DNA of 64,000 bases, taken from contig NZ_CP031312.1 of assembly GCF_004799685.1 (NCBI RefSeq), positions 310,001 to 374,000 of the forward strand. Direction: 5' to 3'. The notes below the pieces were generated by a model, which was given only the letters and a program-made list of their open reading frames with translations, did not search any database and was not told where the DNA came from. This document shows positions 1 to 64,000 of this stretch, piece by piece. Position 1 is the first letter of the stretch; each line of letters begins with the position of its first letter. Made by a program: the position numbers and the translations under genes. This DNA is from Halobellus limi (lineage in GTDB: Archaea; Halobacteriota; Halobacteria; Halobacteriales; Haloferacaceae).

Positions 1-158
1 GAGTTGTCGCCGTCGTCCGCGATCCGGTCGCTTCTCGGTCCCGAGTCGGCTCCCTCGTCTCCCGCCCGGCCGCCCGTCGTTCCCGAATCACCCCACTGCG
101 ACGGATCGCCTCCGGACGGAGCGGCGGACCGATCGTCGTCGCTCGGATCGGGATCCAT
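1..158 (-). CDS. Partial acidic N-terminus of an unidentified protein
   Basis: An open frame on the minus strand starts at ATG 156-158 and runs off the left edge. The visible ~52 residues are rich in Asp, Ser, Gly and Pro, beginning MDPDPSDDDRS, which is the disordered acidic N-terminus usual in haloarchaeal proteins. An AT-rich box on the minus strand lies at 192-198, about 37 bp before the ATG, so transcription can start just upstream. No domain is visible, so no function is assigned. It lies 84 bp downstream of the HTH gene on the same strand. Confidence 0.45.
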   Translation of the reverse strand, partial: MDPDPSDDDRSAAPSGGDPSQWGDSGTTGGRAGDEGADSGPRSDRIADDGDN

Positions 159-242
159 CGGTGTGTCGATCGGTACTCCGACCCAACCGATGATAAATGC
201 CGTGGCTGCCGGCCGAGTGCGGGACGCCGCGGTGCGTCGGGA

Positions 243-866
243 CTAGCCGCCGAGGAAGTGCCAGATGTGGCCGCGCTCTTTCGGGGGGTTGACGCCGGGG
301 AGCTGCTTCAGCGCGGGCTGGATCGCGTTCCACCACCCCTCCGCGGACTCGAACCCCGCCGGATACTCGTGGTAGACGTCCCGCAGGAAGTCGGCCTTCT
401 TCGCCTCCGGATGTTCCGAGAGGTACTCGTAGGCCGCCGACAGCGCCTCCCGGCGCGCGTCGAGCATCGGACCGCTCCCCGGGAGGTCGGCGTCGGCGAT
501 CGCGTCGGAGACGGCCGGGCGCCCCTCGACGGTTGCGCCGTCGCTCCCCGCGTCGGGACCGGCGGACGCCGTGTCGCCGTCGGCGGGCGATTCCGGCGGC
601 GACGGGTCGGTCGGCATCGGGATCCACCAGACCCGCGAGCGCGCCCCGACCTTCCGGGTTTCGAGGTCGCCCCGCTCTTCGAGTTCGTTGAGTTTGTTGT
701 GGGCGGTCCGCCTGGAGCAGTCGAGCGCCTCCATCACGTCCGAGGCCGTCAGCGGCCTCGCGCGGTCCTCGCGCGCCTCGAAGACCGCCAGGACGCGCTC
801 CAGCGGAATCCGGTCGACGTACTGCCCGTGTTCGTTTCTGGTGCGCGCGCGGGCGTCGTCGGTCAC
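243..866 (-). CDS. Winged-helix transcriptional regulator, haloarchaeal type
   Basis: A 207-residue protein. Residues ~20-80 form a winged helix-turn-helix (LTASDVMEALDCSRRTAHNKL, then ERGDLETRKV and a wing ending RVWW). A Pro/Asp/Gly-rich linker spans ~85-125. A C-terminal Trp-rich region (~130-207, ending GHIWHFLGG) is not a family I can name. The start is GTG 864-866; a promoter box at 889-897 (ggcttatgc on the minus strand) lies about 27 bp upstream, which fits a leaderless mRNA. The gene is divergent from lctP and is a candidate regulator of lactate use, but that link rests on position only. Confidence 0.8.
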   Translation of the reverse strand: MTDDARARTRNEHGQYVDRIPLERVLAVFEAREDRARPLTASDVMEALDCSRRTAHNKLNELEERGDLETRKVGARSRVWWIPMPTDPSPPESPADGDTASAGPDAGSDGATVEGRPAVSDAIADADLPGSGPMLDARREALSAAYEYLSEHPEAKKADFLRDVYHEYPAGFESAEGWWNAIQPALKQLPGVNPPKERGHIWHFLGG

Positions 867-1231
867 GATTCGACCTCTTCACACGAGAGCATAAGCCTTT
901 GCACTCGTGAGAGGTGCCACGACACACGTGCGCACACCCTGTTCACACGTGTATATTGGACTTCCGATCCGACCCTTTCGGAGTGGATTCCGGACATTCG
1001 ACGAAGCGAAAAGATCCCATCTGAAACGGCGTTTAATGGCGTTTGAGGCCCAGATTCAATGGGTACTTCACACGACTGAAGTGGCTGGCGTCTCACGCCG
1101 TCCGCGTCGGTGGCAACCCCGATAAACGATAGCTATATATAACAATAGTTGGGTCGGATAGGCCACGATGCACGGAAACAGGAACGATCCTGGAACGAAA
1201 TCGACTGGCATAGATCACGGGGTTGAGCGAC
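867..1231. promoter_or_regulatory. Divergent intergenic region between HTH regulator and lctP
   Basis: It holds the minus-strand box for the HTH gene (889-897) and a strong plus-strand box, TATATATAA, at 1134-1142. Imperfect inverted motifs (ctcttcacacgagag and cactcgtgagagg, 874-914) surround the HTH promoter and could be operator half-sites. A short direct repeat (ggcgtttaatggcgttt) lies near 1030-1045. The only open frame I credit is the leader ORF starting at 1168. Confidence 0.5.
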
Positions 1232-1239
1232 ATGGCTAG
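1168..1239 (+). promoter_or_regulatory. Leader mini-ORF overlapping the lctP start
   Basis: ATG 1168-1170 sits about 30 bp after the centre of the TATATATAA box (1134-1142), where a leaderless transcript should begin. The 23-codon frame (MHGNRNDPGTK...) ends at TAG 1237-1239, eight bases past the first base of the lctP ATG at 1232. A ribosome entering at the 5' end would terminate on top of the lctP start. The peptide has no recognisable domain. This is one of about a dozen such leaders in the window. Confidence 0.4.
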
Positions 1240-3001
1240 CGCGGTCGACGTACTGGTCGCGCTGCTCCCGCTCTTGACCATCGCGGTCCTCATGGTGGGC
1301 TTCTACTGGCCCGCGACGCGGACGATGCCGGTGGCCTGGGTGGTCGCGATCGCCGCCGGCGTCGTCGGCTGGGGAATGAACGCGACGTGGATCGCCGCCG
1401 CGACGATAAACGGCTTCATCACCGCGGCCAACATCCTCTACATCGTCTTCGGCGCGATCCTGTTGCTGTACACGCTCAAGCAGACGGGCGCGTTCGACGC
1501 GATCAACGCGGGCTTCGCCTCCGTCAGCGAGGACCGCCGCGTGCAGGTGGTGCTTCTCGTCTTCCTGATGGGGTCGTTCATCGAGGCCGCCGCCGGGTTC
1601 GGAACGCCCGCGGCCATCGTCGGCCCGCTGCTCGTGGGACTCGGCTTCCCGCCGCTGGCGGCGGTCGTCGTCGCGCTCACGGGCAACCTGATGGCGATCA
1701 CGTTCGGCGCGGTCGGCACGCCGCTCATCATCGGGATGATCGACATCTTCGAGAGCGTCGAGACGATCACGACCGACGTCGTCGCCGGCGGGACGTACCC
1801 GGACATCGCGACCTGGGTGGCGGACATCGCGCTGTGGGCCGCGAGCTACCACGTGATCGTGGGTATCGCGCTCCCGTTCATCGGCGTCGCGATGATGACT
1901 CGCTTCTTCGGCGAGGAGCGGTCGATCCGCCCGGCGCTGGAAGTGCTGCCCCTCACGCTCTTTGCGTGGGCGTCGTTCTCGGTGCCGTACTTCCTGACCG
2001 CGTACTTCCTCGGGCCGGAGTTCCCCGGCCTGCTCGGGTCGATGGTCGGTCTGCTCGTCACCGTCAGCGCGCTCAAGGCCGGCTTCTTCCACCCCGACGA
2101 GGAGTGGGACTTCGCACCGCAGGAGGCGTGGCCGGACCACTGGATCGGCGAGATCCAGCCCGGCGAGTCGACGAGCGACGACGTCGCTGTCGCCGCCGAC
2201 GGCGGGTCGGTGCAGTCCAGCGTCCCCACGGGCGGTATGGCGCTCTGGAAGGCCTGGACGCCCTACGCCCTCGTGGCGCTCCTGCTCGTGGTTACACGCG
2301 TCGTCGACCCCGTCCAGTCGTTCGTCACGATGGACGTGTTCACGCTGGCCTGGAGCGACCTCGCGGCCCTGCCGTTCGTCCGGGAGACCATCCTCGGGAC
2401 GGGACTCACGAACGACTTCGCGCTGCTGTACCTGCCGGGCGCGGTGTTCGTCGCCGTCCACCTCGTGACGATCCCGCTGCACGGGATGGACGGGACGGAG
2501 ATCAAGGCCGCGTGGGCCGAGACGATCGAGAAGGTCGCGCCGGCGGTCGTCGCGCTGCTCTTCGCGGTCGCGACGGTCCAGATCATGCTCCAGTCGGGAT
2601 CGGCGACCGGCACCGACAGCATGCTCATCGTCCTCTCGGAGGGGATGGCCGGCGTCGCCGGCGGCGCCTACCCGTTCTTCGCCGCGTTCGTCGGCGCGTT
2701 CGGCGCGTTCCTCGCCGGCTCGAACACGGTCTCGGACATCCTGTTCGGGACCTTCCAGTACGGCGTCGCAGACCAGATCGGCACCTCCCGCACCCTGATG
2801 CTCGGGGCGCAGGCGGTCGGCGGGGCCATCGGCAACCTCATCGCCGTCCACAACGTCGTCGCCGCGCTCGCGGTCGTCGGCCTCGTCGGCGAGGAGGGCC
2901 GGGTCATCCGCCTGGAACTGATCCCGCTTCTCTACTACGGGACGGCGACCGGGCTGCTGACGCTGCTGTTCAGCTACGTGCTGTTCCCGGGCGTCTTCTG
3001 A
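1232..3001 (+). CDS. lctP: L-lactate permease family transporter
   Basis: A 589-residue polytopic membrane protein of the lactate permease (LctP/LldP) family, expected to import lactate or glycolate with H+ or Na+. Long hydrophobic helices run end to end, with the family's conserved GSFIEAAAGFGTPAAIVGPLL stretch near residue 110 and a matching GSNTVSDILFGTFQYG segment near 495. A polar loop at ~300-340 separates the two halves. ATG 1232 is preferred over an in-frame TTG at 1223 because of codon type and the leader ORF ending there. It precedes the dehydrogenase by 100 bp on the same strand, forming a lactate import and oxidation pair. Confidence 0.9.
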   Translation: MASAVDVLVALLPLLTIAVLMVGFYWPATRTMPVAWVVAIAAGVVGWGMNATWIAAATINGFITAANILYIVFGAILLLYTLKQTGAFDAINAGFASVSEDRRVQVVLLVFLMGSFIEAAAGFGTPAAIVGPLLVGLGFPPLAAVVVALTGNLMAITFGAVGTPLIIGMIDIFESVETITTDVVAGGTYPDIATWVADIALWAASYHVIVGIALPFIGVAMMTRFFGEERSIRPALEVLPLTLFAWASFSVPYFLTAYFLGPEFPGLLGSMVGLLVTVSALKAGFFHPDEEWDFAPQEAWPDHWIGEIQPGESTSDDVAVAADGGSVQSSVPTGGMALWKAWTPYALVALLLVVTRVVDPVQSFVTMDVFTLAWSDLAALPFVRETILGTGLTNDFALLYLPGAVFVAVHLVTIPLHGMDGTEIKAAWAETIEKVAPAVVALLFAVATVQIMLQSGSATGTDSMLIVLSEGMAGVAGGAYPFFAAFVGAFGAFLAGSNTVSDILFGTFQYGVADQIGTSRTLMLGAQAVGGAIGNLIAVHNVVAALAVVGLVGEEGRVIRLELIPLLYYGTATGLLTLLFSYVLFPGVF

Positions 3002-3101
3002 TCCAGGCGGCGTCCAGTCGTATTGCCTCACGACCGACCGCTTCCGATTTCGAGGATGACCGCGACCGACGCGGTTCCCACCCCAACGAGAGACTCACAA
3101 C

Positions 3102-6100
3102 ATGGCTTCGAACTCCCGCGAACACGCTACTGATCCCGCTACGGCGGGAAACTACGACTACGTCGGCGACGACGTCGAGCGTCCGGACCTAGTCTCGGAC
3201 CTCGAATCCGTCGTCGAGGGCGACGTCCGGTTCGACACGTACTCCAGACAGCTCTACGCCACCGACGCCTCCGCGTACGAACGGACGCCGATCGGCGTCG
3301 TGATGCCGACGTCGACCGCCGACGTCGCGAACGCGATGGAGTACTGCGCCGCCGAGGGGATTCCGGTGCTCCCCCGCGGCGGCGGCACCAGTCTGGCCGG
3401 ACAGACGGTGAACGAGGCCGTCGTCCTCGACCTGATGCCGGAGATGGGCTCGCTGGTCGAGGTCAATCCCGACGCCGGGACGGCGACGGCGCAGGCCGGC
3501 ATCCGACTCGGCGACCTGAACGCGGCGCTGGAACCGCACGACCTGAAGTTCGCGCCCGATCCGGCGTGGGGCGACAAATCGGCGCTCGGCGGCGCGATCG
3601 GCAACAACTCGACGGGCGCCCACTCGCTCCGCTACGGCAAGACGGACTACTACCTCGAATCCGCGGAGGTGGTCCTCGCCGACGGAAGCGTCACCACGTT
3701 CGGGGAGATCTCCGTCGACACCCTCCGCGAGGAGGGCGACCCCGACGGGACGCTCGAAGAGCGGATCTACGCCGCCGTCTATCGCATCCTCGACGAGGAG
3801 GCCGACGAGATCACAGAGCGGTATCCCGACCTGAAGCGCAACGTCTCGGGGTACAACCTCGATATGCTCGTCGACGAGATGCGCGGCGAGCGCCGCCTGC
3901 CGGACGACTCCGGCGTCGACCCCGACAGCGAACCGGGGACGGTCAACCTCGCGCGGCTCCTCGCCGGCTCGGAGGGAACGCTCGGGATCGTCACCGAGGC
4001 GACGGTGTCGCTCGAGCCGATTCCGAACACGGCCTCCGTCGCGCTCCTGACGTACGATGACGTCCTCGACGCGATGGAGGACGTCGCGCCGATCCTCGAA
4101 CACGACCCCGCGGCCGTGGAGGTGATGGACGACGTGCTCTTGGACCTCGCCCGCGACACGGCGGAGTTCGCCGACGTCGTCGGGGCGCTCCCCGACGGGA
4201 CGGACTCGGTGCTGCTCGTGGAGTTCTACGCCGAGGACGACGATCACGGCCGCCGGCAGGTGGCCGATCTCGTCGCCGATAGGGTCCCGGACGCGTCGGC
4301 GGGTACCGATCCGAGCGAGGGCGCGGTGACGACCGAAGAGCCGCGAACCGCGGTCGACGCGATGGCGGCCCACGACGCCGAGACGCGCGCGAAGTTCTGG
4401 AAGATGCGGAAGTCGGGGCTCCCGATCCTGCTGTCGCGGACCACGGACGAGAAGCACATCGCCTACATCGAGGACACCGCGATCCCGGCGGCGAACCTCC
4501 CGGCGTACGTGGCGGACTTCCAGGAGATCCTCGACGACCACGACACCTTCGCCTCCTACTACGCCCACGCCGGCCCCGGCGTCCTCCACATCCGTCCGCT
4601 CGTCAACACGAAGACGGTCGAGGGCGTCGAGACGTTCGAGGCCATCGCCGACGCGGTGACGGACCTCGTCGTGAAGTACGGCGGGTCGGTCTCGGGCGAG
4701 CACGGCGACGGTCGGGCGCGAACCCAGTGGAACCGGAAGCTCTACGGCGACGAACTCTGGTCCGCGTTCCGCGATCTCAAGACCGCGTTCGATCCCGACT
4801 GGCTGCTCAATCCCGGCAACGTCTGCGGCTACGCCCCCGACGAGGTGCGGTCCGACGACGCGGCCGCGACGTCGGCCCACGAGATGACCGCAGACCTGCG
4901 GTTCTCTCCGGACTACGAGTTCGACGCCGGCTTCGACCCGGCGATGGAGTGGGACAACGAGAACGGGTTCCGGGGGATGGCGGAACTCTGTCACGGCTGT
5001 GCGGGCTGTCGCGGCCCGCAGGAGACGACCGGCGGCGTGATGTGTCCGACCTACCGGGCCGCCGAGGAGGAGATCCAGTCGACGCGGGGCCGGGCGAACA
5101 TGCTCAGACAGGCGATGAGCGGCGGCCTCCCCGAGGGCGAACAGTTCGAAGACGAGTTCGTCGAGGAGGTGCTGGACCTCTGTATCGGCTGTAAGGGCTG
5201 TCTGAAGGACTGCCCCAGCGGCGTCGATATGGCGAAGCTGAAGGCCGAGGTGACCCACGAGTACCACCAGCGGAACGGATCGAGCCTCCGCGACAAGGTC
5301 TTCGCCAACGTGGGGACCCTCTCGAAGCTCGGGAGCGCGTTCGCGCCGCTCTCGAACCTCCTCCCGGAACTCCCCGGTGCCCGCCTCGCGATGGAGAAGA
5401 CGCTCGGCATCGCCAGGCAACGCGAGTTGCCGCAGTTCCACCGCACCTCCCTGGAGGACTGGTTCGATTCGCGCGGAACGGCTGCCGTGAGCGAGTCCGA
5501 AGCCGACTCGAAGGTCTACCTCTTCCCCGACACGTACACGAACTACAACCACCCGGAGGCCGGCAAGGCCGCGGTCCGGGCGCTGGAGGCGGCGAACGTC
5601 CACGTCGCGGTTCCCGACGGCGTCACCGGCTCCGGCCGGCCGCCGCACTCGAAGGGGTTCGTCGACCTGGCTCGCGACAAGGCGCGGCGGAACGTCGACG
5701 CGCTGGCTCCGCTCGTCGACGGCGAGTGGGACGTCGTCGTCGTCGAGCCGTCCGACGCCGTGATGCTCCAGCACGACTACCTGGACCTGCTGTCGGGGGC
5801 GGACGCCGAGCGGCTGGCCGACAACACCTACGGCGTGATGGAGTACTTCGACACGTTCCGCCTGCTGGAACGCGACGGCGTGGCCGCTGCCGCTCCGTCG
5901 CGGTCGCTGGCCTACCACGGACACTGTCACCAGAAGTCGACGAAGAAGGACCACCACGCGGTCGGCGTCCTGCGCCGGGCGGGCTACGAGGTCGACGCGC
6001 TCGATTCGAGCTGCTGCGGGATGGCCGGCTCCTTCGGCTACGAGGCCGAACACTACTCGATGTCGCAGGCGGTCGCGAGCACCCTCTTCGAGCAGATCGA

Positions 6101-6221
6101 CGCCTCCGCGGGCGAGACCGTCGTCGCGCCCGGCGCGTCCTGCCGGTCACAGCTCGGCGACCGCGAGGGGGAAGAAGAGCCGCCGCACCCGGTCGAGGCG
6201 CTCGCGGACGCTATCGTCTGA
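3102..6221 (+). CDS. FAD-linked oxidase fused to Fe-S/CCG domains, probable D-lactate dehydrogenase
   Basis: A 1039-residue fusion of the GlcD-type FAD oxidase and a GlpC/GlcF-type electron-transfer module. The FAD-binding PCMH domain spans ~45-300 (PRGGGTSLAGQ at 91-101) and the FAD-oxidase C-terminal domain ~300-585. Two cysteine clusters for 4Fe-4S centres follow, CHGCAGCRG near 630 and CIGCKGCLKDCP near 694. CCG-domain motifs lie near 940-975 (HGHCHQKS and SSCCGMAGSFGYE). This layout is that of long-form D-lactate or 2-hydroxyacid dehydrogenases that pass electrons to the membrane pool. The adjacent lctP favours lactate, though glycolate is possible. The long open frame on the opposite strand here is a shadow. 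Confidence 0.9.
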   Translation: MASNSREHATDPATAGNYDYVGDDVERPDLVSDLESVVEGDVRFDTYSRQLYATDASAYERTPIGVVMPTSTADVANAMEYCAAEGIPVLPRGGGTSLAGQTVNEAVVLDLMPEMGSLVEVNPDAGTATAQAGIRLGDLNAALEPHDLKFAPDPAWGDKSALGGAIGNNSTGAHSLRYGKTDYYLESAEVVLADGSVTTFGEISVDTLREEGDPDGTLEERIYAAVYRILDEEADEITERYPDLKRNVSGYNLDMLVDEMRGERRLPDDSGVDPDSEPGTVNLARLLAGSEGTLGIVTEATVSLEPIPNTASVALLTYDDVLDAMEDVAPILEHDPAAVEVMDDVLLDLARDTAEFADVVGALPDGTDSVLLVEFYAEDDDHGRRQVADLVADRVPDASAGTDPSEGAVTTEEPRTAVDAMAAHDAETRAKFWKMRKSGLPILLSRTTDEKHIAYIEDTAIPAANLPAYVADFQEILDDHDTFASYYAHAGPGVLHIRPLVNTKTVEGVETFEAIADAVTDLVVKYGGSVSGEHGDGRARTQWNRKLYGDELWSAFRDLKTAFDPDWLLNPGNVCGYAPDEVRSDDAAATSAHEMTADLRFSPDYEFDAGFDPAMEWDNENGFRGMAELCHGCAGCRGPQETTGGVMCPTYRAAEEEIQSTRGRANMLRQAMSGGLPEGEQFEDEFVEEVLDLCIGCKGCLKDCPSGVDMAKLKAEVTHEYHQRNGSSLRDKVFANVGTLSKLGSAFAPLSNLLPELPGARLAMEKTLGIARQRELPQFHRTSLEDWFDSRGTAAVSESEADSKVYLFPDTYTNYNHPEAGKAAVRALEAANVHVAVPDGVTGSGRPPHSKGFVDLARDKARRNVDALAPLVDGEWDVVVVEPSDAVMLQHDYLDLLSGADAERLADNTYGVMEYFDTFRLLERDGVAAAAPSRSLAYHGHCHQKSTKKDHHAVGVLRRAGYEVDALDSSCCGMAGSFGYEAEHYSMSQAVASTLFEQIDASAGETVVAPGASCRSQLGDREGEEEPPHPVEALADAIV

Positions 6222-6274
6222 CCCGCGGCAGGGCGTCGGCGTCTCGCGTTCTCGCCCGTTCGATTCGACGCCGG

Positions 6275-7513
6275 TCAGCCGGCCACCGGTTCCGGCGCGC
6301 GCCACGCGAGCGCGATGCCCCCGAGGGCGAGCGCACCGAAGAGGAGGAACGCGACGTCGAAGCCCGCGGCGTCGACGACCGCCCCGCCGGCGATCGGCGA
6401 GAGGAACGCCCCCGCGAGGCCGACGCTCGTCTGGAACGCCACCGCCGTGGCGGCGACGTGGGACTCGACCACCTCTCTGACGTAGGTGAACGAGAGGCCG
6501 AGCGTGAGCTGGATCGCGAAGCCCGAGAGGAGCAACACCGCGACGAGAAGCGGGATCGATCCGAGCCGGGTGAACACGAGCATCAGGGGCGCCGCGATCA
6601 GGAAGGATCCGAGAAGGACCGGCCGTCGCCGACCGTCGAAGACGCGGTCGGAGAGGAGCCCGCTGCTGATCCTGGAGACGAGGCCGACGGCGGGGAACAC
6701 CGACACCAAGAGGCCGCTCGCCGCCAGCGAGAGCCCGATCTCCCCGGTCAGGTACGACGACCCCCAGCTGTTGATGAACAGATACAGCGCGTAGCTGAGA
6801 AAGCCGAGCGCTCCGGCGAGCCAGACGGTCCGGTTGCGGAGGACGGTCCCGAACTCGGCCAGCGAGGGCGCGTCGCCGCGAGCCCCGCCCAGCCCGCGAC
6901 TCGCGGGCAGAAAGACGAGGAGTCCGAGGAGCGGGACGCCGGTGAACGCCAGGAATATCGCCGGCCACCCGAACCGCGCGGCGACGAGCGGTCCCGTCCC
7001 CTGTCCGATGGCGAATCCGACCGGCCCGCTGGCGGTGAAGATCCCCACGGCCGTCGCCCGGCTGCCGGCGCTCACGGCGCGGCTGACGATGTCGATGCCG
7101 GCGTTCCAGACGACGACGTAGGCGACGCCGCCGACCGCGCGAGAGGTGATCACAGACCAGTAGCTCCCGCTCCGTCCCGCGATCCACCCCCAGACGCCGG
7201 CGACGAACAGCGCGAGCACGGCGAGGGTCATCATCCGTCGGGTGTCGGTCCGGTCGAGGACCGCCCCGGCGGGGAGGCTCGTCACGACTGCGGTGCCGAA
7301 CATGACTCCGACGAGGAGGCCCGCCGCCGACGACCCGACGCCCAGGGAGTCGCGGATCAGCGGCGTCACGCTCGCCGGCACGATCTCGTAGGCCGCCAGT
7401 CCGGTCGATATCAGCGTCGCTCCCGCGACGAGACCGACGGTCCGCCAGTCGCGGCCACTCGTCTCCCCCGTCGGGGTACCGCCCGACCGATCGCCCCCGC
7501 GTCGTCCGTTCAT
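6275..7513 (-). CDS. MFS transporter
   Basis: A 412-residue major facilitator superfamily protein with about 12 membrane helices. After a polar N-terminus (~1-24) the first helices contain the MFS loop 2-3 signature (GAVLDRTDTRRMM). A longer cytoplasmic loop near 195-215 separates the two six-helix bundles. The substrate cannot be told from sequence. The gene is convergent with the dehydrogenase (53 bp between stops). A box near 7540-7546 on the minus strand would give a nearly leaderless mRNA starting at ATG 7511-7513. Confidence 0.85.
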   Translation of the reverse strand: MNGRRGGDRSGGTPTGETSGRDWRTVGLVAGATLISTGLAAYEIVPASVTPLIRDSLGVGSSAAGLLVGVMFGTAVVTSLPAGAVLDRTDTRRMMTLAVLALFVAGVWGWIAGRSGSYWSVITSRAVGGVAYVVVWNAGIDIVSRAVSAGSRATAVGIFTASGPVGFAIGQGTGPLVAARFGWPAIFLAFTGVPLLGLLVFLPASRGLGGARGDAPSLAEFGTVLRNRTVWLAGALGFLSYALYLFINSWGSSYLTGEIGLSLAASGLLVSVFPAVGLVSRISSGLLSDRVFDGRRRPVLLGSFLIAAPLMLVFTRLGSIPLLVAVLLLSGFAIQLTLGLSFTYVREVVESHVAATAVAFQTSVGLAGAFLSPIAGGAVVDAAGFDVAFLLFGALALGGIALAWRAPEPVAG

Positions 7514-7634
7514 CAGTACGGAGACGTGTCGGCTCCGGGATTAGAAGGCAGCGATCCGCGGCTTTCGTGAGGCCTTCGGCGCCAGCACGCCCAGCGAGCG
7601 CCCCGCTTTCTCTCTCCGGATCGACCGGGCTGCG

Positions 7635-7964
7635 TTACTCGTCGTCGGCTTCGAGTTCGTACGTCCAGGCCTGGTAGCCGCCGGCCATACTCTTCACGTT
7701 CGTCTCCTCGCCGACGCCCTCGTAACTCCCGATGAGCCGGGCGGCCTGTATCGACGACTGGCCGATCGGACAGGCGACGACGACCTCCTCGGCCCACTCG
7801 ATGTCGTCGACGCGGCTCGGCAGTTCGTGCATCGGGACGTTCTCCGCCCCCGGAACGTGTCCGGAGGCGAACTCCGCCGGCGAGCGGATGTCGATCACCT
7901 GTACGGGCTCGTCGCCGTCGAGCTTCCGTTTGAGTTCCTCGGGGCTGATCTCGTCGACAGTCAT
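7635..7964 (-). CDS. Rhodanese-like domain protein
   Basis: A single-domain rhodanese of 109 residues. The conserved [17 protein letters not shown] segment at ~24-40 and the active-site loop ACPIGQSS with its cysteine near residue 64 indicate an active sulfurtransferase or persulfide carrier. No signal or membrane segment is present, so it is cytoplasmic. A GGAGGG run directly before the ATG resembles a Shine-Dalgarno sequence, unusual among its leaderless neighbours. It is divergent from folA. Confidence 0.9.
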
Positions 7965-8077
7965 CCCTCCAGCGTACTGGCTCCCCGCACAAACTGATTT
8001 CGGACCGCTCGGCGGTTTCGCGTGACTCGGGCCACTCGGCGGTCCCGTTTTGTATCTCCCGCGCGTATCCGGCCGCT

Positions 8078-8563
8078 ATGGAACTCGTTTCAGTCGCCGC
8101 CGTCGCCGAGAACGGCGTCATCGGCCGCGACGGCGAACTCCCCTGGGAGAGCATCCCGGCCGACAAGCGACAGTACCGACGGCGGGTCGCGAACGCGCCC
8201 GTCGTCCTCGGGCGACGGACCTTCGACTCGATGCGGGACGACCTCCCCGGCAGTCACCAGATCGTGTTGAGCCGGAGCGAACGCGAGTACGGGGTCGACA
8301 CCGCGTTTCACGCGGGCGACGTCTCGGAGGTCGTCGCCGTCGCGGAGTCGCTCGGCGCCGAGGTCGCCTACGTTCTCGGCGGCGCGACGATCTACGAACT
8401 GTTTCAGCCGCACGTCGACCGGATGGTGCTGAGTCGCGTCCCCGGCGAGTACGAGGGCGACGTCCGGTATCCCGCCTGGGAGGAGTCGGAGTGGCGGCTG
8501 GAATCGTCCGCGGAGTGGGAGGGCTTCACGCTGGAGGAGTGGATTCGACGCTCGGCGGGCTGA
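8078..8563 (+). CDS. folA: Dihydrofolate reductase
   Basis: A 161-residue DHFR that reduces dihydrofolate to tetrahydrofolate with NADPH. The N-terminal strand and Met20-type loop ([18 protein letters not shown]), the [10 protein letters not shown] helix near residue 44 and the [11 protein letters not shown] nucleotide-binding segment near 102 are all present. Length is normal. A promoter box (gttttgtatc, 8047-8056) lies about 26 bp before the ATG, implying a leaderless mRNA. It stands alone on the plus strand. Confidence 0.95.
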
Positions 8564-8830
8564 TACCGATCACTCCCGCCTCTCGGGACGGCGGGTCGCG
8601 ATGGCGAACAGTCGGCACACAGTCGACGACGGACCGGTCGGAACCGCCGCCTCCTCCCACGTCGACGTGCCGAACGACCGCGACCCGACGTGGGGCCTCG
8701 CTCAAGTCATACGCCCCCTGGCCCCGTCCTGGTATATGAACTGTCGCCCCCGCAAGCCGAACGCGGCAGTCGGCATCGCCGGTGTCCCACGCGCGTCAGC
8801 TACATAGGATTCCACGCCCAAGGAACACCG

Positions 8831-9367
8831 ATGACGACCGAAACGGCCACGTTCGGCGGCGGGTGCTTCTGGTGTACCGAGGCGGCGATGAAGGAACTGG
8901 CCGGCGTCGAGTCGGTGACGTCGGGCTACGCTGGCGGCGACACCGACGACCCGACCTACCGGGAGGTCTGTGCCGGCACGACCGGACACGCGGAGGTCGT
9001 ACAGGTGGCGTACGATCCGGACGTGATCGACTACGCCGACCTCCTGGAGGTGTTCTTCGCCACGCACGACCCGACCCAGCTGAACCGACAGGGCCCCGAC
9101 GTCGGCACGCAGTACCGCTCGATCGTGCTGTATCACGACGACGACCAGCGGCGGCAGGTCGAGGCGTACGTCGACGCGCTCGACGGCGAGTACGACGACG
9201 AGGTCGTCACCGAGATCGCGGAACTGGAACGCTTCTGGCCGGCCGAAGAGCACCACCAAGACTACTTCGAGAAGAACCCCTCAGACGCCTACTGTCGGAT
9301 GCACGCCCGGCCGAAGGTCGAGAAGGTCCGCGAGAAGTTCGCCGAGCGCGTCCGCGCGGACGCCTGA
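8831..9367 (+). CDS. msrA: Peptide methionine sulfoxide reductase MsrA
   Basis: A 178-residue MsrA that repairs oxidised methionine (S-epimer). The catalytic GCFWC motif lies at residues ~10-14, followed by GYAGG and the conserved YDPDVIDYADLLEVFF and HDPTQLNRQGPDVGTQYRS segments. ATG 8831 is chosen because everything upstream in frame is unlike coding sequence. A box at 8800-8809 (ctacatagga) lies 27 bp before it. No MsrB is adjacent. Confidence 0.95.
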   Translation: MTTETATFGGGCFWCTEAAMKELAGVESVTSGYAGGDTDDPTYREVCAGTTGHAEVVQVAYDPDVIDYADLLEVFFATHDPTQLNRQGPDVGTQYRSIVLYHDDDQRRQVEAYVDALDGEYDDEVVTEIAELERFWPAEEHHQDYFEKNPSDAYCRMHARPKVEKVREKFAERVRADA

Positions 9368-9520
9368 TCTCTCTCTCGGTGCGGTTCCGGAACCTGTCGG
9401 GCCGAGGCGTCGCTCTCCCGTAGAGAGTATCGTAGCAACCCATCGGTTCGGTTCGATCCGAATCGAATACCGCGGCCGGCCGAGGGTCTGTGGACCGCCG
9501 GTCGGCTGCGACACTCCCTC

Positions 9521-10201
9521 TCAGTACTCCCAGAGACGCTCGATCCGGGAGGCGATCTCCGGATGGTCGGCTTTGAGTCCCTCGACGGTCGTTTCGCCGT
9601 CGACGTTGACGACGTGGATCTCGCCGCGGCGTCCCGAGTACACGTCTTGAAAATCGTAGACGGCTCCGACAACGGTGGTCTCGGGAGGGACCTCGTCGCT
9701 CGCTCTCAGGCGGTCGATCTGTCGGTCGACGTTGTATTCGACGAGGTAGTTGATACTCTCCGTTCGGTCGGCGCCGTCGGGGAGCAGTTCGACCCCCGCC
9801 GTTAGGTGGGACCGCAGCAGCCCGAGGCAGTGGCTGATGCCCGCCGGTTCGGACTCGTCGCCGGTCAGCCCGTCGTAGGCCGCCGTGACTGCGCCACACC
9901 CGGTGTGTCCGGTAACGATAACGAGCCCCGTGTCCGCGTGGACGATCGGATAGAGGACGTCTCCCGAGACGACCTCCCCGCGATCGGTTCGCTGGACGAC
10001 TCGGTTTCCGATGTTGCTGCAGGTGAACAGCCGCCCCGGAACGTCGTTGCCCCACATGTGATCCTGGAGGACGCGGGAGTCAGAGCAACAGACGGTGACC
10101 GCCTCGGGCCACTGCGCGTCCTGGACGTCGTCGAATCGGGACTGCAGCCCCCTCGCGTGTGTCGAGTTGCCCCGTAACAACGCCGCGAGCACCTGGTGCA
10201 T
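9521..10201 (-). CDS. Beta-class carbonic anhydrase
   Basis: A 226-residue beta-carbonic anhydrase that interconverts CO2 and bicarbonate. Zinc ligands and the catalytic dyad are visible: CSDSR (~residues 40-44) and HTGCG (~98-102), i.e. Cys, Asp-Arg, His and Cys in the canonical order. ATG 10199-10201 is chosen over an upstream in-frame start because a promoter box (10225-10231, tctatacg on the minus strand) lies 27 bp before it and because the upstream in-frame residues are Arg/Gly-rich and not conserved-looking. It is monocistronic. Confidence 0.93.
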   Translation of the reverse strand: MHQVLAALLRGNSTHARGLQSRFDDVQDAQWPEAVTVCCSDSRVLQDHMWGNDVPGRLFTCSNIGNRVVQRTDRGEVVSGDVLYPIVHADTGLVIVTGHTGCGAVTAAYDGLTGDESEPAGISHCLGLLRSHLTAGVELLPDGADRTESINYLVEYNVDRQIDRLRASDEVPPETTVVGAVYDFQDVYSGRRGEIHVVNVDGETTVEGLKADHPEIASRIERLWEY

Positions 10202-10427
10202 AGGTCCCCTGTCACGCCCCGTCGTATAGAGTGTTCGTCCGGTTCCCCGACGGTCGCGTTCGAGTCGGCACTCGAATGCCCGTGACGGGCCACAGCCTCG
10301 GTCCGCACCCGGGTTGCGTCCGCGCCGTTCTCGGGTCGCTCCGAATATCGCGCTCTTCGGTCCGAAGGGGGTTCGAACGACCTCGACCACGTTGCGAGGG
10401 AGCCGCACGCGGTCGATCACGTCGCCG

Positions 10428-11777
10428 TCACTCGGTCGACAGCCGGCCCGGGTTCCACTCGCCCTCGAAGTCCTCGTGGAGGTACGGCTTCGCGTTCTCG
10501 CCGGCGTACGTCGCGACGAGCTGGCCGTCGCCCTCCAGGTGGTACTTGTAGGTCGTCAGCCCCTCCAGGCCGACCGGCCCGCGGGCGTGGGTCTTGCCGG
10601 TGCTGATCCCGACCTCCGCGCCCAGGCCGAAGCGGTAGCCGTCGGCGAACCGCGTCGACGCGTTGTGGAAGACGCTCGCGGCGTCGATCTGCCGCATAAA
10701 CTGCTCGGCGTGTTCCGCGGTCTCGGTGACGATCGACTCGGTGTGCTTCGAGCCGTAGGTGTTGACGTGGTCGATGGCGTCCTCCAGCGAGTCGACGATC
10801 TTCACCGCGAGGATCAGGTCGCCGTACTCGGTCGACCAGTCCGCCTCGCTCGCGGCGTCCATCTCGACGACCTCCCGAGCGCGCTCGTCGCCGCGGAGTT
10901 CGACGTCCGCCTCGCGGTAGCGGGCGGCGAGGTCGGGCAGCAGGTCCTCGGCGACCGACTCGTGGACGAGAAGCGTCTCGACGGCGTTACAGACCGCCGG
11001 GTACTGCACCTTCGCGTCGAAGGCGACGTCGGCGGCCATCTCGAGGTCCGCGTCCTCGTCGGCGTAGACGTGACAGATCCCCTCGGTGTGGCCGAGCACC
11101 GGGATCTTCGTGTTGTCCTGGACGTAACTGACGAACTCCGAACTGCCCCGCGGCATGAGGAGGTCGACGGCGTCGTCGCGTTCGAGGAGCGTTTCGACGT
11201 CCTCGCGGGCCTCGATGAGCTGTGCCCACCCGTCGGGGATCTCCGCCGTCGCGTCGCGGATCACGTCGTAGAGGACCCGATTCGAGTGCGCGGCCTCGCT
11301 GCCGCCCTTCAGGACGACGGCGTTGCCCGACTTGAGGCTGAGCGCGGCGATCTGCACCAGCGCGTCCGGCCGCGACTCGAAGACGGTCCCGAGCACGCCG
11401 ATCGGGACGGCGACCTTGTACAGTTCGAGGTCGTCGTCGAGCCGTCGGGCTTCGAGCGTCCGGCCGAGGGGGTCCTCCTGGCCGGCGACGCTTCTGACCA
11501 TCTCGGCGATGCTCTCTAACTTCGACTCCGAGAGCTTCAGCCGGTCGACGAACGCCTGGGTGTACTCGCCCGCCTCCAGCATCTCCTCGCCAGCCGCGAC
11601 GTCCTTCGCGTTGGCCTCGAGGATCTCCTCGCTTCTGGCCTCGATGCCGTCGGCGATGGCGTGGAGCGCCTCGTTCCGGGCCGACTCCGAGAGGTTCGCC
11701 AGCTGCAGCGCTGCGGACTGTGCTTCCGTCACTTTCGTGTCGGCCGACTTCTCGGCCGTCGTGCTGCGTTCTGTCAT
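10428..11777 (-). CDS. proA: Gamma-glutamyl phosphate reductase
   Basis: A 449-residue aldehyde-dehydrogenase-superfamily enzyme, second step of proline synthesis, giving glutamate semialdehyde from glutamyl phosphate with NADPH. The [20 protein letters not shown] segment (~113-132), the [12 protein letters not shown] segment with its catalytic cysteine and the [17 protein letters not shown] motif near the C-terminus identify it. Its ATG (11775-11777) overlaps the proB TGA in an ATGA junction, so it is the last gene of proC-proB-proA. Confidence 0.95.
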
Positions 11778-12604
11778 ACGTGACCGTTGATCGGGACGAA
11801 AATAGTTCCCACGGGTTGTTCGGTGGCGATCCGTTCGAGGACGTCCGGCTCCGTCGAGCGGGCGATGATCGCCGGCCGTCCGTGTTCGCTCACTCTCCGG
11901 GCGCCCTGGACCTTCGTCCGGATGCCGCCGAACGAGCCGCTCGCCGTCGACTCGACGATCCGTTCGACCTCGTCGTAGTTGCGGCCGACCGCCTCGATGA
12001 GCGTCGCCTCCGCGTCCTCCTTCGGGTTTCCGGTGTAGACGCCGCCGACGTCGGTGAGCGTGACGAGCAGGTCGGCGTCGACGCCGATCGCGATCGACGA
12101 GGAGATCATGTCGTTGTCGCCGATGCGGATCTCCTCGGTCGCGACGGCGTCGTTCTCGTTGACGATGGGGACGACGCCCCACTCTAAGAGCGTCTCGACC
12201 GTGTTCTTGAAGTTGGTGAACCGGTCGGTGTCCTCGAGGTCGTGCTCGGTCACGAGGATCTGCGCGACCGTCAGGCCGTAGCGCTCGAAGCTCTCCGTGT
12301 ACCGGCGCATCAGGTGGCTCTGGCCGATCGTCGACAGCGCCTGGGACTCCTCGACGGTGTCGTCGGGGTCGAACCCGATCCGGCCCTTGCCGGCGCCGAT
12401 CGCGCCCGAGGAGACGAGGATGACCTCCTTGTCGCGCTCGACGAGGTCGGCCACGTCGTCGACGAGCTTGTCGAGCTTGCCGTCGTCGAGGTTCGACTCC
12501 TCGTCGGTGAGCGAGTTCGTGCCGGCCTTGACGACGACCCGGCCGGCCTCGGCGGCGAGCCGCCGTGCCTCTTTGAGCTCCGCCGCGGCGACGGCCCCGC
12601 TCAT
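11774..12604 (-). CDS. proB: Glutamate 5-kinase
   Basis: A 276-residue amino-acid kinase, first step of proline synthesis. Nucleotide- and glutamate-binding motifs are present: [42 protein letters not shown] and the [11 protein letters not shown] segment. It has only the kinase domain and lacks the C-terminal PUA domain of many bacterial ProB proteins, so the usual proline feedback architecture may differ. It is joined by ATGA overlaps to proC upstream and proA downstream. Confidence 0.95.
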
Positions 12605-13374
12605 TTTTCGGCTTCCTCGGCCAGTTCGGCGGAGCGTCGCCGCGCGGCGCTCAGGGCGTCGCCGACGTCCGACTCCACGCTGCTGTCCCACAGGACCTCC
12701 ATCCCCTCGATCGTCGTCCCGCCCGGCGAGCAGACGGCGTCGATCAGGTCCTCGATCGACTCCTCGGAGCGGAGGACCGTCTCCGCCGCGCCCTTGAACG
12801 TCTGCGCCGCCAGCACGCGGGCGTCGTCGGCGTCGAGTCCCTCCTCGGCGGCGCGCTGCTGCATCGCGCCGATCAGGTAGAACACGAACGCCGGACCGCT
12901 CCCGTTCAGCGCCGTGGCGACGTCCATCAGGTCCTCGTCGACGACGACGAACTCGCCGAGGTCCGAGAGCATCGCCTTGACGTTCTCGTCGGGTTCCGCC
13001 CACGAGACGGCGGCGGCCATGTTCCGCGTTCTGGCCGCGAGGTTCGGCATCACGCGGACGACCGACGCGTCGGTCTCGCTCGCGACGACGTCGGTCGAGA
13101 CGCCCGCCGCGATCGTGACGAGCGTCTGCTCCGCTCGGAGATCGAGGTCTTCGAGCACCAGCGGCACGATGTCCGGCTTCACCGCGAGGACGACGACCGC
13201 GGAGTCCCGAACGTCCTCGAGGTCGGTCGTCGTCCGATCCGCGTATTCCTCGATCGCCTCGAAGGCGTCGGGGTCCACGTCGTAGGCGGTGATGTCGTAG
13301 TTTCCGGCCTGGGCGAGCCCCGTTATCAGGGCGCCGCCCATGTTCCCACAGCCGATTACGCTCACGTCGATCAT
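12601..13374 (-). CDS. proC: Pyrroline-5-carboxylate reductase
   Basis: A 257-residue NAD(P)-dependent enzyme for the last step of proline synthesis. The N-terminal Rossmann motif [15 protein letters not shown], the [16 protein letters not shown] strand and the [17 protein letters not shown] and [11 protein letters not shown] motifs are diagnostic. ATG 13372-13374 is taken rather than an upstream in-frame start, since a promoter box (gatatacga, 13401-13409) lies ~31 bp before it. It is first in the operon, ending in ATGA with proB. Proline is also a possible osmolyte in salt-adapted cells. Confidence 0.95.
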
Positions 13375-13532
13375 CTTGTACGTCCCTACGCGATGCCGTT
13401 GATATACGAACTTTGGTTTTCGGTCGGGGTCCACGTCGTAGGCGGTGCCGGGGTCCGCGCCCGTCGGTGACACCGATATTCGCCGTTCGCGGCGTTATTC
13501 GTCGTCCGGGACGCTGTTCGCCGTTCGTGACG

Positions 13533-14426
13533 CTATTCGGGCTCCCCGAGGGATTCGAGCGCGTCGGCCGCCGACCCGCGGACCCGGTCTGCGGGGTCGG
13601 ATTCGGCCAGTTCACGCAGCGCGGGAACCGCGTCGGTCGCGCCGACGAGCCCGAGCGTTCCCGCGGCGTCCTTGCGGACGAGTTCCGACTCGTCCTCGAG
13701 GGCCGCCACCAGCACGTCGCGTCGACCGCGGACGAGTTCGGGCCGCCCCAGCGCGTACTCGTAGAGCGCGAACGCCGCGTGGTACCTGACCCGCGGGTGC
13801 GGATCCGACGCGAGCGACTCCGCGGCGACGGCGACGAGCCGAGGCGTCTCGTCCGGGAACGCGTCGCGGATCGGCGGATACTCCTCGGCGACGTCCGACA
13901 GCGCCGACGCGGCGACCCGCCGGACGAGGTCGTCGTCCCGCTCGGTGAGCGAGACGAGCACGTCCACGTAGCCGTCGGTGTAAATCACGACCGACGCGAG
14001 CGCCCACCCGACCTCCCGTACCGCCGTGACCGTCCGCGTCTCCGCGTCGAACTCCGGGTGGGACCGCTCGTAGGCGCGGACGGCTGATTCGATAGTGTCC
14101 GCTCGCTCCACCGATCCCGTGAGGACGAGCGCCGCCGCGGCGAACGCCACGACGCGCGGCTGGAACCACCCCTCGGCGTCCGGATCGACGGACAACCGTA
14201 CTCCCGCGTCCAGTAGCTCGGTGTCCGCCAGGAGTCCGCCGAGCCGATCGGCGTACGGCTCGACGTCCCGGCCCGCCAGCGCGAGGCGGCCGAGCGCTTC
14301 TGCTGCGTGTCCCCGCGCCGCACGCGAGTCGGCGTCGAGGCACGCGCCGAGTTCCTCCAGCTCTACGGCCGTCGGTTCCCGCCGGGCGGCCTCGCTGATC
14401 CGCGACGCGCGGTTCGCGTCGGTCAT
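13533..14426 (-). CDS. HEAT-repeat protein
   Basis: A 297-residue alpha-helical repeat protein. Recurring ~30-residue helix pairs such as [38 protein letters not shown] and [19 protein letters not shown] are HEAT/PBS-lyase-type repeats. No catalytic residue or signal peptide is seen, so a cytoplasmic scaffold or adaptor role is likely. ATG 14424-14426 is preferred over GTG 14468 because an AT-rich box (actaaacgg on the minus strand, near 14450) lies ~26 bp upstream. The AT-rich 13-bp repeat array lies ~115 bp upstream. Confidence 0.8.
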
Positions 14427-14540
14427 ACGTGTCAGGACACGCGACGGCCGTTTAGTTGTACCTGCCACTTCGTCCCTCGGGAACGACGTTCCCTCCCGCT
14501 GGAGGGCCCCGTCGCTCTCCGAGCCCTCCGTCTATTTCTA

Positions 14541-14618
14541 TTCACTAAATAGCTTCATTAGATGTGTTCACTATATATGTTCACTAGATACATTCATTAA
14601 ATGTGTTCATTAGAGAAC
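14541..14618. repeat. Six tandem 13-bp AT-rich repeats
   Basis: Six head-to-tail units of exactly 13 bp occupy 14541-14553, 14554-14566, 14567-14579, 14580-14592, 14593-14605 and 14606-14618. The consensus is TTCAYTARATRTG, so each unit starts TTCA(C/T)TA. The tract is far more AT-rich than its surroundings. It lies between the HEAT gene promoter and the stop of the DUF2892 gene and codes for nothing recognisable. Strict phasing suggests an iteron-like protein-binding array rather than a simple AT-rich tract. Confidence 0.85.
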
Positions 14619-14624
14619 TATCCG

Positions 14625-14660
14625 GATGTTCTCTGCGTCCCAGATGTTCTCTACGCACAT
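14625..14660. repeat. Two tandem 18-bp repeats next to the 13-bp array
   Basis: Two adjacent 18-bp units (14625-14642 and 14643-14660) share gatgttctct followed by a similar RCG-rich tail. The gttctct core is the reverse complement of the agagaac that closes the last 13-bp unit (14612-14618), so the two arrays are linked by an inverted motif. Confidence 0.7.
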
Positions 14661-14737
14661 TTCACGGCAGCGCGGTCGACCGCCCGATTCGAGAGGGGGG
14701 ATTCGCTTCGCTCGGGGAGTCGGGGTCGGGGAGGCGC

Positions 14738-14956
14738 TCAGCGGGCCTTGCAGGTGTCGACCCCGATCACAGAGTAGAGACCGCAGCGACCCGTCGCGCC
14801 CGTCGCCAGCATCAGTATCGCGACGATTCCGAGTACCGGTGAGAGGATCGCCGGGGCGGAAACGGCGTCGCCGAGGATACCGAGTGAGATCACTCCCGCG
14901 ATCGCCCCGAGTGCGATCCGAACGATGCTGTCCGTCTGGCCGACGTTCCGTTCCAT
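14738..14956 (-). CDS. DUF2892 (YgaP-type) small membrane protein
   Basis: A 72-residue protein with two hydrophobic helices (~12-28 and ~35-52) and a Cys-containing C-terminus (TGRCGLYSVIGVDTCKAR), as in DUF2892 proteins. Family members are often fused to or encoded near rhodaneses, but none is adjacent here. ATG 14954-14956 is used: a box (agttatgtg on the minus strand, ~14978-14986) lies ~27 bp upstream. Function is unknown. Confidence 0.85.
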   Translation of the reverse strand: MERNVGQTDSIVRIALGAIAGVISLGILGDAVSAPAILSPVLGIVAILMLATGATGRCGLYSVIGVDTCKAR

Positions 14957-15229
14957 AGGACAGAATTGGGCTGTGAACACATAACTGTTCTTGCCGACGG
15001 TGTGTGGCCGGTCGAACACCGGCGCGGGCCCTTCTCGGACTGCGTTCGACGCCCCCCACGTCGACCGGCCGGCCGCAGGCATCGACCTCTCGACTCCGCT
15101 CTGTCCGGTGTCGCGGCCGCGGATCTCATAGCGGTTATCGTAGCCGACCGGCGGTCCACGGACCCCCGGCCGGCCGGCCGCCGTCTTCGATTCGGATGCA
15201 ACATCTGTGAATCTCTACGACACTCCCCC

Positions 15230-15676
15230 TCAGCTCACGTCGATTTCGGTGCTCTCCGCACTCGGCTCGGTCTTCGGCATCCGCACGGTCAACACCCCGT
15301 TGTCGTAGGTGGCCGAGACGCCGTCGGTCTCCACCGCTTCCCGGAGCGGGATCGATCGGCTGACCGACGCCCGGTGTCGCTCCCGGTGGATGTACTCTCC
15401 GTCCTCCGATCGTTCTTCCTCCTCGCGTTCGGCGGACACCCGGAGGTTCCGGTCGGTGAGCCGGACGTCGATGTCCCCCTTCTCGAATCCGGGGAGTTCG
15501 GCCGTCAGGACGAACTCGTCGCCGGCGTCTCTGAGGTCGACCCGCATCGGCGACGACCCGTCGTCGCTCCGCACGAGCGGTTCCGACTCCCACCACCGAC
15601 TGGCCTCCTCGACGTTCTCCTGCATCTGTTCGAACAGCCGGTCGAGCTCGCGGAACGGGTTTTTTCGGTCGGTCAT
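15230..15676 (-). CDS. Hsp20/alpha-crystallin family chaperone
   Basis: A 148-residue small heat-shock protein. After a helical N-terminus with aromatic residues (FRELDRLFEQM and RWWESE), the alpha-crystallin domain spans ~45-140 with ELPGFEKGDIDVRL and YDNGVLTVRMPK. It holds unfolding proteins in an ATP-independent way. A box at 15704-15713 (minus strand) lies ~32 bp before the ATG. It is monocistronic. Confidence 0.93.
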   Translation of the reverse strand: MTDRKNPFRELDRLFEQMQENVEEASRWWESEPLVRSDDGSSPMRVDLRDAGDEFVLTAELPGFEKGDIDVRLTDRNLRVSAEREEEERSEDGEYIHRERHRASVSRSIPLREAVETDGVSATYDNGVLTVRMPKTEPSAESTEIDVS

Positions 15677-15813
15677 CTGTGTCTGGAGGTACGACGACCG
15701 ACGTGATAATTCCTGTCAACGATTCTCAACTCTCGAAAACGTCAGACGGTGATCGAGGTGTCGGTATCGGCGAGCGGCCGATCGGGCGCGGCCGGCGTGG
15801 CTCCCCGCCGCGG

Positions 15814-16458
15814 TCACGGATGCTCATCCAGGTACGTCATCGCCTCCTCGTCGGACACCTGATCGAACCGGTCGTAGAACTGGCCGACGCCCCTGAAGTC
15901 CCCCGGCGTTTGCAGACAGACCACCTCGTCGGCCATCGATCGCAACTCCGCAATCGTGTCGGGCGGGCCGACTGGCACCGCCAGTACGATCCGTTCGGCA
16001 CCCGCGTCGGCGAGCGTCCGGAGACACGCTCTGACGGTCGATCCCGTCGCGACGCCGTCGTCGACGACCACGACGTCCTTCCCCGTCAGATCCGGCTCCG
16101 ACCGTCCGCTTCGGTACCGTTCGGCCTTCTCGCGGGCGTTCTCCGCTTCTCGCTTCCGCTCCCGCTCGAAGTACTCCTCGTCGGCACCGGCCCCCTCGAA
16201 GGCCCGCTCGTTACGCCAGACGCTCCCGTCGGCGGCGACGGCACCGATGGCGTACTCCGGGTTCCCCGGCGCGCCGATTTTCGACGCGACGACGACGTCG
16301 AGCGGTGCGTCGAGTGCGTCCGCGACGGCCCGTCCGAGGGGCAGGCCGCCACGGGGGATCGCGAGCACGATATCCGCAGCGATCTCCCGCTCTCGAAGCG
16401 TCTCTCCGAGCCGTTCACCTGCCTCGGTCCGGTCTTCGAATCGGCGTGCGGAACTCAT
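15814..16458 (-). CDS. Phosphoribosyltransferase family protein
   Basis: A 214-residue type I phosphoribosyltransferase-fold protein. The PRPP-binding motif VVVVDDGVATGSTVRACL lies near residues 136-153, and an N-terminal AIPRGGLPLGRAVADAL loop is present. The family (like the Rv0571c/PRT cluster) acts on unknown substrates, and the hood region here is charged and helical (RERKREAENAREKAERYR). In-frame codons continue to a GTG about 54 bp upstream, so the N-terminus could be longer. It follows the DUF7544 gene by ~100 bp. Confidence 0.85.
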   Translation of the reverse strand: MSSARRFEDRTEAGERLGETLREREIAADIVLAIPRGGLPLGRAVADALDAPLDVVVASKIGAPGNPEYAIGAVAADGSVWRNERAFEGAGADEEYFERERKREAENAREKAERYRSGRSEPDLTGKDVVVVDDGVATGSTVRACLRTLADAGAERIVLAVPVGPPDTIAELRSMADEVVCLQTPGDFRGVGQFYDRFDQVSDEEAMTYLDEHP

Positions 16459-16559
16459 CTGTCCGGTCGGGAGTTCGGCGTCCGGGGTCCTGTAACTCCC
16501 GGACGTTCCCACGCCGCTGGAACCACCGGATCGCCGGGACGCGACCGGTCGGACCGGGC

Positions 16560-17558
16560 TTACTCTCGGACCGCCGCTCGCCGCTCCGGAATCAGGTCGA
16601 ACGCCGCCTCCGTGTCGCCGAGGACGAGCAGCGCGTAGTACCGGAGATACGTCTGGATCGGCACGGCCACGACCAGTCCGATGACGATGACGGCGACGAC
16701 GAAGAGCGCTACCGCCAGGCCGATGAGTCCCCAGCCGGCGAGTTCGGAGACGCTCAACAGCCCCACGCCGACGAGTCCGAACAGACCGATCGGGACGGCG
16801 ACTCCCACCGCCGCGAGCACCGTCACGACGCTCGCGAGGATCCCGGCGACCAACTGGAGGACGAAGCTCAAGACGGCGTACGCCGCGTACTGCTTCCACT
16901 GGCCGGTCAGCGTCGGCCAGAACCGCCGCCACGCCGAGAGCAACGCCCTGTCCTCGGCGACCATCACCGGCACCACGAACATCGTCGTGAATCCGCCGAC
17001 CAGGCCGCTGATCACGCTCACGACTACGAAAACCGGAATTGCGAGGAACAGCAGTCCGATCGAGAGTGCGCCCTCGCCGACGAGTACGGGCCAGAGGATC
17101 GCCGCCAGGAGGGCGCCGACGATTCCGATCGTGAGCGCTCCGAGGACGATCCGGAACCCGAACAGCCGAGCGCCCTGCCGCCAGCGCTCGCCCCAGTACC
17201 GCCGGATCGTCACGGCCTCGCGCCGGAGCGATTCGACGAACACGAACTCCATCACCGATCCGACGAACAGGAACGCGAGGCCGAGGACCAGCACGATCCC
17301 GAATATCGCCGCGATCACCGCGAGTTCCGTCCCGCCGGGCGAGGGTATCGTCCCGGGTATCCCGGAGACGTCGGGCGTCTGGGACCCCGTCCCGCTCGGC
17401 GTGCCGCCGCCGAACTGGAACGGCGGCGTTCCGCCGGCGCCACCGACGAAGAACATCACGAGTGCGAGCCGCGCCCACCGGCCGAGGTCGAACGGCCAGA
17501 GGAACGCCCGCGCCGCGTCGAGGGCGTCGTCGATCGCGTCGAGGGCGTACAGCGTCAT
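16560..17558 (-). CDS. DUF7544-type polytopic membrane protein
   Basis: A 332-residue haloarchaeal membrane protein. A Gly/Pro/Thr-rich extracellular stretch (~38-75) follows the first hydrophobic segment, then about six long helices made mainly of Val, Ile, Leu and Ala. No catalytic motif is visible. Its ATG overlaps the TGA of a 44-residue leader ORF, and the only good upstream promoter box (near 17716-17726) fits a transcript starting at that leader. Confidence 0.8.
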   Translation of the reverse strand: MTLYALDAIDDALDAARAFLWPFDLGRWARLALVMFFVGGAGGTPPFQFGGGTPSGTGSQTPDVSGIPGTIPSPGGTELAVIAAIFGIVLVLGLAFLFVGSVMEFVFVESLRREAVTIRRYWGERWRQGARLFGFRIVLGALTIGIVGALLAAILWPVLVGEGALSIGLLFLAIPVFVVVSVISGLVGGFTTMFVVPVMVAEDRALLSAWRRFWPTLTGQWKQYAAYAVLSFVLQLVAGILASVVTVLAAVGVAVPIGLFGLVGVGLLSVSELAGWGLIGLAVALFVVAVIVIGLVVAVPIQTYLRYYALLVLGDTEAAFDLIPERRAAVRE

Positions 17559-17689
17559 CGGCTTCGCCCCCGCGCGGCTCGCCCGTGATCGAGCCGGTCT
17601 CGGTGCGGATCGCCGGAGTCGACACCGCGGTCGCGTCGTCCGGTATCGATTCGAGCACGTCCTCGGAGGGAGGGACCAATCCGGGCCAT
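17555..17689 (-). promoter_or_regulatory. Leader mini-ORF coupled by ATGA to the DUF7544 gene
   Basis: ATG 17687-17689 lies ~31 bp after an AT-rich box (ttgttatttcg on the minus strand). The 44-codon frame (MARIGPSLRGRARIDT...) is open and ends at TGA 17555-17557, overlapping the main ATG (17556-17558). The peptide is Arg-rich and looks non-conserved. Its likely role is to bring ribosomes to the internal start, which has no Shine-Dalgarno sequence. Confidence 0.45.
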
Positions 17690-17793
17690 CGTCTGTCCAC
17701 TGCTAACTCACAACGAAATAACAATTTCGGTCGGGTTGGACGGCGTGTCATCCACAACCGTTAGGCGATGGCCCCCGAACGCTCACCCACGCG

Positions 17794-18588
17794 ATGCCCT
17801 CCACGAACGCTGCCGCCATCGAAGCGGACGACCTCCGGAAACGGTACGGCTCGGAGGTCGCGCTCGACGGCGTCTCGCTCTCGATCCCGACCGGGACAGT
17901 GTACGGGTTTCTCGGGCCGAACGGCGCTGGAAAGACGACGACGATGCGGCTCCTCACCGGGCTTTCGCGCCCGTCGAGCGGGACCGTCCGGGTCTGCGGC
18001 GTCGACGTCTCCGACCGCCGCGCGCTCACTCCTCACGTCGGCTACCTCCCCGAGACCCCGCCGCTGTACGAGGAGTTCAGCGCGCGCGAACAACTCGAGT
18101 ACGTCGCCGACCTCAGAGACGTATCCGACGAGGTCGCCGCCGAGCGAATCGAGCGGTACCTGACGCAGTTCGAGTTGCTCGACGACGCCGACAGGCGCAT
18201 CGACGCGTACTCGAAGGGGATGAAACAGAAGACCGCCTTCGTGCAGAGCGTCCTCCACGACCCCGACGTGCTCTTTTTGGACGAACCGACTTCGGGGCTC
18301 GATCCCCGCGCCGCGCGGCGGATCCGGGAGTCGATACTGGCCTTCGCCGACGCTGGCACGACGGTCTTCCTCTCGACGCACATCCTGCCGGTCGTCGAGG
18401 CCGTCGCCGACGAGGTGGGCGTCCTCTACGAAGGTCGACTCGTCGCCGAAGGCCCGCCGGACGCGGTGACGTCGCGCGCGGCGACGGGCGAGAGCGGGTC
18501 GCTGGAGGACGCCTTCCTCGCGGTCACGGGCGGCGAAGACGACGTCGCCGACGGCGACGAGACCGGTCCGAACGCGTCTGAGCCATGA
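17794..18588 (+). CDS. ABC transporter ATP-binding protein
   Basis: A 264-residue ABC ATPase. Walker A is GPNGAGKTTT (~residue 39), the Q-loop region is YLPETPPLYEEF, the signature is a variant YSKGMKQK (~137), Walker B is VLFLDEPTSGLDP (~156) and the H-loop is STHILP. The organisation matches drug- or Na+-exporter (NatA-like) ATPases. It ends in an ATGA overlap with the permease gene, so the two form an ABC-2-type exporter. Confidence 0.92.
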   Translation: MPSTNAAAIEADDLRKRYGSEVALDGVSLSIPTGTVYGFLGPNGAGKTTTMRLLTGLSRPSSGTVRVCGVDVSDRRALTPHVGYLPETPPLYEEFSAREQLEYVADLRDVSDEVAAERIERYLTQFELLDDADRRIDAYSKGMKQKTAFVQSVLHDPDVLFLDEPTSGLDPRAARRIRESILAFADAGTTVFLSTHILPVVEAVADEVGVLYEGRLVAEGPPDAVTSRAATGESGSLEDAFLAVTGGEDDVADGDETGPNASEP

Positions 18589-20195
18589 GCCTTCGATCTG
18601 ACCTCCGATACGGGCTTCGCATCGCCCGCGCCGAGTTCGTCCGCAGCCTCCGCGGGTACGCCCGCGACCGGCGGCGACTCCTCGGACTCGCCGCGGCGGT
18701 CCTGTTCTTCGGCGGCAACCTCGTCTTCTCGCTCCCGACGGCGTACCTGCTCGGGCGGACGGTTCGGTCGGCGGACGCGGTTCCGTTTCTCGGGCCCGCG
18801 GCGACCGCGCTCCCGTTTCTCCTCCTCTCGCTGGCCGCCCTGCGGACGCTGGAGCGAATCGGGAGTCCGGAGGCCGAGGAACTCCTGCTCTCGACCGTCC
18901 ACCCGCGTGCGGCCGTCGTCGGACTGATCTGCGCGGAGATCGCTCGACTGCTCGCGTGGTTCGGGATCCCGATCGCCGCGGTCGTCGCCGCGTTCGCGCT
19001 CGGACTCGGGTCGGCGACGTTCCCGCTGACGGTCGCGGTCGTCGTGCTCCCGCTCGTCTGCTGGGCGGCCGTCTGGGGGTACGCCATCGGGATCGGGCTC
19101 CTGCGCCTCTTCCGCCGGCTCCCGGCGCTCGGTCGTGCGGTGAAGGTCGGCGGCTTCCTCGGGATGCTCGCGCTCGTCCTGGCCTCGCAGTCGATCGGCC
19201 GCCTCGTCGCCGACGGGTCGCTCTCCGCCCGGGGGATTCTGGACGCGGTCACGCTCGCCCCGCTGTCGGAGTACGTCGCCCTCGCGTTCGTCGGCACGCC
19301 GCTCGCCCAGCCACTCTCGCCGACTGGTCTCGGCGTCCTGTTCCTGGCTGTCGCGCTCACACCCCTCGGACTCGCCGTCGCCACCCGTTCGGCGACGACG
19401 CTCTGGTTCGGCGACGCGTCGAGACCGGAACGAGCGACGCGATCGGAGAAGTCGACCGGCGGGTTCGCCGCGCCCCCTCCCTTCGCGGCGACGAAACCGG
19501 GACGCATCGCGTGGGGCCACCTGGTTCGCGCGGTCCGCCACCCACAGGAGTTCAGCCACCTGGTGATGATCGTCTTCTTCCTCGGCCCGGTCGGGACCAC
19601 CTTCGTGCAGTCCTCCGGCGACGCGCTCGGGCCGCTCGCGGCCGCGACCGGCGTCGGTCTCGCGACGTACCTCGCCGGCGCGACGTTCGGGCTGAACCCG
19701 ATCGGCGACGACCGGCCGCAACTCCCGCTCGTGCTCCTCACCGGGACGGCTCCCCGGACCCTCGTCCGCGGTCGGATCGCCGCCGGCGTCGCGATCGCCG
19801 CGCCGGTCGCCGTTCTCGTCCCCACGGCCGCTCTCGGTCTGGGAACCGCCCCGAAACTGGCGGCGGCGTTCGCCGGGGTCGGCCTCCCGATGTGCGTCGC
19901 CGCGTCGCTCTTCGCCGTCGGGCTCGGAACCTCGTATCCGATCTACGAGGAGCGCGAATTCTGGGGCGCGGAGACGGTCGTGCCCTCCACGCTGGTGATG
20001 ATGGCCTACCTGTTCGTCGTCTCCGGCGGGACGGTCGTCGGGCTGTTCGCGACGTGGTTCGCCGTCTCGGGGCGGCTGGTCGTGACGCCGCTCGTCGCCG
20101 GCGGACTCTCCCTGTATCTGCTGGTGACGGTCGGTCTCTCCTACGGGTCTTACCGGTACGCCGTCCGACGGTACCGTCGGTACACGCTCGATTAG
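18585..20195 (+). CDS. ABC exporter permease
   Basis: A 536-residue membrane partner of the upstream ATPase, with about 12 predicted helices (e.g. LAAAVLFFGGNLVF and PLVAGGLSLYLLVTVGLSYGS) and no ATP-binding motif. Helices fall into two groups around a polar loop at ~275-300. The substrate is unknown. Its ATG overlaps the ATPase stop (18585-18588), so expression is coupled. Confidence 0.85.
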   Translation: MSLRSDLRYGLRIARAEFVRSLRGYARDRRRLLGLAAAVLFFGGNLVFSLPTAYLLGRTVRSADAVPFLGPAATALPFLLLSLAALRTLERIGSPEAEELLLSTVHPRAAVVGLICAEIARLLAWFGIPIAAVVAAFALGLGSATFPLTVAVVVLPLVCWAAVWGYAIGIGLLRLFRRLPALGRAVKVGGFLGMLALVLASQSIGRLVADGSLSARGILDAVTLAPLSEYVALAFVGTPLAQPLSPTGLGVLFLAVALTPLGLAVATRSATTLWFGDASRPERATRSEKSTGGFAAPPPFAATKPGRIAWGHLVRAVRHPQEFSHLVMIVFFLGPVGTTFVQSSGDALGPLAAATGVGLATYLAGATFGLNPIGDDRPQLPLVLLTGTAPRTLVRGRIAAGVAIAAPVAVLVPTAALGLGTAPKLAAAFAGVGLPMCVAASLFAVGLGTSYPIYEEREFWGAETVVPSTLVMMAYLFVVSGGTVVGLFATWFAVSGRLVVTPLVAGGLSLYLLVTVGLSYGSYRYAVRRYRRYTLD

Positions 20196-20253
20196 ACACC
20201 GATCGGCGTTGCGCAGGCTTTCCGGACGCCGTGGACCGCTGGCGTCGCGGACC

Positions 20254-20511
20254 TCAGGCGTCGCCCTCCGACTGGAAGGGTTCGCCAACGGCCCCCCGCG
20301 GGAGCGTGTTGTGCAGTTCGGATTCGAGGTCTTCGGCCGACTCGAAGACGTCGCTGCTGGTCTGGCTGATCAGGTCACCGAAGTCCTCGCGCCCGTCCGC
20401 CAGAACGAGCGTCACGTCGGCCAGTTCCGCGCCGGCCTCCGACCGCTCGATCGGGTACTCTAGTTCTTCGAGGGCTTCGCTGACGTCGCTGAAGTGTACT
20501 TCTCGGCTCAT
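20254..20511 (-). CDS. DUF5789 family small protein
   Basis: An 85-residue, strongly acidic protein (SREVHFSDVSEALEELEYPIER...) of the haloarchaeal DUF5789 family. No membrane segment, metal site or catalytic motif is seen. An AT-rich box near 20540-20548 lies ~34 bp before the ATG. The function of the family is not known to me. Confidence 0.85.
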   Translation of the reverse strand: MSREVHFSDVSEALEELEYPIERSEAGAELADVTLVLADGREDFGDLISQTSSDVFESAEDLESELHNTLPRGAVGEPFQSEGDA

Positions 20512-20615
20512 ACCGTCCTATACGCGAACTGACTACTTCAAGCTATGCGGCTGCAAGGAGAGGTCGGAGCGTCGGCTTTCGGGTTCGGACCCACTCGGAC
20601 GACCGCACTGACGTA

Positions 20616-22118
20616 TCACCCACGGAGTCCGTCCCTGATCATCCGGAGGTTGTGCTCGATGCCCCAGTCGAACTGCCGTTCGAGCAGGTAGGCGACGACG
20701 AAGTACAGCAGGGCACCGATCGGGACGAGCACGACGAGTTCGACGAGCGGGGAGAGATCGGTCACGGAGGTCGCATACCGCAGCGATCCGAACATCACGG
20801 TGGCGGCGACGAGCGGGTACACGTACTCGGTGTAGAGTTGCATCGACCGGCCGTTCACGATCCGCGCGGCGAGGTAGACGTCGATCGGTAACATCGGGAG
20901 GATGTACACGCCGACGACGACGAGCGCCGTTCCCTCGATGCCCCACCTGGCCGTGGCGGGCCAGATCAAGAGCGCGATGCAGCAAACCCGCAGGAACCCG
21001 AGTTTCGCGATGTAGTCGGGCCGCCCGAGCGCCTTCCAGACGGCACCGAAGTTGCGCGTGATCGCGTGCATCAGTCCGTACAGCGCGAGGATCTGCATCG
21101 TCACGATCATCGGCTCCCACTCCTCGCCCAAGACGACCGGGACGAAACTCGGCGTGACGAGCGCGATTCCGAACGCGAGCGGGAAGGCGACGAACGCGGT
21201 GAGACGGGTCGTCTGAATGAGTGCCTCCCGCACCTCGTCGAGGTCGTCCTGCAACTGCGAGTACGCGGGGAACGTGATCTGTGAGATGATCCCGGAGAAC
21301 TCCGAGGCGGGCGTGTCGGCCAGCCGGTAGGCGTACTGGTAGAACCCAAGCGCCGTCGCGGAGAGGAACCACCCGACGAAGGCGTCGTCGCCCTCGCTGT
21401 AAATGAACCCCACGATGGACGCGCCGGTGATCCACTTCCCGTAGTCGATGAGTTTCCGCGCGGTCTCGATCTCGAACGCGGGCCAGGGACGGTAGTCGTG
21501 GAGGACGTACGAGAGGGCGAACTTGACGAACGACCGGCTCAGCGAGGCGAACACGAGCGCCCAGACCGTCGGCGAGTACAGGGCGTACGCGACGCCGACG
21601 ACGAACTGCGTCAGGGCGGCGCTGCTCTGCCAGACGAAGTTCTTGTGAAAGGAGAGGTCCTTCTGGAAGTACACCACGCCCGGGTTCCGCAGTCCGATCA
21701 GGAACGGGCTGAGTCCCAGTACCCGGATGAGCGTCGTCGCGCCGGGCTCGCTGAACAGGTCGGCGATGAACGGTGCCGCGACGAACAGCACGGCGAAGAT
21801 GAGGAGGCCGCGCCCGGCCTCCAGGCTCCACGTCGTGTTGAGATACTTGTCGACGTTTTCCTCGACGTCCTGAATGAGGGCGGCGTTGATTCCGATGTCG
21901 GTGAACCGCCTCGTCGCGGAGACCGTCAGGAGCGCGATGCCCATCAGCCCGAAGTCCCGCGGCGAGAGCAGCCGCGCGAGGACGATGAGCATCAGTATCT
22001 GTGAGAACCGGACCGAGACCGTCGTCACCGACACCCAGATGCCGCTCTTCATCGTCCGCTGGACGACGGAGCCGGACGGAACGAGGCGTCTCACGAACTC
22101 CCGAAGTCGGTCTCTCAT
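20616..22118 (-). CDS. Polysaccharide (Wzx-type) flippase
   Basis: A 500-residue MATE/PST-superfamily membrane protein with about 12-14 helices. The N-terminal block (SGIWVSVTTVSVRFSQILMLIVLARLLSP, DFGLMGIALLTVS) is typical of lipopolysaccharide and polysaccharide exporters that flip lipid-linked oligosaccharides across the membrane. It opens the surface-glycan region and is divergent from a glycosyltransferase. An AGGAG-like acggag precedes the ATG, and a box (gtatca/taatag) lies 20-36 bp upstream. Confidence 0.88.
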   Translation of the reverse strand: MRDRLREFVRRLVPSGSVVQRTMKSGIWVSVTTVSVRFSQILMLIVLARLLSPRDFGLMGIALLTVSATRRFTDIGINAALIQDVEENVDKYLNTTWSLEAGRGLLIFAVLFVAAPFIADLFSEPGATTLIRVLGLSPFLIGLRNPGVVYFQKDLSFHKNFVWQSSAALTQFVVGVAYALYSPTVWALVFASLSRSFVKFALSYVLHDYRPWPAFEIETARKLIDYGKWITGASIVGFIYSEGDDAFVGWFLSATALGFYQYAYRLADTPASEFSGIISQITFPAYSQLQDDLDEVREALIQTTRLTAFVAFPLAFGIALVTPSFVPVVLGEEWEPMIVTMQILALYGLMHAITRNFGAVWKALGRPDYIAKLGFLRVCCIALLIWPATARWGIEGTALVVVGVYILPMLPIDVYLAARIVNGRSMQLYTEYVYPLVAATVMFGSLRYATSVTDLSPLVELVVLVPIGALLYFVVAYLLERQFDWGIEHNLRMIRDGLRG

Positions 22119-22447
22119 CTCCGTGTGATTCGTCTATTACCGATCGGTGATACGCCCCTTCCACGAGTTCCCATTACTCCGCATAGCGACGGAAGCGGGC
22201 ATTGTTATTCCGTGGGTAACGCATCGATACGGGTCGCTATCGCCGGATCGAGCCGACGAGTGTCGTTACTAAGTCGGCCCCGGACCGGAACGAGGGCGCA
22301 CGAGTTCCGGTATTCAGGGTATAATTATCCGGCTCTCATCCGTCTCCGGCATACGATGATCGCTGCACGCACCGGCGCAGTAACTGGTCCGAAAGACGAG
22401 AGCGGTCCCCGATCGTCACGATTCGCTCTCGGCCACCGCTCGCTCCG
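22119..22447. promoter_or_regulatory. Divergent region between flippase and GT4 genes
   Basis: It contains the minus-strand flippase promoter (~22135-22160) and a plus-strand box ggtataattatcc at 22318-22330. The GT4 ATG (22448) is ~120 bp past that box, but the leader ORF ATG (22356) is ~32 bp past it. Nothing else coding is seen. Confidence 0.5.
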
Positions 22448-22451
22448 ATGA
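22356..22451 (+). promoter_or_regulatory. Leader mini-ORF coupled by ATGA to a GT4 gene
   Basis: A 31-codon frame (MIAARTGAVTGPKDESGPR...) begins ~32 bp after the box at 22318-22330 and ends at TGA 22449-22451. That stop overlaps the GT4 ATG at 22448-22450. The peptide has no recognisable domain. The arrangement implies termination-reinitiation at the glycosyltransferase start. Confidence 0.45.
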
Positions 22452-23539
22452 AACCCACCGACGAACTCACTGTACTACTGATGAGCGGCAGCTGGTACGG
22501 GGGGAACGCGTACATGACGCTGTTGTCGAGGGCACTCCGAGACCACGGGGTCGAGGTGCGAACCCCGGACCTCCTGCTCTTCTTCCCGCTCACCCGGACG
22601 GCGCTCCGGAACCGCGACGCCGACGTGATGCAACTCGACTGGATATACGACTACTACGCGACGGACGACTTAGACTCCCGGCGCCTGAACGACCTAGTGT
22701 CGTTCCTGCGGGCGGCCGCGTTCCTCTTCGACCTCCTCGCCGTCTCACTGTTTGACGTGCGGATCGTACGCACGGTTCACAACAAGCGGAGCCACGAGGG
22801 GATCTACCCCCGGACCGAACGGATCGTCAGCGAGTGCGTGTTCTGGGTCGCCGACGCCGTCACGGTCAAGTGCTCGGCGGCCGCCGACGAGATCGCCGCC
22901 GCGTATCGCGTTCCCGAGGCGAAAGAGCTGTCGGTCGTCCCGGACGGAAACTACATCGACGCGTACGAGAACGACGTCTCGCGGGCGACCGCCAGGTCAG
23001 ATCTCGGGATCGATGGGGAGTCCTTCGTGTTCGTGTTCTTCGGGCAGATCCGACCGTACAAGGGAGTCCCAAAACTCGTCGAGGCGTTCTCGTCGCTCGA
23101 TCTTCCCGAGGCGGAACTCTGGATCGTCGGGAGCCCGCACACCGACGACATCGAAGCCCAAGTCACGGCGCTCGCCGCGTCGGACCCGCGGATCGAGACG
23201 AGGCTCGCGTTCGTCCCCGACGACCGCATCCAGTACTACCTGAACGCGGCGGACGTGCTCGTTCTCCCCTACCGGAAGATACTCAACTCCGGTTCGGCGC
23301 ACCTGGGGCTCTCCTTCGCGACGCCGATCGTGGCCCCGAAGATCGGCTGTCTCCCGGAGACCGTCCCGCCCGAGAACGACCTCCTCTACGACCCCGCCGC
23401 CGACGGATTGACCCGGGCGCTGCGACAGGCCTACGAGTCGACCGATCTCGACCGGGTGGGTCGGGCGAACTACCAGCGTGCTCGCGCCCTGAACTGGGAT
23501 CGAACGTGTGAGCTCCTGCTCGACGTGTACGTGGAGTGA
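22448..23539 (+). CDS. Glycosyltransferase, GT4 family
   Basis: A 363-residue GT-B enzyme. The N-terminal domain opens with a Gly-rich loop (MSGSWYGGNAYMTLL). The C-terminal Rossmann domain starts at FFGQIRPYKGVPKLVEAF (~residue 194), and a donor-site segment lies near 270-310 (DVLVLPYRKILNSGSAHLGLS, then KIGCLPETV). It transfers a sugar from an NDP- or lipid-linked donor; donor and acceptor are unknown. Position next to the flippase suggests repeat-unit assembly. Confidence 0.88.
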   Translation: MKPTDELTVLLMSGSWYGGNAYMTLLSRALRDHGVEVRTPDLLLFFPLTRTALRNRDADVMQLDWIYDYYATDDLDSRRLNDLVSFLRAAAFLFDLLAVSLFDVRIVRTVHNKRSHEGIYPRTERIVSECVFWVADAVTVKCSAAADEIAAAYRVPEAKELSVVPDGNYIDAYENDVSRATARSDLGIDGESFVFVFFGQIRPYKGVPKLVEAFSSLDLPEAELWIVGSPHTDDIEAQVTALAASDPRIETRLAFVPDDRIQYYLNAADVLVLPYRKILNSGSAHLGLSFATPIVAPKIGCLPETVPPENDLLYDPAADGLTRALRQAYESTDLDRVGRANYQRARALNWDRTCELLLDVYVE

Positions 23540-23629
23540 GTCGGCTCGCGTCTCGGCCGGTTCGCACCACGGTCGTTCGACCCCGAAGGTGCCCCGGTCG
23601 AGACTATAGGCGGCGGTTACCGACCGGAT

Positions 23630-24562
23630 ATGCGGTTCATTACCTCTTCGCGTTCCACCGAACCGCCGGTAATGGCTCAGGTCACCGCCAGGAGCTCTGT
23701 CTCGGGGTCGCGACCCCGGGCAGCCATCCAACTGCACACGCTTCGTGATATGGACGCCCCGCTCTCAGAGCGGATACGGCGCGTCGCCGACGCCGGTTTC
23801 GAGGGCGTCGAGTTCGCGGGGACGTTTCTCGAAACGAACCCGCACGCCGTCCGGGAGACCCTCGACGACACCGGCGTGACGCCCGTGGCCGCCCACGTGG
23901 ACCTCGCGCGGATCGAGGCGGACGTCGAGGCCCTCGCGGACCGGATGCGCCACGTCGGGTGCCGACACGTCATCATACCGCACCTCAGCGGCGGACACTT
24001 CCGGTCGAAAGCCGACGTCGACGCGCTCGCGCTCCGTCTCGAAAAACTCGCCGGGCGCCTCGACAACTACGGCATCCAGCTCTCCTATCACGTCTCGCGA
24101 GAGCCGTTTCTCCCGCTACTCGACCGCTACGGCCTCGCGACGCCCGCGCGCCTCCCCTCGCCGGGGATCGTCTGGCGACTCGCCGCCGAGACGATCGATC
24201 TCACGATCAGGGGCTCGTCTCGCACACTCGACGTCACGGCGTTCGATCGACTCGTCTCCCGAACGGACGAGCTGACGTTCGAGGTGGACGTCGGCTGGGT
24301 CGCCGCCGGTGGCTACGATCCGGTGGCGGTCTTCGAGCGTCTCGGCGATCGGATGCCGCTGATCCACGTCGCCGACGTTCGACGCGTGAAGCGGTTCCCG
24401 CCGGCGTACCGGTCTGTCCCGCCCGGCACGGGAATCCTCGATCTCGACCGGGTGCTCGACGCCGCTCGCCGGAGTGACGTCGGCTGGCTCGTCTACGAAG
24501 ACGACGACCCCGAGGATCCCGCGGCGGCGATCGACCACGGTCGCTCGGTACTCGACCGGTAG
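23630..24562 (+). CDS. Xylose-isomerase-like TIM-barrel sugar isomerase/epimerase
   Basis: A 310-residue AP-endonuclease-2/xylose-isomerase-fold protein. Barrel strands with likely metal ligands are visible: FEGVEFAG, PVAAHVDL, HVIIPHLS, LSYHVSRE, FEVDVGWVAAGG and LIHVADVRR. Such enzymes isomerise or epimerise free sugars or inosose-type substrates in the cytoplasm. ATG 23630 fits a leaderless start (actatagg at 23603-23610), but an internal in-frame ATG at 23672 is possible. The gene lies among glycan genes and may supply an unusual sugar. Confidence 0.8.
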   Translation: MRFITSSRSTEPPVMAQVTARSSVSGSRPRAAIQLHTLRDMDAPLSERIRRVADAGFEGVEFAGTFLETNPHAVRETLDDTGVTPVAAHVDLARIEADVEALADRMRHVGCRHVIIPHLSGGHFRSKADVDALALRLEKLAGRLDNYGIQLSYHVSREPFLPLLDRYGLATPARLPSPGIVWRLAAETIDLTIRGSSRTLDVTAFDRLVSRTDELTFEVDVGWVAAGGYDPVAVFERLGDRMPLIHVADVRRVKRFPPAYRSVPPGTGILDLDRVLDAARRSDVGWLVYEDDDPEDPAAAIDHGRSVLDR

Positions 24563-24634
24563 CCGGCGAGGCAGTGGGTACCGCTCGCTTGCGGTTCCCG
24601 TCCGAGGACTTCCCCCAATCGCGAGATCGCCGTT

Positions 24635-25216
24635 TCACACCTCGCGAAGCCATCGGAGCGGGGACGTGAGTACCCTGAGACCCGGACTGCCGTCCGAAAG
24701 CCACAAGACGGTCCCGACGAGGACCGACCCGAGCTGTAGCGCGACGACCAGTGTGAGCTCGAGGGTGAGCAGCTGTGCGACGTACCGGACCAGTAGCGTG
24801 AGCGTGCTCTCGGCGAACGTTCCCCCCGCGTCGATCGGGGGCCGATTCGAGACCGGCCACAGGACCGGAGAGAGATCCACCGTTCGCCTGGACAGCGAGG
24901 CGGGCAGAACGTCGCCGACGAGATGGAGGAGATAGCCGACGGTGAACGCGACGGTCAGGGTCTCTGACCCTCTCCGACGCGCGAGAAGGGCGAGGCCGAA
25001 CAGCGCCGGAACGACGACGAACACCGAGTGTGCGACGGCGTATCCCGTCTCGAACAGGCCGAACTGCCACGCGAGCGGCTTGTCGATGAGATCCGGGAGC
25101 ACCGCCCCGAACGCGAGCACCACCACGGCCGCGTCCGTCGGTCGCTCGCGGTGACGGCCGTGCACGTACAGCGAGAATAGTACGTACGCGAAAAAAACGT
25201 GCTCCCAGGGCCACAT
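24635..25216 (-). CDS. DUF457/YdjM-type membrane metal-dependent hydrolase
   Basis: A 193-residue membrane protein with ~5 helices and the spaced His/Asp residues of the LexA-regulated YdjM/DUF457 family: EHVFFAYVLF, GAVLPDLIDKP, YAVAHSVFVVVP and YLLHLVGDVLP. Members are annotated as metal-dependent hydrolases by motif, with no settled substrate. A box (ctattattcc) ~30 bp before the ATG suggests leaderless transcription. Confidence 0.8.
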   Translation of the reverse strand: MWPWEHVFFAYVLFSLYVHGRHRERPTDAAVVVLAFGAVLPDLIDKPLAWQFGLFETGYAVAHSVFVVVPALFGLALLARRRGSETLTVAFTVGYLLHLVGDVLPASLSRRTVDLSPVLWPVSNRPPIDAGGTFAESTLTLLVRYVAQLLTLELTLVVALQLGSVLVGTVLWLSDGSPGLRVLTSPLRWLREV

Positions 25217-25693
25217 ACGGAGGTGAGGCGCTCGCAGGAATAATAGCCTGTCGACTCCCGTGCGCCTGTCTCTTCCTCGTCTCGGTAAGTTAGGCAGACG
25301 TCCAGACGCCGACGAATTACCTGAACCAGTTTTCGGGGTGTAACGTCCAGTAAATAACTCCTGAAGCGTCTCTTCGGCGTTTCAGTTTCTGCATCCCACC
25401 GGCCACGAGAGCGCCATTCGGTAGGCATCGTCTCCGCCTACGGCGAGCGGAGACTCGTGGCCGAGCCCTCTGGAAGCGGGGTCCCGTACGGTCCGATAGT
25501 GGTTCATCCTTCCCAGTTACTCCGAGGGGTAGCCGACGGCGATCGACGAGGCGACGGCGAGTGCAACCCCGTCTCATTTAGTGTGTCGGCGGAATTTCCG
25601 AACAGGTCGCCAACGGAGGGACTGGGTGGCTGTTCGACGCGGGCGTACGTCGGAGCGTTCGACCTCTCGGCGTAGGTCGCTTCTCTCTCGCAC
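25217..25693. other. Intergenic stretch without a supported gene
   Basis: Both flanking genes are on the minus strand. Open frames here are short and Arg/Ser-rich, and none resembles a known family. The first ~40 bp hold the promoter of the DUF457 gene. I see no repeat or structured RNA. Confidence 0.4.
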
Positions 25694-27493
25694 TCAGTCG
25701 AGGTGATTTTGAAGCCAGTACTCCAGCGTCGTTATCCGTGCAAGCATCGAGGCGTTGTTGCTGCCGTTCATATGCCGTTCAAACACCGACTCGACCGCGT
25801 CGGCGTCGAAGAAGGACCGGTCTGTGGCGTCGCCGACGTACTGAGACACCCACTCGTGGACGAACGTATCGGTGTCCCGAATCCAAAAGTCCTGTAGCTG
25901 CCCGCCCGCGTAGGTGGCTTTCGATTGGAGGCGGCTGAGGACGACGTTGCCGACGAATCCCGCGACGTGAAACCGGTACGGCCGCGCCGGCTTCGTCTTC
26001 GTCCGTTCGTACCGGATCTCGGAGAGGCTCGGCGATACTCGCCGGCACAGCTCCAACTTCGCTATCGACGTCCCGTACGGAACGCCGCCTGCGTCGGACT
26101 TGAACACGTGGTGCGATAGCGGAAACGACCCTTTCCGGTAGTAACGGGGCATTTTCGCGCACCACTCGAGGTAGCCGCCGTCAACCTGCATCGAACGGCT
26201 CCCCGTCCGGTCGCGCATCAGCCGGTTGCTTTCGAGTCCGGCACGAGCGTAGTAGTTCTGGTAGTGGATATCGAGCACCTTCCCGCGGTGGGTGGTCTCG
26301 GGACTCTTCTCTGCCTCCTCTTTGAACGTCCTCATCGGATCAACGTCTTCGGTGAGCAGTTTGTTCACCTGCTCCTTGCTGGCAGACGCTTCGCTCGCGA
26401 ACTGGGTCTCGACGATGGACCGGGATTCGTCGAAGTGATACCGCAGGAGATGATCGCCGATAAGTTCTCCCTGCACGCCCTCCATCAGCACCGGCACGTC
26501 GCGTTCGATGTGGTAGGACGGGGAGAGGTTCGCCGTCGTGTTCCACTGGAGCATCCCGTCGGTCACGTCGATGACTCGCTCGATGTCCTCGGCGAACGTC
26601 TCTGCAGTCAGCGGAATCTGCGAATACTCGATGCCCAACTCGCGGGCTATCTGCGACGCTATCTTCGGGTTGTCCTCCGTCGGCGGGTTCGCATCGTACC
26701 CGTAAGCGAGGAGGCGGTCGAGGTGGCCGGGTGGGGCGTTTTGGAGGAGAGCTGCCGCCGTCGTCCGACTGTCGAGCCCGCCGGACAGCCAGATTCCGGC
26801 CTCTTCGGGGAGTGTCCCGGCCACCCGCCTCGCGGCCTGTTCGTAGCGGTCGGCCAGTTCGTCGAAGTAGCCGTCGCTGTCGCCGCCGTGCGCCTCGTAA
26901 TCCGGCTTCCAGTACCGGGTCGCCGATCGCTCTCCGTCGGCCACTTCGAGTACGGTGGCGGCCCGCATCGCCCGAACTTTCCCGAGGAGCGTCCGTTCGC
27001 CCCACATATGACCCATCAGCAGCATATCGTTCACGGCCTGCATATCGACGGTCGGGTCCTCGAGGAGGGGCACCAGCGAATTCATCGACGTCGAGTACAG
27101 GAAACGACCGTCGGCGGTGTAAAAACAGGTTCGAGCCCCCAACTTGTCGGTTACCACGACGTGGCGGTCCCCGGACCCGTCATAACAGGCGATTAGGAAC
27201 TCGCCTTCGAGTTCCGCCGCCACCGTCACCGGGTCCGACAGCACCGCGGTGAACAGCGCCCGCTCGTCGTAGCCGAGTTCGTCGAGGTTCGTGACCGTTC
27301 CGTAGACGACGCCCGCGTGCCTCCCGTCGCTCCACGTCGTGTAGCCGTTCGAATCGATGGACGGGCTGGTGGTTGCGAGCGCGTCGTCGTCGAATTCGTA
27401 CTCCCACCTCGTCTCTGCGTTCCACCCGTCGAGTTGAGAGACCGTATCGGCGAGTTCGCCCGAATCCATCTCGCCGCCGCAGATTCCACTCAT
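25694..27493 (-). CDS. Asparagine-synthetase-like amide ligase
   Basis: A 599-residue protein with an Ntn-hydrolase-like N-terminal domain (~1-190) and a synthetase domain with the PP-loop SGGLDSRT at 237-244. The synthetase domain would adenylate a carboxylate and form an amide. The N-terminus is MSGICGG: Cys is at position 5, not position 2, so the glutaminase nucleophile of true AsnB appears absent and free ammonia or another amine may be used. Haloarchaeal glycan clusters carry such genes, and amidation of a uronic acid is a plausible inference. A box (taataatacg, 27518-27530) lies ~32 bp upstream of the ATG. Confidence 0.85.
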   Translation of the reverse strand: MSGICGGEMDSGELADTVSQLDGWNAETRWEYEFDDDALATTSPSIDSNGYTTWSDGRHAGVVYGTVTNLDELGYDERALFTAVLSDPVTVAAELEGEFLIACYDGSGDRHVVVTDKLGARTCFYTADGRFLYSTSMNSLVPLLEDPTVDMQAVNDMLLMGHMWGERTLLGKVRAMRAATVLEVADGERSATRYWKPDYEAHGGDSDGYFDELADRYEQAARRVAGTLPEEAGIWLSGGLDSRTTAAALLQNAPPGHLDRLLAYGYDANPPTEDNPKIASQIARELGIEYSQIPLTAETFAEDIERVIDVTDGMLQWNTTANLSPSYHIERDVPVLMEGVQGELIGDHLLRYHFDESRSIVETQFASEASASKEQVNKLLTEDVDPMRTFKEEAEKSPETTHRGKVLDIHYQNYYARAGLESNRLMRDRTGSRSMQVDGGYLEWCAKMPRYYRKGSFPLSHHVFKSDAGGVPYGTSIAKLELCRRVSPSLSEIRYERTKTKPARPYRFHVAGFVGNVVLSRLQSKATYAGGQLQDFWIRDTDTFVHEWVSQYVGDATDRSFFDADAVESVFERHMNGSNNASMLARITTLEYWLQNHLD

Positions 27494-27850
27494 ACGCTCG
27501 GCCTTCGTCGACGACGTGGATAATAATACGCCACATAATACTCGAAAAATAACTGACGACGGCTGTTCGAGACGTTGTAACGTGCGTTTTCCTTCCTCAG
27601 ATTCCCCGCGAATTCGGACATAAAATAACTACCTAGTAGCCGATTGGAGAACAAATCACGACTATTTGATACCTAACTGGGAAGCAAATCACACCTTCTG
27701 CAAAAAAGCGTCAGTATCGCTGTCCTCGGTCGAAACTGCGGAGGAGGGACGTGTCGGATCCGGACGAGATGAGGAACTACACGACGCCCCGCAGACGGGA
27801 CGAGACGAAGAACCAACCGCGCGGGCCGCCGCGATAGGGACGAGTCGCTG
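27494..27850. other. Intergenic region upstream of asparagine-synthetase-like gene and pseudogene
   Basis: It holds the minus-strand promoter of the ligase gene (27518-27530). An imperfect direct repeat follows (acctagtag...acaaatcac at 27630-27659 and acctaactg...gcaaatcac at 27670-27692). An open frame from 27666 reaches a TGA overlapping the pseudogene ATG (TGATG at 27849-27853), but it begins with TTG and shows no family similarity. Confidence 0.35.
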
Positions 27851-28303
27851 ATGGTCGTCGGTATCCGTGACCACGGCGCAACTGTCGATGGAATGGACGA
27901 CACGAAGGCGATAAACCGGGCCATCGCCCCCGCTGCCCCGAACGGGACGGTGTACCTCCACGAGGACGACGTCCTCATCGGGGAGTATGACCGGGTTCCT
28001 ATCCGTCTCACGGAGGATCAGGGCGGATTGACCTTCTAACGCCGGCCCGGCGAAGACGAGACTTCTGGAGGTCAGCGGCCAGACGGACGCCCACCTCGGT
28101 ATCTGCGTCAAGCCGTCGTCCGGTACGGCTGTCTCGGGGCTTCGGTCAAGAACTTACGGCAGATACGTCCAGCCCGAAGCGGAGGTGGTCAACTGGCACG
28201 CCCCGCTGTCCCGCTCGACGAGAACTTCGGGAAGACCGAAGGCGACGTACTGAAACTGGACCGCGACTGGAGCAGTTGGCGTAGCGCGGCCGACTCCGCC
28301 TGA
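27851..28303 (+). pseudogene. Decayed right-handed beta-helix (pectate-lyase-like) gene
   Basis: Three consecutive frames rebuild the N-terminal part of a beta-helix protein. Frame 1 (27851-28036) reads IRDHGATVDGMDDTKAINRA and APNGTVYLHEDDVLIG. After a frameshift, 28040-~28210 reads GAGPAKTRLLEVSGQ and then VVNWHAPLSR. A second shift gives a short tail ending TGA 28301-28303 (GDVLKLDRDWSSW...). These match in order the paralogue at 53517 (LEDHGGVADGETDDTEA, APDGTVRLPEGEILIG, GEGPGSTRLKMAPG). The rest of the helix is deleted. The frameshifts and truncation argue against function. Confidence 0.75.
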
Positions 28304-28356
28304 TACCGATTTCCGATCCGTTTTCGATCCGACGCCGTCGCCGGTTTCGAATCTGC

Positions 28357-29664
28357 TCACGCTGCTTCTGGCACCGGACGCTTCTCGACGACGTGCGTCC
28401 GGATGAACCGCTCGTATTCGTCGAGTATCGGGCCGGGCGCGAAGTTTTCCGCCCGACCTCTGAGAACCGCGGCAGAAAGGGGATCCGCGAGTGTCTGGAC
28501 GACAGCGTCGGCGAGTCCGTCCACGTCGCCGACTGCCGCCAAACGTCCGTACTCGCCGTCGGCGAGTATCTCGCGGGGCCCGCTGGGGCAGTCCGTCGCC
28601 ACTACGGGGCACCCGCAGGCGAGCGCTTCGATGATGACCGTCGGGAGTCCTTCGTACCGCGAGGTGAGGAGGAAGGTCCCGGCCTTGTGCATAAATCGGT
28701 AGGGGTTCTCGACATACCCCGGGATCGACACCACGTCTTCGATACCGAGTTCGGCGGCCAGAGATTGGAGCGCCTCGAGCTGGGACCCCTTCCCGGCCAC
28801 GACACCCCTCGTGTCGGGATTCCGCTCCTGGACGCGCGCGAACGTCCTGAGCCACGTCTCGAGGTCCTTCTGCCGTTCGAGCCGTCCAACGAACAGCACG
28901 ACGTCGACGTCGTCGTCCTCAATCCACTCGTGATCGACCGGTTGGTTCGCTCGTTCCCGAATCGACTCGATTTCGACGGGATTGTGCAGGACGCTGACCC
29001 GGTCGGGGTCGAGGTCCATCTTCTCTATGAGGCTGTCTGCGACGCCCCGAGAGACGCCGATGATGCCGTCAGCCGTCGGGAAGAGCGCTGTCGCCAAGCG
29101 CCTGAGCGCTTCGGACTTCAGCGTCACATCGTTGGACTCGCCGAACGCGCAGTGCTTCGTCGGGAAGACGGCCGTCTCGACGTCCACCAATCGGCGGGCG
29201 GCGAGGCAGGTGACGCTCGCGTGCGTCATCTGCGGGAAGATGGCCGCCGGTTCGACCCGACGGAGGTAGCGCGCGAGAGCGGGGACGTGCGCCGCGATAC
29301 CCACCACCGGCAATCGGGTCGATCCAAGTATCGTTACCCTCACCTCGTCGGACACCTTAGGCAGCAGTTCACCCGTGGCGTGCGAGATGATCAGTTCGAC
29401 GTCTTGGCCGCGTGCCGCGAGACCGTTGACGATGTCGACGGTCACCTGCTCTGCGCCCCCCACCGAGAGGGTCGGGATATAAAAGGCCAGTCGGGGTCGG
29501 TCCCTCGTGCCGTCCTGCCGCGAGTGCTCCGGGCCGGTCACGCCGTTCGCGTTCTCCGTCGCCCGCGGGCTCCCACCGGACGCTCTCGCGGTCCAATCGA
29601 GGATTCGGTTCGCGAGTCCCCGAGGCGTTCTACCATCCCGGAAGCCGTTCGAAGGCGAATTCAT
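28357..29664 (-). CDS. Glycosyltransferase, GT4 family
   Basis: A 435-residue GT-B enzyme with a disordered N-terminus (~1-58). The acceptor domain begins LAFYIPTLSVGGAEQVTVDI, and the donor domain has LFVGRLERQKDLETWL (~260) and the E-x7-E motif in SRYEGLPTVIIEALACG. A Cys-rich GCPVVATDCPSGP segment follows. It is a retaining transferase with unknown donor. A box (tactaacaatg) ~33 bp before ATG 29664 fits a leaderless mRNA. Confidence 0.9.
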   Translation of the reverse strand: MNSPSNGFRDGRTPRGLANRILDWTARASGGSPRATENANGVTGPEHSRQDGTRDRPRLAFYIPTLSVGGAEQVTVDIVNGLAARGQDVELIISHATGELLPKVSDEVRVTILGSTRLPVVGIAAHVPALARYLRRVEPAAIFPQMTHASVTCLAARRLVDVETAVFPTKHCAFGESNDVTLKSEALRRLATALFPTADGIIGVSRGVADSLIEKMDLDPDRVSVLHNPVEIESIRERANQPVDHEWIEDDDVDVVLFVGRLERQKDLETWLRTFARVQERNPDTRGVVAGKGSQLEALQSLAAELGIEDVVSIPGYVENPYRFMHKAGTFLLTSRYEGLPTVIIEALACGCPVVATDCPSGPREILADGEYGRLAAVGDVDGLADAVVQTLADPLSAAVLRGRAENFAPGPILDEYERFIRTHVVEKRPVPEAA

Positions 29665-29884
29665 TAGGTTCCCGTACTGTGTTCTATGTCATTGTTAGTA
29701 GGAAGCTACGTGCTGCTGACGCCGTCGCGCCCGTTCGGTATCGTCGTCGGGATGCTGGTCATCAGTCGGAATCAGTTGCGGTGCGCTATGACGTCGGCTG
29801 ACGCTCGATGAGCCGCTCTGGAGCGAGAAATCTGTACCGCGACTGATGACGTACCCGACCTCGCCCCACCTGTCTTGCCGACGC

Positions 29885-30361
29885 TCACCGGCGCTCCCCT
29901 TTCGAAGCGATGGAACGGCGTACCTTGTCGCCGTCGATCGTGACGGCGGCATTGCCATCAACCTGCAGGTCGCGGAGTTCACCGCTGAATCGATACCGCC
30001 GCTCGCCGGTCGTGATCGCTCCTTCTGCCGTGCACTCGGAGATGCGGGCCTCGGCGTCCCGACTCGCGTCCGCACCGGGCGTCAGTTCCCCGTCGACGGT
30101 AAGTTTGTACGTCGATGCGGTCCCCGAGCCGCTGATCCGCAGGCGATGCCCGTCGTCGTCGCTCCCGACGGCGGCCGCTACGGCCGTCGGAACGGCCCCA
30201 GCAGCGGAGAGGACCGCTGCGACCACCGTGCCGCCGAGACGGAGGTACGTTCGGCGTTCCAGAGTGCGCCCGCTGGCTCCTCGCGCCGCGGGCGGATCGC
30301 TCCCGTTTGATTCCCCTTCGGTTTCGTCGGACTTTCGATCGTGTGCCAGCTTGCGTGCCAT
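29885..30361 (-). CDS. Tat-exported haloarchaeal protein of unknown function
   Basis: A 158-residue protein with a twin-arginine signal (ERRTYLRLGGTVVAAVLSAAG, ~35-55). The short beta-rich domain (RISGSGTASTYKLTVDGEL, then YRFSGELRDLQVDGNAAVTIDG) recurs in secreted haloarchaeal proteins, often attached to polysaccharide-active enzymes. Exported to the cell surface or medium. No enzymatic motif is seen. The promoter box (acttattgcg) lies ~33 bp upstream. Confidence 0.75.
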   Translation of the reverse strand: MARKLAHDRKSDETEGESNGSDPPAARGASGRTLERRTYLRLGGTVVAAVLSAAGAVPTAVAAAVGSDDDGHRLRISGSGTASTYKLTVDGELTPGADASRDAEARISECTAEGAITTGERRYRFSGELRDLQVDGNAAVTIDGDKVRRSIASKGERR

Positions 30362-30510
30362 GCGAGCGTTAATGCGACATTAATCGCAATAAGTATTTGG
30401 AAATTTACACGTTCATCCACTGGTGAATGTCTCTCAGCTCGATACGTTCGTCGGCGGTCCCCCGCTTCCGCGGGCGGTGTGGTCGACTGCTGCGCGGGTG
30501 CCGTCTCTTG

Positions 30511-31668
30511 TTACTGCGTGGGTGTCGTCTCCGCGTGCTCTCTCAGCCCGCCGAGCTGTCCGGCCTCGTACATCTCTTCGAGCGGATTCCCCTCGACGTC
30601 GAGCGGGAGATGAACGCGGCCGCGCCGTCGGGCGGACTCCCAGCTGGCGAAGATCAGCTCCGTTCCGCGGAGGACCCGGCGACCCGAAAAGAGGGGCTCG
30701 GTCTCGCGCTGGAGAGAGGAGACGAGATGTTCGATCGCTCGTTCGTAGTGGTTCGGGGGCGGTGTGGGCGACGGGGCTCCGGGTATCAGACTCGCAACCT
30801 CGTCGAGTCCGCGATGGAGGAGGCCAGGCGTCGGCCCGTAGACGTTCTCGTCGGTGTCGATCTCCGTCCACTCCCCGTCCGTACGGATTCGGAGCGGCGT
30901 CCCGTCCTCGGACTGAATCTCGATCACGCCGTCCTCCCCGACGATTCGGAGGTACGCGTCGACGACGGTTTCGCCGTCCTCCGCCGTCGACGCGAATCCG
31001 ATGGTTCCGTCGGCGTACCGCCACCGGGCGATGGCTCGCGTCTCGTTGAGCGCCCCGAACCATCGGTTCTCGTGAGAGCAATCGATCCCGGCCAGCACCC
31101 ACTCGGCGCGCGCGCCGCCGACGAAGTAATCACAGAGATCGAAGAGGTGCGACCCGGCGTCGAAGAGGTTGACCTCCGACCACTCCAGGCGTTTGAGACC
31201 GCCGATCTCGCCGCCTTTCAGGAGCCCCTTGGCGCGTTGCACGGGCTCGGACAGCCGTCGCTGGTGGTCGATCGTCAACTGGACGCCCTCGGCGTCACAC
31301 GTCGAGACCATCCGGCGGCAGTCGCCCCACGTGGTCGCCATCGGCTTCTCGCAGTGGACGGCGTCGACGGAGGGGGTCTCGGCACTGTCGACGACCAGGT
31401 CGGCGTGGACCGCCGGGGGGACACAGACGCTCACGATGTCCGGTTCGACGGCTTCGAGCATCGCCTCATGGTCCTCGTAGACCGCCGTGAGGTCGTGGTG
31501 GTCGGCGAACGCCTGGGCGTTCTCGGGGACGATGTCCGCGCAGGCGACGAGCGAACAGGAATCGAGCCGCTGGTAGCCGGCGGCGTGTCGGTACGCCATC
31601 GCGTATCCGCCACGGTCTTGGGTCTCGGGATCCGGTCCGGTCCCGATTATCGCGACACGGTAGGTCAT
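30511..31668 (-). CDS. Gfo/Idh/MocA family sugar dehydrogenase
   Basis: A 385-residue NAD(P)-dependent oxidoreductase. The N-terminal Rossmann fold starts VAIIGTGPDPETQDRGG, the conserved EKP motif is HCEKPMATTWGDCRRM (~95), and the C-terminal alpha/beta domain carries DAGSHLFDLCDYF. It probably oxidises or reduces a sugar or sugar nucleotide. ATG 31666-31668 is supported by a box at 31694-31703 (gtatactatt on the minus strand), ~31 bp upstream. The upstream in-frame extension is not coding-like. Confidence 0.9.
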   Translation of the reverse strand: MTYRVAIIGTGPDPETQDRGGYAMAYRHAAGYQRLDSCSLVACADIVPENAQAFADHHDLTAVYEDHEAMLEAVEPDIVSVCVPPAVHADLVVDSAETPSVDAVHCEKPMATTWGDCRRMVSTCDAEGVQLTIDHQRRLSEPVQRAKGLLKGGEIGGLKRLEWSEVNLFDAGSHLFDLCDYFVGGARAEWVLAGIDCSHENRWFGALNETRAIARWRYADGTIGFASTAEDGETVVDAYLRIVGEDGVIEIQSEDGTPLRIRTDGEWTEIDTDENVYGPTPGLLHRGLDEVASLIPGAPSPTPPPNHYERAIEHLVSSLQRETEPLFSGRRVLRGTELIFASWESARRRGRVHLPLDVEGNPLEEMYEAGQLGGLREHAETTPTQ

Positions 31669-32152
31669 CGTCGGATGCTCTTCGGGTCGAAAGAATAGTA
31701 TACGTCTGCTAACGCTCCGGCGTCGCGACCGCGCCCCGGTCGAGGGGAAAACGGACGACGTCTCCCTGCTCACGTTCGCGGTGTGACATCCGCGGCGGTG
31801 GCGTTCTCTCACGGCCCACGACTGCGCGCGGCCCGGAAGCGACCACGGGTGAGGTTTCTCTCCCGTTAACGCCGGAACGCTTCCGATACCGTCGCTTTAC
31901 TCGATCTAACGCCGGTTGAACGGTCGCGCGGCTCCCGCTCGTCTGTCGGAACCCTGCTACGACGACTCGGGTCACGCTCCGATCGGGGGCTTGCGGGCGT
32001 TAATCGGCTCCTACCTTCTCCAAAGTGCCGTACGCCTTCCGGTTCTCGGGGCACTCTGCTGACCCCCTTCTCAGTGTGTGAGAACATCTCTCAATTGTTG
32101 CTCAGCCATTAAGTTCGTTATATCTATAGTAGTAGGATGATTAAGGGGTTCT
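31669..32152. promoter_or_regulatory. Divergent region between Gfo/Idh/MocA and DUF7344 genes
   Basis: Two promoter boxes are clear: 31694-31703 for the dehydrogenase (minus) and gttatatctatag at 32116-32129 for the DUF7344 gene (plus), each ~31 bp from its ATG. A short hyphenated palindrome, gagaacatctctc, lies at 32080-32092, about 35 bp upstream of the plus-strand box, and could be an operator. The ~380 bp between shows no credible gene. Confidence 0.5.
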
Positions 32153-32776
32153 ATGAGCGCGGGAAAATCGGGGTCAATCGATGAGGGCTCGCTCGCTCGA
32201 ACAGGAAACTCGACGGACGGGGGAGAAACGGACGTCGACGACGATTCCAACTTGGAGATGATCGGCCAGGCCTCCCGGTCGAACGGTTCGAGTCTGGATA
32301 AAGGCGAGATTTTCGACTTGTTGAAAAACAGCCGTCGGCGGAGTACGATTCGATATCTCAGAGAGCACGGGGGCAACGCGGAACTGAAAGACATCGCCGA
32401 ACACATCGCGGCCGAGGAGAACGACACGACGGTCAGACAGCTCTCCTCCGATCAGCGAAAGCGCGTGTACATCGGTCTGTACCAGTGTCACCTCCCGAAG
32501 ATGGACAAACTCGGCGTCGTCGAGTACGACAAGAACCGCGGAACGATCGAACTCCAGGACTCGGTGGCCCAATTGCTTCAGTACATCGAACCGGTAGAGG
32601 AAGACGAGGGCCTGGAGTGGAGCTGGACGGTTCCGGCGGTCGCCGCGTTTCTCGTCGTCGTCGTCTCTCTGGGCACGTTCGGCGTCGGTCCGCTCTCGGC
32701 GGTGCCGCCGACGGGGTGGACGCTCGTGAGCGTCGCCGGGATCGCTTTCATCGTCGGGATCCAGTACCTGCAGTGA
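32153..32776 (+). CDS. DUF7344 winged-helix protein with C-terminal membrane helices
   Basis: A 207-residue protein. After an acidic tail (~1-50), a winged HTH (~52-120: FDLLKNSRRRSTIRYLREHGG, RKRVYIGLYQCHLPKMDKLGVVEYD) is followed by two hydrophobic helices (~160-178 and ~188-205). This is the DUF7344 layout, a membrane-anchored DNA-binding regulator. The leaderless start is supported by the box at 32116-32129. A second DUF7344 protein lies 246 bp away in convergent orientation. Confidence 0.85.
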   Translation: MSAGKSGSIDEGSLARTGNSTDGGETDVDDDSNLEMIGQASRSNGSSLDKGEIFDLLKNSRRRSTIRYLREHGGNAELKDIAEHIAAEENDTTVRQLSSDQRKRVYIGLYQCHLPKMDKLGVVEYDKNRGTIELQDSVAQLLQYIEPVEEDEGLEWSWTVPAVAAFLVVVVSLGTFGVGPLSAVPPTGWTLVSVAGIAFIVGIQYLQ

Positions 32777-32940
32777 CGCGCGCGCGGGCGTTCGTCGGTC
32801 GTCGCGTTCGTGACTGATCGCGTTCTTCGTTCGCGACTGTTCGCGTACTCCTTGCCATCCGATCGCGCGACGGTCCCCGATCGAGCGACGTTTTGCGCGC
32901 CGTCAGGACCGTCGGACCACCGGTCGCGCGCTTACGCTTC

Positions 32941-33022
32941 ATACTGAGTACTCTCACTTTTCACCGCCGAGCGCCGTACACGGGGGTGGCGCTCGGCGGG
33001 AAGAGACGAGAGTACTCAGTAT
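32941..33022. repeat. 82-bp palindromic element, copy A
   Basis: Perfect 15-bp terminal inverted repeats (ATACTGAGTACTCTC at 32941-32955, its complement at 33008-33022) enclose a second inverted pair (ccgccgagcgcc at 32964-32975 and ggcgctcggcgg at 32988-32999). It can fold into a long two-part hairpin. The right end supplies the first base of the neighbouring DUF7344 stop codon triplet. Copy B at 34247-34327 shares termini, arms and spacing, so this is a dispersed repeat, perhaps a MITE or a bidirectional terminator. Confidence 0.85.
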
Positions 33023-33543
33023 CAGTCGTTGATGAGGTGTTCGAGAAACGAGTACTCTCTCGCTTTGACCCGCGTCTCGTAGTACTGATACAGCGCCAGT
33101 GCCAGGACGGCTCCCGCGAACAGCAGGCTGGCCCCCGGCGGCAGCGCCCCGACGATCTGCCCGACCGCGAGGAGTCCACCGAGAAGCGCGAGCCCCCCGT
33201 AGTACGACGCCCACTGTCGGTCGGGGCCGACGTCGTGATTCAGAACGCGGGCGATCTCCTCGACGCGGTCCGTCAACGAGACCGACTTGTCGTCGCTGTC
33301 GTACTCCACGATCCCGACCTCCTCGAGTTTCGGGACGTGCGTCTGATACAACGAGATGTAGAACCGCTTTACTACGTCGTCTTCGACCGATTCACCCGTC
33401 TCGTCGACTGCCGTGTCCCGAGCGAGCGTTCGAAGGTCGGCAGCTCCGCCACGCCGGTGGAGGTGATACAGTATCCGCCGGCGTCGCGAACTGCTCAGCA
33501 CCTCGAATACCTCGTCCTTTGTGAGTTCCTCCGTCGTGTTCAT
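33022..33543 (-). CDS. DUF7344 winged-helix protein with C-terminal membrane helices
   Basis: A 173-residue paralogue of the neighbouring DUF7344 protein. The HTH spans ~10-95 (FEVLSSSRRRRILYHLHRRGG, FYISLYQTHVPKLEEVGIVEYDS) and two helices lie at ~118-150. The C-terminus (YSFLEHLIND) abuts palindromic element A. The two DUF7344 genes may be products of a duplication or antagonistic regulators; the sequence does not say which. Confidence 0.85.
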   Translation of the reverse strand: MNTTEELTKDEVFEVLSSSRRRRILYHLHRRGGAADLRTLARDTAVDETGESVEDDVVKRFYISLYQTHVPKLEEVGIVEYDSDDKSVSLTDRVEEIARVLNHDVGPDRQWASYYGGLALLGGLLAVGQIVGALPPGASLLFAGAVLALALYQYYETRVKAREYSFLEHLIND

Positions 33544-33939
33544 AACATAGTCTCGTTATCCAACAGCGGTTTGCTCGCCTCCTCCGTGGCAGTGCGATCC
33601 GAATACACACACATTGGGCTTCATTCAATTTGTTATCACGTCCATACCGCGAATATGCTCCGACTGATCGACGACGGAGCGGACGGTCGGCCTCGTTCGC
33701 CGCTGCGTCGCGACTCGGCCGCCCCGACGATCCGTTCGACGTCCGGCGGCGACGACAACGTCCGTACGTCGTCGCCACGTCGCTCGAACGTCGATCGGAC
33801 GACGGACGGGATACCGCCGCGGCGGTGGCTGCGACCGTTCCTCGCTCCTCCGCGGGAACCGACCGCGCGCGCCGACTGGCGGCCTGTTGAGGGCGTTTAG
33901 CTCTCCATAACAAAACGCTCGCGGGGGTAGCACAAGAGT
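33544..33939. promoter_or_regulatory. Divergent region between DUF7344 and PadR genes
   Basis: It contains a minus-strand AT-rich motif (gtgataacaaatt, plus-strand 33627-33639) and a plus-strand box ccataacaaaac at 33905-33916, ~30 bp before the PadR ATG. Both share ATAACAAA. The Arg-rich frames in between are not coding-like. Confidence 0.45.
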
Positions 33940-34224
33940 ATGTCAGAGCCGCTCTTCGAGCTCACCAGTTTTCAACGGGACCTGCTGTACGTGATCACGG
34001 GGCTATCCAACCCCTCGGGGCAGGAGATCAAGACCGAACTCCAGACGGTGATCGGTGAGATCACCCACGGTCGCCTGTATCCGAACCTGGATACGCTCGT
34101 GAACAAGGGCTACGTGGAGAAGGGACAGAGCGACCGACGCACGAACGTGTACGAGATCACGGAGAAGGGAACCGAGAGTCTCAGACGACGACGCGAGTGG
34201 GAAGACCAGTACGTGAACCTGTAG
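33940..34224 (+). CDS. PadR family transcriptional regulator
   Basis: A 94-residue winged-helix PadR protein: FQRDLLYVITGLSNPSGQEI, then GRLYPNLDTLVNKGYVEKG and the wing DRRTNVYEITEKG. It has only the DNA-binding domain without a long C-terminal dimerisation helix, a common short haloarchaeal form. The leaderless start is supported by the box at 33905-33916. The target is unknown; it sits between two palindromic repeats and upstream of wecBC. Confidence 0.9.
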   Translation: MSEPLFELTSFQRDLLYVITGLSNPSGQEIKTELQTVIGEITHGRLYPNLDTLVNKGYVEKGQSDRRTNVYEITEKGTESLRRRREWEDQYVNL

Positions 34225-34246
34225 TCGCGAGCGGATCGGTCCCCTC

Positions 34247-34327
34247 ATACTGGTTACTCTCACGTTTCACCCCCGAGCGCACCCCCGTTGCCGGCGCTCG
34301 GCGGCAAGAGACGAGAATAATCAGTAT
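34247..34327. repeat. 81-bp palindromic element, copy B
   Basis: It starts ATACTGGTTACTCTCACG and ends gacgagaataatcagtat. An inner inverted pair (cgagcgc / gcgctcg) occupies the same position as in copy A. The arms are less perfect than in copy A and the loop differs, as expected for a diverging dispersed repeat. It lies 22 bp after the PadR stop. Confidence 0.8.
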
Positions 34328-34598
34328 CGGCGGGCGTCGGCGCGACTGCGTTTTTGATACGACTGCGTTTTTGCCACGACCTGCTTTCGGTGCGCCCGAA
34401 CCGGGTGCCGACTCGTCGTTTTCCTCCCGCAGTAAGTGTCGTGTTAATCAAACGGAAACCTGTCATCGGCGGCAAATAACGGCTCCTGGCCCCGAATGAG
34501 CCGCCCCGCTCTTCGATCGTTCCGAGACCGGCGACCCCTCCCCGGGTGCGGCACTGAGGCAGTGTATAACAAAACCCACATAGAGCGGTTGTACGGGT

Positions 34599-34664
34599 AT
34601 GTCCGGTCGCGTCGCCGGCGACTGCGGCCCGACGCGCCGGACCCCAACGGAAGATCCTATATGA
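34599..34664 (+). promoter_or_regulatory. First leader mini-ORF upstream of GT2-wecB-wecC
   Basis: ATG 34599-34601 is ~30 bp after the box at 34563-34575. The 21-codon frame (MSGRVAGDCGPTRRTPTEDP...) ends at TGA 34662-34664, overlapping the ATG of a second mini-ORF (34661-34663). It forms a two-step coupled leader to the GT2 gene. Confidence 0.4.
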
Positions 34665-34759
34665 GCGTACTCACCATCCAGACAGACCGCCTGTTCAGAC
34701 GTCCACACGGGGACCGGACGCCGGGGGCACTTGCGGCGCTACGCGAGGTCGCACCCTGA
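34661..34759 (+). promoter_or_regulatory. Second leader mini-ORF upstream of GT2-wecB-wecC
   Basis: A 32-codon frame (MSVLTIQTDRLFRRPHGD...) starts inside the stop of the first leader (ATGA) and ends at TGA 34757-34759, two bases before the GT2 ATG at 34762. The spacing allows termination-reinitiation. No domain is visible. Confidence 0.4.
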
Positions 34760-34761
34760 CG

Positions 34762-35877
34762 ATGTACGACGGACAGACTATCGGCGTCGTCGTTCCGGCG
34801 CACAACGAGGCGGGTCACGTCGGCACGGTGATCGAGACGATGCCCGCGTACGTCGACCGGATATACGCCGTCGACGACGCCTCGACGGACGGCACCTGGG
34901 ACGAAATGCGGGCGTCTGCCCGACGCGTCAACGCCGGAACGGCGGCGGCCCGCGGCGCCTCCAACGGCGACGCCGAGCGGGAACCGCGCGTCGTCACGGT
35001 CCGGCACGAGCGCAACCGCGGAGCGGGCGCGGCCGTCAAGACCGGCTACGCGTGCGCGCTCGAAGACGGGATGGACGTGACGGCCGTGATGGACGGCGAC
35101 GGACAGATGGACCCCTCGCGGCTCGACCGGATACTCGAGCCCGTCACGAGCGGCGACGCGACCTACTCGAAGGGCAACCGGCTCGCCTCCCGCGAGGATT
35201 ACGAGTCGATGTCCGCCTGGCGGCTCTTCGGGAACGTCTCGCTCACGCTGCTGACACGGATATCCAGCGGCTACTGGCGGCTCTCCGACCCACAGAACGG
35301 GTTCACGGCCATATCGAACGCCGGGCTCCGGACGATCGGGTTCGAACGCCTCTACGACCGGTACGGGTTCTTGAACCACGTCCTCTTCGCGCTCAACGTC
35401 AACCGGGAGCCCATCGCCGACGTCTCGCACCCGGCCGTCTACGGGGACGAAACGAGCGGCATCAACTACTGGACTTTCGTCCCGCGCGTTTCGTTCCTCC
35501 TGGGCAGGAGTTTCCTCGAACGGCTCGCGCGTTCCTACGTCGTCCGACGCTTCCACCCCCTCGTTATCTGTTACCTGCTCGGGGTGACCGTGGCGCTCAC
35601 CGGGGTCGCCGGCGGGCTGTACGCGTTGTCTTCACCCGCCGTCGATTCCTTCCTGGGCGGGATGGTCTCGGTCGCGGTCGGGGCGCTCGGCGGACTGCTG
35701 CTGGTGCTCGGGCTGTGGTTCGACGTCTCGGAGAACGAAGGCCTCGTCCGCAAGGTCAGCTATTCGCGGCGCCACGAGATCGAACACGTGGACGACGTCC
35801 CGGACGTCTCCTCGGGGTTCGAGGTGTACCAGGACGGCGGGACGACCGCCGCCTCGAGGGACGGTGATTCCGAATGA
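34762..35877 (+). CDS. Glycosyltransferase, GT2 family with C-terminal membrane helices
   Basis: A 371-residue GT-A enzyme. The nucleotide-binding start is GVVVPAHNEAGHVGTVIETM, the acidic metal motif is VMDGDGQMDPSRLD (~108-121), and a DPQNGFTAISN segment near 178 is typical of polyprenyl-phosphate sugar transferases. Two helices at ~268-325 anchor it in the membrane. It likely loads a sugar onto dolichyl phosphate or extends a lipid-linked glycan. An ATGA overlap links it to wecB. Confidence 0.88.
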   Translation: MYDGQTIGVVVPAHNEAGHVGTVIETMPAYVDRIYAVDDASTDGTWDEMRASARRVNAGTAAARGASNGDAEREPRVVTVRHERNRGAGAAVKTGYACALEDGMDVTAVMDGDGQMDPSRLDRILEPVTSGDATYSKGNRLASREDYESMSAWRLFGNVSLTLLTRISSGYWRLSDPQNGFTAISNAGLRTIGFERLYDRYGFLNHVLFALNVNREPIADVSHPAVYGDETSGINYWTFVPRVSFLLGRSFLERLARSYVVRRFHPLVICYLLGVTVALTGVAGGLYALSSPAVDSFLGGMVSVAVGALGGLLLVLGLWFDVSENEGLVRKVSYSRRHEIEHVDDVPDVSSGFEVYQDGGTTAASRDGDSE

Positions 35878-36977
35878 CAGACGTCGCGTTCGTCCTGGGC
35901 ACTCGACCCGAGATCATCAAGCTCGCGCCGGTCGTGCAGGCGTGTCAGCGCTTGGAGGTCGAGTACGCGATCGTCCACACGGGACAGCACTACTCCGACA
36001 GCCTCGATTCGGTCTTCTTCGACCAGCTCGAACTGCCGGAACCCGACTACAACCTCGGCGTCGGGTCGTCCTCGCACGGCGAGCAGACCGGCCGGATGCT
36101 GATCGGCGTCGAGCGGGCGCTCACGGAACTCGACCCCGACGTCGTGTTGGTGCAGGGCGACACCAACAGCGTGCTGGCCGGATCGATCGCCGCGAGCAAG
36201 ATGGACGCGGAGCTCGGCCACGTCGAGGCGGGCCTGCGGAGCTTCGATCGGTCGATGCCCGAGGAGACCAACAGGGTCGTCGCAGACCACGTCGCGGGGT
36301 ACCTCTTCGCGCCGACCGAACAGAGCAAGGCGTACCTCCTCGACGAGGGGATCTCCGAGCACCGGATCACCGTCACCGGTAACACGGTGGTCGACGCGCT
36401 CTTGCGGAACCGCGAGATCGCCCGCCGGAAGAGCACCGTCCTCGCGGACCTCGGCCTCGTCGACGACGACTTCTTCGTGATGACGGCACACAGACAGGAG
36501 AACGTCGACGACGAGGCGCGGTTCAGAGACCTCCTCGCGGGCGTCGAACGGGCGGCGGAGGCACACGACGCTACGGTGGTGTATCCGGTGCATCCGCGCG
36601 CGAGAGACCGTCTCGAGGCCTTCGACATCGACGTCCCCGAGCGGATCCGGACCGTCGAGCCCCTCGAGTACCTCGATTTCCTGCGCCTCTCGGCGGCGGC
36701 GGACCTCGTCCTGACCGACTCCGGGGGCGTCCAGGAGGAGGCGTGTATCCTCGGGGTGCCGTGCGTGACGATGCGGGACAACACCGAACGCCCGGAGACA
36801 ATCGACGTGGGGGCGAACCGCCTCGCTTCGACGGACCCCGGTCAGATCGTCGCGGCCGCGACCGAGATGTTGTTGCGGAGCGGCGACTGGGAGAACCCGT
36901 TCGGGGACGGCGACGCCGCCGAACGGATCCTGCGAACGCTGCCGCTCGAGACCAGATCGAGAGAGGTGGCGCGATGA
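35874..36977 (+). CDS. wecB: UDP-N-acetylglucosamine 2-epimerase (non-hydrolysing)
   Basis: A 367-residue GT-B-fold epimerase converting UDP-GlcNAc to UDP-ManNAc. Family motifs are intact: LGTRPEIIKLAPVV, HTGQHYSDSLD, HVEAGLRSFDRSMPEE with NRVVAD, TAHRQENVD and DSGGVQEEACILGVPCVTMR. ATGA junctions bind it to the GT2 gene before and wecC after, so UDP-ManNAc is made and oxidised in one operon. Confidence 0.95.
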   Translation: MTDVAFVLGTRPEIIKLAPVVQACQRLEVEYAIVHTGQHYSDSLDSVFFDQLELPEPDYNLGVGSSSHGEQTGRMLIGVERALTELDPDVVLVQGDTNSVLAGSIAASKMDAELGHVEAGLRSFDRSMPEETNRVVADHVAGYLFAPTEQSKAYLLDEGISEHRITVTGNTVVDALLRNREIARRKSTVLADLGLVDDDFFVMTAHRQENVDDEARFRDLLAGVERAAEAHDATVVYPVHPRARDRLEAFDIDVPERIRTVEPLEYLDFLRLSAAADLVLTDSGGVQEEACILGVPCVTMRDNTERPETIDVGANRLASTDPGQIVAAATEMLLRSGDWENPFGDGDAAERILRTLPLETRSREVAR

Positions 36978-38266
36978 GTTCGGTCTGCGTCCACGGGCTC
37001 GGGTACATCGGCCTGCCGACCGCCGCGATGCTGGCGGCTCACGGCCACGACGTCTACGGGTACGACGCCGACCCGGTCGTCACCCGGGAACTCAGAGACG
37101 GCGACGTCGGCCTCGACGAACCGGGACTCGAGGCGTTCGTCGTCCGGGCGATGGAGTCCGGACGGCTGGAGATCGTCGACGACGTCGCCGCCGCCGCCTA
37201 TCACGTGATCTGCGTTCCCACGCCGTTCGACGAGGAAACGCGGCAGCCGGACCTCGATTACGTCGCCGCCGCCGCGCGAGCGGTCGGATCGGTCCTCCGA
37301 GCGGGCGACACGGCCGTCCTCGAATCCACCGTCCCCCCGGGAACGACCGCGAGGCACGTCCGTCCGATCGTCGAGGGCGAGTCCGGGCTGGTCGCCGGTC
37401 GGGACTTCGGACTGGCGCACTGTCCGGAGACCGTCCTCCCGGGCGACGTCATCGCCGAACTCCGGGAGAACGACCGAATCGTCGGCGGCATCGACGAGCG
37501 CTCTGCGACCGCGGCCGTCGAACTCTACGAGACGTTCGCGGAGGGAGAGATCCGGACGACGGCGGGCCCGACGACCGCGGAGTTCGTGAAACTGATCCAG
37601 AACACCGCCCGCGACGTCGAGGTCGCCCTGGCGAACGAGATCGCCCGGATCGCACACGACTACGGCATCGACTCGCGGGAGGCGATCGAGATGGCCAACG
37701 CGCACCCGCGTGTCGACATCCTCCAGCCGGGCCCCGGCGTGGGCGGCCACTGTCTCCCGATCGACCCGTGGTTCCTCGGCGTCGGTTCCGACGCGCTCGA
37801 CCTCGTCCCGACCGCGCGGGCGGTGAACAACGGGATGATCGGGTTCGTCGTCGAACTCCTCGAGGAGCTACTCGCCGACCTCGACGGGAAGCGCGTCGCC
37901 GTGTTCGGCGTCGCCTACAAGGGGAACGTCGACGACACCCGGATGAGCCCGGGGCTCGAACTGGTCCGGGAGCTACAGCACGGACAGAAGCCGTCGACGC
38001 CCGCGACGGACGGCGGCACCCCGGAAACGCCGGGCGTCGCGATCCACGACCCCCACGTCGCGGACCCGACGTTGCGGCTCCAGGACGTCGACGACGCGGT
38101 GACGGGCGCCGACGCCGTCGTGATCACCGCCGACCACGACGAGTTCACCGAACTCGATCCCGACCGGTTGCGGGGGCTGATGGCGGAACCGAACGTCGTC
38201 GACACGAAGGGGATACTCGATCTCGATCGGTGGCGAACCGCGGGCTTCGACGTGCGACGGGTGTGA
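36974..38266 (+). CDS. wecC: UDP-N-acetyl-D-mannosamine dehydrogenase
   Basis: A 430-residue UDP-sugar dehydrogenase giving UDP-ManNAcA. The NAD-binding GLGYIGLPTAAML (~7-19), the central helix with NTARDVEVALANEIARI, the catalytic cysteine in GPGVGGHCLPIDPWFL (~253) and FGVAYKGNVDDTRMSPGLEL mark the family. The ATG overlaps the wecB stop. Product use in a surface polysaccharide is inferred from the neighbouring transferases and flippase. Confidence 0.95.
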   Translation: MSSVCVHGLGYIGLPTAAMLAAHGHDVYGYDADPVVTRELRDGDVGLDEPGLEAFVVRAMESGRLEIVDDVAAAAYHVICVPTPFDEETRQPDLDYVAAAARAVGSVLRAGDTAVLESTVPPGTTARHVRPIVEGESGLVAGRDFGLAHCPETVLPGDVIAELRENDRIVGGIDERSATAAVELYETFAEGEIRTTAGPTTAEFVKLIQNTARDVEVALANEIARIAHDYGIDSREAIEMANAHPRVDILQPGPGVGGHCLPIDPWFLGVGSDALDLVPTARAVNNGMIGFVVELLEELLADLDGKRVAVFGVAYKGNVDDTRMSPGLELVRELQHGQKPSTPATDGGTPETPGVAIHDPHVADPTLRLQDVDDAVTGADAVVITADHDEFTELDPDRLRGLMAEPNVVDTKGILDLDRWRTAGFDVRRV

Positions 38267-38282
38267 CGGCTCCCCTCCGTCC

Positions 38283-38431
38283 CCGCTGACGCTGCCTTCC
38301 CCCACATTCCTGTCGACGCTACCTTCCCCACGCTCCGTCGACGACGCGTTCCCCATCTCCGTTGACGCTGCCCTCTCCACGCTCCGTCGACGATCTCCTC
38401 CCCACCTCCGCCGACGACGCGTTCCTCCTCT
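38283..38431. repeat. Six imperfect tandem repeats of 24-26 bp
   Basis: Units begin at 38283, 38309, 38335, 38359, 38384 and 38408. Each contains (C)CG(T/C)(T/C)GACG followed by a pyrimidine-rich tail such as ctgccttccccac. The array fills the space between the convergent wecC and HalOD1 genes. It is not coding. C/T-rich tails on one strand could serve termination, but no clear poly-T is present. Confidence 0.75.
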
Positions 38432-38446
38432 GTGCCTGGTCGCGAG

Positions 38447-38692
38447 TCAGCTCGGAGCAGTCGCCCGGACGGTCTCTTCGCCGGTCACCGTGACGAAACA
38501 CCCGGCCATCCGAAAGGAGACGGACAAGTCGATCGATTCCGACTCGCTCGCCTGATCGACGAGGTGTGCCAGCGATTCGACGTCGATGACGTCGTAGAGT
38601 CGGTCTTCGATCCGTTCGGGCTCGACGCCGCGTTCGTCGGCGACCGTCGAAACGATGTGCCAGCAGAGGTCGTCGGCCAAGTCCGGTGTCAT
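38447..38692 (-). CDS. HalOD1 output-domain protein
   Basis: An 81-residue protein consisting of the HalOD1 domain alone (DLCWHIVSTVADERGVEPERI, then LYDVIDVESLAHLVDQ and VSFRMAGCFVTVTG). The domain is found in haloarchaeal signalling proteins, mostly of unknown partner. Its ATG overlaps the stop of a 12-codon leader. It lies downstream of the Bat-like regulator on the same strand, 104 bp apart. Confidence 0.88.
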   Translation of the reverse strand: MTPDLADDLCWHIVSTVADERGVEPERIEDRLYDVIDVESLAHLVDQASESESIDLSVSFRMAGCFVTVTGEETVRATAPS

Positions 38693-38727
38693 GATGCTCC
38701 GTCTCTACAGTACGGGTGCGGGGGCAT
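38689..38727 (-). promoter_or_regulatory. Leader mini-ORF coupled by ATGA to the HalOD1 gene
   Basis: ATG 38725-38727 opens a 12-codon frame (MPPHPYCRDGAS) ending at TGA 38689-38691. That stop overlaps the HalOD1 ATG (38690-38692). A weak AT-rich box (catacgatacgc on the minus strand) lies 20-30 bp upstream. Short length makes chance more likely than for the longer leaders. Confidence 0.35.
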
Positions 38728-38796
38728 CGACCTTGTTTCGATGCGTATCGTATGTCAACCGTTCGGGTACTACGTGTGTAGTACTGACAGCGAGTG

Positions 38797-41451
38797 TCAC
38801 TCGTCCGCGGGGGCGTCGAACAGCGCGGCGAAGAGCTTCCGTTCGGCCGTCCGCAGGTGCCGGTTGAACGTGGGCTGGGTGATTCCCATCGCCGCCGCGA
38901 CGTCCTCTCCGGTACTGCCGCGCGGCCACTCGAAGTACCCGCCGAGGTAGGCCGTCCGGGCCGCCTCCCGCTGTCGGTCGGTGAGCCCGTCGGGGCCGAC
39001 CGTCGAACCGGCGACGGCGTCGCCGTCGGCCTCGCGGTCGCTCCGCGCCAGGAGCTCGACCGACTCGTAGCGGTCGGCGAGACTCTCGACGACGGTCCGG
39101 ACGTCGACCGCGGGCGGCAGCGTGACCGTCGCGTCGAATCCCCCGGCATCCGCGACCAGGCGGGCGACACTGCTGCCGTGGGCGGTCAGCCTGTCGACGA
39201 CCGTCGTCGCCGCGACCGACGCCTCGACCCGACCGTCCGCGTCGCCGTCGAGCGATCGGACCGACTCGACGGCGTGGACGCTCTCGGGCAGCGCCGTCGG
39301 GTCCGCCTCGGTGGTGAAATACAAAAGCGACCGGCCGTCGGCCTGTCGTACCCCTCCGTCGACGGAAATCGGTTCGTCGAGGGCGGACGCGATCCGCGGC
39401 AGGACCGCGTTCGGCCCGTCGATCCGGACTTCGAGTTCGACGACGGACCCGCTCTGGAGCGAGCGCCTGGTCTCGACGCTGTTGATCGCGTCGGCGACGG
39501 TGTCGCCGAGTTCCGCGAGCAGTTCGCAGAGCGCCCCCTCGAACGCCCCCCGTTCGTCGGCGTACACGGAGAGGACGCCGTACTCCAGATCGTCGTGCGA
39601 GAGCGGGACGCTGAGGACCGAACCGAACCCGCGAACCAGCGCACGCTCTCGCCACGGCGATCCGCGGAGCCCGTCGGAGACGTCCGGAACGTGGACCAGA
39701 GATCCGGTATCGAGCGCCCTGTGACTCGGCTCCCGGTCGGAGTGGTCCACGGGGACGTCGTTGGAGTCCGCCGCGGCGGATAGCGCGTCGAGGTACCCCT
39801 CGCCGGCCCCGGCTGAGGCGACCGGCCGCGGGTCCCCGCCCGTTCGGTACGTCTCTCCGATCCACGCGAAGGAGACGGACTCCGCCTCGACGAGGGGACC
39901 GCAGACCGCGGTCGCGATCCCCTCGAGCGTGTCGGCCTCGACGAGCGCCCCGTTGATGCGGCGGAGGAGGTCGTTGTACCCGTGGAGCCGCTGGAGCTGG
40001 CGGGTGCGCTCGCTGAGCGTCTCGCGGTGTTTTGATAGCTCCGCCTCGCGGTCCACCCGACCGAGCGCCGCGACCGCGTTCGCCGCCAGCAACTCCACGG
40101 ACTCCGCGACGTTGCCGGCGGGGTCCTCGTCCGAGAACTCGATTCGGAGCAGTCCGTACTCGTCGAGCGTCGCATAGAGCGTTCGCGTCCCGCTCGACTC
40201 CGTCCCGTCCGAGCGTTCGATCACGTGTCCCTGCGGCGACGTCCCCGCGTCGTCCGCTTCGCGTTCGTCGACCGAACCGGGACCGATGCGGTGGAAGCTC
40301 GGAGGCCGATCGCTCGGCTCCGCAGCCGTAGGGTCGGCCGGTCCGCCCGTCGCGTGCTCTGTCGGATCGACCGTCGTGTGATCGGTCGCCACCTCGGTTC
40401 GCTCGGCCGGGTTGTCCAGCCCGTCACCGGTCGAGAACGCTTTCCAGACCGTACTCCCGGGCGGACACACCTCGGGATCGTCCGTCGACGCCGCGACGGG
40501 TTCGAGCACGGACGCCGAGCGGTCCAGCGAGTAGGCGACGACCGTCGCGCTCGGCCACACCGACGTGGCGGCGTCGACGATCGTCCGGTAAACAGCCCGT
40601 TCGTCCGCCGCCCCCAACAGCAGCCGGGCGGACCGGTTCAGCTCCCGCAGGGCGTGTTCGTTCTGCTTGCGGTCGGTCACGTCCCTGATCACTCCGACGC
40701 GCTCTTGGCGCCCGTTCGCGAATTCGACCGACGAGAAGTGGGTCTCGATGGGGAGCGAGTCGCCGTCGGCGGTTCGGATCGACGACTCGATCATCCCGAC
40801 GTCGGAGTCGTCGCCGCGGAGTCGCTCGATGATCTCGCCCGCCATCGCGAGCGTCTCCTCGCCGGCGAGCATCGACGCGTGCGACCCGACGAGTTCCTCG
40901 CGGTCGTACCCCGTCATCGATGTGACCGCGTCGTTGACCGACGTGATGACGAACGCCTCGTCGAGCGTGTACACGCCGTCTTCGAGCGTTTCGAGGATCC
41001 GGTTCGACCGCTGGAGCTTCCGACGCGTCGCGACCCGGTCGCTGGCGTCTCGAAGAAGCAGCGCGACGGTGTCCTCGCCCGCGGGGACCGCGCGGAGTTC
41101 GAGCGTCCGCCCGCGGTCGAGCGTCGTCTCGGTCTCGACGACGCTGCCGCTGCGTTCGACCGCCTCGACGGCACTCTCCAGGTCGGGTCCGGCGACGGGG
41201 TCGATCGCTCGGAGATCCGATCCGACGGGATCCTCGTCGAGTTCGAGCAGTCGGGCGACCGTTTCGTTCGCGGCGGTGATCGTCGCCGATGCGTCCGTCA
41301 ACAGCAAACCCGTTATCGCTCGGTCGAAGAACGAACCCGCGTCGATCGAATCCGCTGGAAAATCGCCCATCCCAGTCATTTCGATCTCCCGGGCGTACGT
41401 GCTCGCGACACGTCGTTCAGTACCGCCTGGTAGAGATAAATTTTCCGTCAT
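38797..41451 (-). CDS. Bat-like PAS/GAF/HTH_10 transcriptional regulator
   Basis: An 884-residue sensor-regulator. PAS domains lie at ~30-135 and ~145-265 (e.g. ILETLEDGVYTLDEAF, then GVIRDVTDRKQ), GAF-like domains at ~275-470 and ~500-670, a bacterio-opsin-activator domain at ~675-825, and a C-terminal HTH_10 (LTDRQREAARTAYLGGYFEWPRG, MGITQPTFNRHLRTAERKLF). Bat in Halobacterium senses oxygen or light and activates bop and carotenoid genes. This one is divergent from a terpene-synthase-like gene. ATG 41449-41451 is chosen; a GTG at 41457 or an internal ATG at 41379 are alternatives. Confidence 0.88.
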   Translation of the reverse strand: MTENLSLPGGTERRVASTYAREIEMTGMGDFPADSIDAGSFFDRAITGLLLTDASATITAANETVARLLELDEDPVGSDLRAIDPVAGPDLESAVEAVERSGSVVETETTLDRGRTLELRAVPAGEDTVALLLRDASDRVATRRKLQRSNRILETLEDGVYTLDEAFVITSVNDAVTSMTGYDREELVGSHASMLAGEETLAMAGEIIERLRGDDSDVGMIESSIRTADGDSLPIETHFSSVEFANGRQERVGVIRDVTDRKQNEHALRELNRSARLLLGAADERAVYRTIVDAATSVWPSATVVAYSLDRSASVLEPVAASTDDPEVCPPGSTVWKAFSTGDGLDNPAERTEVATDHTTVDPTEHATGGPADPTAAEPSDRPPSFHRIGPGSVDEREADDAGTSPQGHVIERSDGTESSGTRTLYATLDEYGLLRIEFSDEDPAGNVAESVELLAANAVAALGRVDREAELSKHRETLSERTRQLQRLHGYNDLLRRINGALVEADTLEGIATAVCGPLVEAESVSFAWIGETYRTGGDPRPVASAGAGEGYLDALSAAADSNDVPVDHSDREPSHRALDTGSLVHVPDVSDGLRGSPWRERALVRGFGSVLSVPLSHDDLEYGVLSVYADERGAFEGALCELLAELGDTVADAINSVETRRSLQSGSVVELEVRIDGPNAVLPRIASALDEPISVDGGVRQADGRSLLYFTTEADPTALPESVHAVESVRSLDGDADGRVEASVAATTVVDRLTAHGSSVARLVADAGGFDATVTLPPAVDVRTVVESLADRYESVELLARSDREADGDAVAGSTVGPDGLTDRQREAARTAYLGGYFEWPRGSTGEDVAAAMGITQPTFNRHLRTAERKLFAALFDAPADE

Positions 41452-41579
41452 ATTCACGTATCATTATACGTTTCGGTGATAGCTACCGTTCGCGTAGATT
41501 GCGGGGGACGGGCGCCCCTGATCGATCGGGGCCGGCCCACAGGAACCACAGAAGTGATACGAAACCTTACCAGATATCT

Positions 41580-41592
41580 CGTGACAGTCACG
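41580..41592. promoter_or_regulatory. 13-bp palindrome in the divergent Bat / terpene-synthase promoter region
   Basis: CGTGACAGTCACG is a perfect palindrome around a central A, placed 43 bp before the plus-strand promoter box and ~130 bp before the regulator gene on the other side. It is a candidate operator for the adjacent HTH_10 regulator. Confidence 0.45.
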
Positions 41593-41634
41593 ATTTCATA
41601 CTTTTTTAGCTATGATTAAGATATGAACAAAAGG

Positions 41635-41640
41635 TTTAAT
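41635..41640 (+). promoter_or_regulatory. Promoter box of the terpene-synthase-like gene
   Basis: TTTAAT, within aaaaggtttaattcgg, lies 26-31 bp before ATG 41666, the spacing expected for a leaderless haloarchaeal mRNA. The surrounding 100 bp is strongly AT-rich. Confidence 0.55.
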
Positions 41641-41665
41641 TCGGTTATCGAGATACTAACCTCGT

Positions 41666-42679
41666 ATGGCACACGAGGCTCGCGGCCAGGTCACGACTAT
41701 CAGCGCCGAGACGGGCACGGACGTGGGGACGTATATGCGTACCGTCGAGGACGTCGAACTGCCCCCGATCGTCCGGGAGTACGCGAACCGGTACGACCGG
41801 GTCATCGGCGACAGGGACCGGTTCCTCTGGAAGTGGATCCACAACCTCTTCGAGGAGTTCACTCTCTCTTCCGTGTCGCCCGGGGCGTTGTCGGACGTCT
41901 ACGAACGAAAGACGTTGCTGACGATCTTCGTGACCGTGCTCGACGACCTCGCAGAACGCGGTGGCGACCGTTCGACGTTCGAGATCGGACGTCGCATTCC
42001 GTTTGGTGCCGAAGGGATCTCCGACACGGACCCGGACGCTATCGACGCCGAACTCCCCGTTCTGGAGTTGCTGGCGGACCTTTGGGCGGAGATCGACCGT
42101 AGCCTCCGTGAGGCGCCACGGTACGCCGCCTTCTCGGACGTTTTCGAGTACGACCTCCGGCAGACGTTCGACGCGATGGAGTACTCGGGACTGCTGAACG
42201 ACAACCCGATGATCGCGAACCGGACCGAAGCGGAGCAGCACGACGCCTACAATATGGCGATGTTCCCGTACGCGGGAATCGATCTGATGCACTCGCCGTC
42301 GTTCGACCGTGAGGAGTACGGCGCGCTCCGAAGCCTGATCTGCGACTTACAACAGATGGCCCGGATCGGCAACTGGATCACGACCTGGGAGCGCGAACTC
42401 GCCGAGGGCGATCTCAGTTCGGGCGTCGTCGTCTGTGCGCTCCGGCGGGGCGTGATCACTCCCGAGGAAGTGTCCGACGCGGACGAGTCGACGGTATCCG
42501 AACTGATCGATCGAATCAAGTCGCGCGGCATCGAGTCGGAGTTCGTCCGCGAGTGGGAGATCCGCAACGGGACGGTCCGCAAACGGACCGCTGAGGTCGA
42601 AAGCGTCGACGCCGACGCGTTCGTGGACGGCATCCAGGCGGTGATGAACCACCACCTGGCGAGCGAGGGATACAAGTGA
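41666..42679 (+). CDS. Class I terpene-synthase-like protein
   Basis: A 337-residue all-helical protein without signal or membrane segment. Two signatures of class I terpene cyclases are present at the right spacing: DDLAE at 93-97 (DDxxE) and NWITTWERE at 236-244, which matches the NSE/DTE metal triad N-x3-(S/T)-x3-E. About 143 residues separate them, as in known cyclases, and WERELAEGDLSSGVV after the triad resembles their helix H region. It would bind Mg-diphosphate and ionise a prenyl diphosphate. Whether it cyclises geranyl-, farnesyl- or geranylgeranyl diphosphate is unknown. A Bat-like regulator is divergent. Confidence 0.65.
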   Translation: MAHEARGQVTTISAETGTDVGTYMRTVEDVELPPIVREYANRYDRVIGDRDRFLWKWIHNLFEEFTLSSVSPGALSDVYERKTLLTIFVTVLDDLAERGGDRSTFEIGRRIPFGAEGISDTDPDAIDAELPVLELLADLWAEIDRSLREAPRYAAFSDVFEYDLRQTFDAMEYSGLLNDNPMIANRTEAEQHDAYNMAMFPYAGIDLMHSPSFDREEYGALRSLICDLQQMARIGNWITTWERELAEGDLSSGVVVCALRRGVITPEEVSDADESTVSELIDRIKSRGIESEFVREWEIRNGTVRKRTAEVESVDADAFVDGIQAVMNHHLASEGYK

Positions 42680-42703
42680 CGGCGGAGGTCCCGGCCGCCC
42701 CTT

Positions 42704-43396
42704 TTACGCCTTTTTCGCCGAGACGAAGTAGATCAGATTCGGGAGCCTCGTCGGCGCGAACGGCCACCCACGGACCTCGACGTCGCCGAACCGCTCTCGG
42801 ACGTCGTCGAGCAGGTACGTGTAGTTGTAGTACCGATGCCGTCTCGCGTGTTTTTCCCTTGGGACTCTCTTCCGAAGTTCGTCCGTCGTGTAATCGAAAT
42901 ACCGCCGCTTTCCATCGGGAATTGCTTCGTTCGTCGGATCGACGTAGCACCTGCCCAGATGACGGAGGAATCCACCGACGCCCACCTCGATGGGGATCGT
43001 GAGGTAGATCTCCCCAGTAGGATTCAAAGAGTCGTAGGCCGCTTCGATGAAGCCACGCTCGTCTTGTATGTGTTCGACGACACCTGCCGCGACGATGCAG
43101 TCGAACGATTCGTGCTCGAACGGGACCGGTGGGCTGGCGGCCTGTATCGGTACGACACTTTCTCCGTCTACTGCCTCGATTCTGTTCCGTTTCGGCTCTA
43201 CTGCGTAAATAGTGTCGAACGAATCCGAGATGTACTCCGTCTCGAATACTCCCGTTCCACACCCCACGCTCAAACAGGTGCCACCCGGCTCACCGACGAA
43301 AGACGCGAAATCCGAGAGCCTTCCGCTGTGGAAGCTCTTTAACAACCTGTCCCGGCCCACACCGCTCGCGTACATTTCGTGTCCAGTCTGTCCCAT
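42704..43396 (-). CDS. Class I SAM-dependent methyltransferase
   Basis: A 230-residue Rossmann methyltransferase. Motif I is LSVGCGTGVFETEYI (~43), the acidic residue after strand 2 is AVEPKRNRIEAV, and the post-motif segment is FDCIVAAGVVEHIQDE. The C-terminus is basic and aromatic (RRHRYYNYTYLLDDV). The substrate is unknown. It is convergent with the terpene-synthase-like gene (24 bp between stops), so a shared pathway is only suggested by proximity. Confidence 0.87.
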   Translation of the reverse strand: MGQTGHEMYASGVGRDRLLKSFHSGRLSDFASFVGEPGGTCLSVGCGTGVFETEYISDSFDTIYAVEPKRNRIEAVDGESVVPIQAASPPVPFEHESFDCIVAAGVVEHIQDERGFIEAAYDSLNPTGEIYLTIPIEVGVGGFLRHLGRCYVDPTNEAIPDGKRRYFDYTTDELRKRVPREKHARRHRYYNYTYLLDDVRERFGDVEVRGWPFAPTRLPNLIYFVSAKKA

Positions 43397-43608
43397 CGTC
43401 TGACCCTATTCCCGTCTTTTTCACCCGTCCGACACGCTGCCGGAGGTGAACTCTTCCCCGATCCCTGTCGCTCGGAAGTACGGCGTCTCCGCAGATAGTT
43501 ACAACCGATTTAACGACTCGGGCGAGGAGACGGCCCAGTTCCTCCGACAGTAGTTGCGTGTCCGGGGACGCCCGTACGGGTTGTTCTCAAAAGGTAGACG
43601 ACCGCCGG

Positions 43609-43836
43609 CTACCGATATCCGAGCGACGCCAGTCGGTCCTCGACGTCGGAGGAGACCGCCGCGTCGGAACCGCGGTCGTGCTGGATATCCGCGTCCCGAT
43701 CCTCGCTTGCAATCACGGTCTCCATCACGAACTGAACGTACTGTTCGACGCTCTCGAACTCGGTTCCCTCGATACGCGCCTCGCACTGTTCGACGAGTTC
43801 TCCTCGGAGTCGGATCTGGGTGTCTTCTGTGGTCAT
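43609..43836 (-). CDS. Small ribbon-helix-helix-like protein at the end of the sulfatase operon
   Basis: A 75-residue acidic protein. Residues ~5-45 (TQIRLRGELVEQCEARIEGT, VEQYVQFVMETVI) resemble a ribbon-helix-helix DNA-binding fold. The tail DVEDRLASLGYR resembles the C-terminal ends of many sulfatases. Its ATG overlaps the stop of the preceding gene (ATGA 43833-43836), so it is the last cistron of the operon. It may regulate the operon or act as a partner protein; the sequence does not decide. Confidence 0.7.
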   Translation of the reverse strand: MTTEDTQIRLRGELVEQCEARIEGTEFESVEQYVQFVMETVIASEDRDADIQHDRGSDAAVSSDVEDRLASLGYR

Positions 43837-53159: not shown

Positions 53160-53224
53160 CGTCGTCGAGGCGCCGGCGGCCGAGCTATCCAGCGGGGCCG
53201 ATACGCGATGGTGAGTGTGCACAT
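53156..53224 (-). promoter_or_regulatory. Leader mini-ORF coupled by ATGA to a GT2 gene
   Basis: ATG 53222-53224 lies ~33 bp after the box gatataacaaac. The 22-codon frame (MCTLTIAYRPRWIARPPAP...) ends at TGA 53156-53158 over the GT2 ATG. The box shares TATAACAAA with those of the PadR gene (33905) and the other GT2 leader (34563). Confidence 0.45.
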
Positions 53225-53334
53225 ACGGCTCGGTGATCGCGTGTCGTCCGGTTTGTTATATCGATTCTAACCCCCTCACGGCCTCGAACGTCGGTGAGAG
53301 AGTCCAGTCGTCTGCTCCCATACGGGTACAAAGT

Positions 53335-53349
53335 GAGAGTAATCAGTAT
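53335..53349. repeat. Half copy of the palindromic element terminus
   Basis: GAGAGTAATCAGTAT matches the right terminus of element copies A and B apart from one base in each. The left terminus and the inner GC-rich arms are not found nearby, so this is a remnant or a solitary binding site. It lies ~125 bp upstream of the next beta-helix gene promoter. Confidence 0.55.
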
Positions 53350-53474
53350 CAGACATCGAGCGGCGAGGTGGCAAGGCAATCTAGTCCCGGTTGGCGGGCG
53401 ACGTCGACTGCCGTTACGAGGTCATTAATAACGTCTCGAAGGTCGCCTATGAGATACCCGAGAGGTAGCAGTGG

Positions 53475-53484
53475 TATAAATATA
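53475..53484 (+). promoter_or_regulatory. Strong promoter box upstream of a beta-helix gene
   Basis: TATAAATATA, within gtggtataaatatatactc, is the best TATA match in the window. It lies 33-42 bp before ATG 53517, implying a leader of only ~5-12 nt. Confidence 0.6.
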
Positions 53485-53516
53485 TACTCAGGGTGCGGAT
53501 ACACGTATCTCAACCG

Positions 53517-54866
53517 ATGGACGACGAAGACCTCAGCCGCCGTGCAGTTATCGCTCTCCTCGCGGTGGCAGGAGGAGCCACAGGAACAATCCAATTGAAT
53601 TCGATCCTCGATAGCCGTACCGGCGGTGCGCAGGCAGTACTGCCAGAGGCGGAAAACGGCCCAGATACGCCGCACGCCTCGGAGGAAACCGCCACGCCGG
53701 AACCGAAACCCGGAGTCCACCTCGAAGATCACGGCGGCGTCGCCGACGGAGAGACGGACGATACGGAAGCGCTGATGGCAGCCTTGGACGAAGCGGCCCC
53801 GGACGGGACGGTCCGTCTCCCGGAGGGCGAAATACTCATCGGCAGCGGGATGGCCGACGCCATCCTCTTAGTGCACCGCCACCGGGGAGTGACGATCGCC
53901 GGTGAAGGCCCGGGTTCGACCCGGTTGAAGATGGCGCCGGGTCACAAGTCCGTACACCGGGGTATCGTTATCACGCCGAGCAGCAGAGACGACATAACCG
54001 GCATAACGATTCGCGACCTTATGCTCGACGGGCAAGGCCTCGAACAGAATTACAACATCGCGAACGGGATCGAGGTCCAGAGCGCCAACGGGAACGGCTA
54101 CCCCGTCGAGATCCGGAACTGCGTGATATACGACTGGGCGACGAACGGGCTGCAGTTACGGGAGCCGGGAACCAGTATCTACGATAGTTCAATCCTGCTG
54201 AACGGGCGCAAGCAGGAGGCCGTGACAGGGAGAGACGGCCACGGCGTCGCCACGTCCATCGGCAACAACCCGAACGGGCAGACGCTGATCCAGCGGTGCC
54301 TCCTGCAGGGAAACACCGGCGCAGGTGCGGATAACAGCGGCGGGAATATGATGATAACCGGGTGCGTCATCGACGACTGCGGCTACGGCGTCAAACAGAA
54401 CGAGACGACGAATAAACAGGTCATCGAGAACACGCGGATCTCGAACCTCCGAACTGAGCCCGGAGTGTACAACATTCCTCAAGACCGAACCGGCGGCGAC
54501 CTGGTCCTCAACAACGTCTGCATCGAGAACGCGACCGATCCGGGGCTGCTGTTTCCGGCCGGAGGAACCATCACCGGCGATCAGATTCTCATCAAAAATA
54601 CGAACACCGAAGCCTCGCAGCCCGCCGCAGTCGTTGTCAAGGACGAAGGCAGGAAGTTTGACATCGGAGAGCTGGCGGTGTACGAGACGGGCAACGGATC
54701 GGCGATGTACTTGGAGAACTGCACCGGCTCGATCGACCGACTCGTTCACGACGGTCTCGACGACAGCCTGGGACAGCTCAGCGACGTGGCAGTGGACACG
54801 ATCGCCAATGACGATTCGATGACGATAGACGTTCCGAGGGCTATCGACGTCGGTGCGTCGCTGTAG
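53517..54866 (+). CDS. Exported right-handed beta-helix (pectate-lyase-like) protein
   Basis: A 449-residue protein with a Tat-like N-terminus (LSRRAVIALLAVAGGATG) and a Pro/Glu/Thr linker (~45-65). The beta-helix starts HLEDHGGVADGETDDTEALM and continues with Asn-rich coils (e.g. EIRNCVIYDWATNGLQLRE). It probably binds or cleaves the surface polysaccharide outside the cell. It is the intact paralogue of the decayed gene at 27851. The ATG follows a strong TATA box; an in-frame GTG at 53493 is too close to that box to be used. Confidence 0.85.
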   Translation: MDDEDLSRRAVIALLAVAGGATGTIQLNSILDSRTGGAQAVLPEAENGPDTPHASEETATPEPKPGVHLEDHGGVADGETDDTEALMAALDEAAPDGTVRLPEGEILIGSGMADAILLVHRHRGVTIAGEGPGSTRLKMAPGHKSVHRGIVITPSSRDDITGITIRDLMLDGQGLEQNYNIANGIEVQSANGNGYPVEIRNCVIYDWATNGLQLREPGTSIYDSSILLNGRKQEAVTGRDGHGVATSIGNNPNGQTLIQRCLLQGNTGAGADNSGGNMMITGCVIDDCGYGVKQNETTNKQVIENTRISNLRTEPGVYNIPQDRTGGDLVLNNVCIENATDPGLLFPAGGTITGDQILIKNTNTEASQPAAVVVKDEGRKFDIGELAVYETGNGSAMYLENCTGSIDRLVHDGLDDSLGQLSDVAVDTIANDDSMTIDVPRAIDVGASL

Positions 54867-55024
54867 ACCGCTATCGAAGACCTGTCCTCAATGGAGACTC
54901 CGTCTCGTTTAAAATGATATCGGGAGCGAAGTCGTCGGTGCGTCTTCCGTTGTTAGATACCGGTTACCCGCCGAGCGGCGGGATGAGGACTGACGGCTTC
55001 GACGTTCGGGAAGTCCTCGCCATT

Positions 55025-56041
55025 CTACGGTGACACGGTCACCCAGAGATGGACCTCCCGGTACGCGTTCGAGACGGACGGATCGGGAGCGGGCGTGCCC
55101 TCGTACAGGAGAAACACCAGCCGAAGGTTCTGCCCGGTCACGCTCGCGTCGGGCGTGATCGTTCGCGGAATCCGCTCGGTCTGTCCGGATTCGATTGTCG
55201 CACTGAACCGATCGAGTTCCGTCTCCTCGACGACGTTTCGTTCGCCGGTGACCGTCTCGAATTTCTGGAGTTTCACGACTACCGTGTACGTAGCCGGGTG
55301 AGTCTCGTGATTACCGATGCCGACGTGGACGTCCCGTGGCTCGCCGGGGGAGAGCGTCCTGGGGTACTCACTAGCGGTCAGCGCCCCGGATTCGGGGTCT
55401 TCGGTCAGCAGATACAGTTCGGTGTATTCCTCGCCGTCCTTGGGCGTCGCGATCGCCGTTCCCACGGACACGACCGCGAAAACGACGAGGAGCGCGACTG
55501 CGATGTTGATCTGCTTCTCGCGAGTTGTCCCCCCGTCGAGTGACGGCCAGTTCTCCGTCCGTATCCGTTCCAGCGGGAGATGAAAACGGTCCTCGGGTCC
55601 GAGTTTGGCCCGCCGATACGCGCCGACGACCACTGCAACGACGACGATCCCGGCGAGGCTCCCGAGCACCTGCTGGATCGCGATTCCCCACGGGGTGAAG
55701 TTCCAGACGAGGCCGACGAGTGGAACGGTGACGAGGCTCAGTCCGACCGATAGAACGAGCCGCTCCAACGGGGTGGGCCCGTGCTTCGTTTCTCCGGTCT
55801 CCATCCGCGCAGAGAACTGGTCGTGCGCGTCGAGGCTACTGGCGGGGTACAGCGCCGACTGGATCGCGTAGCCCGGCAGGAAGAACACGAATACGAATCC
55901 GAGCGGAACTCGCAGTAGTTCTACGGGACCCAGTCCCCCCGTGATCAGGACCGGGACGGTCGTGAGAAGTGCCAGCACGACGGTTACCACGAGGTCCAGC
56001 CAGGTGGCGAACGTCCCTCCCGAAGCGTGATTTCGGCTCAT
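55025..56041 (-). CDS. DUF1616 membrane protein
   Basis: A 338-residue protein with helices at ~12-35, ~40-62, ~95-135 and ~183-205, and an extracellular beta-rich C-terminus (~210-338) with DVHVGIGNHETHPATYTVVV. This fits DUF1616, common in archaeal surface-glycan loci, function unknown. Its ATG overlaps the stop of a 35-codon leader. The 597-residue membrane protein gene upstream on the same strand ends 180 bp before it. Confidence 0.88.
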   Translation of the reverse strand: MSRNHASGGTFATWLDLVVTVVLALLTTVPVLITGGLGPVELLRVPLGFVFVFFLPGYAIQSALYPASSLDAHDQFSARMETGETKHGPTPLERLVLSVGLSLVTVPLVGLVWNFTPWGIAIQQVLGSLAGIVVVAVVVGAYRRAKLGPEDRFHLPLERIRTENWPSLDGGTTREKQINIAVALLVVFAVVSVGTAIATPKDGEEYTELYLLTEDPESGALTASEYPRTLSPGEPRDVHVGIGNHETHPATYTVVVKLQKFETVTGERNVVEETELDRFSATIESGQTERIPRTITPDASVTGQNLRLVFLLYEGTPAPDPSVSNAYREVHLWVTVSP

Positions 56042-56145
56042 ACCCGACTCGGCCCGCGAGTTGGATCGCGGTCCGTTCTCCGAAGTTGCTCGCGCGGACG
56101 ACGTCGATCGGCTGTCCGGTTCCGGTGGTGTCCCCCACAGATCAT
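56038..56145 (-). promoter_or_regulatory. Leader mini-ORF coupled by ATGA to the DUF1616 gene
   Basis: ATG 56143-56145 lies ~32 bp after a box ggtaacaatcag (plus-strand 56171-56182). The 35-codon Arg-rich frame (MICGGHHRNRTADRRRPRE...) is open and ends at TGA 56038-56040 over the DUF1616 ATG (56039-56041). Confidence 0.45.
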
Positions 56146-56220
56146 TGTTGTTCGAGAGTCCCCCGGAGAACTGATTGTTACCCCGTCTCTAACGGGTGCG
56201 AGCATTTTACGTCGCTCCGA

Positions 56221-58014
56221 TCAGGCGGGAGTGATCGTCTCGTTGACGAGATACGTATCGTACCCGCCGTTGGCGTACACCTGCGCGACGGTCGGGTCGG
56301 TCTCGAGTCGATCGAAGTCCTCGGCCGTGTACCGCCAGAACTGACGGTAATCCGGCCAGACTTCCGGGTAGAACTGACGCCCGGCAGACGTGATCACTAG
56401 GTAGTGGCTCTCGTTGTACTCGGCACCCAGAGTCTCGCCGTCGGCGTATCCGAAGTGATCCGGCGGTGGATCGGGATCCTTCGTGACGTTGTCCGAGTGG
56501 AATCCGATCAGCGCGTCCTCGAACCGATAGAGGTCGACGCCGTACTCCGCGTGCGGGCGGTCCATATCGCTGTACGTCAGGTGCCATCCTGCGCCGTCCA
56601 GTTCCATGTCGGTCACCTGCTGGTTGGTCCGCATCGTCAACGGGGAGTGGTGAGCCCCGAGGGTCGAAAGGACAACCAGTATCGTCAAGACGACGACCAC
56701 CGCCCGCGGGACGTTAGGGTCCCAGTTCAACCGCTCGTAGAGGTCGAAGAAAAACGAGCCGACGACGAGCACGGCGAAATACCGCGCGGCCATCAGCGGT
56801 CGACCGAACCCGACGATGAGATCGAAGAGGAGAAACAGGACGGAGACGCCGGCGAACGCCATCGCGGTTGCGGAAAACGAGAGCTCGAAGACGCTCACCG
56901 AAAGCCGACGCCGGGCGCGTTTGACGAGCATCTTCGAGAAGTGGAGTCCGCTGACCCCAAGTAGAATCATCGAGATCCCGTACTCTAACAACAAAATCCT
57001 GAGCAGGTCGACCACCGCGGGAGATGTCCGAGAGACCGTGGAACTGTACGCGTCGAGTTGAGACTCGCCGTTCGAGGCACCGAACAGCGTGTTCAGAACC
57101 GACTCCGCTCGGATAAGCATCCCCGCGAAGTTGTAGTACCACACGACGAACGCCCCCAGTGTGAGGCGGCGAACGGTTCCCGATCCGGTCAGCGCGGAAC
57201 TGGCGGCGTCCGAAGACAGCAGTGCACCGCGGACTACCGACGTCTGGAAAACGGCGTATATGGTGAAGAATACCAGCGCGAACAGCGCCGTCAGCGGATG
57301 ATAGATGACGAGAGCAACGAGCGAAACGGCCAATGCGAGCCGAATCGCGAACGCGTGCGTCTGCTGTTCTTTGACGAACAGATACAGCACGAACGGGAGG
57401 ATCAACATACTCTGTGCGAACGGGGACGCGTTCATGTGCGCCGTCCCGCCGATCAACAGACAGACGAACGGGATACTGAACAGGGCCCGTCGCCTGTCGT
57501 ACACCGTCGCGACCAACGCGATAGCCGCGAGCATCGAAAAGAGGCTAATGACGCCCGATACGGCGTTTATCACGCGCATCGGTTCGAGACCCGTGGCGTA
57601 CGAGAGGGTGAGGACGAGCTGGTGGATGTTCGGGTAGATGAGTTCGCCGCTGAACCTCCCGGTTCTCTGGATGATCTGTATGAACCCCAGGTGGGTGAGG
57701 ACGTCTGCCCGCTCGAAGTAGGTGTATCCTCGAACGTACGGTACGAAGACGAGAATCGAGTTACAGAGGAGTATCAGTAAGAGCCCCAACTGCCAGTCCC
57801 GTCCCGGTTTCTCGTCGGGAAACGCGCCCCGAAGAATGAGCACTTGCCCGACAACTGTCGAGGCGACCAACATCGTCCAAAAGTACCACGGGAAGACCCG
57901 ATAGATCGATATCTCGTACTGGTTGGCGGGAGGGGTCATCAAGATGATACCCGCTAGTATCACGACCATTCCGAACCCTGCACCCACGAGCAGCTCCGAT
58001 GGGATGCGTCTCAC
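56221..58014 (-). CDS. Large polytopic membrane protein of a glycan locus
   Basis: A 597-residue protein with ~12 helices and an extracellular C-terminal region (~480-597) rich in aromatic and acidic residues (e.g. HYLVITSAGRQFYPEVWPDY). The ERADVLTHLGFIQII loop between early helices resembles acceptor-binding loops of GT-C-type or Wzy-like enzymes, so an oligosaccharide polymerase or transferase is possible. That is inference from topology. The start is GTG 58012-58014, overlapping the TGA of an upstream frame (GTGA). Confidence 0.78.
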   Translation of the reverse strand: MRRIPSELLVGAGFGMVVILAGIILMTPPANQYEISIYRVFPWYFWTMLVASTVVGQVLILRGAFPDEKPGRDWQLGLLLILLCNSILVFVPYVRGYTYFERADVLTHLGFIQIIQRTGRFSGELIYPNIHQLVLTLSYATGLEPMRVINAVSGVISLFSMLAAIALVATVYDRRRALFSIPFVCLLIGGTAHMNASPFAQSMLILPFVLYLFVKEQQTHAFAIRLALAVSLVALVIYHPLTALFALVFFTIYAVFQTSVVRGALLSSDAASSALTGSGTVRRLTLGAFVVWYYNFAGMLIRAESVLNTLFGASNGESQLDAYSSTVSRTSPAVVDLLRILLLEYGISMILLGVSGLHFSKMLVKRARRRLSVSVFELSFSATAMAFAGVSVLFLLFDLIVGFGRPLMAARYFAVLVVGSFFFDLYERLNWDPNVPRAVVVVLTILVVLSTLGAHHSPLTMRTNQQVTDMELDGAGWHLTYSDMDRPHAEYGVDLYRFEDALIGFHSDNVTKDPDPPPDHFGYADGETLGAEYNESHYLVITSAGRQFYPEVWPDYRQFWRYTAEDFDRLETDPTVAQVYANGGYDTYLVNETITPA

Positions 58015-58250
58015 GAGGTCTCGCTCCGTTTGTGATCTCGGTGTCCTGACTGAATCGGAGACGGTCCGTCGAACCGTGTGGAGAGCCGCCTACGAGACGG
58101 CGGTTCGGGCGTCTGTCCGGGCTCCGCGAGCGAGAAGACACGACCCCACGATCCTTCCACAGGTCCTCTATGGCTACGCGGTATTGAGGGAGCTCTCGGC
58201 TGTGAGAGAGACGAGCGACCGTCGGTCGTCGTACAACGCTTTTGTCTCAT
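58011..58250 (-). promoter_or_regulatory. Second leader ORF, coupled by GTGA to the large membrane protein gene
   Basis: A 79-codon frame (MRQKRCTTTDGRSSL...) starts inside the TGA of the first leader (ATGA at 58247-58250) and stops at TGA 58011-58013 over the GTG start of the membrane protein gene. The composition is Arg/Ser/Pro-rich with no domain. It begins with the same five residues as the first leader. Confidence 0.4.
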
Positions 58251-58501
58251 CTTGTAGAGTGTCGCTTCAATCGGTGCTGGTGCTGCGAGGGGTTTGTTAG
58301 TCTGCTCCTACGACGAGTCACACGGCCGTGTCGTCGCATCCGGGAGTCCTCACGCGGCAGTTGGAAGTTGTCACACTCGCTGTCGCACGCGGTCGTACGA
58401 TCGGATTGAAAACAGTTCAGTGACTCTAAAGGCGCGAGCGTATCGCCGTCGACAGCACGGGACGAGAGGGGTCGCCGTCGGCTCACCCGTTTTTGTCTCA
58501 T
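58247..58501 (-). promoter_or_regulatory. First leader ORF upstream of the large membrane protein gene
   Basis: An 84-codon frame (MRQKRVSRRRPLSSRAVD...) starts at ATG 58499-58501 in an AT-rich tract and ends at TGA 58247-58249, overlapping the next leader's ATG. Both leaders open with atgagacaaaa, suggesting that the start region was duplicated. The AT-rich tract is shared with a divergent leader at 58538. Confidence 0.4.
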
Positions 58502-58537
58502 TAATTAAGTGGTCTGTATGCTAACTCCCTTTCATCG

Positions 58538-58690
58538 ATGAACACCGTCTATCGGGAGCGAAATGCCTCCATCGACCGGACTACACGAGACGAGTGGCCG
58601 ATTTCGATTCGTCCTATTGGGGCGCACACGGATCTACACCGCACAAACTCCTCGTCGGTCGTCGGCGACCCGTTGCCCGCGGATGTGTGA
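58538..58690 (+). promoter_or_regulatory. Leader ORF just upstream of a small membrane protein gene
   Basis: A 50-codon frame (MNTVYRERNASIDRTTRDEW...) begins ~33 bp after the AT-rich box attaattaag (58500-58509) and ends six bases before ATG 58697. The internal string RPIGAHTDLH faintly resembles a GHMP-kinase substrate motif, but nothing else of that family is present. Confidence 0.35.
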
Positions 58691-58696
58691 TACGCG

Positions 58697-59008
58697 ATGA
58701 GCGACTACAGCAAATCCCTGCTCGGAATGCGACAAGAAGGACCGTCCGAGGTAGACACGTTTCGACCGTTCGTTGCAACGCAGGCCGGGTGGCTCGCCGT
58801 TTCGGTTCCGATCGTCGCCTCGTTCGGAATGGCCTCGACAGAATCAGTGTTCGTCCTCGCGTTCGTCGGGTTCCTCTCCGCCTGTCTCCTGTTCGAGCCC
58901 GTCGAATCGAATCCGCGATGGTGGAGACTCTCTGTATGGGTTTCTCGCGGCGGGTTCGTGGTTCTCGGATACTGGGTCTTCCAACGGGCACGGGAACTGG
59001 GGATTTGA
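58697..59008 (+). CDS. Small three-helix membrane protein
   Basis: A 103-residue protein with hydrophobic helices at ~30-47, ~50-66 and ~78-95 and a short charged C-terminus. No family is recognised. It is the only plus-strand gene between 54.9 and 64 kb and lies between the large membrane protein and the heparinase-like gene (47 bp between the convergent stops). Confidence 0.65.
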   Translation: MSDYSKSLLGMRQEGPSEVDTFRPFVATQAGWLAVSVPIVASFGMASTESVFVLAFVGFLSACLLFEPVESNPRWWRLSVWVSRGGFVVLGYWVFQRARELGI

Positions 59009-59055
59009 GCGGCCCGAGCCGTTTTCGGGTCCAACGACCGCGCTCTTCGCCTTCC

Positions 59056-60951
59056 CTACTCACTCGTGGTTCGCGACGCCTTCTGCGTCTCCTCAGCAGT
59101 TGAGGTTTGGCCTGGTATCGCGTCGGTCGAGAACCGGGTGAGAACGTCGCTACCCGGTGGCGCTTCGACAGCGATCATCGCCCTGAGTTGTTCGCGCCCG
59201 TACTCCCCGAAGTATGGGGTTTGGGTGAGTCGGATCTGATCGGCCCCAGAAAACCGAACCGACGCGATCCAGTCGCCGTCACGACGAACGTCGAACTCCG
59301 TGGCGCCGTCGGACGACTCACAGACGTCTGCAGTCGGATGAAAGTGGTATCGGACGGTGTACGCCGCGCCGGAATCTCCCGTGACCGTATCAACGATCTC
59401 CCACCCGGAGTCGATCGTCGTGACCGTCCGTCGGTGTTCGTAGGAGGGGCCAGCGACGGTGCGTCGAATGTGCCGAGCTTCGATCCGTCCGGGCCCCTCG
59501 TCGACGACCGAAACGGACGTGCGCTTTCCCATCAGGAAGCTCCCGCCGATCGGAATCGGTTCGGTCCCGCCGTACTGTGCGGTGTTGTGGGCCGCCACGC
59601 TCCGTGCGTACTGCCGACGTTCGTTCGCTTCGTAGTCGTAGACGCCGGTGTCGGCGAGGACCGGATCGCCGTCCACCCAGAGGAGGACACTCAGTTGGTC
59701 GTTGTGTGAGTGCGCCGGGAGGTGCGGTGGGCCGACGTCTCCGACGTCGAAGAGGAGCGTCCCCGTGTCCGTGGGGAACGTTCGATAGCCCGCGCCGTCG
59801 GGGTGATGGAGTGAGCGCTCCGTCGGGGTCAACGAGCAGGCCCGGCAGTACGCGAGACACGTGCTCGCCTCGATCGCCTCCCCGTGTACGGAGTCGTTCA
59901 AAAGCGGGATCCTTCCGGCGGGTTCGACGAGTTGAGAGAGGAATCCCAGGGCGCGTTCGGCGGCCGTCTCGATACCCGTCGTCGAGCGCCCGATAGACGA
60001 AAGGAGGTCGTACGCCGTCGCGTATCGGCGAAGCACCGTAACGTGGTACATCGGACTCCGCTCGAAGTGACTGCCGTCGGCGAGGAACTGCTTCCGTGCA
60101 GCCTCCTCGAACAGATCGAGTCCCGTCGACTCCCACCCCGTGTCGTGTTCTCCGAAGAGCACGCCGGCGGCGACCAGTGCGACGGCGTTCTCGATCAGGT
60201 GGTTACCGCCGATGTCGTGTTCCACGTGGTTTTCGAGGAACAGCGCGTTCTTGTAAATGATACGCAGCAGCCGGTCGGGGACGGAGATATCGTCGTCGGC
60301 ACACCAGGCGGCGTATCGACACCAGTGGAGCACCCGTAGCGACACCGCGTGGGGGATCCACGAGCGACGGAGGTACGGCCCCGCACCGATCGGGTTCGCC
60401 GCGTCCCACTCGAGCGCCTGCCGCTCCAGCGCCGCCCGGTGACCGTCGACGGCCGAGGCGGACTCCTCGCTCAACGCCACCCACTCGAACCCCTGGAAGG
60501 ATTCGAGCTTGAGCCGCCAGAGACGCGGGTACTCGTCGATCCGCTCGTGGTTCCAATCGATCTGCTCCCCGAAGTCGATCGTCCGGTCGAGGAAGGTGAA
60601 CCGGCCGTTGGCCGCCTCGGACGCGGCCTCGCGATACCGCGCGCGCTCGGATTCGGTTAGACTCTCTCTGAGTCTCGTGAGGTTGGCACTGACCGGCCCC
60701 GGCGTGATGGAGAGTTCGTCTGGGACTCGCTTTTCGTACCGGGCGTCGAAGTCCACAGGCAGGCGAGGGACGACAGCGTGACGGAGGCGACGTTCGAAGA
60801 TTCCCGCGATCTGAACGGGTTTCATATTCCGGAGCGTGTGGTACGCCAACGGCCAATCGCCCGGGGTCGTCACCGATCGATCGGACCGTCGGCCGCTCTC
60901 AGTCCGACCGGACGGCGACCGGTCCGAAACCGTCTCGACCCGATCACTCAT
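59056..60951 (-). CDS. Heparinase II/III-like polysaccharide lyase
   Basis: A 631-residue protein. The N-terminal alpha/alpha-toroid (~60-340) contains ENHVEHDIGGNHLIENAVAL with the Asn-His pair typical of the family. The C-terminal beta-sandwich (~370-600) opens with the conserved PAHSHNDQLSVLLWVDG and YDYEANERRQYARSVAAHNT metal and catalytic segment. No signal peptide is evident, so a cytoplasmic or biosynthetic trimming role is possible, as for heparinase genes inside capsule loci. An ATGA junction joins it to the GT4 gene upstream. Confidence 0.9.
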   Translation of the reverse strand: MSDRVETVSDRSPSGRTESGRRSDRSVTTPGDWPLAYHTLRNMKPVQIAGIFERRLRHAVVPRLPVDFDARYEKRVPDELSITPGPVSANLTRLRESLTESERARYREAASEAANGRFTFLDRTIDFGEQIDWNHERIDEYPRLWRLKLESFQGFEWVALSEESASAVDGHRAALERQALEWDAANPIGAGPYLRRSWIPHAVSLRVLHWCRYAAWCADDDISVPDRLLRIIYKNALFLENHVEHDIGGNHLIENAVALVAAGVLFGEHDTGWESTGLDLFEEAARKQFLADGSHFERSPMYHVTVLRRYATAYDLLSSIGRSTTGIETAAERALGFLSQLVEPAGRIPLLNDSVHGEAIEASTCLAYCRACSLTPTERSLHHPDGAGYRTFPTDTGTLLFDVGDVGPPHLPAHSHNDQLSVLLWVDGDPVLADTGVYDYEANERRQYARSVAAHNTAQYGGTEPIPIGGSFLMGKRTSVSVVDEGPGRIEARHIRRTVAGPSYEHRRTVTTIDSGWEIVDTVTGDSGAAYTVRYHFHPTADVCESSDGATEFDVRRDGDWIASVRFSGADQIRLTQTPYFGEYGREQLRAMIAVEAPPGSDVLTRFSTDAIPGQTSTAEETQKASRTTSE

Positions 60952-62162
60952 CGGTCGATCACCTCGTCGAGAATCGCGCTCAGCCTCCGGGCGACGATCG
61001 CCCGGTCGTAGTGTTCGACCATATGTTCCCGACCGTTCTCCCCCAACGACTCGCGGAGGGCGACGTCCGTGAGCAACGAGTCGAACGCCTCCGCCAGCCG
61101 GTCGGCGTCGTTCTCCACGTGTATGCCGCCGCCGGACTCCTCGATCAGCGTCTCGATCTCGCCGGCACCGGTGGCGACGACCGGCAGTTCACAGGACATA
61201 TACTCGTAGGCCTTCGTCGGAACCGCATACTCGAGCGTCTCCTCGCGCTTCAGCGGGGCGACGCCGATCATCGCGTCGTCAAGAACGCCGGGAATCGTCT
61301 CTCTCGGGACGAGCCCCGTGAACTCCACGCGGTCGTCGAGTCCCTCCTCGGCGGTCACTCGCTTCAGCCGGTCGGTGATGTCGCCGTCGCCGACGATCTT
61401 GAGCGTCGCGCCGGGCGTCTCGACCGACGCCATCGCCCGAACGCAGGCGTCGAGGTCCTGTGCGTGACCGACGTTGCCGGTGTAGACGATCGTCGGGGCG
61501 GGATCGGTCTCCGTCGGTCGGTACCGGTCGGTGTCGACGCCGTTCGGGACGTGCCGGACGGTCGCCTCGTCGACGCCGTACCGTTCGACGAGCCGTTCTC
61601 CGAGGACGGTCGTCGTGACGGTGATCCGGTCGGCCGTCCGGAGGACGACCCGCTCGTACAGGCGGCTCGCCCGCTCGACGAACCCGCCGTCGGTGATGAA
61701 ATCGAGACCGACAGCGGCGTCGATCCAGAGGTCGCGAACGTCGACGACCCACGGTTTCGGCGTCAGGAGACCGAACGGCAATCCGGCGAGACCGGTGAAT
61801 ATCGGCGGGGATGACGTGACGACGGCGTCGTACTCCCGGTAGTGAACCAGCAGCCACAGCAGGGCGTGTAGCGGGAAGAAGAGGTAGTACGCCATCCGAC
61901 TCCAGAAGCTCGGGTCGGTCGTCGTCGGCTGCCACGCCCACAGACGATGGACCCTGACCCCGTCTCTCTCGTTCGAGGTCCGTCTGGTCCACGTCCGGGG
62001 AAACTGTCCGTGCGGGAACGCCGGCGGCGGCGCCAGGACCGTGACGTCCCACGCCTCCTCACTGAGGTGCGTACACGTGTCGCGGATCCTGGAGGCGTTC
62101 CCCGACCGGTCCGGTGGGTAATGCTGGGAGACGACGACGACGTGCGGGTTGTCTTCGGACAT
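60948..62162 (-). CDS. Glycosyltransferase, GT4 family (WcaI/WbuB-like)
   Basis: A 404-residue GT-B enzyme. QHYPPDRSGNASRIRDTCTHL starts the acceptor domain, VVDVRDLWIDAAVGL is typical of the WbuB group, and TGNVGHAQDLDACVRAM with PTKAYEYMSCELPVVATGAG marks the donor domain. It is linked to the heparinase-like gene by ATGA. Upstream are three 24-bp tandem repeats and a 10-codon ORF that ends three bases before the ATG. Confidence 0.92.
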   Translation of the reverse strand: MSEDNPHVVVVSQHYPPDRSGNASRIRDTCTHLSEEAWDVTVLAPPPAFPHGQFPRTWTRRTSNERDGVRVHRLWAWQPTTTDPSFWSRMAYYLFFPLHALLWLLVHYREYDAVVTSSPPIFTGLAGLPFGLLTPKPWVVDVRDLWIDAAVGLDFITDGGFVERASRLYERVVLRTADRITVTTTVLGERLVERYGVDEATVRHVPNGVDTDRYRPTETDPAPTIVYTGNVGHAQDLDACVRAMASVETPGATLKIVGDGDITDRLKRVTAEEGLDDRVEFTGLVPRETIPGVLDDAMIGVAPLKREETLEYAVPTKAYEYMSCELPVVATGAGEIETLIEESGGGIHVENDADRLAEAFDSLLTDVALRESLGENGREHMVEHYDRAIVARRLSAILDEVIDR

Positions 62163-62205
62163 GCGTTACCTGATCGGTTCGGGGACGTGCCGACTCATCC
62201 ACGTG

Positions 62206-62277
62206 GTCGACACCGGCGTTCGATTCCGCGTCGACACCGGCGTTCGATTCCGAGTCGACACCGACGTTCGGTTCCGT
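62206..62277. repeat. Three tandem 24-bp repeats upstream of a GT4 gene
   Basis: Units at 62206-62229, 62230-62253 and 62254-62277 share gtcgacaccggcgttcgatt; the first two differ at one base and the third at about three. On the minus strand one frame would encode acidic repeats (NAGVDAES). They lie between the GT4 start and the epimerase stop, in the 5' region of the GT4 transcript. Confidence 0.85.
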
Positions 62278-62341
62278 GAAGTCACTAGCGCGTCGTACCG
62301 CCGAGGGGCCCATTGTTACGATTCGACTACCGCGCCGTTTG

Positions 62342-63274
62342 TCACCTATTACCCGCGCCAGAGAAGCCCGTCGGCGACTCCCCGTCGACGAGCGTTTCGA
62401 GCCCCGCTTCGAGACCGACGGTCGGTTCGTATCCGAGACGCTCTCGGGCCCGGGAGACGTCGGCGCGGCTGTGTCTGATGTCGCCCTCCCGCGCCTCGGT
62501 GTGGACGACGGGCGAGTCGCTGCCGACGGCGTCCCTGACGCGTTCGGCGAGTCGGGTGATACTCGTCGACGACCCGGTTCCGACGTTGTACGCGGTCCCG
62601 ACGCCGTCGGTCTCGGCTGCCAGCCGGTTCGCCCGAACGACGTCGTCGACGTGGACGAAGTCCCGCGTCTGTTCGCCGTCGCCGTGCACCGTGATCGGAT
62701 CGCCGTTTCTGGCCTGTTCGAGGAAGACCTCGATGACCCCGGCGTAGTCGCCGCCGGTCTGGCCGGGGCCGTACACGTTGAAGTAGCGGAGCGCGACGGT
62801 CTCCAGCCCGTAGAGGTCGTGATACAGTCGGGCGTAGTGGTCGGCGGCCAACTTGTCCAGCCCGTACGGCGACGTCGGAACGAGCGGGTCGGTCTCGGAG
62901 ACGGGGACGCCCTCGGGATCGCCGTAGACCGCCGCGCTCGACGCGAGGACGACCCTGGCGTCGTGTCGGCGCGCGGCCTCCAGCACCCGAAGCGTCCCGG
63001 TGGCGTTGATCGCGTGGCTCTCGACCGGGTCGTCGATCGAGCCCGCGACGCTCACCAGCGCGGCCTCGTGAAAGACCACGTCGACGCCCTCTGTGGCCTT
63101 CTCGACGGCTTCCCGGTCGCGGACGTCTCCCTCGATCAGTTCGACGTCGCCGGGGAGCGCCTCTCCGGGTTCGACGTCGAGGACTCGAACGTCGGTTTCC
63201 GAGCGGAAGGCCTCTGCGAGGGCACCGCCGATGAACCCGGCCCCGCCGGTGATCAGGACGCGTCGTGCTTCCAT
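62342..63274 (-). CDS. NAD-dependent epimerase/dehydratase (extended SDR)
   Basis: A 310-residue extended short-chain dehydrogenase, GalE/UDP-sugar epimerase-like. The Rossmann motif is VLITGGAGFIGGAL, ASSAAVYGDP precedes the YGLDK (YxxxK) catalytic pair, and RYFNVYGPGQ and GDGEQTRDFVHVDDV are substrate-binding segments. It probably makes UDP-Gal, UDP-GalNAc or a uronic-acid epimer for the glycan. ATG 63272-63274 is supported by a box (ctactaaac on the minus strand, 63300-63308) ~30 bp upstream. Confidence 0.92.
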   Translation of the reverse strand: MEARRVLITGGAGFIGGALAEAFRSETDVRVLDVEPGEALPGDVELIEGDVRDREAVEKATEGVDVVFHEAALVSVAGSIDDPVESHAINATGTLRVLEAARRHDARVVLASSAAVYGDPEGVPVSETDPLVPTSPYGLDKLAADHYARLYHDLYGLETVALRYFNVYGPGQTGGDYAGVIEVFLEQARNGDPITVHGDGEQTRDFVHVDDVVRANRLAAETDGVGTAYNVGTGSSTSITRLAERVRDAVGSDSPVVHTEAREGDIRHSRADVSRARERLGYEPTVGLEAGLETLVDGESPTGFSGAGNR

Positions 63275-63687
63275 ACGCGGCAGTCCGGGCGACAGCCGGT
63301 TTAGTAGGCGGAACCTTCTCGGGGAACGCCCCGGACGAAAGTCGTCGCTCGGGACTTCCATTCCGCTCCGCGGAAGGCAGAAGCGTCGCTCGCGCGGTGA
63401 ATCGTCTCGGAGTCAAGCCCCGGAGCTTTCGCTCCGCTCGCCGAGTAAAATCGGGACCCGGACCGTGGCACACAGTTGCTGGCACACAAGCTGTTGTTAT
63501 TATCTCGCGACCAGGGTCCCGTTTACACCAACGGTCGCAGGTGTTATCAAATTGACGGACGGTCGAATCGACCTGACGGGCGATCGCACCGACGCCCCGG
63601 TCGCAACACGGAGCCGCGTTCGGCCCGGGCGACGCCGTGTTGGGACGTTCAGGAAACCGAAACCGTCGCACACGGAAAGACGAACGT
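63275..63687. other. Intergenic stretch between epimerase promoter and glmS 3' end
   Basis: It contains the epimerase promoter (63300-63308). GC-rich self-complementary stretches around 63360-63380 and 63420-63440 (e.g. ggagctttcgctcc) could fold. AT-rich DNA lies near 63480-63505. The plus-strand frames are Arg/Ser-rich and unconvincing. Confidence 0.4.
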
Positions 63688-64000
63688 TCACTCGACGGTG
63701 ACGCTCTTCGCGAGGTTCCGCGGCTTGTCGATCGGGCGCGACAACTCGTCGGCCGCCAGATACGAGACGAGCTGGAGCTGGACGTTCGCCAGGATGCCGG
63801 CGACGTCGTGGTGGGTGTCCGGAACGCGGAGCACGTGGTCGGCGTAATCGTCGACCTCTCTGTAGCCGTCTGCGGCGACCGCGACCACCGGAGCGTCCCG
63901 GGCGCGCACCTCCTTGACGTTGTGCAGGGTCTTCGTGTCGTTTCGCCCGGTGAAGACCGCGAAGACGGGGGTCTGGTCGGTGACGAGCGCCAGCGGGCCG
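63688..64000 (-). CDS. glmS: Glutamine-fructose-6-phosphate aminotransferase, C-terminal part
   Basis: The last ~103 residues of GlmS; the gene continues past the right edge. The SIS isomerase domain is visible (VFAVFTGRNDTKTLHNVKEV, then LANVQLQLVSYLAA), and the C-terminus DKPRNLAKSVTVE is the nearly invariant end of the family. GlmS makes glucosamine-6-phosphate, the precursor of UDP-GlcNAc, which WecB in this window converts to UDP-ManNAc. Confidence 0.93.
   Translation of the reverse strand, partial: GPLALVTDQTPVFAVFTGRNDTKTLHNVKEVRARDAPVVAVAADGYREVDDYADHVLRVPDTHHDVAGILANVQLQLVSYLAADELSRPIDKPRNLAKSVTVE

Follow-up and report, generated by a model that had tools for sequence, protein, structure and literature searches.

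The window analysed here is a stretch of 64,000 nucleotides from the haloarchaeon Halobellus limi. It contains a gene for a class I terpene synthase-like protein, and the features around this gene are summarized in Table 1. A gene for a PAS-GAF-BAT-HTH_10 regulator lies upstream of the synthase gene in the divergent orientation, and the same arrangement was found in the orthologue clade of the window gene. The perfect palindrome TCGTGACAGTCACGA, also upstream, occurs exactly once in the whole window; its right half-site TCAC was kept at the same place in most of nine orthologues and was TCAT in one. A GAACAAAA...TTAA block 20–40 nt ahead of the ATG was likewise conserved in most of the nine. 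Binding of the palindrome by the divergent regulator is an inference.

Table 1. Features of the synthase locus, numbered from the first nucleotide of the window.
Feature	Position	Strand	Remarks
HalOD1 output-domain protein, 81 aa	38447..38692	-	kept beside the regulator; PF18545 3.5e-16; cluster c17 in 6 loci
PAS-GAF-BAT-HTH_10 sensor/transcription regulator	38797..41457	-	886 aa from first GTG (start may be later); PF15915 8.6e-31, PF04967 8.2e-19, PAS, GAF
Perfect palindrome TCGTGACAGTCACGA	41579..41593	.	candidate operator; function inferred
GAACAAAA...TTAA block	41625..41645	+	candidate BRE/TATA promoter of a leaderless transcript; function inferred
Class I terpene synthase-like gene	41666..42679	+	337 aa, ATG start; motifs at residues 93-97 and 236-244
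Codons of DDLAE (residues 93-97), aspartate-rich metal motif	41942..41956	+	near-invariance in 88 relatives
Codons of NWITTWERE (residues 236-244), NSE/DTE-type metal motif	42371..42397	+	near-invariance; in register with an AtTPS18 stretch
SAM methyltransferase, convergent with the synthase gene	42704-43396	-	side observation

Because of its convergent position, the SAM methyltransferase was considered as a C-methyltransferase partner, as in the 2-methylisoborneol and sodorifen pathways. It was rejected for this locus as not conserved: among 14 genomes of the genus it was intact only in the window genome, and elsewhere a broken 32-residue remnant with a stop lay beside the orthologue of H. 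rarus, while a single further match was marginal and unlinked. The window genome also encodes two polyprenyl (trans-prenyl diphosphate) synthases, so that substrate supply for the synthase is plausible.

Motifs, profile matches and predicted fold

The DDxxE and N-x3-T-x3-E motifs claimed in the earlier note are present in the protein, 143 residues apart. To estimate how often such a pair arises by chance, the pattern DDxx[DE] plus N-x3-[ST]-x3-E at a spacing of 125–165 was searched in 20,000 shuffles of the window protein, where it occurred in 0.33%, and in 221 other genes of 250–450 aa from the neighbourhoods, where it occurred once. With a chance expectation of about 10 per haloarchaeal proteome, the motif pair by itself is weak evidence, and independent evidence was needed.

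PF19086 (Terpene_syn_C_2), one of the two profiles that the earlier note had proposed to search, was the sole Pfam match of the window protein (E 1e-4), aligning residues 86–271 with profile positions 3–187 of 199. The score of 22.5 bits was 1.2 bits short of the curated cut-off (23.7), and reached 24.4 bits with neighbouring pieces. This profile was matched by each of the 13 proteins in the first family alignment, the window protein included (best E 4.5e-6), and several relatives in other genomes scored over the cut-off. No NCBIfam model matched the window protein, and a single-sequence search of the PDB gave no useful match. A profile search of the PDB returned one match, the plant enzyme AtTPS18 (7bzb), at a weak E of 1.2, with NWITTWERE in register with its NDVGTYETE stretch.

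An AlphaFold2 model of the window protein built from 12 sequences had a mean pLDDT of 82 and a pTM of 0.83. With 16 helices and no strand, it agreed with the all-helical composition claimed before. In class I synthases, DDxxE is expected on helix D and the NTE triad on helix H; in the model, DDxxE ends helix 72–96 and the triad lies within helix 215–246. That both motifs line one shared cavity is inferred from the model without coordinate distances. Foldseek comparison with the PDB yielded 102 matches at E<=1e-3, headed by terpene synthases and farnesyl diphosphate synthases (FPPS). The top matches, all with probability 1.00, were the Streptomyces type I diterpene synthase 9m25 (E 7e-5), hydropyrene synthase 8b4l, aristolochene synthase and FPPS. 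A model without the isoprenoid-synthase alpha fold would, according to the earlier note, have refuted its proposal, and this did not occur. The TM-scores were modest (0.46–0.60), as expected at only 11–17% identity.

Conserved residues and missing anchors

Residue conservation was counted in 88 divergent relatives. D94, P151, D206 and W241 were invariant, and R50, W57, N236, T240, E244 and D249 were found in 87 of the 88. D93 was kept in 83 and replaced by N in 4, while position 97 was E in 69 and D in 18, and hence acidic in 87. R243, R222 and R233 were present in 85, 82 and 81 relatives, respectively. Together with the PF19086 match, its recurrence in all 13 aligned members and the fold match, the near-invariance of the ligands places the synthase motifs beyond chance. 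One family member, at L104:5698-6480 (-), has lost both metal motifs and is apparently decayed.

Several anchor residues of bacterial synthases, taken from PMC8450962, were not conserved. The position of the pyrophosphate-sensor Arg, 46 residues ahead of the triad, is E190 in the window protein and R in 11 of the 88 relatives, and no conserved Arg was found within positions 184–199 of these relatives. The C-terminal RY pair and the Asn 8–9 residues past the triad are not conserved either; the window protein ends in HHLASEGYK and has S and G at 252 and 253. The predicted helix break at about 194–198 holds a conserved (H/Y)-N-M instead (N196 in 71 and M197 in 76 of the 88). Since the family does not conserve the Arg sensor usually present in helix G, R233, one turn ahead of N236, R222 and R50 were inferred to be the best candidates for diphosphate contacts. 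By analogy with the plant RxxN/D arrangement, R233 may be a candidate substitute for the sensor Arg.

The family thus resembles the bacterial and fungal PF19086 synthases (8b4l, 9m25, aristolochene synthase) in its alpha fold, its length of about 300–340 aa, its Asp-rich motif near residue 90 and its N-x3-S/T-x3-E motif near 230 with K/R ahead of the E (spacing: PMC8450962). It differs from them in its 11–17% identity, in having W rather than D after the triad N, and in the absence of a conserved sensor Arg, RY pair and Asn 8–9 past the triad. The sestermobaraene synthase SmTS1 belongs to class I and is active, although its sensor Arg is likewise missing (G180) and the residue that follows the N of its triad is non-canonical (PMC8450962); a missing sensor Arg is therefore compatible with an active synthase. 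SmTS1 differs from the family in being a single, bacterial enzyme with GFPP as its shown substrate (PMC8450962). AtTPS18 shares R-x-x-N-x3-T-x3-E in register and was also a Foldseek match of the model of a divergent relative (L013), but has a further domain in addition to the weak sequence match. The enzyme class is known, and the family is a divergent variant of it without several of the usual anchors.

Distribution, neighbouring regulators and receiver fusions

Plants, fungi, bacteria and even a giant virus are known to have class I terpene synthases, while discussion of archaea has mostly centred on lipids, squalene and carotenoids. A member of the present family was identified in 120 of 391 sampled Halobacteria genomes (31%), representing 39 of 86 genera, and its presence within a genus is patchy. 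Other families of the phylum Halobacteriota also have members, which are more distant; one of these (L105), from a genome of 5,751,492 bases, has DDSCD and N-x3-T-x3-E. No relative was found in the viral contigs searched. In the tree, the window sequence grouped with those of Halobellus rarus and another genome of the same genus. A second copy in the window genome (C1:2546713-2547774) lies next to a type II/IV secretion ATPase, and in one haloarchaeal genome two synthase genes lie in tandem (L078:6308-8708, +). All five plasmid-borne relatives in PLSDB are annotated "hypothetical protein", as is WP_158059334.1. The remark that such enzymes are not a standard part of haloarchaeal annotation was thus right for the records checked, yet the gene itself is common. 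The window protein is one member of a large archaeal family, most of which has no annotation.

The haloarchaeal clusters that antiSMASH labels "terpene" probably represent squalene/phytoene synthases. Such clusters are described in one report (PMC8600319), in the text consulted without naming their enzymes. A preprint by Samusevich et al. (bioRxiv 10.1101/2024.01.29.577750), as cited in PMC12797696, claims in its title terpenoid biosynthesis in archaea; hence, we do not claim the first discovery of archaeal terpene synthases.

Neighbouring genes were called by codon usage and clustered over 49 loci. A regulator of the PAS-GAF-BAT-HTH_10 cluster was near the synthase in 18 of them. The window genome has 10 BAT matches over the cut-off, so that one of them would seldom be adjacent to the synthase by chance. 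In a different branch of the tree, the synthase is followed by a FilR1/HVO_A0261-type winged-helix regulator, with a 4-base overlap between its start and the synthase stop both in L012 and in an annotated Halorussus plasmid. PAS histidine kinases neighbour family members in L054, L097 and L105, a receiver-PAS-histidine kinase in L070 and a HisKA_7TM sensor in L015. No tailoring-gene family recurred among the clustered neighbours of the 49 loci, and a tailoring gene cluster was rejected on this ground.

Neighbours at ±1 (n = 58) were compared with genes at ±3–4 (n = 111) in 29 representative loci. FilR1 accounted for 7 of the 58 and at most 1 of the 111 (Fisher p 0.0025), PAS for 7 of the 58 and at most 4 of the 111 (p 0.040), and the two summed gave p 0.0002. 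These values ignore shared ancestry; regulatory adjacency is partly inherited synteny, and the strength and independence of the association are therefore overstated. The recurrence of different regulator families in different branches of the tree is the better argument.

Some single loci had further neighbours. A protoglobin-MCP transducer of the oxygen-sensor type lies directly downstream of a family member in L082:7994-9589 (+). L015:1-6347 contains a row of SAM methyltransferase, synthase, 7TM histidine kinase and polyprenyl diphosphate synthase; this contig is filed under a Lysobacteraceae MAG, has 30% GC and MraZ- and RsmH-like genes, and is probably mis-binned. At L105:5593-9683 (-), the distant homologue is flanked by the PAS histidine kinase and a SAM methyltransferase, so that methyltransferases flank homologues in both L015 and L105.

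In two proteins, and not in the window protein, a receiver and the enzyme domain were found in one frame. L117:787-2277 (+), in genome G075, is a single 497-aa frame with a receiver (PF00072, 8.1e-17), HalX (PF08663, 7.7e-7) and the synthase (PF19086, 2.2e-4), and L013:9506-10915 (+), in a Halodesulfurarchaeum MAG, joins a receiver (PF00072, 3.2e-18) to the synthase in frame. Over their full length the two proteins share 36% identity, and both metal motifs are intact in each. In the L013 model, the synthase part gave the same folds as the window model, including geosmin synthase and AtTPS18, and the receiver part was of low confidence. No further full-length match to the fusions was among the matches listed for the 391 class genomes. 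Long open frames upstream of the synthase domain in about 12 other loci were rejected as fusions, as they hold no real domain and look like non-coding high-GC frames.

The receiver, HalX, BAT and HTH_10 modules beside or fused to the family are those of archaeal REC-HalX and REC-PAS-GAF-BAT-HTH_10 regulators (PMC5847659). In this 2018 census of archaeal two-component systems, no terpene synthase is among the enzyme outputs named in the relevant section, and words starting with terpen- or isopren- are absent from its main text. Within the literature and genomes searched, the receiver-synthase fusions look new.

Interpretation and rival explanations

We propose that the window protein is a soluble, Mg2+-dependent class I terpene synthase, probably regulated on demand, from a divergent family found mainly in haloarchaea, and give this reading a probability of about 0.85. 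The open reading frame, motifs, near-invariance, profile match and fold on which it is based were observed; activity, substrate, product and regulation were inferred. The class I terpene synthase proposed in the earlier note is thus supported by PF19086, the fold match and the ligands as far as sequence and fold go. In the proposed mechanism, Mg2+ held by D93/D94/E97 and N236/T240/E244 would bind the diphosphate of a C15–C25 prenyl diphosphate (FPP, GGPP or GFPP), which could be supplied by the two trans-prenyl diphosphate synthases of the cell. The bound substrate would be ionised and the carbocation then quenched, giving a terpene hydrocarbon or alcohol. Metal-dependent ionisation, the substrate and a cyclised product all remain inferences for this protein. 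Production of the synthase would probably be on demand and controlled by the divergent PAS-GAF-BAT-HTH_10 regulator, which might act via the upstream palindrome; this is inferred from the conserved adjacency, the neighbour enrichment and the two receiver-synthase fusions. The Pfam score under the cut-off, the lack of an NCBIfam model and of a single-sequence PDB match, the modest TM-scores, the missing anchors and the lack of tailoring genes count against a synthase, and the position of the L015 homologue, with a SAM methyltransferase on one side and a polyprenyl diphosphate synthase on the other, counts in its favour.

Motifs and fold fix the ionisation of a prenyl diphosphate but not the fate of the cation. 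The protein might therefore not cyclise its substrate and be an acyclic synthase of the linalool, nerolidol or geranyllinalool type, or else a prenyl transferase whose acceptor is not an isoprenoid. FPPS structures, which matched nearly as well as cyclases in Foldseek, leave room for this, and sequence cannot separate an acyclic from a cyclic product; the second metal motif, however, is NTE and not DDxxD in 87 of the 88 relatives, and we consider such an enzyme unlikely, if a serious alternative. A relative of isoprenyl diphosphate synthases or squalene/phytoene synthases in normal lipid or carotenoid metabolism would share the superfamily fold. In prenyl elongases, the second metal motif is another DDxxD. 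The window protein lacks the two DDxxD motifs of isoprenyl diphosphate synthases, having one DDxxE and the NTE triad, and neither PF00348 nor the squalene/phytoene-synthase models of Pfam matched it even at E 10. Furthermore, a patchy distribution over 31% of genomes is not what one would expect of core metabolism, and we find this explanation scarcely tenable.

The repeated pairing with sensors, the two receiver fusions and the loss of some usual anchor residues would also suit a dead synthase-fold protein that serves as a ligand-binding or regulatory domain, for example by sensing prenyl diphosphates for the neighbouring regulator. Against this, the metal ligands are all kept across deep divergence, both fusions included, and the lone decayed copy seen, L104, has lost them, as expected if the ligands serve activity elsewhere. 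Such a role seems improbable, somewhat less so than a core isoprenoid enzyme. An active synthase may itself be part of signal transduction: sensors and two-component proteins could switch terpene synthesis, in some lineages via phosphorylation of the fused receiver, with the terpene or the drain on prenyl diphosphates acting as a signal or as a membrane or stress effector. We put this forward only tentatively, as a minority expectation. If it were true, a terpene synthase would be a new kind of response-regulator output.

The family occurs in about one third of the sampled haloarchaeal genomes, and other Halobacteriota have divergent members; it would make terpene synthesis of this type common among archaea and not something rarely imported. 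It would also add salt-adapted enzymes with an unusual diphosphate-binding site. Its members repeatedly lie beside signal-sensing proteins and are twice fused to them, which hints that archaea make terpenes on cue, and the receiver fusions would link two-component signalling and terpene production in a directly testable way.
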